A stretch of DNA of 35,488 nucleotides. Origin: a virus. Shown piece by piece: positions 1 to 35,488 of this stretch. The notes under the pieces were generated by a model. That model was given only the letters and a program-made list of their open reading frames with translations, had not been told where the DNA came from and made no database searches. Within the stretch, counting starts at the first letter, position 1. Every line of letters starts with the position of its first letter. The DNA is taken from positions 1 to 35,488 of the IMG/VR virus record IMGVR_UViG_3300020140_000003, one strand, 5' to 3'. Made by a program: the position numbers and the translations under genes.

Positions 1-137
1 AAGCCACAGAGAAGATTAGAGAATTATTGCCAGAGGAATCTTACGGTCAAAAGCTTTATCAAAACTTTTTAGGAAAAGCAAAGGAAAACAAGTCTGCATG
101 GAGCGGTCTTGAAAAAACAGCTAAAGATATTGACGAA
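1..137. repeat. Left copy of 137-bp contig-end direct repeat
   Basis: Bases 1-137 match 35352-35488 with one difference (G at 11, T at 35362). The reading frame of the gene leaving the right edge continues exactly into base 1. The simplest reading is assembly overlap of a circular or circularly permuted genome. A genuine terminal redundancy is possible but less likely for a P22-type headful packager. Confidence 0.93.
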
Positions 138-1241
138 AATGTTCTGCGCAGAACACCTGATATTCGAGAGGGTGCTTTAAATACATCTCCTTACAGAAAA
201 TACATAGAAGATTATGAGCAGAAAGTATCGGCGATGGAGCCTGCTCTAAAGGCGCCTTACGCGCAATCTTCTGAAATTGCCAAAAAATCTTTAGAGCTAG
301 AGCCTCAATCTTTGTCTGGCGCTGTAGGTCTTCGAAAAAACATAAACAAAGAAATGAGCGATTACATAAAGACGCAAGGGCAAGGATTAACTCCAGAGAA
401 TTATCAAACAAAAGAATTCCTGAAAGGCCTAAAAGAAAACTTAAAGAATGAAACGTTAGATGCAAATAAAGGAAGAATTGGAGAAGAATCATTAAACAAA
501 TTCAAGAATGAGTGGGAAGGCGCCAACAAAACCCATCAAGAAGTAAATAAATTTTATAAATCTCCACAAAAAATGACTGGAGTTGAAAAAGACAATAGGT
601 CTGTAAAGGAAGCATTTAAGGCATCCCTACCAAAAGATATGGGCGGTTCAGGCGTACCTCTTGACCCCTCTATTGTAACTAAATATCTACCTTCTTTAGC
701 GCCAAGCGGCGCTCAAGGGATTCAAGGATTAAAGCAGTTATCAAAATTAATGGGGAGCAAAAAAGAAGGCGTTGAAGCTGCAAAAGCAAACATATTTAGG
801 CGTCAAATAGAGAATGGCGCTGGAACTGTTGATGTCGCTGCGCAGTACTCAAAACTTTCTCCATCTCAGAAGAAGTATTTATTCGGGAAAAGTGATGAAG
901 GAAGAATGCTTGAGGCTATAAATAAAACGAGAATAGCTTTCGATAGGGAGCCCGCAAAAACTCTTGAAAAGGCTAGAGACTTACATGGACTTTATGGGAT
1001 GGGAGCATCTGGGTTAGCCGGAATGACTGCGGCAAGACTTAGCGGAGAAGACTGGGAGAAGTCTCTTGGAATTGGCGCTATCACCGGAATGGGTGGTGGT
1101 ATGGCATGGAAAGGGTTGGCTAAGAGCGCGACAGTTCCTAGAGTGGAGAAAGCAATTAATTTCGCAAAAAATGGAACAACAAACACGGGCAAAAACTTAA
1201 ACACGGCATACAATCTTATGAGATCAAGGGGTGATCAATAA
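1..1241 (+). CDS. gp16-like DNA injection protein, C-terminal part (continues from 34766)
   Basis: This is the downstream part of a gene starting at 34766 and broken only by the contig ends. Joined as 34766-35351 plus 1-1241 it encodes 608 residues, against about 609 for P22 gp16. The first in-frame ATG, at 27, is internal and not the true start. The middle is lysine-rich and helical. The C-terminal region (about residues 530-575 of the joined protein) is glycine/alanine-rich with hydrophobic stretches (GMGASGLAGM, GAITGMGGGM), as expected for a protein ejected into the host envelope to help DNA cross. It follows gp7- and gp20-like genes, the P22 order. Sequence-level identity to gp16 is not obvious; the assignment rests on position, length and composition. 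Confidence 0.75.
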   Translation, partial: ATEKIRELLPEESYGQKLYQNFLGKAKENKSAWSGLEKTAKDIDENVLRRTPDIREGALNTSPYRKYIEDYEQKVSAMEPALKAPYAQSSEIAKKSLELEPQSLSGAVGLRKNINKEMSDYIKTQGQGLTPENYQTKEFLKGLKENLKNETLDANKGRIGEESLNKFKNEWEGANKTHQEVNKFYKSPQKMTGVEKDNRSVKEAFKASLPKDMGGSGVPLDPSIVTKYLPSLAPSGAQGIQGLKQLSKLMGSKKEGVEAAKANIFRRQIENGAGTVDVAAQYSKLSPSQKKYLFGKSDEGRMLEAINKTRIAFDREPAKTLEKARDLHGLYGMGASGLAGMTAARLSGEDWEKSLGIGAITGMGGGMAWKGLAKSATVPRVEKAINFAKNGTTNTGKNLNTAYNLMRSRGDQ

Positions 1242-3667
1242 TGGCAAACTTTTTTCCAGTTAACACGCCTTTAATAAACTATTTCTTTTATAAAGCGCCT
1301 TTTGTTCAGAATGGTTTTTCATTGGTTGATTATCATATTCAATCAGGCGGAAACAATTATTCTGTTGGCGATATTATAATTTTTACAGGCGGAATATTTA
1401 CAACTCCATTTTGCGCAAAAGTGAATACTGTAGAAATTGGCGTTATTACTTCATTGCTGATAACAAACGCAGGTATTTATAGCACCGTACCTACAGCATT
1501 GACCCAAGCATTTACGAGCGGGACAGGGACAGGAATAACCCTTAACTCACTGATTTTTGACTCTAACTTTTTACAGCCACCCGGGCCGAATATCCCATTA
1601 TCTGGTGGATTTTTGTTTTTCTATGAAGACGAAAATAGAACGGTTCAGGCAAACACATACTCTGATGTTACTGACCCACAAAATCCAACAGTTAATCCAA
1701 ATCCAATAAGACTTGGAACGTCGGGAGATTGCCCATTATTTTACTTAGATAACAGATATTACTATATTGTCATAACTGACAATACTGGCGATCAATCAAA
1801 TCCTGTTGAGGTATTAGAGCATTACTCGCCTGCCGAAATAATTGCAAAACTTGCAACATTCAACGACAACTTCATTGTAAATCCTCAATTTAATTATCCT
1901 ATTATATTTTATAAGACAACAGATGATGAAGGTGAAATAACAGCTCCAACAACGCGCGTCGCATGGGCGTGGGATTTTATAGAAGACCAAAATACTGACA
2001 CCCAAAATTATGTAACATTCAATAATATTTCAGGGCAGAGTATAGAGGGAAGCCCAATAAATCAGGTTAGATTAAATTGTACGACCGTTTCGGCGGATGA
2101 AACAAGAAAAGATTTTACTCAAATTATTGGCGCAGTTGATCTTTATTCTGAAGAAAACCTGACTTTCAGCGCGCAAATGATAAACGTCAATGGATTAACA
2201 ATTTCTGTTCAGCTAATACTTTATCTTAATTATGGTGAGGGGGGATCTCCATCATCCTTTACTCTTTTAGACACATTTTCAGTTGGCGCTACAAGAAATA
2301 AATTTATCTCAACTTTTGAAATGCCTTCAATATCTGGATTTACGATAGAAGAAGGAAACTTTTCCGCAATAATTGTAAGGCCAGCACTTAAAAGTCTATG
2401 CGTATTTGGAATGACAAATGTATTGGTTGAGCCTGGCATTGTTGTCGAGCCAATATTTAATACTGAATCTTTAGGTTTTTCTAAGGGAGAGATACTTGGT
2501 TCTTCAACAAATATATTGGAAGCAGGACTTGACGAAAACTATTCGAATTATATGTATAACCAAGGATTAATTTTCCCTTATGCAGATACTGGCACAATGG
2601 TAATATGCCCAAAAGGAAGCGATCAACCTTTTAGGCTGGAATGTCTTGGTCAACAGCTTCAAATTAATGGATACACTAACAATATACCGAACAGAAGGAT
2701 TTATGATGTTATAGGAAGCGGATTTGAAGGTTCTGGTACATTGATTGCTGACGCATCAGCAAATATCGTAACTGTAACGTGTACTCTTGCATTACCAGCA
2801 CACTCAACATGGTTAGATGTAAATACTGGATTTACAATTACTCTAGTAAAGCCCGCTCTTCAGTTTGGTTGGTCGGCAGAGATTACAGGTCTAAACCAAG
2901 TCACATTAACATTTAATGATAAATTTGCGCCAGATCAGACGCCAGGATTTTATGGAGTTGGAGGACAGTCATATACTCCACTCCCAGGAGTTATGTCGTA
3001 TTGGACAATGAACGACGACAGGATTGTTCCTGCGCCTGTAACTTTTACAACCCTAAATCCTGGAAGCCCTACTGAAAAGGCAGTAGTACAAATAAACTTT
3101 GCTAGATTTAATATACCGACAATACCTACGCTTACAAATCCATCTGGCCCAGCATCATCAAGCTTTATAGATTGCGCAGATTTCACAGACAACACAAGAG
3201 GAACAATGGATGGCGCCAATGTATTGGTTCTTGTAAAAGGTATTTTCTTTGAATATGACGGTCAGTCTCAGCTTGCTTTCTTAACTTCTACAATTGCATC
3301 TCCCACTGTTCCGTTTAAGTCTACAAATACACAAATGCAGAACTTGGAAGCTTTCGTAAATACGGTCGCAAACCCATTTGTTTATACAGTGACAGTAAAT
3401 GGTGTGCCAGCCGCAGGGTCTTATTTATTATATTCTGAGCCAGCAACAGACTTTTATTTATGGATAACAGTAAATGGAGCGGGAACTGACCCAATGGTTG
3501 CCGGAAGAACAGGTGTCGTTTGCCCAATCCTAAGTTCTGATACTATTGACGAGGTTGCAATTGCTGTGGCAAAAGCTTTGAATAACGCTACGTTTGGGTT
3601 CCCGCAGCAATCAGACCTTCCAACAATCCCAACGGCAGACAAGCTGTCTTGGTACATTAACTTATAG
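1241..3667 (+). CDS. Tail fibre / receptor-binding protein
   Basis: An 808-residue protein whose ATG overlaps the preceding stop (TAATG). Residues about 125-190 carry the classical phage fibre head-binding pattern: a GGFLFFYED start, a TYSD motif, an NPNPIRL motif, then an YYYIVITD strand. Upstream, residues about 30-110 contain beta-repeats (GGNNYSVGD, NAGIYSTVP, GTGTGITL) like those in the protein at 30573. The rest is rich in N, T, S and G with almost no charged clusters, typical of beta-structured fibres. It is the first gene after the injection proteins and before small appendage-like proteins, fitting a host-recognition role at the tail tip. No catalytic motif for a tailspike hydrolase was seen. 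The receptor is unknown. Confidence 0.7.
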   Translation: MANFFPVNTPLINYFFYKAPFVQNGFSLVDYHIQSGGNNYSVGDIIIFTGGIFTTPFCAKVNTVEIGVITSLLITNAGIYSTVPTALTQAFTSGTGTGITLNSLIFDSNFLQPPGPNIPLSGGFLFFYEDENRTVQANTYSDVTDPQNPTVNPNPIRLGTSGDCPLFYLDNRYYYIVITDNTGDQSNPVEVLEHYSPAEIIAKLATFNDNFIVNPQFNYPIIFYKTTDDEGEITAPTTRVAWAWDFIEDQNTDTQNYVTFNNISGQSIEGSPINQVRLNCTTVSADETRKDFTQIIGAVDLYSEENLTFSAQMINVNGLTISVQLILYLNYGEGGSPSSFTLLDTFSVGATRNKFISTFEMPSISGFTIEEGNFSAIIVRPALKSLCVFGMTNVLVEPGIVVEPIFNTESLGFSKGEILGSSTNILEAGLDENYSNYMYNQGLIFPYADTGTMVICPKGSDQPFRLECLGQQLQINGYTNNIPNRRIYDVIGSGFEGSGTLIADASANIVTVTCTLALPAHSTWLDVNTGFTITLVKPALQFGWSAEITGLNQVTLTFNDKFAPDQTPGFYGVGGQSYTPLPGVMSYWTMNDDRIVPAPVTFTTLNPGSPTEKAVVQINFARFNIPTIPTLTNPSGPASSSFIDCADFTDNTRGTMDGANVLVLVKGIFFEYDGQSQLAFLTSTIASPTVPFKSTNTQMQNLEAFVNTVANPFVYTVTVNGVPAAGSYLLYSEPATDFYLWITVNGAGTDPMVAGRTGVVCPILSSDTIDEVAIAVAKALNNATFGFPQQSDLPTIPTADKLSWYINL

Positions 3668-3678
3668 GAGTATTAAAA

Positions 3679-4080
3679 ATGGCAGTTTCCCAAACATCTT
3701 TACTATCAAACATCAGTCTAACCGACAGGAATACTGATATCCCATTTTTCCCTAATATTTCCTATAATCTCACAAACGATGATTTTGGCGTTATTGACCC
3801 CATAAATATGCCTGCTTTTCAATGGATACAGGCTTTTTTTGATGATACCTTAGACGCACGGCCGCAGCTTTGTGTATTTACTGGCGCATACGACACTCTG
3901 GGCGCTCCAATATTAAGCCAAGTTACATTTGCATATTCTGGACATATGATTCAGATAAAAGGAATGGGCATATTCTCTTTTGGCAAAAATTGGAGAGGCC
4001 AAAGCATAACTTCCACCCCAATAGGTTCTACGGCATCAACAAATTTACTATTGGTAACAGTTTATGGCGGACAAAGATAA
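3679..4080 (+). CDS. Hypothetical tail appendage-like protein (133 aa)
   Basis: A beta-rich 133-residue protein with a good GGAG ribosome site 8 bp upstream of its ATG. The N-terminus is neutral and asparagine/threonine-rich; the middle has an aromatic stretch (FQWIQAFFDD), followed by hydrophobic strands and GSTASTNLLLVTVYGG. There is no signal peptide or clear membrane helix. It sits between the fibre gene and two proteins with a shared N-terminus, so a role as fibre accessory, tip or chaperone is plausible by context only. I do not recognise the family. Confidence 0.65.
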   Translation: MAVSQTSLLSNISLTDRNTDIPFFPNISYNLTNDDFGVIDPINMPAFQWIQAFFDDTLDARPQLCVFTGAYDTLGAPILSQVTFAYSGHMIQIKGMGIFSFGKNWRGQSITSTPIGSTASTNLLLVTVYGGQR

Positions 4081-4601
4081 TGGCCATGAATCCAGAAACA
4101 ATATTACAGTTATTTACGGATAACCCTAAAAGTTATAATAGTAATTTGTTGCTCCCCGTTCAAAACGATACAGGAGTGACAGGTTCTACTGGAGGCATGA
4201 GAATAACCGAGCTATTAAGTGGAGTGCAGTCAACTCTGGATTTTTCCTTCCCTTTAGGCGGCTCAATCTCTGCGACAAGCTGGGATGTAAAGTTTCTTAG
4301 AATTGGTGATTTTGTAATGATGAAGTACGAATCAGTTGTCAAACCAGTAACTTCTCCTGGTGGCGCAATTATGTCTACTGCCGCATTTCCGGCCGGATAC
4401 GTTCCGGCAGGAGCGGGTTCATTTGATATCGTTTATCCGGTCTTTGCTATAGCTGGAGCTACGGGGACAGAAAATGTTTCTGGAATAATAAGCTTATATG
4501 GCGCTCCCTCATTATCTATAATCCTAAACCCTCTTGGAGGGACATTTGACGGCCCCTACGCTGGAATTAGGGGAAGCTCAATTATCTATTTAGGCGAATA
4601 A
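4080..4601 (+). CDS. Fibre-associated protein A, shared N-terminal module (173 aa)
   Basis: The start is the ATG at 4080 overlapping the previous stop (TAATG). Residues about 4-45 (ETILQLFTDNPKSYN, then LLLPVQN and GSTGG) match the first 40 residues of the protein at 4847 at most positions, so the two have a common attachment-like head. The remaining 125 residues form an unrelated, glycine/serine-rich beta domain with no charged clusters, like trimeric fibre tips. The pattern of constant N-terminus and variable C-terminus suggests a docking domain with exchangeable binding domains. Function is inferred from context only. Confidence 0.65.
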   Translation: MAMNPETILQLFTDNPKSYNSNLLLPVQNDTGVTGSTGGMRITELLSGVQSTLDFSFPLGGSISATSWDVKFLRIGDFVMMKYESVVKPVTSPGGAIMSTAAFPAGYVPAGAGSFDIVYPVFAIAGATGTENVSGIISLYGAPSLSIILNPLGGTFDGPYAGIRGSSIIYLGE

Positions 4602-4603
4602 AT

Positions 4604-4837
4604 ATGGATAATCATTTATATGGGATATTACCCGCGAGTCCGCAGGTAATAAAACCATTTAACCCCGCACCTGGGCCAGACGGGTTTTTCCTCGCAAAAG
4701 AGGATGGGACATTTATTATCTCTGATTCAGGAAGTTTTATTTTAGTTAAAGAGGCGACGGCTCCTGTGCCGGATTTAGTCACGGATTCAGGAACTTTTAT
4801 TGTTACAGATGACGGCGTAAAACTTTCATTAGCTTAG
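4604..4837 (+). CDS. Small repeat protein between fibre-associated genes (77 aa)
   Basis: A 77-residue protein starting 2 bp after the previous stop. The C-terminal half contains two imperfect repeats (GTFIISDSGSFILVKE and SGTFIVTDDGVKLSL), each a beta-hairpin-like D-G/S-x-F-I unit. The N-terminus is proline-rich (PAPGPDG). Such short hairpin repeats are common in phage appendage proteins, but I do not recognise the family. It lies between two genes with paralogous N-termini, so it may belong to the same fibre assembly. Confidence 0.55.
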   Translation: MDNHLYGILPASPQVIKPFNPAPGPDGFFLAKEDGTFIISDSGSFILVKEATAPVPDLVTDSGTFIVTDDGVKLSLA

Positions 4838-4846
4838 GGGTTAATC

Positions 4847-5782
4847 ATGGCAACAGAAACAATCTTAGAATTATTTACAGCGCACCCAAAAACATACAAT
4901 AACAATTTACTTATCCCTGTTCAAAATTCACCAGGCGGTGCAGGCTCAACTGGAGCTATACAAATAACCGACATTGTTTCTTTTCCAAATGGACAGTTAG
5001 CGTTTGGCGATTCTTCTGATATAGCAACCTCTAGCGCAAATATGAAGTTTGATTCAACAAATATTTGTCTTTCATTGGATAAAAACGGAACGGCGGCATT
5101 TGATTCAACAGCAATATTAAAGCTAGAGACTGATAGTCAATTGTTCTATATAACATCTTTAACGACTGCACAAAGGACGGCAATAACTCCAAGCAGAGAG
5201 GGTGCAGTAACATGGGATAGCGATTTAAACCGTCTTGTAGTTTGGTCTGGTGGTGGTTATGACGTATTTCAGGGCATGGCATACCAAGACCCATCAACCG
5301 TTTCAATTATTGATGGGAACGGACATTTTACAAATCTCAGCTCAACAAACTTCAGCACAACAGCTTTAGATAACACTCCTATAGGTGTCACTACCCCAGC
5401 AGAAGGTCATTTCACAAACCTAACTGCTTCATCCATAGAAAATAGCCCTCTAGGAACATCTGTTCCGGCTGCTGTTTATGCAAGCTCTTTTAAGTGCAAC
5501 CAAAACGTATTTTCAAATATGGAAAGAGGTCTAACAAGCTTAGGAACAATTTCATATGGAACGGTTTCAAGCGCAACGGTAACAGTTTCAGCTACATTTG
5601 GGGGGGCACCAAATGTTGTATGCACGCCAACGGCAGGCGCAACATCTGACCCCAATATAGCGCATGTATCGTGCGGAATTTACAACATAAGCGTTAATCA
5701 ATTTGAAATAAATTGCACTATTAATGACCCAACAGCACCACCTATCGGCTCTGTTGATGTTGCGTGGTTTGCTTTCGAATAA
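4847..5782 (+). CDS. Fibre-associated protein B, shared N-terminal module (311 aa)
   Basis: The first ~45 residues (ETILELFTAHPKTYN, LLIPVQN, GSTGAIQITD) repeat the N-terminus of the protein at 4080. The middle is typical of phage fibres: a segment with TAQRTAITPSREGAVTWDSD and LVVWSGGGYDV, then a GHFTNL repeat (residues about 156-161 and 186-191) alternating with DNTPIG/ENSPLG turns. The C-terminal ~90 residues form a beta domain rich in T, V and S. The TAQR-to-W pattern is common just before fibre C-termini. Likely a tail-fibre-type structural protein; the ligand is unknown. Confidence 0.7.
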   Translation: MATETILELFTAHPKTYNNNLLIPVQNSPGGAGSTGAIQITDIVSFPNGQLAFGDSSDIATSSANMKFDSTNICLSLDKNGTAAFDSTAILKLETDSQLFYITSLTTAQRTAITPSREGAVTWDSDLNRLVVWSGGGYDVFQGMAYQDPSTVSIIDGNGHFTNLSSTNFSTTALDNTPIGVTTPAEGHFTNLTASSIENSPLGTSVPAAVYASSFKCNQNVFSNMERGLTSLGTISYGTVSSATVTVSATFGGAPNVVCTPTAGATSDPNIAHVSCGIYNISVNQFEINCTINDPTAPPIGSVDVAWFAFE

Positions 5783-5802
5783 CCAATAATTTAGGAAAAG
5801 AT

Positions 5803-6156
5803 ATGAAAATAGAAGACAATTTACAAATGCACTCCCATTATATTGCAGAACTTTTTGATACGACAAGAGTCATAAGGGAAAGGACACATTCTATAAACGA
5901 ACGAATCGGTATACACACATATATGTTAGAGGAAAACGGAAAGATATTGATCGATGCCATAAAGAATCTCAAAGAGGTTAGAGAGATTATGGACAAGATA
6001 AATACAGACTTCTCAAGTCGTCGCACGATAATGCAATTTATAATTGATCTTTTTGACGGAAAGCCAAAGAACTGGATGCTATTCTTTGGCTTGCTGTTGA
6101 TTCTGGAGATCGTTTTGGGAATTCCTGACGTCTTTAAACATTTTATGAGGTGGTGA
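5803..6156 (+). CDS. Helical protein with C-terminal membrane anchor (117 aa), lysis cassette
   Basis: The ATG at 5803 was chosen because it follows GGAAAAG and leaves a clean 20-bp gap after the fibre gene. Residues 1-75 are amphipathic and coiled-coil-like (IRERTHSINERI, KNLKEVREIMDKI). Residues about 90-108 form one hydrophobic segment (NWMLFFGLLLILEIVLGI). This helical domain plus C-terminal anchor resembles XhlA-type lysis accessory proteins in layout, although homology cannot be shown by eye. It directly precedes the endolysin and holin genes, so a membrane role in lysis is the best inference. Confidence 0.6.
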   Translation: MKIEDNLQMHSHYIAELFDTTRVIRERTHSINERIGIHTYMLEENGKILIDAIKNLKEVREIMDKINTDFSSRRTIMQFIIDLFDGKPKNWMLFFGLLLILEIVLGIPDVFKHFMRW

Positions 6157-6158
6157 TT

Positions 6159-6569
6159 ATGCCTATTTTTGGCACTTCTTCGAAAGTTGAATTAAGTTCT
6201 TCAGACCCTGAATTGCAGATTTTATTTTATGAAGTGATAAAAGAATTTGACTGCAAGGTTGTTAAAGGTCACAGGGAACAGCAAGAGCAAGATAAGGCGT
6301 TTGAGGAAGGAAGAAGTAAGCTTAAGTACCCTAATGGAAACCATAACGCAATACCTTCTAATGCGGTGGACGTTTATCCATACCCAATTGATATGAAAAA
6401 TACAAATAGATTTTACTGGTTTGCAGGATTTGTTGTTGGCATCGCTTCAAGGCTTTATTCGGAAGGGAAAATGACAAAAAAGGTAAGGTGGGGTGGTGAC
6501 TGGGACGGCGATAAGGATATTAATGACCAGACATTCAATGATTTAGTACACTTCGAGCTATTGCCATGA
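6159..6569 (+). CDS. Endolysin, M15-type L,D/D,D-carboxypeptidase family
   Basis: A 136-residue peptidoglycan peptidase. Motifs in order are GHRE (37-40), F-EEGRSKLKYP, then the zinc site N-x-H62 through A-V-D71 followed by YPYPID, and a C-terminal DLVHFELLP carrying the third histidine. This is the M15 zinc-peptidase signature of phage L-Ala-D-Glu or D-Ala-D-Ala peptidases, which cleave cross-linking peptides. Two GTG codons at 6150 and 6153 precede the ATG at 6159; the ATG has GAGG about 8 bp upstream and is preferred. There is no signal peptide, so release should depend on the holin-like protein encoded next, which overlaps by ATGA. Confidence 0.9.
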   Translation: MPIFGTSSKVELSSSDPELQILFYEVIKEFDCKVVKGHREQQEQDKAFEEGRSKLKYPNGNHNAIPSNAVDVYPYPIDMKNTNRFYWFAGFVVGIASRLYSEGKMTKKVRWGGDWDGDKDINDQTFNDLVHFELLP

Positions 6570-7108
6570 ACTGGTCAGACGTAGGCTCAGCAATAGTTAA
6601 ATATGCCCCGTTGGCAGGCGCGGCATTAAGCTCTCCGGTTGGAGCCGCCATTGGGGTTGGCACCATTATAGCAAACCTCTTCGGCGTCGACGCGAAGCCT
6701 GAGAAGGTTTTAGATTATATAAACCTAAATCCCGAGAAAGCTGAAGAGCGATTAAAGTTTGAAATGTCAAATAACGTTGAATTACAAAAGTTAGTTCTGG
6801 AAGGAATCAAAGAGCGCAATCGACATGAGGAACAAGACAAGGCGATCGAATTTCAGAATGTCGACAGCGCGCGCAAGAATAGCGCAAACGTTAATGCTAG
6901 TCCAGTGGATAATCAGATAAAAATAATGCTCGTATTAGGTAAATTCATCATATTATTGATCTGCATTATTTCGTATGTGGTTTTTCATGAAGACATGAAT
7001 CAATCCGTTGTTGTGACCCTCGGGACGATTGCTGGGGCAACCGGCGCCGATCTGGGGAGCATGATTAATTACTATTGGGGAAATTCTTTTAGTGATAAAA
7101 AGAGTTAA
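6566..7108 (+). CDS. Holin, GTA three-transmembrane type
   Basis: A 180-residue membrane protein overlapping the endolysin stop by ATGA. Hydrophobic segments lie at about residues 10-40 (alanine/glycine-rich), 119-141 (MLVLGKFIILLICIISYVV) and 147-172 (VVVTLGTIAGATGADLG then YYWG). A charged helical stretch with KPEKVLDYI and EERLKFEM lies between the first and second. This is the layout of the 'holin of 3TMs, for gene-transfer release' family, including the YYWG-type end. It would permeabilise the inner membrane to free the endolysin. It is the last gene of the rightward late unit. Confidence 0.75.
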   Translation: MNWSDVGSAIVKYAPLAGAALSSPVGAAIGVGTIIANLFGVDAKPEKVLDYINLNPEKAEERLKFEMSNNVELQKLVLEGIKERNRHEEQDKAIEFQNVDSARKNSANVNASPVDNQIKIMLVLGKFIILLICIISYVVFHEDMNQSVVVTLGTIAGATGADLGSMINYYWGNSFSDKKS

Positions 7109-7117
7109 TGACTTTAT

Positions 7118-7315
7118 TTAATCCTTCTCTTCGATTCGTTTAACTATTTCAGAGAGTATTTCTTTTGTCTTCAAATTTATATCATTTTGATGTTTATTTG
7201 TTTCAAGGACTGCAGAAACCCCCTCATTAACAGAAAGGCACAATGCAGAAAGATTACGCCTAATATTCTCAATTTGATCTTGAAGAATTTTAAAGTCGAG
7301 CGCAATTAATGTCAT
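7118..7315 (-). CDS. Hypothetical helical protein (65 aa)
   Basis: Last gene of the leftward operon. It is a short, all-helical, charged protein with heptad-like spacing (ILQDQIENIRRNL, KEILSEIVKRIEE) and probably a coiled coil. There is no membrane segment or zinc motif. It ends only 9 bp from the holin stop on the other strand. The family is not recognised; two membrane-related genes lie close by. Confidence 0.55.
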   Translation of the reverse strand: MTLIALDFKILQDQIENIRRNLSALCLSVNEGVSAVLETNKHQNDINLKTKEILSEIVKRIEEKD

Positions 7316-7318
7316 AAT

Positions 7319-7468
7319 TTAATCCTTATCAACATTTTTTGAAGCAATGAAAGCTTGCATTACTAAATCGACTTTTGGCATAACATCTTTAAATATGTCT
7401 AAGCATCTTAATGAAAACCATAGAGAAATTCCAGATAAAATTATTGCTACGATTGAAATATATATCAT
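7319..7468 (-). CDS. Small single-pass membrane protein (49 aa)
   Basis: Its stop lies 3 bp before the start of the gene at 7315, and AGGATTAATTT sits before its ATG at 7468. The first 20 residues form a hydrophobic segment (MIYISIVAIILSGISLWFSL), followed by a short cytoplasmic-type tail containing KVDLVMQAF and KNVDKD. It could be a lysis, superinfection or envelope protein; nothing distinguishes these. Confidence 0.55.
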   Translation of the reverse strand: MIYISIVAIILSGISLWFSLRCLDIFKDVMPKVDLVMQAFIASKNVDKD

Positions 7469-7471
7469 AAA

Positions 7472-7657
7472 TTAATCCTCAGTAATAAAAATCGGTATGC
7501 CGCATGTGTTTCTAATAAGATGTAGGCAATATCTCAATGAATCAATTTTTTCTCTATAGTATTCTTTAAGATCAGTATCTTTTTCAATCGAACATATTTT
7601 TCTTAAAGTTAATAGTTCTTCAATCAATGTGTTTATGATGTATTGCGCGTTTGTCAT
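7472..7657 (-). CDS. Hypothetical helical protein (61 aa)
   Basis: A 61-residue charged helical protein (LIEELLTLRKIC, LKEYYREKIDSLRYC). It contains three cysteines but no paired CxxC motif. It lies 3 bp upstream of the small membrane protein in the same operon. I do not recognise it. Confidence 0.5.
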   Translation of the reverse strand: MTNAQYIINTLIEELLTLRKICSIEKDTDLKEYYREKIDSLRYCLHLIRNTCGIPIFITED

Positions 7658-7662
7658 TTACA

Positions 7663-7875
7663 TTAACCGTACTTGACCATGGCTTGGAAATAATCATTAT
7701 TGTAGTTTTGGTCTATATTTATTTTTGTTCCGAAATATGGCTGCCATCCCAATCCAATATACTTATTAACAGATGAGGAAATCCCATCTTGTGAATCTGA
7801 AAATAAAAGAATATATTCAACAATCTTTCTCTCTATGGTCGCAGAGTGCTTTACTCTTTCAGAAAACTTTATCAT
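7663..7875 (-). CDS. DUF1737-like protein, copy 1 (70 aa)
   Basis: The start at 7875 is preferred over an upstream ATG at 7920 because it lies 2 bp after the stop of the preceding gene. The 70-residue product has the DUF1737 layout: ERKIVEYILL, a helix, GLGWQPYFG, and a terminal YFQAMVKY. In this family the glycine-tryptophan turn and the terminal QAM are the conserved points; the function is unknown. The neighbouring upstream gene (7878) has the same ERKIV...QAMVKY framework, and 18 bp around the QAMVKY codons are identical in both, so they are tandem paralogues. Confidence 0.65.
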   Translation of the reverse strand: MIKFSERVKHSATIERKIVEYILLFSDSQDGISSSVNKYIGLGWQPYFGTKINIDQNYNNDYFQAMVKYG

Positions 7876-7877
7876 CT

Positions 7878-8213
7878 TTAAGATTTCTCGTACTTGACCA
7901 TGGCTTGATTTATGTACCATTCGCTATATTCTGATTCGTAAGGAGAGCCATGAAGAACATATCCGCATTTAGAATTAAAAATAATCTGATCTGATAGTTT
8001 CTGAACGCTTTCATCAGTTAAAATTTTGTAATCAACAATCTTTCTTTCTCTCGTCGACGAATCAATAAATTCTTTATTCGCATTTTTAAGAACTTCGACC
8101 ATCCTTCCAATTTGCTTTTCTCTTTCAGAAAATTCATGTTTAACCATTTTATCAACAATTTCTTGAACTCTGATAATTGCCTCTTCGTTTGTTATAGGGG
8201 AAAATTGGTTCAT
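7878..8213 (-). CDS. DUF1737-like protein, copy 2 with N-terminal helical extension (111 aa)
   Basis: Residues about 55-110 repeat the framework of the next gene: RERKIVDYKILT, then a helix, a GYVLHGSP turn and QAMVKYEKS. The N-terminal ~50 residues add a charged helix with FSEREKQIGRMVEV. The shared FSER start of the neighbour may be a truncated remnant of the same extension. The glycine-tryptophan of typical DUF1737 proteins is replaced by G-Y, so this copy is more divergent. Function is unknown. Confidence 0.6.
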   Translation of the reverse strand: MNQFSPITNEEAIIRVQEIVDKMVKHEFSEREKQIGRMVEVLKNANKEFIDSSTRERKIVDYKILTDESVQKLSDQIIFNSKCGYVLHGSPYESEYSEWYINQAMVKYEKS

Positions 8214-8407
8214 TCTTTAATCTCCTCACAGTTTTCTTCGCAAACATCAATATCAAGATCGTTTCCGTCCATATCATATCCAGAAGTGTGATAATGTGGA
8301 TGATGATATCCTCTACAATACAATTCTTCACCTCTATTAATTTTTTCTGATTCGTTAAGATCAATATAGATTATTTCTTCCTCATATTTAACTCTTGTCA
8401 GAGGCAT
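8210..8407 (-). CDS. Hypothetical acidic protein with His/Cys cluster (65 aa)
   Basis: A 65-residue acidic protein whose ATG overlaps the upstream stop (TAATG) behind GAGGAGAC. It has a beta-like start (VKYEEEIIYIDL), a compact CRGYHHPHYH cluster at residues about 31-40, and a C-terminal CEENCEE. The histidine/cysteine density suggests metal binding, but this is inference. The family is not recognised. Confidence 0.55.
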   Translation of the reverse strand: MPLTRVKYEEEIIYIDLNESEKINRGEELYCRGYHHPHYHTSGYDMDGNDLDIDVCEENCEEIKE

Positions 8408-8646
8408 TATTTAGTCTCCTCTATTTCTTTGCCGCAATATGGGCAATACATATAGCTGTTATGCTTTATATCGCCCTCCATAGAATAAGACGCCTGAGTG
8501 CAGGACGTTAAGTAATACTTGTCATTTTCACAATCTTTCGTAGGTCTCAACTTACACGTTTCCTTAAAAATAGACTTTCTGTGAGATTTTCCATCAACAT
8601 ATCCCATCAGATAGGATGCTTTGTCTAAGTCCGTGTTATTCTCCAT
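8407..8646 (-). CDS. Zinc-ribbon protein (79 aa)
   Basis: A 79-residue protein ending in a zinc knuckle (YCPYCGKEIEE) with a second cysteine set further upstream (ETCKLRPTKDC). The layout resembles small phage zinc ribbons of the restriction-alleviation Lar type, ending in CPYCG. It overlaps the preceding gene by 11 nt in a recurring junction sequence. The C-terminal YC-YC-KEIEE also occurs in the next upstream gene, so the two are probably related. Confidence 0.6.
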   Translation of the reverse strand: MENNTDLDKASYLMGYVDGKSHRKSIFKETCKLRPTKDCENDKYYLTSCTQASYSMEGDIKHNSYMYCPYCGKEIEETK

Positions 8647-8941
8647 TTTTCACCTCTTCGATTTCCTTTGAGCAATATGTGCAGAATTTATATTGATTTG
8701 TTTCTATACTGCCACTCTCAAATACATGGTATTTATAACATTGTGTATTGTGAGTACTTTCGTCCCAACGTCCTTTATCTTCCCACTTGCAAGTTTCTTC
8801 AGATTCTTCAATCTTAGAAAATTCAGTATTTCCGCAAGCGCATTTAAAGTGATATACATTTTTACACTCTTTGCCAAATAAGATATTATCTTGACATTCA
8901 ATCATAAATTTACCGCAATTAGAGCATTTTTTAGTTTCCAT
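8636..8941 (-). CDS. Zinc-ribbon protein with paired CxxC sites (101 aa)
   Basis: A 101-residue protein with three cysteine pairs: CSNCG at residues 6-10, CACG at about 34-37 and CTYCSKEIEE near the end. The middle is W- and E-rich (CKWEDKGRW). The C-terminal knuckle matches that of the protein encoded at 8407. Probably a zinc-binding protein of the DUF/Lar kind; no nucleic-acid target can be named. It overlaps both neighbours by 11 nt. Confidence 0.6.
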   Translation of the reverse strand: METKKCSNCGKFMIECQDNILFGKECKNVYHFKCACGNTEFSKIEESEETCKWEDKGRWDESTHNTQCYKYHVFESGSIETNQYKFCTYCSKEIEEVKNGE

Positions 8942-9257
8942 TTTTACTCCTCATTGCGGAGTCTATTGCTTCTCTTAATGTTTTTTCTTCTGAAAGCGTG
9001 TCAGACTCACAGGAAATCTTAAACTTACAATAATCATCTTCTTCGAAAAACAAGCTTCCGTATGATGTATAGGCGGAAATTGTTATATGAGACCTCTCAA
9101 CAAAATCCAATCTTTCTGAGTCTGTTATTTCTTTATTGTTGATTTTACATGATTCGCAATTCTCTACATTAACGCATTTATCTTCATAGTCCCACTCACC
9201 ATTAAGAGGGTCTCCACATTCTTTGCAACATATAACTAATGAAAAATTAATCTCCAT
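8931..9257 (-). CDS. Zinc-knuckle plus ITD-RLDFVE domain protein (108 aa)
   Basis: The N-terminus carries a cysteine cluster (CCKECGDP, then CVNVENCESC). The C-terminal half is a domain with EITDSERLDFVERSH followed by TLREAIDSAMRSKNG. The same domain, with EITDTQRLSFVEKN and TLRELIDMAIRRKNG, ends the upstream gene's product, so a mobile C-terminal module is shared. Similar modules are found in small phage early proteins; their function is unknown. Confidence 0.6.
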   Translation of the reverse strand: MEINFSLVICCKECGDPLNGEWDYEDKCVNVENCESCKINNKEITDSERLDFVERSHITISAYTSYGSLFFEEDDYCKFKISCESDTLSEEKTLREAIDSAMRSKNGN

Positions 9258-9828
9258 TTTTCCTCCTGATTGCCATATCGATTAATTCTCTTAAAGTTTC
9301 TTCTCTTAATTCATTGAGTTCTAAAGAATCCCTTTGGGAATTATGTATTGCCCACAATCCATGCCTTTCAGACAAATCAAATTTGTTTTTCTCAACAAAA
9401 CTCAATCTTTGGGTGTCGGTGATTTCTTCTTTATGAAGTATTTCATCTATTGATTCCTTCTCCTTCTTTAGCTGCATTGAGTAGCAAATATTATTGTAAC
9501 AAGTCATAATCATTTGATTATCTTTTTTCAGTTTTTCTATTTCTTTTTTTATATTTTCAATCTCTTCATCTTTTTTACTATTTAAAATATGAAAATCTAT
9601 TCGACATGATGATTCATGTTTTAACTTAGCGTTTATTTCATCAAGCGCATCATAAATCCCTTTAAATTTAGCGTTATTTATGGTTTTTTGGCTATATGGC
9701 AATTGATTGTAATCATATTGACCGTCTTCAATTCCTTTTATTAATGAAGTTAGTCCAGGAATTTTTTCGAAATCACAATAACTTTTAATACATTTTATTG
9801 AGTTTAATATTAATTCTCTATCAAGCAT
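9247..9828 (-). CDS. Coiled-coil protein with C-terminal ITD-RLSFVE domain (193 aa)
   Basis: The start chosen is the ATG at 9828 (MLDRELILNS), behind GGGGATAGGAAAG and overlapping the previous stop; earlier in-frame ATGs lie inside the upstream gene. Residues about 85-145 form a strong coiled coil (KKDEEIENIKKEIEKLKK). The C-terminal ~55 residues repeat the domain of the downstream protein. It may be an oligomerising form of the same module. The family is otherwise unrecognised. Confidence 0.6.
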   Translation of the reverse strand: MLDRELILNSIKCIKSYCDFEKIPGLTSLIKGIEDGQYDYNQLPYSQKTINNAKFKGIYDALDEINAKLKHESSCRIDFHILNSKKDEEIENIKKEIEKLKKDNQMIMTCYNNICYSMQLKKEKESIDEILHKEEITDTQRLSFVEKNKFDLSERHGLWAIHNSQRDSLELNELREETLRELIDMAIRRKNGD

Positions 9829-9967
9829 CTTTCCTATCCCCTTCAATTTCAATGTCATAACAGCCAGATTCAATCTTTCTGACAATCCACCCCATGTAAG
9901 TTATTGGCGGAAAATCTCCTTGCGCGTAATATTTTATTTCGTCTAGGAGTAGTTTTTTGTCAAGCAT
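9821..9967 (-). CDS. Small MLDK-type early protein (48 aa)
   Basis: A 48-residue ORF starting MLDKKLLLDEI and ending at a TGA that overlaps the next start (ATGCTTGA). It has AAGGAGA-free but AT-rich upstream sequence with GAGG further back. The fold is not evident: a short helix, then beta segments (YMGWIVRKIESG, YDIEIEG). It shares its MLDK opening with two other genes in this operon. Function is unknown. Confidence 0.45.
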   Translation of the reverse strand: MLDKKLLLDEIKYYAQGDFPPITYMGWIVRKIESGCYDIEIEGDRKDA

Positions 9968-9972
9968 CTTTA

Positions 9973-10383
9973 TTAAATCTCCTCAAACGTCTTTTCTTTA
10001 AGGTTGATTCGGGTTATTTTTTTGATGCAATCAACAGCGAAATCAACTATAAAGAAATCGGATTGAGATGCAGTTTTTGCTTTAAGATATCCAGAAGAAA
10101 ATTTTTCTAAGAATACGGGATATATTTCTTTCCTATCATGATATTCAATAAGAATAAAATCACCATTATTAAGCTTACTAAAATCAGGGATTTTTTCTGG
10201 AATAGGGCGCCATTTTTTTATATTGCACGCATACCCATTGCCAGTATCCCACGCGATATGGTCTGACAATATTCGTAATTTTGCCTCTCTTTTTGAGAAC
10301 CCAAATTCAAAACTTAATATATCTACAAGTATGCCAGGTTTTGGTAATTGTTCTTCACAATTTATCCATCCTTCATCTTTCAT
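9973..10383 (-). CDS. DUF551-containing protein (136 aa)
   Basis: Residues 1-65 follow the DUF551 pattern: GWINCEEQLPKPG, beta strands, HIAWDTGNG, and IKKWRPIPEK (the conserved W-x-P-x-P end). The C-terminal half (NNGDFILIEYHD, then KKITRINLKEK) is a separate beta domain. DUF551 proteins are common phage early-operon products with no known activity. It overlaps the upstream stop by ATGA. Confidence 0.7.
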   Translation of the reverse strand: MKDEGWINCEEQLPKPGILVDILSFEFGFSKREAKLRILSDHIAWDTGNGYACNIKKWRPIPEKIPDFSKLNNGDFILIEYHDRKEIYPVFLEKFSSGYLKAKTASQSDFFIVDFAVDCIKKITRINLKEKTFEEI

Positions 10384-10667
10384 AGAATTTCCTCTTTAAT
10401 AATATTTTTCCAGTCAGGAAAAATTGATTTCAATAACTTAAATTCAGTTTTTGCAAACTGATCACAATCCGTTAGTTGAGCTCCATCTTGCAAAGTTATT
10501 TCTAAATCACATGTCAAGCCATCGCTCTCAATCATAATGTTTTTAACTGTTGATGATTCTACCGTGTCAACATCTGTAAGATAATATATTTCATCACCAA
10601 CAGCAAAGTTAGAACCTTTCATTTTCCCAATCTCCATTCTATCTAATTCTAAATTTTCATCTTTCAT
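10380..10667 (-). CDS. Hypothetical beta-rich protein (95 aa)
   Basis: The start at 10667 is chosen for its excellent AAGGAG site 8 bp upstream; an ATG-like start 45 bp earlier lacks this. Acidic, beta-rich residues 15-70 (FAVGDEIYYLTDVDT, LEITLQDG) resemble a small barrel; the C-terminal helix includes FPDWKNIIKEEIL. That FP-W--II/VIKK-I ending also closes the repressor at 14393 (FPHNWQDVIKKGIKEI), which may be convergent. Function is unknown. Confidence 0.55.
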   Translation of the reverse strand: MKDENLELDRMEIGKMKGSNFAVGDEIYYLTDVDTVESSTVKNIMIESDGLTCDLEITLQDGAQLTDCDQFAKTEFKLLKSIFPDWKNIIKEEIL

Positions 10668-10668
10668 A

Positions 10669-10830
10669 TCAAGACTCCTTGGCGTCAAACATCTTTGATT
10701 GCGTAATATCATAAAAAAGAGACATAAACCTACTTCTTGTCTGAATTAAAACGTCCAGAGCAGATAAATTTTCGCTCGGGATATCATAAATATCTCTCAT
10801 GCGAGTAACGACATCTTGTTTATCAAGCAT
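10669..10830 (-). CDS. Small MLDK-type early protein (53 aa)
   Basis: A 53-residue helical protein starting MLDKQDVVTRMRDIY, with the same ATGCTTGA start sequence as the genes at 9967 and 9828. Its end overlaps the ribosome site of the next gene (AAGGAGTCTTGA), so the two are probably translated together. No domain is recognised. Confidence 0.45.
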   Translation of the reverse strand: MLDKQDVVTRMRDIYDIPSENLSALDVLIQTRSRFMSLFYDITQSKMFDAKES

Positions 10831-10831
10831 T

Positions 10832-10924
10832 TCATAAAACTCCCTTATTCAACAAAACCGCAATAACACATATCGCGAAAACAAATCCCCAGATCAAAAT
10901 ATCTTCTAAAGTTTCACGACTCAT
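10832..10924 (-). CDS. 30-aa single-pass membrane peptide
   Basis: Starts at 10924 inside the end of the upstream gene (11-nt overlap) and encodes a 30-residue peptide. A short polar head (MSRETLED) precedes about 18 hydrophobic residues (ILIWGFVFAICVIAVLL) and a lysine tail. Very small phage membrane peptides often modulate host envelope proteins, but no function can be assigned. The reading frame is short, so confidence is limited. Confidence 0.4.
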   Translation of the reverse strand: MSRETLEDILIWGFVFAICVIAVLLNKGVL

Positions 10925-11219
10925 CATCTTCATCCCTAACTTTTTCTAAACATTCGTCAAAGACTTTTATCATTGACGGCAAGAGTTTTTCACTTAATCC
11001 TTTTGATACAGATGATATTTTTTGATGATATCTGAGGGCGATAAATCCCAGCAATTTAACATGAATCTTGCAAATTGAAATAATCGTCAATTCCAATCTA
11101 CCGTCGGCATCAAGCTTTGATTCGTTAAGCTTTAGTTCTGCAATAAAAAATTCACATACGGAATCAATTATTTCATTTGACAGGACATTTATTTTTTCAA
11201 AAGAATCTTCATTCTTCAT
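10914..11219 (-). CDS. Hypothetical protein downstream of csrA (101 aa)
   Basis: A 101-residue helical protein beginning [13 protein letters not shown] and ending in acidic KVRDEDDES. The middle has a hydrophobic helix ([19 protein letters not shown]) that could be buried or membrane-peripheral. It overlaps csrA by 11 nt and is surely co-translated with it. It is a candidate CsrA partner or antagonist by position only; there is no resemblance to FliW that I can see. Confidence 0.5.
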
Positions 11220-11397
11220 TTTTATTACTCCTTTCCTCTTGTTTTATTTTGTTGTATATCTCTTCTCGATGAACTGTAACGTTTGCGGGTGCATTAATTC
11301 CAATCCTTGCTTGATTTCCTCTGAGTCCTAAAATAATCACTTCTATATCTTCGCCGATAATAAGAACTTCACCGACACGTCTTGTTAAAATAAGCAT
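11209..11397 (-). CDS. csrA: CsrA/RsmA-family RNA-binding translational regulator
   Basis: A 62-residue homologue of the carbon storage regulator. The N-terminal strand [10 protein letters not shown], the [11 protein letters not shown] core and the VHREEIY motif align without gaps to Escherichia coli CsrA. The RNA-contacting residues L4, R6 and R44 are all kept, and the C-terminal tail is lysine/glutamate-rich. CsrA dimers bind GGA motifs in mRNA leaders, usually blocking ribosomes. A phage copy could redirect host carbon, motility or virulence programmes, or control phage mRNAs. Its own leader contains three closely spaced GGA motifs. It lies just downstream of a tRNA-like RNA and overlaps the next gene by 11 nt. 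Confidence 0.95.
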
Positions 11398-11398
11398 A

Positions 11399-11413
11399 TC
11401 CTCTTTCCTTTCC
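11399..11413 (-). promoter_or_regulatory. GGA-rich csrA leader overlapping its ribosome site
   Basis: On the minus strand the 16 nt before the csrA ATG read AGGAAAGGAAAGAGGAT, with GGA motifs at 11413-11411, 11408-11406 and 11401-11399. GGA is the CsrA recognition core, and in E. coli csrA such sites around the ribosome site mediate autorepression. Purine-rich ribosome sites contain GGA by chance too, so autoregulation is inference. Confidence 0.45.
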
Positions 11414-11445
11414 TAAAAAATTAATTAAAAAATAAAATACTTTTG

Positions 11446-11601
11446 TGGTGAATCACGCCAGGAGTCGAACCTGGTTGCATCATATCCGATCGGCTCAAAA
11501 GACCTTAAACTAACATACGATTTAGTTCGCTGGGATAACAGCATTCATCTTAAATGAGCGTCTGCACGTTACTGAGATTCGCCGTGATCTCCCCGTGATT
11601 C
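11446..11601 (-). ncRNA. 156-nt tRNA-like RNA with encoded ACCA end
   Basis: Minus-strand RNA from 11601 to 11446. A perfect 8-bp terminal stem (GAATCACG, 11601-11594; CGTGATTC, 11457-11450) is followed by A-CCA. A canonical T arm adjoins it: CCAGG-TTCGACT-CCTGG (11474-11458). A D-arm-like hairpin GAGAT/ATCTC with loop CACGGCGA lies at 11591-11574. The ~97 nt between the D-like and T arms is far too long for a normal anticodon and variable region and holds further hairpins (TCAT/ATGA around 11557-11545; AACTAA/TTAGTT at 11527-11508). The 8+5 acceptor/T stack is like bacterial selenocysteine tRNA, but the length is not. Too short for tmRNA, and there is no AlaRS G-U pair. Probably a novel or expanded tRNA-like RNA. 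Confidence 0.6.
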
Positions 11602-11610
11602 ATAATTGGA

Positions 11611-11667
11611 GCGCCCCTATATTATTTCATCGGCACAAGGTTTCCCTTAAGCTTAATTTAGGGGCGC
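11611..11667 (-). other. Structured leader hairpin upstream of the tRNA-like RNA
   Basis: Perfect 9-bp inverted repeat GCGCCCCTA (11611-11619) and TAGGGGCGC (11659-11667). On the minus strand the enclosed sequence also holds AAGG-GAAA-CCTT, a stem with a GNRA tetraloop. It lies between the Gp157-like gene and the tRNA-like RNA, so it may form one transcript domain with it or mark a processing site. On the plus strand a T-rich run follows, so a weak terminator of antisense transcription is the alternative. The same 8-bp stem recurs at 30528-30550. Confidence 0.45.
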
Positions 11668-11673
11668 ATTTAT

Positions 11674-12171
11674 TTATTTTAGAGTTATTGTTAAAGACTT
11701 GGTTTCTTCAAGATAAGCGCCAGGTATTATTAAACCATTTTTTAAGTCACTCTTTAGAGCAGCATCATCAATTTTTGTTACTATTTCAGTTTTTATATAA
11801 GAAGATGGAAGGCTCATTTCATCCTCTTTTATTAGTTTTGGCATAGAGTTCTTTATTGTTATATCAAAAAGAGGGCATTTTATTGATTTTAAATTCATTA
11901 TTATCATGTTTTGTTTTATGTATTCTCTAAAAAAATCAATTTCTTTCTTTCTCTTTGTGATTCTTTCCGTGACATTTTTCTTGTGATTTTCAAGTTCTTC
12001 AAGATCAGAATTTATATTATTAATATAACAAACAACATTTTTCGCTTTTTCTTCAAAAGTTTTTGCGATAGGGTTAAGGGTGTCTTCAATAGTCTGTATA
12101 TCAAATCCATCTTCACTTAACTTTTGGAATAATTCGCAATACTCATTTGTTAATTCATATAAAGCAGTCAT
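11674..12171 (-). CDS. Gp157-like (Siphovirus Gp157 family) protein
   Basis: A 165-residue protein matching the phage Gp157 family: MTALYELTNEY start, a helix ending in EDTLNPI, a long coiled coil (about residues 40-95, LEELENHKKNVTERI), then a beta end with SLPSSYIKTEI, ALKSDLKNG and IPGAYLEE. The start at 12171 follows GAGGATAAATAAA. Family members accompany single-strand annealing recombinases in phage early operons, as here directly after bet. Their exact biochemical role is not established; an accessory DNA-recombination role is inferred. Confidence 0.85.
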   Translation of the reverse strand: MTALYELTNEYCELFQKLSEDGFDIQTIEDTLNPIAKTFEEKAKNVVCYINNINSDLEELENHKKNVTERITKRKKEIDFFREYIKQNMIIMNLKSIKCPLFDITIKNSMPKLIKEDEMSLPSSYIKTEIVTKIDDAALKSDLKNGLIIPGAYLEETKSLTITLK

Positions 12172-12172
12172 T

Positions 12173-12979
12173 TTATTTATCCTCACATATATTTTCTTTG
12201 ATTCTGTCTTTTATTTGCGTAAAAGTTGTTTCAATTTCTTTGTTTTTTGTTGACTTTGCATATCCAATTGCCGAAAGATAGTTTTTCTTCAATTCATCCA
12301 TAGTCTTGGAGTTCTCTATAAGCTCCAAATGAATATTTATTGTTTTTGATTGATCAATTATCAAGTCTTTTTCTCTAATTTCTGCGTTTAATTTTGACTG
12401 TTCATCGTTATCAGATTGATTCATCTCTTCTTCTGTATGCAATCCCGACATTTCGCACGGGAATGCTTTTCTCAAAGATAGAGACTCCGCGCATTTTGCG
12501 AGCATAACATCTGGCATTGTCTTCCATAGTCCAGACAATTCACCATTATACTTTTGCGCGTATGAATCCAGTCTTGCCACAGATACGACGGGGCTAGAAA
12601 AGTCTTTCCTATACACGCCAACCTTAGCGGCTATAGGCGATGATTTTTTAGTCCACACGTCAACCCAAACGCCATCGTCTCCGCACCACATCGCTTCTGA
12701 TTGACCGGCGTATTTCCCTGTTCTTTCTGCAATAAGCCTAAGACCATCCACAGAAGTTTGATGCGTGAATTTCTCAGAGTATGAGCCGTCTTTGTTTTTT
12801 GACCTTCTTTTTATTGCATATATCTGCTTAGAAAAAGGGTCAAGACCTGTCCTCTTGCATTGAGTCATAAACAATGCAAGCTCATCATCTGTTGCACCTT
12901 CGCAAATTGTTCTTTTTATCAAGTCAACCTGATCTTTTGTAAATATCTGTGCGTTTTTTTGGACTAATTCAACGCTCAT
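12173..12979 (-). CDS. bet: Bet/RecT-family single-strand annealing recombinase
   Basis: A 268-residue protein of the lambda Bet-like RecT family. Diagnostic stretches are [47 protein letters not shown] and the lysine/tryptophan region before [20 protein letters not shown]. It anneals complementary single strands during phage recombination and replication. The C-terminal ~75 residues are a charged helical extension with no family match. The start at 12979 has GGGAGA 8 bp upstream and lies 1 bp after the previous stop. No Exo/YqaJ-type exonuclease partner was found in the genome; Gp157-like protein is encoded immediately downstream. Confidence 0.92.
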
Positions 12980-12980
12980 T

Positions 12981-13166
12981 CTATTTTCTCCCATTTGTTT
13001 TAAGTATATGCAACGCAGCTTCTAATTTATCTTGTCGCTCATCGTCGATTGCTCTTCTGAAAAAAATATTATTTAACTCTTCAACAACGAATTTTCTTTT
13101 AAGGTCAATATGAGGAAAAATATCTGTTCTTTCCTGGGGGGTTACATAATCTCTCATGGCGCTCAT
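12981..13166 (-). CDS. Hypothetical protein upstream of bet (61 aa)
   Basis: A 61-residue charged protein with GGAGA before the ATG at 13166. It is mostly helical ([32 protein letters not shown]). Its stop abuts the bet start, so it belongs to the recombination sub-operon. The family is not recognised. Confidence 0.55.
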
Positions 13167-13177
13167 TTTTAAATCTC

Positions 13178-13384
13178 CTATTTAAAAGTAATTACAGAAT
13201 CCAGAATTTGATCTATTGTGTCGTAGGTGAGTGCTTGCTCGTCTCCAAAATCAATCATTGTGCAAGATTCTGAAATTGTTTCGGATTTTTTCATCTCAAT
13301 AATGGAATTAACTTTTGAAAGATTTACCAATGATTTTGATGTTCCACCATTCTTTGCAATTAAATTTACTTTTGCGAATTTCAT
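13178..13384 (-). CDS. Hypothetical beta-rich protein (68 aa)
   Basis: A 68-residue protein with a strong GGGAG site before MKFAKVNLIAKNGG. Pattern: a beta strand, a short polar loop, VNLSKVNSIIEM, then FGDEQALTYDTID and a final strand. It looks like a small compact beta fold. It is the first protein gene after the structured RNA at 13416-13664. Function is unknown. Confidence 0.55.
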   Translation of the reverse strand: MKFAKVNLIAKNGGTSKSLVNLSKVNSIIEMKKSETISESCTMIDFGDEQALTYDTIDQILDSVITFK

Positions 13385-13415
13385 TTCAACTCCCTATAAA
13401 TAATAAAAATTTGGC

Positions 13416-13664
13416 GGAAACGATCAATGATTACTATAATGTGCGTTATAATGAGTCACCGCATCATCAATCGTTTCCATAAAATACCGGTTTTATGCTC
13501 GCCTACCGGTAAAGACGTTAAAAAGGCATCACCCAGAAGCCTTTGCATTATTTGCCAGTTTTCGCGGAACCATACTGGCAAATGGTGCCTAGCCAACCCG
13601 CTACGGTTTCTATATAGCACTACCGATAAAGTGCTTTACAGGGCATTTTATAGCCCACATATCG
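13416..13664 (-). ncRNA. Structured RNA region, C4-antisense/ash-like
   Basis: A 282-bp gap between genes (13385-13666) is packed with inverted repeats: 16-bp arms at 13416-13431 and 13463-13478 (two wobble pairs), AAAGGC/GCCTTT at 13522-13544, a perfect 10-bp ATTTGCCAGT/ACTGGCAAAT at 13550-13583, AGCACT/AGTGCT at 13616-13635, and GGGC/GCCC at 13641-13656. Translated on the minus strand, one stop-riddled frame contains SMVPRK, then ASG-stop-CLFNVFTG, resembling the SMV...SGWPVFVVTG of phage Ash/Icd proteins, the region that in P1, P4 and N15 encodes the C4/CI antisense immunity RNA. The RNA assignment and strand are inferred. A leftover 18-codon frame (13480-13424) lacks a ribosome site. Confidence 0.45.
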
Positions 13665-13666
13665 AT

Positions 13667-13873
13667 TTATCTTTTCGCTTTATCTTTATTTGCTTTTTTT
13701 ATTTCAGAGCCACATCTAAGGCATCTTTTCAACATTAATTTATTTTCATCATTTAGAATTATGTCTCCTTGCGTGCATACGCCGCACTTATAATGATTTC
13801 CATTTATATGGTGAGCCATATAGACTATTTTATTTAGGGGTCTTTCATCTAAGCATTCAATTTGAATCTCCAT
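13667..13873 (-). CDS. Zinc-ribbon-like protein (68 aa)
   Basis: A 68-residue protein with two cysteine pairs, CGVC at residues about 30-33 and CLRCG at about 51-55, flanked by basic residues (KKANKDKAKR end). Histidines precede the first pair (HHINGNHYKC). It is a likely zinc ribbon. It overlaps the upstream gene by 17 nt. Function is unknown; it is followed by the structured RNA region. Confidence 0.6.
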   Translation of the reverse strand: MEIQIECLDERPLNKIVYMAHHINGNHYKCGVCTQGDIILNDENKLMLKRCLRCGSEIKKANKDKAKR

Positions 13874-14078
13874 TCATTAATTCCTCGCTAATGTTTTGTT
13901 GAGCGGCCATCTCAGGAATAGGCATCTTGTAATCCAATTGTCCACTCACGATTGTTGCTAGCAAATTACCAAAAGCGTTTGATTGGAATTTGAGTCCATT
14001 TATGTTAGATTGTATAAGATCAATTAAAACAGATTTATGTATAAATCCAGATGATTGAGTCGTATTTTCTTGTGACAT
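13857..14078 (-). CDS. Hypothetical early protein (73 aa)
   Basis: A 73-residue, mildly acidic protein with GGAGA upstream of its ATG. It contains a helix with KSVLIDLIQSNINGL, an FGNLLATIVSGQLDYK segment and MPIPEMAAQQ near the end. No motif recognised. It is the second gene of the leftward operon. Confidence 0.55.
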   Translation of the reverse strand: MSQENTTQSSGFIHKSVLIDLIQSNINGLKFQSNAFGNLLATIVSGQLDYKMPIPEMAAQQNISEELMNGDSN

Positions 14079-14080
14079 TT

Positions 14081-14218
14081 CTAAATCTCCACGTAGTCAA
14101 AGTTACCATATTGTTGGTAATGCGAAATTTCGCATTCGTCACGTTTAAACATATTTTCCAAAAGTTCATCTATTATTTTCCCAGCAATTGCATCTACATA
14201 AATTTCGCTAGCGCCCAT
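14081..14218 (-). CDS. First gene of the leftward early operon (45 aa)
   Basis: A 45-residue ORF with an excellent AAGGAGAG site before the ATG at 14218, about 50 nt downstream of a consensus promoter. The sequence is helical and acidic (AIAGKIIDELLENMF) with a tyrosine/glutamine-rich end. No family recognised. Position as first gene behind the strong promoter suggests high early expression. Confidence 0.55.
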   Translation of the reverse strand: MGASEIYVDAIAGKIIDELLENMFKRDECEISHYQQYGNFDYVEI

Positions 14219-14269
14219 AATCTCTCCTTGAGTTAAAGAATTGTTTTGATTTTCGTCAACTTCAAAATG

Positions 14270-14298
14270 ATGATAATCAACTATTTCATGCGTGTCAA
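14270..14298 (-). promoter_or_regulatory. Leftward early promoter (sigma-70)
   Basis: Minus strand: TTGACA at 14298-14293, a 17-bp spacer and TATCAT at 14275-14270. Three AGTTGA hexamers occur across the region, two 18 bp apart around the spacer, and may be operator half-sites. It sits just upstream of the gene at 14218 and probably drives the whole leftward operon to 7118. Confidence 0.75.
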
Positions 14299-14350
14299 CT
14301 ATTTTTTTAAAAAAGATTGGAAATAATTTTAAAGCAGGATTTTAAAGGGG

Positions 14351-14384
14351 AAAAGATAGCCCGCATAAGTCATGTATGCGGGCT
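14351..14384 (-). terminator. Rho-independent terminator after the repressor gene
   Basis: Minus strand: 9-bp stem AGCCCGCAT/ATGCGGGCT (14384-14376 with 14366-14358), 9-nt loop, then ATCTTTT. It lies directly after the repressor stop and before the early leftward promoter, so it insulates repressor transcription from the early operon. Confidence 0.8.
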
Positions 14385-14392
14385 AATGGGTG

Positions 14393-14728
14393 CTATAGAA
14401 TTTCTTTAATGCCTTTTTTTATTACATCTTGCCAGTTATGGGGAAATAGTTTTTTAATTGTCTTTAATCCGTCTTCTATAGTTTCATTCTTTGGCTTAGA
14501 GTATGGCGTGAGCTCTTTAGGATTCATTCCATACAGCTCAGAGAGCTCAAGAAGCTTTCTTGGCTGTATATTCCTGCCGCACTCTAACTTTGATAGGCCG
14601 GATGGTGACATTCCAACCCTATATGCTGCGTCTTTTTGTGTAATTCCCAATCTTATTCTAACTATCTTCATGTGCTCTCCAGGATATCTGTATGACATAT
14701 CATGAATACTTTCGATCGCCTGTTTCAT
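14393..14728 (-). CDS. XRE-family repressor (CI-like)
   Basis: A 111-residue DNA-binding protein. A helix-turn-helix of the Cro/CI XRE type spans about residues 20-75: MKIVRIRLGITQKDAAYRVGMSPSGLSKLECGRNI, then a helix with LLELSELYGM. The C-terminal helix ends FPHNWQDVIKKGIKEIL. There is no LexA/CI-type peptidase domain, so induction by RecA-stimulated self-cleavage is not expected. It is divergent from the YdaS-like gene, with its own promoter and a terminator behind it, the layout of a temperate-phage repressor. GAGGAA precedes the ATG. Confidence 0.8.
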   Translation of the reverse strand: MKQAIESIHDMSYRYPGEHMKIVRIRLGITQKDAAYRVGMSPSGLSKLECGRNIQPRKLLELSELYGMNPKELTPYSKPKNETIEDGLKTIKKLFPHNWQDVIKKGIKEIL

Positions 14729-14790
14729 AAAAAGTTCCTCTGTTGTTTTGTGATGAATCTTTATTCAAATAAAACCTACAAGTTAATGTC

Positions 14791-14833
14791 TTGTAAGCAT
14801 TTGGCCTGTGATTTGTAAGCATTTGACCTGTGA
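14791..14833. promoter_or_regulatory. Two 21-bp direct operator-like repeats
   Basis: TTGTAAGCATTTG-RCCTGTGA occurs at 14791-14811 and 14813-14833 with one mismatch (G/A), spaced 22 bp, two helical turns. They cover the predicted transcription start and leader of the repressor transcript, so they are good candidates for repressor or YdaS-like regulator binding and autoregulation. Confidence 0.6.
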
Positions 14834-14837
14834 GAAC

Positions 14838-14867
14838 ACTATAGGGCAAGAAGTGTCTTTGTGTCAA
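14838..14867 (-). promoter_or_regulatory. Promoter of the repressor gene
   Basis: Minus strand: TTGACA at 14867-14862, an 18-bp spacer and TATAGT at 14843-14838. The start would fall near 14831, at the edge of the second operator-like repeat, about 100 nt upstream of the repressor ATG. Confidence 0.7.
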
Positions 14868-14887
14868 CGATATTTTTTAATAAACTA

Positions 14888-14916
14888 TTGCCGGGATGTC
14901 TTAATATCAATATAAT
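14888..14916 (+). promoter_or_regulatory. Rightward early promoter
   Basis: TTGCCG at 14888-14893, a 17-bp spacer and a perfect TATAAT at 14911-14916. The -10 box is flanked by inverted ATGTCTT/AAGACAT half-sites at 14896-14902 and 14928-14934; a third AATGTCTT lies at 14785-14792. These are plausible operators. The leader to the ATG at 14967 is about 45 nt. Confidence 0.7.
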
Positions 14917-14966
14917 GACATTTCTGAAAGACATTATCCCATTTACTTTTTAATAGAGACAATACA

Positions 14967-15320
14967 ATGATTCTGGATATCAATAATTTTCCAAAAGACA
15001 AACAGCCATTAGTTAAGGCAATCTTAAAGGTTGGAAGCATTCGTAAATTTGCAAGCAACCTTCATATTTCGCATCAAGCCGTTCATGCGTGGATATATAG
15101 GGAAGGATATCAAGTGGCGCCCCCCGCAAAGCATTGCCAAGCCATAGAAGATATGACTTTTGGATATGTGACAAAAAGAGAGCTCAGACCAGATATATTC
15201 GATGAGAGAGACAAGACTAAATTGACAAAATCTGAGCAGATTGAAAACGCCATGATTGTTATTGAAGAGGCGATTCGAGAGCTTCGGAAGAGCTCAAATA
15301 AGACAAAAAAGAGGGGTTAA
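14967..15320 (+). CDS. YdaS-like (Cro-type) regulator
   Basis: A 117-residue protein. Residues about 12-70 match the YdaS antitoxin / Cro-like family: AILKVGSIRKFASNLHISHQAVHAWI (the helix-turn-helix), then APPAKHCQAIEDMTFGYVTKRELRPDIF. The C-terminal ~45 residues are charged and helical. In phages such proteins occupy the cro position opposite the repressor and act as early regulators. No adjacent YdaT-type toxin was recognised. It is the first gene of the rightward operon. Confidence 0.8.
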   Translation: MILDINNFPKDKQPLVKAILKVGSIRKFASNLHISHQAVHAWIYREGYQVAPPAKHCQAIEDMTFGYVTKRELRPDIFDERDKTKLTKSEQIENAMIVIEEAIRELRKSSNKTKKRG

Positions 15321-15323
15321 ATA

Positions 15324-16082
15324 ATGTCTGGATTGCCCTGGCTCAGGCTATATAAAGAGATCATAGATGATGAGAAAACTGGGACTCTTAATGACTCAGA
15401 ATTTCGTCTTTTCATCGAAATCTTGTGCATAATTCCCGAAAATAATGACGGAGTTACCCTAAAGTTCATGTCATGGAGGCTCAGAAAGGACATAAAAAAG
15501 GAGATAAAAGAGTTGATAAAAAGAGGATTAATTATTGAAGATTCAATGCAAGACGGCGAAACGTTGTTTTTTGTTAATGGCTGGGAGAAGCGCCAATTTC
15601 CTAGCGATTCCTCTTCAGAAAGAACAAAAAGATATCGTCAAAGACTTAAAAAGTGTGACGGTAATGAAACGTCACAAGAACGTCACAAAGAACGTGACAG
15701 TGACGCTATAGATAAGAACAGAACAGAACAGAACAGAACAGAAGAAGAATTAACTAAAGTTAATTCTATGTCGGGCAAGCCCGACGTTGCTCCTCTCAAG
15801 TCTCAAAATATTGAAATCAAAAATCAGGCGATCGAAGTTTTGAATTTCTTGAACGAGAAAACGGGAAGAATTTTTCGCCCTGTCGACACGAACCTAAAAT
15901 TGATCATCGCAAGATTGAGGTCTGGGGCAACTCCTCAGGATTGCAAATCTGTGATCGCAAAAAAAAGACGAGATTGGATTGGTGACGAAAAGATGATTTC
16001 GTATTTGAGGCCCGCAACTTTATTCAACGCAACGAAATTTGAGCAATATCTTGGCGAATTAATTCCCGAAGGAGAAATTTGA
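15324..16082 (+). CDS. Phage replication initiation (replisome organiser-like) protein
   Basis: A 252-residue protein. The N-terminal ~100 residues look like a phage winged-helix replication domain (PWLRLYKEIIDDEKTGTLND, then FFVNGWEKRQFPSDS). A polar linker of about 45 residues follows. The C-terminal ~80 residues match the 'conserved phage C-terminus' domain: VLNFLNEKTGRIFRP, then LIIARLRSGAT, and ISYLRPATLFNATKFEQYL. Such proteins bind the phage origin and help load host DnaB. No phage helicase, primase or DNA polymerase was found, so host machinery is probably used. The linker codons contain a GAACA tandem repeat. SD is GGGG before ATAATG. Confidence 0.82.
   Translation: MSGLPWLRLYKEIIDDEKTGTLNDSEFRLFIEILCIIPENNDGVTLKFMSWRLRKDIKKEIKELIKRGLIIEDSMQDGETLFFVNGWEKRQFPSDSSSERTKRYRQRLKKCDGNETSQERHKERDSDAIDKNRTEQNRTEEELTKVNSMSGKPDVAPLKSQNIEIKNQAIEVLNFLNEKTGRIFRPVDTNLKLIIARLRSGATPQDCKSVIAKKRRDWIGDEKMISYLRPATLFNATKFEQYLGELIPEGEI
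15716..15740 (+). repeat. GAACA pentanucleotide repeat, five copies
   Basis: Five tandem GAACA units inside the replication gene encode the polar linker NRTEQNRTE. Slippage by one unit would shift the frame and remove the C-terminal domain. Confidence 0.85.
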
Positions 16083-16309
16083 TGTACGCAAAATTTATTG
16101 ATTGTCCAGAATGCGGCAGAAAGTTTAATGAGAATTTAAGAAAATGTAATTGTGGCTGGACAAACAAGTTTGAAAAACCCACCCATGACCCTGATCGTCA
16201 TCGATGCACTGCGTGGTCGGAAGGGGCACGATGTCGGAAGGCTGGAACGATGTCTCATTCTGTTCGTGAAAGCAACGACTGGGTATGCTGGGAACACTTT
16301 AATCAATAA
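16082..16309 (+). CDS. Zinc-ribbon protein after the replication gene (75 aa)
   Basis: A 75-residue protein starting at the ATG that overlaps the previous stop (TGATG). It has CPECG at residues about 8-12, CNCGW at about 27-31, then CTAWSEGARC and CWEH. The N-terminal half is a classic zinc ribbon; the C-terminal RCTAW...C...H pattern could be a second metal site. Possibly nucleic-acid binding alongside the replication protein. The following 142 bp (16310-16451) hold no gene; a lone TATAAT at 16351 lacks a good -35. Confidence 0.6.
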   Translation: MYAKFIDCPECGRKFNENLRKCNCGWTNKFEKPTHDPDRHRCTAWSEGARCRKAGTMSHSVRESNDWVCWEHFNQ

Positions 16310-16451
16310 TTTGATTTTTATGTTTACGTATAGGGCAAATACGGGTTTTTTATAATAAGAGGTAGGGTAGCATTACTTTTGCGAGATATCGGATACCTTA
16401 ATGACAAGAAAGAGCTTAAAATTGATTTTTTATAACCATTTGGGGTGAGAT

Positions 16452-16811
16452 ATGACAGAAGAGAAGATTGTTGAGAAATTACCGGAAATATTGAAAGGAA
16501 AACATGGTCGATATTTTCTGTGCGAAAGGGATAATGATGTGGCTATATATAGCAAAGATTTTCCTCGGGAAGATGCAAGATGTTTTGAGGTGTTTTATAT
16601 CAGAAAAATTGATGGCAAAAAGGCGGCTGAAAGCTTCAACAAAAGATTTGGCGCGTCATATGATGTTGATGCTGCTCCCGACATTAAAGAAAAATATCCC
16701 AGTGATGAGGATTTTGGTTCTCTTGCATGGACATACGGAAATTTTGATATGGCAAAAAAGAAATTTAATCTTCTTCAGGATGAAATTATAATGAAAAAAA
16801 AGGATATCTAA
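16452..16811 (+). CDS. Hypothetical protein (119 aa)
   Basis: A 119-residue protein with GGGGTGAG before the ATG. Mixed alpha/beta: KHGRYFLCERDNDVAIYS, CFEVFYIRKIDG, then helices with KKAAESFNKRFG and AKKKFNLLQDEII. The layout looks like a compact globular domain. No family recognised; it starts the right accessory cluster. Confidence 0.6.
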   Translation: MTEEKIVEKLPEILKGKHGRYFLCERDNDVAIYSKDFPREDARCFEVFYIRKIDGKKAAESFNKRFGASYDVDAAPDIKEKYPSDEDFGSLAWTYGNFDMAKKKFNLLQDEIIMKKKDI

Positions 16812-16815
16812 TTAA

Positions 16816-16995
16816 ATGAAAGAAGTTGATTTGTTAAAAAAATTGCATGATTCTTATCAGCGATATTGCCAGATTTGCGGGGTCGCAAAACATGTGCAAA
16901 AGTTTAAGCGGAAAGGATGGTTTTACAAGAGCTGTAATGAATGTTTTTTGGAGGCAAAAAAAGATGTTGTCATTAAAGAAAAGAGCGATTTGTAA
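16816..16995 (+). CDS. Zinc-knuckle miniprotein, CxxC-FKRKG-CxxC type (59 aa)
   Basis: A 59-residue protein with CQICG at residues 18-22, FKRKGWFYKSC in the middle and CNEC at 40-43. The pattern C-x2-C, basic F-K-R, C-x2-C is the short zinc finger often fused to phage HNH and endonuclease VII-like nucleases, here free-standing. Similar free fingers lie at 17803 and 19646. No nuclease domain is attached; nucleic-acid binding is inferred. Confidence 0.6.
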   Translation: MKEVDLLKKLHDSYQRYCQICGVAKHVQKFKRKGWFYKSCNECFLEAKKDVVIKEKSDL

Positions 16996-17170
16996 TCATG
17001 GAGATCATGAAAATATTATGGTAATTGCGCAATTGATTAATGAAAAAAAAGAAAATTGCATACCTCATAGCGCATGCAAGAAATGCTTTATTTCAGAGGT
17101 TGGGCAAAAAGATACAGAATTTCTTGAAAAATATTTTAATGTTGGAGGAATGAAAGATGAAATTAATTAA
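16964..17170 (+). CDS. Small Cys/His protein (68 aa)
   Basis: The start at 16964, inside the previous gene, is chosen for the GGAGG 9 bp upstream. It has CNHGDH at residues 10-15 and CIPHSACKKC at about 36-45, possibly one C/H zinc site. The C-terminus EKYFNVGGM is encoded by a 20-bp repeat that recurs at the end of the next gene and carries the ribosome site for it. Overlaps the next gene by 14 nt. Confidence 0.5.
   Translation: MLSLKKRAICNHGDHENIMVIAQLINEKKENCIPHSACKKCFISEVGQKDTEFLEKYFNVGGMKDEIN
17132..17151 (+). repeat. 20-bp repeat with embedded ribosome site, copy 1
   Basis: TATTTTAATGTTGGAGGAAT at 17132-17151 is identical to 17397-17416. It encodes YFNVGG in one gene and its GGAGGA serves the next gene's start. 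Confidence 0.9.
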
Positions 17171-17429
17171 TTTTCAAGATAAATTATCTTCTGAAAAAGA
17201 AGATGCCGTAAATAGTGCAATAGAATATCTTAAAAAATCTACGAATTTTCTCATAATTTTTTCAAATGATCATATTAGTTCTTCGGAATATATGTTTTAC
17301 AACATGTCTCCAATAGATTCTATTTCCTCATTAGAGATTACAAAGCATTCGATTATTAATAAAACTATGCCTAACAATGACCCAGAAGAAGAGGAGTATT
17401 TTAATGTTGGAGGAATTAATAATGACTGA
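17157..17429 (+). CDS. Hypothetical acidic protein (90 aa)
   Basis: A 90-residue protein beginning in the end of the previous gene, with GGAGGA 8 bp upstream. Serine-rich helices (VNSAIEYLKKSTNFLIIF) followed by an acidic C-terminus ending EEEEYFNVGGI. The last residues derive from the second copy of the 20-bp repeat. No family recognised. Confidence 0.5.
   Translation: MKLINFQDKLSSEKEDAVNSAIEYLKKSTNFLIIFSNDHISSSEYMFYNMSPIDSISSLEITKHSIINKTMPNNDPEEEEYFNVGGINND
17397..17416 (+). repeat. 20-bp repeat with embedded ribosome site, copy 2
   Basis: Second identical copy of the repeat at 17132-17151, 265 bp downstream, again at a gene end and providing GGAGGA to the gene at 17422. Confidence 0.9.
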
Positions 17430-17601
17430 AGATTCTTGTTCTCATCCGTATTGGCATCATGAGTACGAATGCACATCTGGCTTATCGCTCACTTTGTGGA
17501 TAGATTCAAAAAGAACTTGCAGTAATTGTGGAAAAACAGAAATGGGAAAATTAAATTCTATGAATAGTTATTTTATTAAAGAGGTGAAAAAAGATGGTTA
17601 A
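17422..17601 (+). CDS. Small zinc-binding-type protein (59 aa)
   Basis: The start at 17422 has GGAGGA upstream within the 20-bp repeat. Cysteines and histidines are arranged as CSHPYWHHEYEC, then a strand with LTLWIDSKRTC, then CSNCG at about residues 34-38. Probably a single zinc site. Overlaps the next gene by 8 nt. Function unknown. Confidence 0.55.
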   Translation: MTEDSCSHPYWHHEYECTSGLSLTLWIDSKRTCSNCGKTEMGKLNSMNSYFIKEVKKDG

Positions 17602-17806
17602 TCCTTGGATTTTTCCTAAGTGTGGGTATGTTTGGGCCGCTGGCGTGAAAGGTTGCGATAATTGCAATAAACCTCCTCAGCCGATCGGTCAAAGTACGTG
17701 TGGAGTTTTAGGTCATGGAAGTTTATCTCAGATTGGTATATCTGCTATTGGGACATGTAAAGATTTTTTATGCAAATGTAAATTTCACGTTGGGAGGTTA
17801 ACATGA
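17594..17806 (+). CDS. Cysteine-rich hypothetical protein (70 aa)
   Basis: A 70-residue protein with FPKCGYVW, CDNCNKPP, a central glycine-rich part (CGVLGHGSLSQIG) and CKDFLCKCKFH near the end. Eight cysteines suggest one or two metal sites. GAGG precedes the ATG. No family recognised; it overlaps the next start by ATGA-type 4 nt. Confidence 0.5.
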   Translation: MVNPWIFPKCGYVWAAGVKGCDNCNKPPQPIGQSTCGVLGHGSLSQIGISAIGTCKDFLCKCKFHVGRLT

Positions 17807-17967
17807 ATAAGGATACAAATTTAGCGGTTTCAAATTGTCATGCGGATAAGAAAACATGCGGTAAATGTAATATTTTAAAACCTTTAATAAAGTTTAAGCG
17901 TAGAGGATTGTATCAAAAAAACATTTCTGATATTTGCAAGCAATGTGATGATGGGGGAAATAAATGA
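17803..17967 (+). CDS. Zinc-knuckle miniprotein, CxxC-FKRRG-CxxC type (54 aa)
   Basis: A 54-residue protein with GGGAGG upstream. CGKC at residues 19-22, IKFKRRGLYQ in the middle and CKQC near the end parallel the finger at 16816 (FKRKGWFYK). The two are likely paralogues with little other sequence left in common. Overlaps the next gene by ATGA. Confidence 0.55.
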   Translation: MNKDTNLAVSNCHADKKTCGKCNILKPLIKFKRRGLYQKNISDICKQCDDGGNK

Positions 17968-18152
17968 GAATTGAAAATGAATTTAAGCCATTAAAAATCT
18001 GTATAGATCAAGAGAAAGATTTTAAAAAGCTCTTAAGAATTTTAAGTTTTGTTTTGAGCTTTGAGGCTCATCCGCAAAATTCAGACAGAATGTGTCTTCA
18101 AGCTATAAGTGATGCAAAAGAATTTTATGAATTGCTTGAGGGGAGAGAATGA
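17964..18152 (+). CDS. Hypothetical helical protein (62 aa)
   Basis: A 62-residue helical protein (KDFKKLLRILSFVLSFEAHP, AISDAKEFYELLEG). The amphipathic second half suggests a small bundle or dimer. GGGGGAAATAA precedes its start. No family recognised. Confidence 0.5.
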   Translation: MRIENEFKPLKICIDQEKDFKKLLRILSFVLSFEAHPQNSDRMCLQAISDAKEFYELLEGRE

Positions 18153-18325
18153 AGGATTCCGAAGCCGATAAAATTATTTCTGATTTGGTTGGATGTTATC
18201 CAAAGGCGCATTTTATATTTGATGCCTCAGCATCTCCGCCAGAAGGATATTTGGATTATTTGAAATATGAGACCGATATGAGCGATTTTGGGATTTCTGA
18301 TGAAGAACTTGAGGGGAAGACATGA
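18149..18325 (+). CDS. Hypothetical acidic protein (58 aa)
   Basis: A 58-residue acidic ORF overlapping its neighbours by ATGA at both ends, with GGGGAGAG before its start. Contains FIFDASASPPEGYLDYLKY and ends SDEELEGKT. The perfect chain of 4-nt overlaps supports it as a gene; function unknown. Confidence 0.5.
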   Translation: MKDSEADKIISDLVGCYPKAHFIFDASASPPEGYLDYLKYETDMSDFGISDEELEGKT

Positions 18326-18498
18326 AGTGGGCGACACATAGAATGTCTAATATAAATTTGAAAAAAGAAGAAAATAAACCTATTAACTCACTTTATTTTT
18401 GTGCCAAAGACAAAGACGGAAAAAGTGTTTTAATTGAAGTTAACGGTTCAAAAATTTATTCAATTAATATTGAGGGTGATAAAAATGAGATCAATTGA
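18322..18498 (+). CDS. Hypothetical beta-rich protein (58 aa)
   Basis: A 58-residue ORF with GAGGGGAAGAC upstream. The second half reads as strands (NSLYFCAKDKDG, VLIEVNGSKIYSINI). It overlaps the VRR-NUC start by 14 nt. No family recognised. Confidence 0.5.
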   Translation: MKWATHRMSNINLKKEENKPINSLYFCAKDKDGKSVLIEVNGSKIYSINIEGDKNEIN

Positions 18499-18922
18499 GC
18501 CAACCGAAAGCCAAATTCAGTGCGCGATTGTTGAGTGGGCGAATAATACAAATATAAATAATTTATATGGGAAAATTGGCGACTATTTGTTCGCAATTCC
18601 AAACGGAGGAAAAAGATCTATAACAGAAGCTGTTAGGTTAAAGATGGAGGGAGTAAAAGCTGGAGTTTCTGATTTATTTCTTGCTTGGGTTGTTAAAGAT
18701 AAAGATTATGATCTTAAGACAGTTGATGGATATGTTCATATAATCAACAAAAGTTTTCGTTGCGGAATATTTATTGAGGTAAAAAAACTCGGAGGAAAAA
18801 TCTCTGAATCTCAAAAAAAATGGATAAGTTTAACAAAATTTGTTGGTCATTATGATGTAGTCGTTGTTTATTCTGTAGACCAAGGTATTCAGGCGATTAA
18901 AGATTATTTGGGGATGAGATGA
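18485..18922 (+). CDS. VRR-NUC domain endonuclease
   Basis: A 145-residue nuclease of the PD-(D/E)XK superfamily. The start at 18485 (MRSIEPTESQ) has GAGGG 8 bp upstream. Family marks are ESQIQCAIVEWA, FAIPNGGKRS, KMEGVKAGVSDLFLA (catalytic D), IFIEVKKLGGKIS (the E-x-K motif) and SQKKWISL. Phage VRR-NUC proteins occur in replication clusters and are thought to act on branched DNA as resolvase-like nucleases. Here it stands among small accessory genes and may substitute for a RusA-type resolvase. Confidence 0.9.
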   Translation: MRSIEPTESQIQCAIVEWANNTNINNLYGKIGDYLFAIPNGGKRSITEAVRLKMEGVKAGVSDLFLAWVVKDKDYDLKTVDGYVHIINKSFRCGIFIEVKKLGGKISESQKKWISLTKFVGHYDVVVVYSVDQGIQAIKDYLGMR

Positions 18923-19182
18923 ATTCAATAGAAGAAGTTTTGAAATATCACGGATTGGAAAATATAAATGAAGCTATAGATTTAATGATAGATAGCCCTG
19001 AAGCATCCCCCAGAAAACCGCAATGTAGAAAGTGTAAAAAAGACGTGGAAATTTCTAATGTATTTCAATGTTTTAATACAAATACATATTATTTTGAGGC
19101 ATCGTGCCATGGTAAAAGTGAAAGTGTTCAGGGATATATGCCTGATATTTATATTTTGAGTGATTATATTTTTGAGGGTTAA
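18919..19182 (+). CDS. Zinc-binding-type protein (87 aa)
   Basis: An 87-residue protein overlapping the nuclease stop by ATGA. A helical start (EEVLKYHGLENINEAIDLM) precedes CRKCKKDVEI at residues about 36-45, then CFNTNTYYFEASCHG. The C-x2-C plus C...C-H arrangement suggests one zinc site. No family recognised. Confidence 0.55.
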   Translation: MNSIEEVLKYHGLENINEAIDLMIDSPEASPRKPQCRKCKKDVEISNVFQCFNTNTYYFEASCHGKSESVQGYMPDIYILSDYIFEG

Positions 19183-19183
19183 A

Positions 19184-19372
19184 ATGTTCAATTTTTTAAA
19201 GAAGCTTAAATTCTATGCAGTAAAAACAGAAAACAATACTCTTGCTTGTTGCAGCAAAAGTGGGGAGCCATTAATTGCTAAAAATAAAGATCAGTTAGAA
19301 ATATTATTATTTAGAATGAAAGAACAGGATGATAGATATGAAAAATGCAAAGTAGTAAAAGTTAGCGAATGA
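19184..19372 (+). CDS. Hypothetical protein (62 aa)
   Basis: A 62-residue basic protein, start at 19184 behind GAGGGTTAAA. It begins MFNFLKKLKFYAV, has ACCSKSGEPLIAK, a helix with QLEILLFRMKEQDD and a short basic end. No family recognised. Confidence 0.5.
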   Translation: MFNFLKKLKFYAVKTENNTLACCSKSGEPLIAKNKDQLEILLFRMKEQDDRYEKCKVVKVSE

Positions 19373-19412
19373 ACATCAAGCATTGTTTAATATTCTTCAA
19401 ATGGGGGGTTAA

Positions 19413-19649
19413 GTGAAAAAAACTCGATCATGGCCTGATGTATGTTTTGCTATTTTAGCTTTAAAAAATATGGGAAATATACTTCATAAAGAAGTATATA
19501 GGAAAAAATTAAAAGATCTTCGTCTTGAAGAAAGAAGATTAAAATATAGGTTTAAGAAAAAGGGGAAAAATTTTATGGAAGGAAAGTGTAAGAGGGGAGG
19601 TTCTATTAACATTGAAATGAATAGAGTTAATTTGTTGGGGATGAAATGA
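19413..19649 (+). CDS. Hypothetical very basic protein, GTG start (78 aa)
   Basis: A GTG-started 78-residue ORF with GGGGGGTTAA upstream. It is highly basic in the middle (YRKKLKDLRLEERRLKYRFKKKG), which suggests nucleic-acid contact. The beginning is hydrophobic (WPDVCFAILALKNMG). No family recognised; composition alone does not prove function. Confidence 0.45.
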   Translation: MKKTRSWPDVCFAILALKNMGNILHKEVYRKKLKDLRLEERRLKYRFKKKGKNFMEGKCKRGGSINIEMNRVNLLGMK

Positions 19650-19816
19650 TTAAAATAACTTGCCTGAGATGCAAAAAAGAGAAGCCTCGGAAAGATTTTC
19701 AGAGGGATAGCAAAGAATACAAGTCTTGCAATGATTGCAGTTATGGGGCGAAGAAACTGATAGATGATTTGTTTGGAAAATCGTTTGAGTTGTTTGATAG
19801 AAGTGAGGAAAGATGA
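19646..19816 (+). CDS. Zinc-knuckle miniprotein, CxxC...CxxC type (56 aa)
   Basis: A 56-residue protein with GGGGATGAA upstream. CLRCKKEKPRKDF at residues 6-18 and KSCNDCSYG at about 29-37 form the same free finger seen at 16816 and 17803; the KEKP-x-x-x-F pattern is the family's best-conserved part in HNH-linked versions. The C-terminus is an acidic helix (KLIDDLFGKSFELF). Confidence 0.6.
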   Translation: MIKITCLRCKKEKPRKDFQRDSKEYKSCNDCSYGAKKLIDDLFGKSFELFDRSEER

Positions 19817-20028
19817 GGATGTCATACACCCCGATTAATGAGCATAAATTAAGTAAGGTTGCAAAAGAGTTTTTGAAAGAAGCGAGAAAGATGAAATCTT
19901 TTTCGGTTAAAAATATTCACGTGACGCCTCAGATTTTTAGCGATCTGATGGATAGCATGAGCCCGAGCGTTAAAACCTACTATTCAGATGGAATTCCGTT
20001 TGAAGGTAAATTGTTGGTGAGGAAATAA
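19813..20028 (+). CDS. Hypothetical protein (71 aa)
   Basis: A 71-residue protein overlapping the previous stop by ATGA. A basic helical start (KLSKVAKEFLKEARKMKSF) is followed by VKNIHVTPQIFSDLMDSM and a final strand with PFEGKLLVRK. Possibly a small alpha/beta protein; the family is not recognised. Confidence 0.5.
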   Translation: MRMSYTPINEHKLSKVAKEFLKEARKMKSFSVKNIHVTPQIFSDLMDSMSPSVKTYYSDGIPFEGKLLVRK

Positions 20029-20030
20029 AG

Positions 20031-20204
20031 ATGGCAGAAATTACGGAAGAGGAGTTTCAGAAAAAGCTCGACAACCCTCCTTATGAAGATAGTTTTAGGG
20101 AATTCTTAGAGAGAAAAATGACAGAATATTATAAATCTTTAATTGGGGAAGATGTTAATATTTCAGTCGATGAATTTGGAAATGCCAATTTAGTGGGGAA
20201 ATAG
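20031..20204 (+). CDS. Hypothetical acidic protein (57 aa)
   Basis: A 57-residue acidic ORF 2 bp after the previous stop, with GAGGAAATAAAG upstream. Helical start (ITEEEFQKKLDNPP), REFLERKMTEYY in the middle, and a beta end with ISVDEFGNANLVGK. Function unknown. Confidence 0.5.
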   Translation: MAEITEEEFQKKLDNPPYEDSFREFLERKMTEYYKSLIGEDVNISVDEFGNANLVGK

Positions 20205-20206
20205 CA

Positions 20207-20488
20207 ATGCAGGATTATTTAAAGGGTATGGGGTCGCACATTATGGCGATTCAAGGAGTTATCGGTGAAACACTTCAAGCGCAACTCAGTACTGAGTTTG
20301 CGCAATCCCAATGGAATTCTTCGCAGGTGAGGGCTCCTATTAATAGTATTAATATTGTTTTGCCAACCTATCCCAATGCAAAAAGCACGGAAAGCTTTAA
20401 GGGAGACACGATCGATGGAGAATGCGAGCGTGTCGAGCAAAGCTGCTTGCCTGAGTTTGTAGAAGAGAAGAGCTTTTTACCGAAGTAG
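20207..20488 (+). CDS. Hypothetical protein (93 aa)
   Basis: A 93-residue protein with GGGGAAATAGCA upstream. The N-terminus is neutral and glycine/methionine-rich (KGMGSHIMAIQGVIGETL), the middle polar (PINSINIVLPTYPNAK) and the end acidic (DGECERVEQSC). It is the last gene before a new promoter. No family recognised. Confidence 0.5.
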   Translation: MQDYLKGMGSHIMAIQGVIGETLQAQLSTEFAQSQWNSSQVRAPINSINIVLPTYPNAKSTESFKGDTIDGECERVEQSCLPEFVEEKSFLPK

Positions 20489-20509
20489 TAATTTATTTTT
20501 TTGTAATAG

Positions 20510-20538
20510 TTGACAATAGTAAACTATAACGGTATTAT
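20510..20538 (+). promoter_or_regulatory. Rightward sigma-70 promoter
   Basis: TTGACA at 20510-20515, a 17-bp spacer and TATTAT at 20533-20538. The spacer contains ATAGTAAACTAT, a near-palindrome that could bind a regulator. It precedes the gene at 20629 by about 90 nt and probably drives 20629-21975. Confidence 0.78.
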
Positions 20539-20628
20539 GGGTTTGTGGGTGGCAAATAAGATATTTATAGCCATAAAATAGAAAAGCGTCACCCCGATTA
20601 TTTGAATCAATGGAAAGGAGAAAAGAAA

Positions 20629-20973
20629 ATGATAGAAAATTTTATGAATTTAACCAAAGCTCAAACAAAGCAAAATGCAAGATTTGGCGTGATTGCTGCA
20701 TTAATGCAGGTTGGGTTTTTTCAAGCGCCAAGAGATCATCAGACTTTTACCCTCGAAGGGTTTTATCTTTTGCTTGATGATTTTGTTAATGCTCATGATT
20801 CTAGTTTTTATTTCAGTTATTCAAATTATATTGTTCGCAAGATGATGGAATATAACATTGAAATTATTGAACACTATTTGAATGCAAATCCGGCAGGAAA
20901 TGTTGCTGGTCAAGTTCCGGTAGAAGTTGGAGAGATTGAAGGGTTTTTAAGTTTTAAGGGGAATGGTGGATGA
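20629..20973 (+). CDS. Hypothetical protein behind strong promoter (114 aa)
   Basis: The start at 20629 has AAAGGAG about 8 bp upstream; an in-frame TTG 27 bp earlier is less likely. The 114-residue product is aromatic- and helix-rich: FGVIAALMQVGFFQAP, then FTLEGFYLLLDDFVN and YIVRKMMEYNIEII. It has no zinc or membrane motif. No family recognised; first gene of its own transcription unit. Confidence 0.6.
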   Translation: MIENFMNLTKAQTKQNARFGVIAALMQVGFFQAPRDHQTFTLEGFYLLLDDFVNAHDSSFYFSYSNYIVRKMMEYNIEIIEHYLNANPAGNVAGQVPVEVGEIEGFLSFKGNGG

Positions 20974-21155
20974 AAGTTTACGCGGTTTATTCTATACCGA
21001 AGAGTCCTGAGTATTGTCTTGAGCAGTTGTTTCTTACCAAGCAGTCTGCAAAGGAATATGTAAGCAGACAGAAGGAAATTTGTTCAGTATGGGAATTAGG
21101 TAAGCTACGCCCTGGACATATTTATGATATTCAAATTGAGGACGTTATTGAATGA
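20970..21155 (+). CDS. Hypothetical protein (61 aa)
   Basis: A 61-residue protein overlapping its neighbours by ATGA at both ends. Begins with a strand (MKVYAVYSIPKSPEY) and a helix (FLTKQSAKEYVSRQKE), ending in acidic strands. The layout resembles small phage proteins annotated only as hypothetical. Confidence 0.5.
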   Translation: MKVYAVYSIPKSPEYCLEQLFLTKQSAKEYVSRQKEICSVWELGKLRPGHIYDIQIEDVIE

Positions 21156-21259
21156 TTCAGATTTGCGTTGAGATATTCTGTCTTTTGATTATGATCGCAT
21201 GCGGATGGCTTGTTGTAGTTTGTGTTTATGACTCCATTAAGGAAAGGATGCGTAAATGA
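21152..21259 (+). CDS. Small single-pass membrane protein (35 aa)
   Basis: A 35-residue ORF in an ATGA chain with both neighbours. Residues about 2-27 are hydrophobic and cysteine-rich (ICVEIFCLLIMIACGWLVVVC), with a basic tail (KERMRK). It is a likely inner-membrane peptide; function unknown. Confidence 0.5.
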   Translation: MIQICVEIFCLLIMIACGWLVVVCVYDSIKERMRK

Positions 21260-21411
21260 CTAAAGAGGAAAATTCTAAAAAGTTTAATAGACAATATAAC
21301 TACCGAAAAAGAATGAAGGAGAAAGGTTATTATTGGTTGTCTCATTGGGTTCCTCTTGAGTTTAAGGAAAAGGTTAAGGCATATGCCAAAAAATTAAGGT
21401 CTACCAGATGA
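21256..21411 (+). CDS. Possible ribbon-helix-helix DNA-binding protein (51 aa)
   Basis: A 51-residue basic protein. After a polar head comes YRKRMKEKGYYWLSHWVPLE, then FKEKVKAYAKKL. The beta strand with WVP followed by an amphipathic helix resembles ribbon-helix-helix proteins of the DUF3018/antitoxin kind. No toxin partner was recognised. DNA binding is inferred from shape and charge. Confidence 0.5.
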   Translation: MTKEENSKKFNRQYNYRKRMKEKGYYWLSHWVPLEFKEKVKAYAKKLRSTR

Positions 21412-21758
21412 AAAGATATTGTACGCCTCAACAGATTAGTGTAATTTATCCATTCATGAAACCCACCGCAATTAGGGAATTTATTTTCAATGCTGAAGTA
21501 AATGGATTATCACCATATCTTCGGCGCATTGGGCGAAAAATAATAATCGATCAAGATGGATTTGAAAAATGGTTTGAGGATGAGTCCGAAAATCATTCTG
21601 CTAAGAAAAAGTGTTATAATAGAAATATTCATAAAAAAGACGGATTAAATAGTAATGCTTCAATAACTCGGGCAGAAAAATCACTTAAAGACTTTGAGGA
21701 GTCATCCGATCTGGATTTTTTGGATAGGCAAGAAATAAATAGAATTTTAGATATTTAA
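21408..21758 (+). CDS. Excisionase/AlpA-like helix-turn-helix protein
   Basis: A 116-residue protein. Residues 1-55 look like a MerR/excisionase-type helix-turn-helix with wing: CTPQQISVIYPFMKPTAIREFIF, then LRRIGRKIIIDQDGFEKWFED. The C-terminal half is polar and acidic. Small proteins of this kind act as excisionases or late-gene regulators; with no integrase seen, transcriptional regulation is the more likely role. It sits just before the structural block. Confidence 0.6.
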   Translation: MKRYCTPQQISVIYPFMKPTAIREFIFNAEVNGLSPYLRRIGRKIIIDQDGFEKWFEDESENHSAKKKCYNRNIHKKDGLNSNASITRAEKSLKDFEESSDLDFLDRQEINRILDI

Positions 21759-21768
21759 TGGGAAAGTT

Positions 21769-21975
21769 ATGGCGAAGTTAAAATCGGCTGCAAGAAACAA
21801 ACTGAGTAAGTCTGAGTTTGGTTTGCCTGGTGAGAGAAAATATCCGGTAAACGATAAAAGTCATGCCGCTAATGCGAAAGCAAGAGCAACCCAGATGGTC
21901 AAGAAAGGAAAGCTCAGCGAGTCTTCAAAGAATAAGATTGATGCGAAAGCGAATAAGGTGTTGGGTAAGAAGTAA
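21769..21975 (+). CDS. Basic phage protein, DUF6582-like motif (68 aa)
   Basis: A 68-residue basic protein. FGLPGERKYPVNDKSHAANAKAR is the pattern of the phage LP..RKYPI-D-SHA-NA family, here split as LPGERKYP and SHAANAKARA. The end is lysine-rich (KNKIDAKANKVLGKK). Related short domains occur in phage structural and prohead-protease neighbourhoods; activity is unknown. Last gene before a strong terminator. Confidence 0.6.
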   Translation: MAKLKSAARNKLSKSEFGLPGERKYPVNDKSHAANAKARATQMVKKGKLSESSKNKIDAKANKVLGKK

Positions 21976-22040
21976 TTCAATTCCAAGAGCCCGTCAGAGC
22001 TCTGATCTGAATGACTGCCCGGGGAAAGACTGGGGATGTG

Positions 22041-22079
22041 CCCGAAATTTGTCCCCCGATAGATTTCGGGTATTTTTTT
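22041..22079 (+). terminator. Strong rho-independent terminator
   Basis: An 8-bp stem CCCGAAAT/ATTTCGGG (22041-22048 with 22063-22070), a 14-nt loop and TATTTTTTT. It ends the right early operon and separates it from the structural genes; late expression must pass it or start downstream. The GC-rich 65 bp before it (21976-22040) hold short repeats (GACTG twice) but no gene. Confidence 0.88.
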
Positions 22080-22088
22080 GTCCGAAAA

Positions 22089-22117
22089 TTGACTTTAATC
22101 ATTTTATTTGATATACA
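22089..22117 (+). promoter_or_regulatory. Possible promoter for the structural block
   Basis: TTGACT at 22089-22094, a 17-bp spacer and TATACA at 22112-22117, immediately after the terminator. The -10 is imperfect (4 of 6), so a phage-regulated or weak promoter is more likely than a strong constitutive one. Confidence 0.45.
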
Positions 22118-22155
22118 TCAAAAATATTATATTTTGACAATATCGGAGAGATGAT

Positions 22156-22290
22156 ATGGTTTGTCCTAAATGCGGTCATGATTCTGCTAAAGGTTCAAAA
22201 GAAATGAAAGGCAAAAAGCCTTCTTTGATGATTGCAATTGGAATGGGTAAGGGTAAAAAGATGGAAGAAATGAAGAAAAAGAAGAAGTAA
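22156..22290 (+). CDS. Small basic CxxC protein (44 aa)
   Basis: A 44-residue ORF with GGAGAG 5 bp upstream. Begins MVCPKCGHDS, a single CxxC knuckle, and continues almost entirely with lysine, glycine and methionine (KGSKEMKGKK, MGKGKKMEEM, then five lysines). One zinc needs four ligands, so a dimer or another ligand would be required. Function unknown; first gene after the terminator. Confidence 0.5.
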   Translation: MVCPKCGHDSAKGSKEMKGKKPSLMIAIGMGKGKKMEEMKKKKK

Positions 22291-22335
22291 ACGAATACCA
22301 CTCGAAAAAAAACCTAAAATTATCGGATAGACATA

Positions 22336-22638
22336 ATGCCTAAAATATTATTCAAGCCAGGTAACTGCATGAATCCTAATGGTAGACCCAAGGGTGCTAC
22401 CAATAAGGTTAAATATGATGTTGGCGCAATCTTAGATGCTCACAAGTTTAATCCTGTGGCAGAACTTATAACCCTCGCGAGAAAAACAAAAAAAGAAAGC
22501 ATTAAAATGAATTGTTGCACTGAATTACTTTCCTATGTCGCTGCAAAACTAAAATCCCTTGAAATCACATCTGACGCTGAGAAAGAAAGCTTCCAGATGT
22601 ATATGAGTTTCGGAAAACCACCAGAAGAGACAAAATAA
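22336..22638 (+). CDS. Probable small terminase subunit (TerS-like)
   Basis: A 100-residue protein. The N-terminus has FKPGNCMNPNGRPKGATNK, the DUF5681-type PG-NPNGRPKG motif common in proteins directly upstream of terminases. The rest is helical (AELITLARKTKKES, LLSYVAAKLKSLEI). A small terminase recognises phage DNA for packaging; the call rests mainly on its place 6 bp before terL. It is shorter than P22 gp3 (about 162 residues). Confidence 0.6.
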   Translation: MPKILFKPGNCMNPNGRPKGATNKVKYDVGAILDAHKFNPVAELITLARKTKKESIKMNCCTELLSYVAAKLKSLEITSDAEKESFQMYMSFGKPPEETK

Positions 22639-22644
22639 AAACAT

Positions 22645-24099
22645 ATGGCGATGTTGAATTACGTTGCAAGCGAAACTGCGAGTGATTTTCATTTAAGCGA
22701 TGCGTTTGTAAGGTTACAGTTTGGCCCCGTTAGATGCGGTAAAACAGTTTCGAGCATCATGGAGATATTTAGGAGGGCATCAGAGCAGGAGGCGGCTGGA
22801 GACGGGATTAGGTACTCAAGATGGGCGATATTTAGAAACACGTATCCTGAGTTAAAGATGACAACAATAAAGACTTGGGTTGACTGGTTCCCTGAGAATG
22901 TATTTGGCAGAATAAAGTGGGACTCACCAATATCTGTTGTTGTAAGGGTTAAGGATATTAGACTAGAGATATTCTTTGTGTCGTTGGATAGACCAGATGA
23001 TATCTCTAAGTTGCTTTCTCTTGAGTTGACTGGCGCTTATTTTAACGAGCTACAGTTTATTCCTGAGATTATTTTTGATGCGGCTTTGAAGCGTGTTTAT
23101 AACTATCCGCCTAAAAAGATGGATGTACCAATAACATGGGGCGGCGTTATAGCTGACACGAATCCGCCAGATTCAGATCATTGGATATTTAAAAGATTTG
23201 AAGTTAACAGGCCAAAGAATCATGAGATTTTTAAATACAAAGCGGCCGTTATAAGAGTTCCCGAGGGGATTGACGTTGATTGTGTATATGCAAATTCGAT
23301 TGATGGAACACTTTATATTAATAATCCTGAAGCTGATTACACGAAGCATTTGCAGAAGTCTGACTATTATTTAAACGGCGTCCAGTCTTCAACCGATGAT
23401 GATATTAAGATTTACTTCATGGGTGAATATGGAACTCTAAGGAAGAATAAGCGCGTGTATCCAGAATATAATGACGCATTTCATTGCGTAGAAGGATTGC
23501 GATATTCGCCAATGATTGAGTTGGGCATGGGTTGGGACTTTGGTCGTGACCCATCGATGATTTTAGTACAGATGATGCCTCATGGAAATATGAACATTAT
23601 TGATGAACTTGGCGCAACAGATATGGGAGTTGCTGAGTTTATCGAAAAGTTTGCAGTTCCGCATTTGAATAGAAATTATCCAGGATGGGACAAAAATTAC
23701 GTAGCGGTCGGAGATCCTGCCGGTGCTGCAAAGGATGCGAAAGATGATACATGTTTTACGATTGCTCGAGCGGCTGGAATACATATTGTTCGAGCTAAGA
23801 CTAATAATTTTACGCCAAGAAGAGAATCTGTTTCTTATTTTTTACGCAGCCTTGTTGGTGGTAGACCTGCTTTCCAGATGTCACCTAAGTGCGTAGAGCT
23901 AAGGAAAGGATTCTTGGGTGAATATCATTATCCATCTGTTAGGGTTTCGGGTGATGAAAGATACAAAGATAATCCTGATAAGAACTGGGCTAGTCACAAG
24001 CATGATGCTTTGCAGTATATAGCGATGCACTACAGAGGAGACTTTGATAGTGGAAGCAATAAGAGGGTTGTCCATCTAGGCGGCAGTGTAATTTATTAA
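22645..24099 (+). CDS. terL: Terminase large subunit
   Basis: A 484-residue packaging motor ATPase/nuclease. Walker A is FGPVRCGKTVSS (about residues 27-38); a Walker B-like LTGAYFNEL with the catalytic glutamate lies at about 127-135. The RuvC-like nuclease carries MGWDFGRDPS, VAVGDPAG and a SHKHDALQY end with the expected three acidic positions. Size is close to P22 gp2 (499 residues). It cuts concatemers and pumps DNA through the portal. Headful packaging is inferred from the P22-type context and the lack of an obvious fixed terminus. Confidence 0.93.
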   Translation: MAMLNYVASETASDFHLSDAFVRLQFGPVRCGKTVSSIMEIFRRASEQEAAGDGIRYSRWAIFRNTYPELKMTTIKTWVDWFPENVFGRIKWDSPISVVVRVKDIRLEIFFVSLDRPDDISKLLSLELTGAYFNELQFIPEIIFDAALKRVYNYPPKKMDVPITWGGVIADTNPPDSDHWIFKRFEVNRPKNHEIFKYKAAVIRVPEGIDVDCVYANSIDGTLYINNPEADYTKHLQKSDYYLNGVQSSTDDDIKIYFMGEYGTLRKNKRVYPEYNDAFHCVEGLRYSPMIELGMGWDFGRDPSMILVQMMPHGNMNIIDELGATDMGVAEFIEKFAVPHLNRNYPGWDKNYVAVGDPAGAAKDAKDDTCFTIARAAGIHIVRAKTNNFTPRRESVSYFLRSLVGGRPAFQMSPKCVELRKGFLGEYHYPSVRVSGDERYKDNPDKNWASHKHDALQYIAMHYRGDFDSGSNKRVVHLGGSVIY

Positions 24100-24110
24100 G
24101 GGGTATTAAA

Positions 24111-24629
24111 ATGGCTAAACAATCGAATGACAAAGTTAAGGCAAACGATGAAAAAGAATCTGAAAAAATTAAGCCTGCTCAAGAGAATCAAAAAGAGACT
24201 GAAGCGAATCAGAAAGAAACTGCGCAAAAAAACCTTGAATCAGAAGCAAAGAAATTGCAGCGTGACTCATATATTAAAACGCTTGAAGACTTAGGGGTTG
24301 AGACAAAAGGATTAACTGATGAACAGCTTTTATTCAAGGTTGTTTCAGAGCTTAACAAGACAAATTCAAAGCTTATCAGTGCAACTGCCGATAAAGAGAT
24401 TAAGTCTGTTGGAAGATACACGGTTGGTGTTACGCACAAAATTGAAGATAAGGAATTTATCTTAAGACTATTTAATCTTAATGTGCCAAATTTTTATCTT
24501 CACCTATTCGAAGACAAAGACGCATTACTTGAAGACAAGGAAATATGGGGAAGAATAAATAAAAGCAAGATAAACCCTTTCAAGAGCGTTAAAGAAATTA
24601 TCGAATCCCGCAACCGTTATCACTACTAG
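24111..24629 (+). CDS. Hypothetical protein between terminase and portal (172 aa)
   Basis: A 172-residue protein with GGGG before the ATG. The first ~65 residues are a repetitive charged helix built from lysine, glutamate and glutamine (ENQKETEANQKETAQ). The rest looks globular (LEDLGVETKGLTDEQL, then GVTHKIEDKEFILRLFN and FYLHLFEDKD). P22 itself has no gene here; equivalent charged proteins occur in this slot in related podophages. Function unknown. Confidence 0.6.
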   Translation: MAKQSNDKVKANDEKESEKIKPAQENQKETEANQKETAQKNLESEAKKLQRDSYIKTLEDLGVETKGLTDEQLLFKVVSELNKTNSKLISATADKEIKSVGRYTVGVTHKIEDKEFILRLFNLNVPNFYLHLFEDKDALLEDKEIWGRINKSKINPFKSVKEIIESRNRYHY

Positions 24630-24637
24630 AGAACGAA

Positions 24638-26860
24638 ATGGAACGTAAAGATAAGCCCAAAAAAACAAAAGTAAAAGATATTGATAACGAAGTCATCGAA
24701 AGACAAATAGATGACTGGGAAACTCAATTTACCGACAACAATTATCGCGGCAAGGAGATGATAGATTTCATTTCTTGCGGTAAGCAGTGGGGAAATGGCG
24801 TTAGTAGTGGTCGAAGAAATAACAATAAAGAATCTGTGACTCTAAATATCTGTCGAAAAGAGCTCAATAAGCTTTTGGCGGATTACTCAAAGATTGGTTA
24901 TTCTCTTGACGTTCACCCAACCACAAGAGAGGCAAAGAACAACGTAGAAGAAACAAATACCTTCAGTGTATTAATGAGCAATATTTTGCTGAGCAATGAA
25001 ATCATTGCAGCAAAAGCAGACGCTTTTTCAAAGTCCGCGCAGTTTGGTTATTCATTTGGCGAGATAAACTATCAAAGAATAAACGATAAAGACCTTTCAC
25101 TTTACCCAGTTTATATCTCTCACAAAGACCCAAGAATTGGATTCTTTGACTTAAACGCATTGAAGCACACAAAAATAGATGGAAGATTTTGTGGCATGAA
25201 GCGTAAGCTTTCTCGCGGTCAATTGCTCAAAAAAATACCAGAGATATCAGAGAAAAAGTGCAACGTCACTGATACAGATAACGTTGTTGTTGATTATTGG
25301 TTTAGAGGAGAAGAAGAGGTTGATTATTGCCTTCTTCTGAGCGGCATATACAAAAGACAAGACATGCTGACGTTTGAAGATAAAAACAACATCATGACGA
25401 GCGAAAGATTGAGGATATTAAAAAGACTCGGTCAAATAGACAAAGACTTCGAAATAGAAACGTCAGGAACTATAGATAAGATTTACTTCAAGCGAATTTG
25501 TAACTGGGTAAACATAGAAAGCCCAGTACTTTTCCCGACATTTGATCTGCCTCTGCTTTACCATGGCGCATTCACGATTTGGACGCCAGATAAGCCAATG
25601 TTTACAATTCCATTTGGCTATGAGCTCAAGGGATTGCAGAGGCTATTAAACTTTGTTAACTCTCAGATTGCGACACAGGTTAAGAACGCATCAAGCACTA
25701 AATGGTTCTTCAAGCCTGAGCATGTGCTTACTCAGCAACAGCAAGCTGACGCATCAGAAATAAATAAGAAAGAGGGCGCATTCACTTTTGGTGGAAATCC
25801 GGCAGAGATTGTGAGGCATGATTCAGCAAATATCTCTCCAACACTTATACAGATGTCTCAGTCATTAAAGATGATCTCTGATGACATTACTGGCGCAGTC
25901 ATTAATCCACAAGAAAACCAGATGGGCGCAATGTCTGGCGCTGCAATAAAGAGAGTAATAAATACCCTTAGAGACATGAACAAAAACGCTTTAAAGATAG
26001 ATGAAATGTACTTCAATGACCTTGGTAAGCTTATTGGTCAAATGCTTCCTCAGATCGTTACAGAAGAAAGAGTAATGCTGATCAAAAAGCTTGACGGTTC
26101 AAGTGATGCTTTGGTTGTTAACGAAGCGACGGGGACTGGAGAAATAAGAAACAACATCAAAGACATTGGAAATAAGTTTGAATATGAAATAAAGGCTGGC
26201 CTTGACGAAGAAGATCAAAGGCAAGAAACAATAGAAACCCTTAAAGGTATTTATGCTCTTAATCCGCAGCTCCTTAATGATACGGCTGACGTTTATTTCA
26301 GAAACAGTAATTGCAAAGACTCTGCCGAGTTGTCTCGCCGAGCAGCCGTTAAGATTGACCCTTCATTGATTAAATACTCTCAAGGCGAGATCACGATTGA
26401 AGAATACAATAATGCTCAGCAACAAAAACAACAACAGCAACAGCAACAGGCTCAGAAACAGCTTGAATTAAATCCTGACTATCAATCCGCAGTTGCAATG
26501 TCTCAGGCAGAACACAAGAAGGCAGACGCACAACAGAAGAATGCAGATACGAAGCGAATTGAAACGCTTGGCGACGTTATCAATAAAGAGCATCAGAACG
26601 ATATCAAGCTTGTCGATATATTGATGAAGAATGACAAGGTAGACGCTAAGCATGCACTTGAAACCGTTAAGCAAAACATGGCATTGAATGACCAGATGAT
26701 TGACCGCATGCGTGAAGTTATTGGCGATAATGACATGGCCCTTCAGGGCGATACTGAGCCTGGCTCTCCAAATGCAAAAGGCGGAATGAATCCTCCACAG
26801 CAAGAGGAGGGGCAAAACAATGCAGCAGAGCAGTCAATTCCAGCCGAAACAGACGCCTGA
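24638..26860 (+). CDS. Portal protein (P22 gp1-like)
   Basis: A 740-residue head-tail portal, about the size of P22 gp1 (725). Recognisable parts are the N-terminal DDWETQF region, IGYSLDVHPTTREA, YPVYISHKDPRIGFFD, a central PFGYELKGLQRLLNFVNSQ, and GAMSGAAIKRVINTLRDM leading to the tunnel helix. The C-terminal ~150 residues are helical with a glutamine run (about residues 596-611) and QKNADTKRIETLGDV, like the P22 barrel. Twelve copies form the packaging vertex and nucleate the procapsid with scaffold. Overlaps the next gene by 41 nt. Confidence 0.9.
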   Translation: MERKDKPKKTKVKDIDNEVIERQIDDWETQFTDNNYRGKEMIDFISCGKQWGNGVSSGRRNNNKESVTLNICRKELNKLLADYSKIGYSLDVHPTTREAKNNVEETNTFSVLMSNILLSNEIIAAKADAFSKSAQFGYSFGEINYQRINDKDLSLYPVYISHKDPRIGFFDLNALKHTKIDGRFCGMKRKLSRGQLLKKIPEISEKKCNVTDTDNVVVDYWFRGEEEVDYCLLLSGIYKRQDMLTFEDKNNIMTSERLRILKRLGQIDKDFEIETSGTIDKIYFKRICNWVNIESPVLFPTFDLPLLYHGAFTIWTPDKPMFTIPFGYELKGLQRLLNFVNSQIATQVKNASSTKWFFKPEHVLTQQQQADASEINKKEGAFTFGGNPAEIVRHDSANISPTLIQMSQSLKMISDDITGAVINPQENQMGAMSGAAIKRVINTLRDMNKNALKIDEMYFNDLGKLIGQMLPQIVTEERVMLIKKLDGSSDALVVNEATGTGEIRNNIKDIGNKFEYEIKAGLDEEDQRQETIETLKGIYALNPQLLNDTADVYFRNSNCKDSAELSRRAAVKIDPSLIKYSQGEITIEEYNNAQQQKQQQQQQQAQKQLELNPDYQSAVAMSQAEHKKADAQQKNADTKRIETLGDVINKEHQNDIKLVDILMKNDKVDAKHALETVKQNMALNDQMIDRMREVIGDNDMALQGDTEPGSPNAKGGMNPPQQEEGQNNAAEQSIPAETDA

Positions 26861-28238
26861 TTTCGTAGAGATTCCTATAGATGACGGCACCGCTCCTCAG
26901 TGGGAAACGAGACTTGGATACCCTAAACTATTCAATATGTTTATTGGTCAAGAGAACAAGGCGTATTGCACTCCTTGGAAGGCTCCAATAAACGTAGGAT
27001 ATGAATTAACTGATATAAGAGCCGTCTTAATGACGACTTTTAATCTTGGCGCATATATCGTAGTGACTGCAAACCAAATATTAAGAGTTGGGTTTGATGG
27101 CGTAATTAATATTGTGCAGGAAATCAAGAATACAACCCTTTCAGTTCAGATGGGAGAAAACCTTCAGAATCAAGTCGGAATTGTCGATGGAAGAAACTTT
27201 TACGTTTATGACCAAAGGCAAAATGGCGTAACGCTGATGGGTGAAGACCAAGGATTTACTTTTAAATCTCCTATATCTATAACAATTTTAAATTCAATAG
27301 CAATAGTATTAGACCTTGAGACTAGCTCTTGGGCAATATCTGAGCCAAACCAAATGATTTCTTTTCCTCCGCTTGATAATGTCGCCCAGATATCATCTGC
27401 ACTTACTCAGGCGAGCTCATTAGAAACTCTTGACGACAATCTTTATATCTTCGGGACGACAGGAATAGAAAGATGGGTTCCATCGTCTACAAACAACCAA
27501 TACTTATTTCCTTTTGCTAAAGACAATAACTTTAGAGTTGATTTTGGCTCTATCTCTGTCAATGGAGAAGAGCGAGGATTTGGGAGAATATATTTCCTTT
27601 CGTCAAAGTTTATACCAATGATTATCACTGGAAGAGGAACTGAATCTCAGGATATCGGCGCACCAGGAATGGCGAGAGTAATAGCAAGCTATCCAGATGC
27701 AAACAAAGCTGAAGCATCTTTTTATACTTTCAACGATAACTTTTTCTTTTCTCTTTATTTTCCAGAGAGCAAGATATCTTGGATATATTGCGAAGGTAGC
27801 GGCAAGTGGGCGAATGGCGACGAAAATATAATCGCATCTGTTCCAAGAACAAATATTGTTGCATCTACAAAAGGTCTTTATGAGCTGACATCTGACCCTC
27901 AATTCGCTGAGAGCAAATTAAGGATGTGGCAATCAAGAAGAATTAAAACTTATAAAGGCACTCAAATATATAGAGAGTTGGTTAACTCCATAGAGCTTCA
28001 AATGATTCAAGGATACATTCAATCATCAACCGATGAGCCTCAGCACGTTAGATTAAAATTATCTCTTGATTCTGAGAGTTGGCTTAACACTGTTCCTGCG
28101 GCTATAGGTAACACGGGTGACAGAAATGATTTGACAATATGGAGATGCAATATTGCCGGAAAAGAATACACGCTAAATATGCAATATCAGGGCACATACA
28201 ATTTCACGATAGACAAAGTTTCTTTAATTTTAAAGTAG
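26820..28238 (+). CDS. P22 gp10-like packaged-DNA stabilisation protein (tail hub)
   Basis: A 472-residue protein, the same length as P22 gp10. Motifs include EIPIDDGTAPQWETRLGYP near the start, IVDGRNFYVYDQR, SLETLDDNLYIFGTTGIERW, and GFGRIYFLSSKF. These match the phage stabilisation family, a beta-propeller-like ring below the gp4 adaptor that keeps DNA in the head. The start at 26820 lies inside the portal gene but has GGAGGGG 9 bp upstream. In P22 gene 10 follows gene 4; here it directly follows the portal gene. Confidence 0.9.
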   Translation: MQQSSQFQPKQTPDFVEIPIDDGTAPQWETRLGYPKLFNMFIGQENKAYCTPWKAPINVGYELTDIRAVLMTTFNLGAYIVVTANQILRVGFDGVINIVQEIKNTTLSVQMGENLQNQVGIVDGRNFYVYDQRQNGVTLMGEDQGFTFKSPISITILNSIAIVLDLETSSWAISEPNQMISFPPLDNVAQISSALTQASSLETLDDNLYIFGTTGIERWVPSSTNNQYLFPFAKDNNFRVDFGSISVNGEERGFGRIYFLSSKFIPMIITGRGTESQDIGAPGMARVIASYPDANKAEASFYTFNDNFFFSLYFPESKISWIYCEGSGKWANGDENIIASVPRTNIVASTKGLYELTSDPQFAESKLRMWQSRRIKTYKGTQIYRELVNSIELQMIQGYIQSSTDEPQHVRLKLSLDSESWLNTVPAAIGNTGDRNDLTIWRCNIAGKEYTLNMQYQGTYNFTIDKVSLILK

Positions 28239-28254
28239 ACCATAAGGGGAAAAC

Positions 28255-29001
28255 ATGAACGAACAGCCTGATAACATGCAAGATGATCAAAATACACAGG
28301 GCGCGCCCAGCGTTCCTCAAAATCCTAATATTGTAAACGAAGAAAATCAATTTGATCGTGAACGCATAGAAGAATCTGTAAAGGCTAGAATTCGAAAAGA
28401 AAGGGTTAAAGCTGAAGAAGCGCAGAAAGAAGCAGAAGCGGTGCGCAAAGAATTGGATGAACTTAAGAAGAAGTTTGAGACCGGTAAAGCTACATCTAAC
28501 GAGACAGACACGTATATTTCAACTGAAAACAAAATAGATGAATCTTTAAGGCAAGGCATTCCATATGAAGCATTGCCGGAAATTATTGATCACCACATTA
28601 AATTAACAAAAATGGGGCAACAATTAGATGAAGCGATGGAGAAAGACCCAGAGCTAAAGGCATTGTTTAACGACCCCTCATCTCCTAAAAAGATAAGCAG
28701 AGAAGAGTTGGAGTCTTTTATTGACCTCCCTAATCCAGCCGCAGTTTTCAAACATCTTTTGAAAAACGATAATGATAGAAAGCTATTGAAGGCCGCAGAA
28801 GTATCCTACGTAAATGGTGATGGCGGTTTTAAATATTTTGAATTCTTGAATAACTTAAGCGACAAACTAAAAGACACAGCATCTTATCCTCATCCCTCTA
28901 ACTTTAAGCCAAATGCAAGCCTTACAGATACCGGAGAAGCGGAAACATTTGATTCAGAGTCTTACATTAAGAGCAAATACGGTGCGAGCGGTAGGAAATA
29001 A
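28255..29001 (+). CDS. Scaffolding protein (P22 gp8-like)
   Basis: A 248-residue helical protein preceding the coat gene. The N-terminus is polar (QPDNMQDDQNTQG); residues about 35-85 are a coiled coil (ARIRKERVKAEEAQKEAEAV). The centre is acidic (EKDPELKALFNDPSS) and the C-terminus ends in basic SKYGASGRK, where P22 gp8 binds coat. It would guide procapsid assembly and exit before or during packaging. Shorter than P22 gp8 (303). AGGGG precedes the ATG. Confidence 0.8.
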   Translation: MNEQPDNMQDDQNTQGAPSVPQNPNIVNEENQFDRERIEESVKARIRKERVKAEEAQKEAEAVRKELDELKKKFETGKATSNETDTYISTENKIDESLRQGIPYEALPEIIDHHIKLTKMGQQLDEAMEKDPELKALFNDPSSPKKISREELESFIDLPNPAAVFKHLLKNDNDRKLLKAAEVSYVNGDGGFKYFEFLNNLSDKLKDTASYPHPSNFKPNASLTDTGEAETFDSESYIKSKYGASGRK

Positions 29002-29021
29002 ATTTGACAAAAGTACATTTT

Positions 29022-29050
29022 TTGACAAAAGTAAATTTTTGAGATATAAG
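29022..29050 (+). promoter_or_regulatory. Promoter upstream of the coat gene
   Basis: TTGACA at 29022-29027, a 17-bp spacer and TATAAG at 29045-29050. An identical TTTGACAAAAGTA block starts 18 bp earlier (TTGACA at 29004), so the -35 region is duplicated. It could give extra coat mRNA relative to scaffold. Confidence 0.65.
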
Positions 29051-29075
29051 TCTTAAATAATAAGATATTGGTCAC

Positions 29076-29163
29076 GTCTTCCTAGGACTTAAACAAAGCG
29101 GACTTCGGTCGCGTCATGCAGAGACGTTAAATCTGTAGTCTTCCTAGGACTTAAACAAAGCGG
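29076..29163 (+). repeat. Duplicated 26-bp structured element in the coat leader
   Basis: A 26-bp sequence beginning GTCTTCCTAGGACTT and ending AAACAAAGCGG is repeated exactly at 29076-29101 and 29138-29163. Each copy is followed by a small hairpin ending GACGTTAAA (CGTC/GACG after the first; CGTCT/AGACG after the second). The two ~60-nt units lie in the 5' leader of the coat gene, between its promoter and start. They may stabilise the mRNA or bind a regulator. Confidence 0.75.
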
Positions 29164-29235
29164 TGCGTCTCAAGCAAGACGTTAAAAAAGCGATTTATTT
29201 AAATCAACTTATTAACGTATTGCGGAGAGACTTAA

Positions 29236-30522
29236 ATGTCAAACGAACAAATTTTTTCCAATCTTGTCGCCAAATCTACAACCGAATTCTTTGAAATCAC
29301 CAGTGCAATTTACAATACTGCTAACCATGATTACGTTGAATCATTTCAACAGAAAATGTATGCAACTGGCGGAACAATCAACATTAAAATCCCTGGCTCT
29401 CCTGAAGTTGAGCGCGGATTGACTGTAACTGCTACAGCAATCCAGGATTTAGTAGTTCCTTACACGATTACAGAACAAGACATCATCTCTGTTACTCGTA
29501 ACTTAAACTCAGATGAAGATCTTTTTAATATCATTCCTTCAGATAAAGCAATCACAAAAACTGACGAACAGGCAATTGTCGATAACTACGGCTTCCCTGC
29601 ATATCAAGCGCTTGCCGAAACAATTGAAACAGATTGTATCGACAGACTTTTGGTAAATTCTTACCTTACGCCGATTGATGGAATTGAGAAATTGCAACCG
29701 TTGAACAACTGGAATGCAATGGCTTCAATCGACACAATGGCAACAACATTGAACTTAAAGCGAACTGATCGCGCAATGATGATGAACATGTTCGATGCTC
29801 AGAACGTTGCAGCTTCTTTACAGAATATGTTCAACGAATCAATCAATAAAAAGATTACTGATCAAGCATATGTTGGCGGAAGTGCTGCTAAAGGCATGTT
29901 GGCTGGCATGGACTTGTTCCGTTCTGAGTTCTTGCTTCAACATACTGCTGGCCCATTAGGGTTGGCAAATCTTCAGGGCGCTACAGTTTCAAACGTATCT
30001 GCTGATGGTACTCAGATCACGATTACTGGCGTAACACACAGCACAGCAATCTTGGTAAACAAAGGCGATATGATCTCTATCCCTAGCGTATTCCTGGTAA
30101 ACCAAGTTGGTCACAGAACAATTCCTTACCGATTGGTAATCAAAGCTTCTGCCGATGCTGTTGGTGATGGCGCTGGTAACGTTGTTGTAACCGTTCCTTA
30201 TCCTTTAATGGCGTCAGGCGAACATCAGAACGTTGCTTCTTTACCTGCAAATAGTGCTCCTGTAGCTTTCTATCCAAGCTATAACCAGAACTATATGTAC
30301 ACAAAATCTGGCCTTAGCGTTGTTCCTTTGAGAATGCCTCCAATTTATGGAGCAACAAACTCAGAATCAACAAACAAGTCAGCAAAGGGTGGTAAAGGTT
30401 TCCCTGTTCACGTTGTAATGCAGGGTGCTGCGCTTTCTCTCTCCAATAACTATCGTACTTATGCAATGGTCGGAAAGCAGGCATTTTCTCCTTACTTGTT
30501 AAGTGTTCCTAGCTCAATTTAA
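29236..30522 (+). CDS. Major coat protein (P22 gp5-like)
   Basis: A 428-residue capsid protein, close to P22 gp5 (430). The N-terminus has a helix with IFSNLVAKSTTEFFEIT; residues about 55-100 (GTINIKIPGSPEVERGLTV, YTITEQDIISVTRNL) fit the HK97-type E-loop/P-domain region. A central insertion carries ITGVTHSTAILVNKGDMISI and PSVFLVNQVGH, resembling the P22 I-domain KGDKISFAGVKF. The end is VHVVMQGAALSLS, then a polar tail. Excellent GGAGAG site. Codon use is cleaner and more G/C-ending than the early genes, as expected of a highly expressed protein. Confidence 0.9.
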   Translation: MSNEQIFSNLVAKSTTEFFEITSAIYNTANHDYVESFQQKMYATGGTINIKIPGSPEVERGLTVTATAIQDLVVPYTITEQDIISVTRNLNSDEDLFNIIPSDKAITKTDEQAIVDNYGFPAYQALAETIETDCIDRLLVNSYLTPIDGIEKLQPLNNWNAMASIDTMATTLNLKRTDRAMMMNMFDAQNVAASLQNMFNESINKKITDQAYVGGSAAKGMLAGMDLFRSEFLLQHTAGPLGLANLQGATVSNVSADGTQITITGVTHSTAILVNKGDMISIPSVFLVNQVGHRTIPYRLVIKASADAVGDGAGNVVVTVPYPLMASGEHQNVASLPANSAPVAFYPSYNQNYMYTKSGLSVVPLRMPPIYGATNSESTNKSAKGGKGFPVHVVMQGAALSLSNNYRTYAMVGKQAFSPYLLSVPSSI

Positions 30523-30527
30523 CTTAA

Positions 30528-30550
30528 TAGGGGCGTGTAATGCGCCCCTA
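30528..30550 (+). other. Intergenic hairpin after the coat gene
   Basis: Perfect 8-bp stem TAGGGGCG/CGCCCCTA (30528-30535 with 30543-30550), 7-nt loop, no T tract after it. Probably an mRNA-stability or partial-termination element that lowers downstream expression relative to coat. Its stem matches the hairpin at 11611-11667. Confidence 0.6.
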
Positions 30551-30572
30551 AACACTACTTGGAGTTTAAAAA

Positions 30573-31703
30573 ATGTCTCTTGAACTTAGACCTACGGACA
30601 ACAACTACTTAAATTCTTCAATTGTATATAAGCAATTAACGCAAAATTCTATTGCTTTAACATTGAATTCCTCTAACGCGGAAGCAGTTGACGGCTCTAC
30701 TCCAACTCTTAGATTGGATGGACAGGGAAGAGCTTATTTAACTGGAAGCATGAAGTTGATTAATGCGACACCTCCTGCTGGAATGCCTTTATTTACGCTT
30801 CCCCAGAATATTCCATTGTCTCAAAACTTTTCACTGTTCCCTGTGACACAGTTTAATGGTTCTGTTTACTCAACAAACTATTTGTCATTGTTTAATGGAA
30901 CAAATTCAATAGACTCCATTACCATTTCAAATGCTGGACGATACGAAACTATTCCTGCCGTAGAAACAGATGGCCCAGGAGAAGGTTTTATAGGAACAGC
31001 AAATGTTAAGGCTGCTCTTTCGGGTCTTACTGTTCCGGGTTCAGGATACGTTCCAGGAGACACATGGGAATTAACTGGTGGCACCGCTGTTGGTGGGGTT
31101 AAGTTTACGGGAATTATAACCGGTACGAAAGTTGTTTCAGCAACCATACACGCTGCCGGTACTGGCGGCACAAACGGAACGGCTACAGTAACGGGAACTA
31201 CAGGAACTAGTGGCCTCGGAAGATTTACCGCAAACGTGACAATTGCTGGAGGAATAATTACAGCGGTTAACTCAATAACTTTTGGCGGCCAATATACTGT
31301 AAACCCGACATCTTTAACTGCTGAGCCTGTAACTGGCGGCGGATTAACTGGAGCTCAGCTTACAGTCGTTATGGGAGCGGGTGTCTTGGAATTTACGGCT
31401 GCGGGAAGATATAGCGTTATTCCTATCGGCCCTTATGCGACTACAGCAACAAGCGGAAGTGGAACTGGCCTTCAGTTAAGCGTCCTGTGGGGCATCAACG
31501 ATGTCGTTGTTGTCAATGGCGGTTTTGGATATGACGGTGGAAGCACGGTTACTTTTTTTGGAGGCGCTCCTACAGTAAATGCTGTCGCGGCCATTGTTCT
31601 TTCGACGAATCCTTCATTGCCTACTGGAAAATTAGCAAACTCTTCGACTCTCAATGACATCATATCGCTTGATGGGATTGAATTTTTCACGGGCTCATAT
31701 TAA
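30573..31703 (+). CDS. Beta-repeat structural protein (376 aa), possible decoration
   Basis: A 376-residue protein rich in glycine, threonine and valine. After a ~100-residue head domain (ELRPTDNNYLNSSIVY) come about five beta units with the pattern GG/AG-x-Y-x-x-x-P: NAGRYETIP, GSGYVPGD, GGQYTVNP, AGRYSVIP and GGFGYDGGS. The same repeat type occurs in the N-terminus of the fibre gene at 1241. Position between coat and gp4 suggests a head decoration or head-tail fibre; P22 has no equivalent there. TTGGAG precedes the ATG. Confidence 0.6.
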   Translation: MSLELRPTDNNYLNSSIVYKQLTQNSIALTLNSSNAEAVDGSTPTLRLDGQGRAYLTGSMKLINATPPAGMPLFTLPQNIPLSQNFSLFPVTQFNGSVYSTNYLSLFNGTNSIDSITISNAGRYETIPAVETDGPGEGFIGTANVKAALSGLTVPGSGYVPGDTWELTGGTAVGGVKFTGIITGTKVVSATIHAAGTGGTNGTATVTGTTGTSGLGRFTANVTIAGGIITAVNSITFGGQYTVNPTSLTAEPVTGGGLTGAQLTVVMGAGVLEFTAAGRYSVIPIGPYATTATSGSGTGLQLSVLWGINDVVVVNGGFGYDGGSTVTFFGGAPTVNAVAAIVLSTNPSLPTGKLANSSTLNDIISLDGIEFFTGSY

Positions 31704-31712
31704 GGCGCATGA

Positions 31713-32393
31713 ATGAAGGTTCAGCAGATACTTACAAATGCAATTTATAAGTCTGTGCAGGACAGGGCTTTTCAGCGAATAATTGAGCCGCATTACAAGC
31801 TTGTCGCGCTTAATGAGTTTAATTTTATATTAGACGAATGGCGCGACATAATCCCGTATGAATCAAAGGTTGTTTTCAACAACGTAGAAAACCTACAGAA
31901 TAGTAGGTTCGTTGAAGTTGATTCTGTCTCTTATGTTATAAACCAAGTTTCAACTGTTTTATGGCCAAGAAATTATAAGGCGTTTAGAGAAGAAAAAAGC
32001 GTTCAAAATCTTATGGGATATCCAGAGATTTATTATTTTGAGCAGCTTACTGGAAGCATAGAAATTTATCCCGCTCCTTCTAATCCAGAATATCAATTTA
32101 TAGTAGAAGGAAGGTTGGCTTTAGCTAATCTTGGCGAATTTGATGACGTTCCTGCTGCAATGCCTCCGTTCATGATTAATGCCTTAATCTATGAGACTGG
32201 ATTTAGAATATGTGCTGAATACGGCGTTCCTTGGGATGCCAAAAAAGAAGTCATTAGAGAAAAGCTTGTCGGTGGATTAATGAACAAGAAGAACATTGAT
32301 TTAACCGCTAAGCCTGATTGCGTTTTAGGCATGCCAGATACTCAGTCAAGCTCTCCATTCCCGTTGTGGTACTACATGAGCGGAGGACAATAA
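31713..32393 (+). CDS. P22 gp4-like tail adaptor / head completion protein
   Basis: A 226-residue protein. Helical bundle with AIYKSVQDRAFQRII, LNEFNFILDEWRDIIP, and a beta part with YVINQVSTVLWP, then YYFEQLTGSIEIYPAPS. PPFMINALIYETGFRICAEYGVP forms the conserved C-terminal helices. This is the gp4/head-completion fold that docks under the portal; P22 gp4 is about 166 residues, so this is longer. In P22 it also has muralytic activity, which cannot be judged here. Confidence 0.75.
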   Translation: MKVQQILTNAIYKSVQDRAFQRIIEPHYKLVALNEFNFILDEWRDIIPYESKVVFNNVENLQNSRFVEVDSVSYVINQVSTVLWPRNYKAFREEKSVQNLMGYPEIYYFEQLTGSIEIYPAPSNPEYQFIVEGRLALANLGEFDDVPAAMPPFMINALIYETGFRICAEYGVPWDAKKEVIREKLVGGLMNKKNIDLTAKPDCVLGMPDTQSSSPFPLWYYMSGGQ

Positions 32394-32395
32394 AA

Positions 32396-32665
32396 ATGGC
32401 AGATATGAATCCCGTGACAATTCCGCAACCGCCATCATCCGCTGATTTAAAAGAGCTTCATAAATGGGCGACATCTTTGAGTCTTTGGCTTAACCAGAAC
32501 TTTGCTTCTGGAGTTCAGCAAACTTTTTTATCTACTCAGCAAGTTAGCGGAATAAACGGTTTAGAGCATGCTGGGAAAGTTTTCTTTAACAATGACACCG
32601 GAACATTCCAATGCACCCAAGTTGTTGCTGGGGCATTAACTGTCAAAACAATTCAGACGGCGTAA
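32396..32665 (+). CDS. Small virion-region protein (89 aa)
   Basis: An 89-residue ORF with AGCGGAGGACAA upstream. An amphipathic helix (ADLKELHKWATSLSLWLNQ) is followed by beta strands (LEHAGKVFFNNDTGTFQC). It occupies the P22 gp26 (tail needle) neighbourhood but lacks the long coiled coil of a needle. Related small proteins are common here in podophages; function unknown. Confidence 0.6.
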   Translation: MADMNPVTIPQPPSSADLKELHKWATSLSLWLNQNFASGVQQTFLSTQQVSGINGLEHAGKVFFNNDTGTFQCTQVVAGALTVKTIQTA

Positions 32666-32670
32666 ATATT

Positions 32671-33384
32671 ATGAGCTTTGAAGACTTTATGGGTGGCGGG
32701 ACTGGAAAAGACCCGTATACCTCAAACAGAGGTGCGTTTGACGATTACGGTCAGGCCATGCAAAAAGAGCATGACCGCCTTAATGGTTATTTTAATAGAG
32801 GAAACCAAGCTGGCGAGGCTTCTTATAACGCGTATAACAGGGATATTAATGACCCTAACTACATGCAAGATAAGATCGCTGGCGGTTATCAGCAATCGCC
32901 TTATCAGAAAATGCTTCTCGACCAAGTTACAAAAAGACTGAATTACAATTCAGCCAATAGCGGGATGATGGGAAGCGGTGCAGCAAACAGAGCATTGATG
33001 CAAGAGCTGAATGCTCAAACTGGACAATTCCAGAACGAATATATTCAAAGAGGACTTGGTCTTTATGGCCAAGGCCTAAAAGGTATGGATACTCTGGGCG
33101 GCTATGGTTTAGAAGCCGCAAAGACACAAGCAGACTTGGCTCAAGAGGCTGCTGGCGGACAAATGAAAGGAAAAATGTCAGAAAACGAAACTGGAGACAG
33201 AAATAGAGCGTCAAACACCCAGAGAGGCTCAAATATGTGGGGCACAGCTCTTGGCGCTGCTGGCGGAATCGTAGGTGGTATTTATGGCGGCCCAATCGGC
33301 GCAGCGGCTGGAAGTGCGGCAGGTAGATGGGCTGGTGGCCAAGTAGATGGCGGCGGCGGTGGCGGTGGAAACGGGGCATACTAA
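32671..33384 (+). CDS. gp7-like DNA injection protein
   Basis: A 237-residue protein (P22 gp7 about 229). The N-terminus MSFEDFMGGGTG precedes a helical middle (QSPYQKMLLDQVTKRLNYNSAN, then GSGAANRALMQELNAQ). The end is a glycine/alanine zipper-like segment (GTALGAAGGIVGG, PIGAAAGSAAGRWAGG) and a run of seven glycines. Such segments suit a protein that leaves the virion and enters membranes. The start at 32671 follows a 5-bp gap after the previous stop; the stop overlaps the next ATG. Confidence 0.75.
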   Translation: MSFEDFMGGGTGKDPYTSNRGAFDDYGQAMQKEHDRLNGYFNRGNQAGEASYNAYNRDINDPNYMQDKIAGGYQQSPYQKMLLDQVTKRLNYNSANSGMMGSGAANRALMQELNAQTGQFQNEYIQRGLGLYGQGLKGMDTLGGYGLEAAKTQADLAQEAAGGQMKGKMSENETGDRNRASNTQRGSNMWGTALGAAGGIVGGIYGGPIGAAAGSAAGRWAGGQVDGGGGGGGNGAY

Positions 33385-34766
33385 TGGAAAGATCGGGAAT
33401 ATTACACGTAAATCCAAGCGCTGATCTTTTGCCAAAAGGTGAGGATTCAATTAAACGTACCCTCGGCATCACTGAAGGAATTTACAATATATTTGGCAAG
33501 CACTACGAGAATAAATTAAAAGATTCTGAAGCTCGTCTTGGAAATTTAAAAGCAGATAAAGCCCAAAGAACTCTTGAGGGAGAAGTTGGCGCAACCAATG
33601 CAAAGAATAACGCCGACACTCAATACTATCCTCAGATGCAACAGGCAAAGCTTGGCGGTGAACAAGCTAAAATAAAAGAGATAATGGCAAGAACTGGATT
33701 ATCCTATGCTCAGTCTAAAGTTGCGATGGCTCATTTGCCTTTGCTACAGGCACAGACAGCAAAAGAAAACAGGTCTGAAGCGGGTGAAGGCGGAAGACAT
33801 GCTCAGCTATTTAATGCTTATCAAAATGCAGCTCCCGGAACTCCTCAGAAGGCATATTACGGCGCTCTATTAAATAAAGAGATGGGCGCTTTTGCGCCAG
33901 GCGGAGTTGATACCGCAAATGCGAGAGTCCCTGGACAACCTGCTGGTGGGATGGTTCCTACAGCCGGAGGAATGGAAGATAATCCGGCGGGTAGCAAGCG
34001 TGGGGCAAAACAATACTTCATGCAAGGAAGCGGAGAAACGGGAGAAGCTCCAACAACGGCTAAGATGACGGCAAACCAAACCAGAATAGAATCTAAGTCT
34101 GAAATAGATAAACTTTACCCGCAGGTTATGAAAAACCTAAAGCCGTATCAGGGCCCTATGGGCTCATTGAAGTTGGCAAAAGATTCGGCGCTTGCTTCTG
34201 CTGGTGACAAAAAAGCAATGAAGAGGCTTGAAGACTTTGCGACAGCAAAGAGATTCTTGCCTGAGCTGGCCAACATAAACGCAAGACAGTCTTCTGGTGC
34301 TGCTCCAGGCATTGAGATGAACAGAGAATTCATGAACTCAATGTTCCCTGGCCTTCCAGGAGAAACTGCGAGCTATCTAATCCCAGGCGAGGCGCAGGCG
34401 GGTGCAAATCAACAATACCTTCCCATGCAGACGCAAGCAGTAGATCAGGCTATTAAGCAAGAAAGAACTGGATACCTTCAGAATAACGGTCGTCCTCAGT
34501 GGGCTGGCCAAGGAGGTTCTCCAGAATCTCGCGGTGGATTCAGTGCATACGGTTATGAAAATCCCAAGGCTGATGTCGCTCAAGGGTTCAACGGAAATCC
34601 AAATGTTGTTCCAGAAAATTTACAGCAACAGCAAACACCGGCTCAGACAAGCCAAGAGCAGAATATTTACTATGATGAGATGGCTGCTAAAGCTATTGCG
34701 AGGGGAGTGCCGAAAGAAGAAGTAGAAAAAAGATTGGCTCAGTTAAGATCGAAGGGCGGAAGATAA
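33384..34766 (+). CDS. gp20-like DNA injection protein
   Basis: A 460-residue protein (P22 gp20 about 471), starting at the ATG that overlaps the previous stop (TAATG). It begins MERSGILHVNPSADLLP, then long helices (ENKLKDSEARLGNLKADKAQR, MQQAKLGGEQAKIKEI) and a Q/N/G-rich linker region. The C-terminus has YYDEMAAKAIARGVPKEEVEKRLAQL. Together with gp7- and gp16-like proteins it would be ejected to form the DNA conduit. Assignment is from order, size and composition. Confidence 0.75.
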   Translation: MERSGILHVNPSADLLPKGEDSIKRTLGITEGIYNIFGKHYENKLKDSEARLGNLKADKAQRTLEGEVGATNAKNNADTQYYPQMQQAKLGGEQAKIKEIMARTGLSYAQSKVAMAHLPLLQAQTAKENRSEAGEGGRHAQLFNAYQNAAPGTPQKAYYGALLNKEMGAFAPGGVDTANARVPGQPAGGMVPTAGGMEDNPAGSKRGAKQYFMQGSGETGEAPTTAKMTANQTRIESKSEIDKLYPQVMKNLKPYQGPMGSLKLAKDSALASAGDKKAMKRLEDFATAKRFLPELANINARQSSGAAPGIEMNREFMNSMFPGLPGETASYLIPGEAQAGANQQYLPMQTQAVDQAIKQERTGYLQNNGRPQWAGQGGSPESRGGFSAYGYENPKADVAQGFNGNPNVVPENLQQQQTPAQTSQEQNIYYDEMAAKAIARGVPKEEVEKRLAQLRSKGGR

Positions 34767-35488
34767 TGCAAGACCCATTTGCAGATTTGAAATCCGCAAA
34801 CACTCAAGGCACTAGACCGCAGAGGGAAGACCCCTTCGCTGATTTAATGCCACAGAGAAAAGAGTCTCAGTCTCAAGAAAGATCAGAGCCAAGCATGCAG
34901 GACAGAATCCTGCGCGCTCAACTTAATCAAAGATCGCCATTCATGCCAGGAAAAGGAGAAGAGGAAAAGTACGGAGACGTAAAACTTAACCTTGGCGAAA
35001 AGATTGGCAACTCATTAATGGATTATGCCCCCTACTTAATTGGAGGCGGCGGCGCAGTTAAGGGTATAGGAACAGCATTATCTAAATTCCCTGCAACTGC
35101 AAAAGGGATAGCTTCATTTGCTGCAAAGCATCCTAAGTGGGCGAAGTATTTGCCAATGGCTGCTGAGAACATGATAGGTAGCGCAGGATATGGCGCTGCA
35201 AACGCAGAGGAAGGAAGTAGAGGATCAGAAGCATTGGTCGGAGCAGGAATCGGTCTTGGGGCATCTGCATTAGGCGCAGGAGTTGTAGACCCATTGCTGA
35301 GATATGGCGCTAAAAAATATGCCCAATCTGCAATACCAGAATTCACTAAAAAAGCCACAGATAAGATTAGAGAATTATTGCCAGAGGAATCTTACGGTCA
35401 AAAGCTTTATCAAAACTTTTTAGGAAAAGCAAAGGAAAACAAGTCTGCATGGAGCGGTCTTGAAAAAACAGCTAAAGATATTGACGAA
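34766..35488 (+). CDS. gp16-like DNA injection protein, N-terminal part (continues at 1)
   Basis: Starts at the ATG overlapping the previous stop (TAATG) and stays open to the window edge; it continues in frame from base 1 to 1241, giving 608 residues. The first 30 residues hold DPFADL twice (residues 3-8 and 22-27). Residues about 85-185 alternate alanine/glycine-rich hydrophobic helices (MDYAPYLIGGGGAV, ALVGAGIGLGASALGAG) with basic segments, consistent with membrane insertion after ejection. It is the last of the three injection-protein genes. Confidence 0.75.
   Translation, partial: MQDPFADLKSANTQGTRPQREDPFADLMPQRKESQSQERSEPSMQDRILRAQLNQRSPFMPGKGEEEKYGDVKLNLGEKIGNSLMDYAPYLIGGGGAVKGIGTALSKFPATAKGIASFAAKHPKWAKYLPMAAENMIGSAGYGAANAEEGSRGSEALVGAGIGLGASALGAGVVDPLLRYGAKKYAQSAIPEFTKKATDKIRELLPEESYGQKLYQNFLGKAKENKSAWSGLEKTAKDIDE
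35352..35488. repeat. Right copy of 137-bp contig-end direct repeat
   Basis: Same sequence as 1-137 except T at 35362 where the left copy has G at 11. This supports a circular map with the joint inside the gp16-like gene. Confidence 0.93.

Follow-up and report, generated by a model that had tools for sequence, protein, structure and literature searches.

An oversized tRNA-like RNA with an eight-pair acceptor stem and a covarying tRNA frame in a group of related phages

The 35,488-base IMG/VR virus record IMGVR_UViG_3300020140_000003 (herein the window, meaning the whole stretch of DNA that was analysed), which carries head genes like those of podoviruses together with a Gam/RecT recombination module and a csrA-like gene, encodes a 156-nt RNA that has the acceptor, D and T arms of a tRNA and a large domain in place of the remainder. 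Sequence comparison with relatives from two further virus contigs shows that selection acts on the pairing of the acceptor, D and T stems, and that the middle varies freely and holds no conserved anticodon arm. The features discussed below are, in window coordinates:

11446..11601, minus strand: oversized tRNA-like RNA, 156 nt including the encoded CCA (sequence reading, scans and covariation)
11594..11601, minus strand: 5' strand of the acceptor stem, GAATCACG (4/8 pairs change on both sides among relatives)
11592..11593, minus strand: 2-nt linker GG (sequence reading)
11574..11591, minus strand: D-like arm GAGAT-CACGGCGA-ATCTC, 5 bp (5/5 pairs change on both sides)
11475..11573, minus strand: central 99-nt domain replacing the anticodon and variable arms (sequence and length not conserved)
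11458..11474, minus strand: T arm CCAGG-TTCGACT-CCTGG, abutting the acceptor (sequence, covariation)
11450..11457, minus strand: 3' strand of the acceptor stem, CGTGATTC (sequence, covariation)
11446..11449, minus strand: discriminator A (11449) and encoded CCA (11448-11446) (sequence reading)
11611..11667, minus strand: hairpin closed by a 9-bp stem, with a GAAA tetraloop inside, lying between the RNA and the gam-like gene
11674..12186, minus strand: gene for a Gam-like end-protection protein, upstream of the RNA on the same strand
11209..11397, minus strand: csrA-like gene, downstream of the RNA on the same strand; a neighbour, not a conserved partner

The elements that the initial annotation had named in this RNA, namely an 8-bp acceptor, a D-arm-like hairpin, a TTCGACT T arm, an ACCA end and a length of 156 nt, can all be read directly in the sequence. 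The acceptor strands (11601-11594 and 11457-11450) pair perfectly over 8 bp, and the U at 11602 could form a ninth pair with the discriminator A; with the T arm they give an acceptor/T helix of 8+5 = 13 bp, one pair longer than that of a standard tRNA (7+5). The 8-nt loop of the D arm contains GG but no A14, and a base other than U occupies position 8. Neither predicted folds nor sequence reading of the window RNA gave an anticodon arm with a 7-nt loop after the D arm. The central fold is weakly predicted and the RNA by itself has an unremarkable free energy (z = -1.1), so the case for the window RNA is one of anatomy and covariation, not of stability.

The exact combination of an 8-bp acceptor, a D arm with GG and a T arm occurred in none of 400 Markov-shuffled windows, a relaxed form of the acceptor/D/T combination was found at 0.0175 per Markov-shuffled window, and across the 35.5 kb no T arm other than that of the window RNA combines TTC[AG]A with five Watson-Crick pairs. 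Neither ARAGORN nor Rfam (including the tRNA model RF00005) calls the window RNA, and its description as a tRNA-like RNA of neither tRNA nor tmRNA length is right; tRNA and tmRNA genes were called neither in the window (ARAGORN, Rfam) nor in its RNA-bearing relatives. The resemblance to tmRNA (RF00023) lies in the tRNA-like ends and the large domain where the anticodon arm would be; that identity was rejected on the length of 156 nt, the lack of a match to RF00023 or to the tmRNA search of ARAGORN, and the absence of a recognisable tag reading frame and of a G3-U70 pair. The YrlA Y RNA (RF02553) is also a tRNA mimic, and is one without a free CCA end; this identity was rejected as well, the window RNA giving no match to RF02553 and a TROVE/Ro60 gene being absent. 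BLAST with the window RNA against phages and plasmids returned no homolog, the viral and bacterial collections searched do not contain its exact 29-nt 3' end, and its central domain has no antisense match of at least 11 nt elsewhere in the window (2.5 expected from shuffled sequence).

As close DNA relatives were not found, we searched by shape and by 3'-end pattern, and obtained related RNAs from two other virus contigs, G005 and G017, both of which share phage genes with the window. G005 (locus L022) is a terminase relative at 53% identity; its RNA is 113 nt long, has the acceptor GAATCTCG/CGAGATTC and the T arm GCAGG/CCTGC, and its fold shows a D stem of 7 bp and, adjoining the T arm, an arm of 10 bp. 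G017 was located by the 3'-end pattern and encodes a RecT 55% identical to that of the window. It holds RNA-1 (159 nt, acceptor GAATATCG/CGATATTC), RNA-1' (114 nt), which lies at a second copy of the region and joins the RNA-1 acceptor to a different D arm and middle, RNA-2 (215 nt, acceptor GAACGACT/AGTCGTTC), in which the D loop of the window RNA recurs identically, and a looser fourth RNA, RNA-3 (142 nt), in tandem some 5 nt after RNA-2. RNA-3 (L260:3593-3734) pairs GGGAGAA with TTCTCCC, has the T arm TGTGG-TTAAACT-CCACA and ends in ACCA; together RNA-2 and RNA-3 resemble a two-gene tRNA-like cluster ending the early operon. The ends of G017 (L260:1-2300 and L261:17500-20000) are diverged copies of one gene block with RNA variants of 114 and 159 nt, and this doubled block is either two merged strains or a true duplication. 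The 8+5 acceptor/T helix is kept in the relatives, and the discriminator in the group is A or U. RNA-2 ends in ATCA rather than NCCA, and the T-loop C56 is lost in two members, RNA-1' (TTAGACT) and RNA-3 (TTAAACT).

Because MAFFT misaligned the variable middle of the full-length RNAs, the frame alone was aligned for five RNAs (window, G005 and the 159-, 114- and 215-nt RNAs of G017), with the linker, the middle and, where needed, one D-loop base removed, and its register is thus hand-made. Standard pairs occupy 97.8% of pair-cells in this alignment, three members of which come from one contig (G017). Compensatory changes among relatives, whose absence the initial annotation had named beforehand as something that would refute its proposal, are present in 11 of the 18 pairs (acceptor 4/8, D 5/5, T 2/5). 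None of 500 shuffles reaches the observed covariation, and slid control structures are 34-44% paired with 1-3 double changes. The covariation is partly selected for, since two of the five aligned RNAs (that of G005 and the 215-nt RNA of G017) were found by scans demanding acceptor pairing; RNA-1 was retrieved solely through its 3' end and the 114-nt variant through its position, and both have the 8-bp acceptor partner though neither retrieval asked for pairing.

These stems bear on the suggestion that the locus is an attachment site copied from the 3' end of a host tRNA. A tRNA attP does carry a T arm, an acceptor and CCA, but here the 5' strand is present and covarying, the 29-nt 3' end was matched in no genome searched, and no tyrosine integrase was found in the window, G005, G017 or G004 (records that may be fragments). 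An attP site was rejected on the covarying 5' half, which contradicts it, and we regard the reading as scarcely credible.

The region between the D and T arms spans ~57 to 158 nt across the group with almost no common sequence, the longest stretches that central domains have in common being 7-9-mers, and no anticodon stem of 5 bp carrying a normal loop was recoverable in the window, G005 or G017 RNAs. This speaks against a tRNA with an intron or insertion from which splicing would yield a normal tRNA, as do the lack of an Rfam intron match and the 13-bp acceptor/T helix, which is unlike that of an elongator tRNA. Oversized tRNAs of that kind do have parallels in phages, as three long cases (L154, L160 and L181) pass the Rfam tRNA cut-off with large inserts and RNA1 of phage BF23 resembles tRNA-Leu with a hairpin inserted in the anticodon loop, but for the RNAs described here we consider splicing very improbable.

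Another structural counterpart is bacterial tRNA-Sec (RF01852), with which the group has in common an 8+5 acceptor/T helix, a long D stem and a T arm, CAGGTTCGACTCCTG, letter-for-letter identical to tRNA-Sec copies; the phage RNA differs in having no UCA anticodon arm, a middle of ~100 nt and a discriminator of A or U where the tRNA-Sec copies compared have G. The window RNA gives no match to RF01852, and the G005 RNA reaches 34 bits (E 1.7e-5) against a cut-off of 47. SerRS does not read the anticodon. The RNAs might descend from a relic or diversified tRNA-Sec/Ser-like gene and still be aminoacylated, acting as a charged non-ribosomal aminoacyl donor, a reading that would accommodate the 8+5 helix as well as the long D stem and long variable-like arm of the G005 RNA. 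We hold it to be improbable: by score only the G005 RNA resembles tRNA-Sec, no long variable arm is evident in the window RNA, the discriminator is not G, and no selenium or aminoacyl-transfer gene was recognised in the subset of proteins scanned. In bacterial tRNA-Sec, EF-Tu binding is lowered ~100-fold by the 8-bp acceptor, and the anticodon arm is not bound by any enzyme that acts on this tRNA (PMC7609411), a point that also speaks for the relic; an 8+5 RNA without an anticodon could therefore still be processed, CCA-ended and possibly charged, yet keep away from the ribosome.

We hypothesize, at somewhat less than even confidence, that the window RNA is a small RNA, not translated and constructed on the frame of a tRNA, which undergoes tRNA-like processing, avoids EF-Tu and carries a variable payload in its middle. 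It would be cut from the early-operon transcript in the manner of a pre-tRNA, with RNase P acting at the 5' end and host 3' enzymes trimming the other end to leave the encoded CCA; the tRNA elbow and CCA end may shield it from exonucleases, and the extra acceptor pair, as in tRNA-Sec, would prevent its delivery to the ribosome by EF-Tu. The central domain would then be the working part, each phage having its own; binding of a host RNA or protein is our preferred guess for what it does, with counter-defence or regulation equally open. Counting against this hypothesis are the ATCA end of RNA-2 and the ACTT end of BF23 RNA2, the loss of C56 in two members, the departures of the window RNA at A14 and position 8, and its weakly predicted central fold.

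The main rival, to which we assign a real but low likelihood, is that the RNA is a tRNA decoy whose elbow and acceptor titrate a host enzyme that cleaves or modifies tRNA, such as a defence nuclease, the middle being a spacer or an arms-race surface. The conserved tRNA surface and missing anticodon are in keeping with a decoy, which, having no anticodon, would itself be spared from an anticodon nuclease, and the hypervariable middle and several copies in G017 fit an arms race. However, no target is known and no defence context was found, and three acceptor pairs (G-C, A-U and A-U) are invariant in the group, whereas a pure decoy might need only shape.

Returning to the payload-bearing RNA that we favour, its genomic setting offers a further candidate partner, as the initial annotation had proposed a link to the adjoining csrA. 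The gene is encoded by five of the phage contigs compared (window, G005, G017, G004 and G007), and its adjacency in the window, with its presence in G005 and G017, is what a CsrA-linked regulator or sponge would have in its favour. That link did not survive comparison. On the 35.3-kb record of G005 csrA lies at 7.9 kb and the RNA at 34.1 kb, in G017 the two are ~6 kb apart, and csrA-bearing G004 and G007 have no such RNA in the parts read, nor did structural scans find one in the csrA regions of annotated csrA phages (Providencia, Vibrio, Pseudomonas). The window RNA contains two GGA against 2.6 expected, and across six RNAs ANGGA is absent and GGA is near or below chance. From gene order and motif counts the adjacency in the window looks incidental; a CsrA sponge was rejected on the position of csrA elsewhere in relatives and the lack of GGA enrichment, and joint action with CsrA is in our judgement most unlikely.

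The hairpin upstream of the RNA (11667-11611), also reported in the initial annotation, is present as described, with 9 bp between GCGCCCCTA and TAGGGGCGC enclosing AAGG-GAAA-CCTT. On the plus strand it overlaps a terminator-like site, and it is possibly a processing hairpin or a plus-strand terminator; by eye, no equivalent was noticed immediately 5' of the RNAs in G005 or G017. The terminase relatives found in bacteria were at most 41% identical and pointed to no host, and 369 genomes of one class, searched for RecT without a positive control, gave no match.

The suggestion that the locus belongs to an undescribed RNA system was too strong, as there are precedents in older phages. In the T5-like phage BF23 (AJ604530), RNA1 and RNA2 are annotated as 'tRNA-like RNA with unknown functions', RNA2 as a misc_RNA. 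RNA2 has the 8+5 plan: an 8-bp acceptor (CATTCTAG/CTAGAATG) abutting a 5-bp T arm (GCAGG-TTCGAAT-CCTGC), a 2-nt linker followed by a 5-bp D stem with an 8-nt GG loop, and a ~70-nt middle, over 126 nt to the ACTT/ACCA end. It differs in its acceptor and middle, in lying within the large tRNA cluster of a T5-like phage, and in that its own copy ends in ACTT with no encoded CCA, whereas an IMG/VR copy (L240) ends in ACCA. The window RNA and RNA2 have their plan in common, which does not of itself imply descent from a common ancestor. A looser precedent is T4 rnaC (species 1 RNA, 139 nt), a stable RNA which has the T arm CCGGG-TTCGAAT-CCCGG after a 10-bp hairpin but in which our search found no perfect acceptor of at least 6 bp, and which adjoins a tRNA cluster; in T4 rnaD (119 nt) that search gave no T arm plus acceptor. 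Both are Northern-validated late RNAs of unknown function (PMC9697503).

To gauge the extent of this class, we took 99 distinct viral 3' ends chosen only by a CAGG/CCTG T arm followed by ten free bases and CCA. An exact Watson-Crick 8-bp 5' partner giving a total of 101-249 nt was present in 10 of them (0.39 expected with shuffled acceptors); one of these, from a T5-like contig, belongs to the BF23 RNA2 type. Some long cases pass the Rfam tRNA threshold with large inserts, so that the wider set is probably mixed. Tentatively, phages may make wide use of a natural tRNA scaffold whose 13-bp acceptor/T helix the elongation factor would refuse, which would be processed and protected as a tRNA is, and which would bear a hypervariable payload where the anticodon arm should be; it would be represented by the window, G005, G017, BF23 RNA2 and up to about nine further loci. 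Among the other contigs, the oversized RNAs of L150 and L239 have by eye a common middle motif, CGG.AAACAC.CGGG, which hints at a common domain; the L239 contig, which bears one of these tRNA-like RNAs, also contains a Type II hammerhead ribozyme (L239:3312-3375), and a 121-kb phage contig with a 139-nt tRNA-like RNA also encodes a tmRNA (L208:3355-3635; RF00023, 94.5 bits).

T4 and T5-like phages have stable tRNA-like RNAs that have been listed without a function. The covariation described here shows that at least one tRNA-like group is kept by selection in phages in which no tRNA gene was found, and defines a checkable signature, namely an 8+5 helix with a D arm and no anticodon. With a selected frame, such a signature and a fast-evolving middle in hand, the question of function becomes directly testable.
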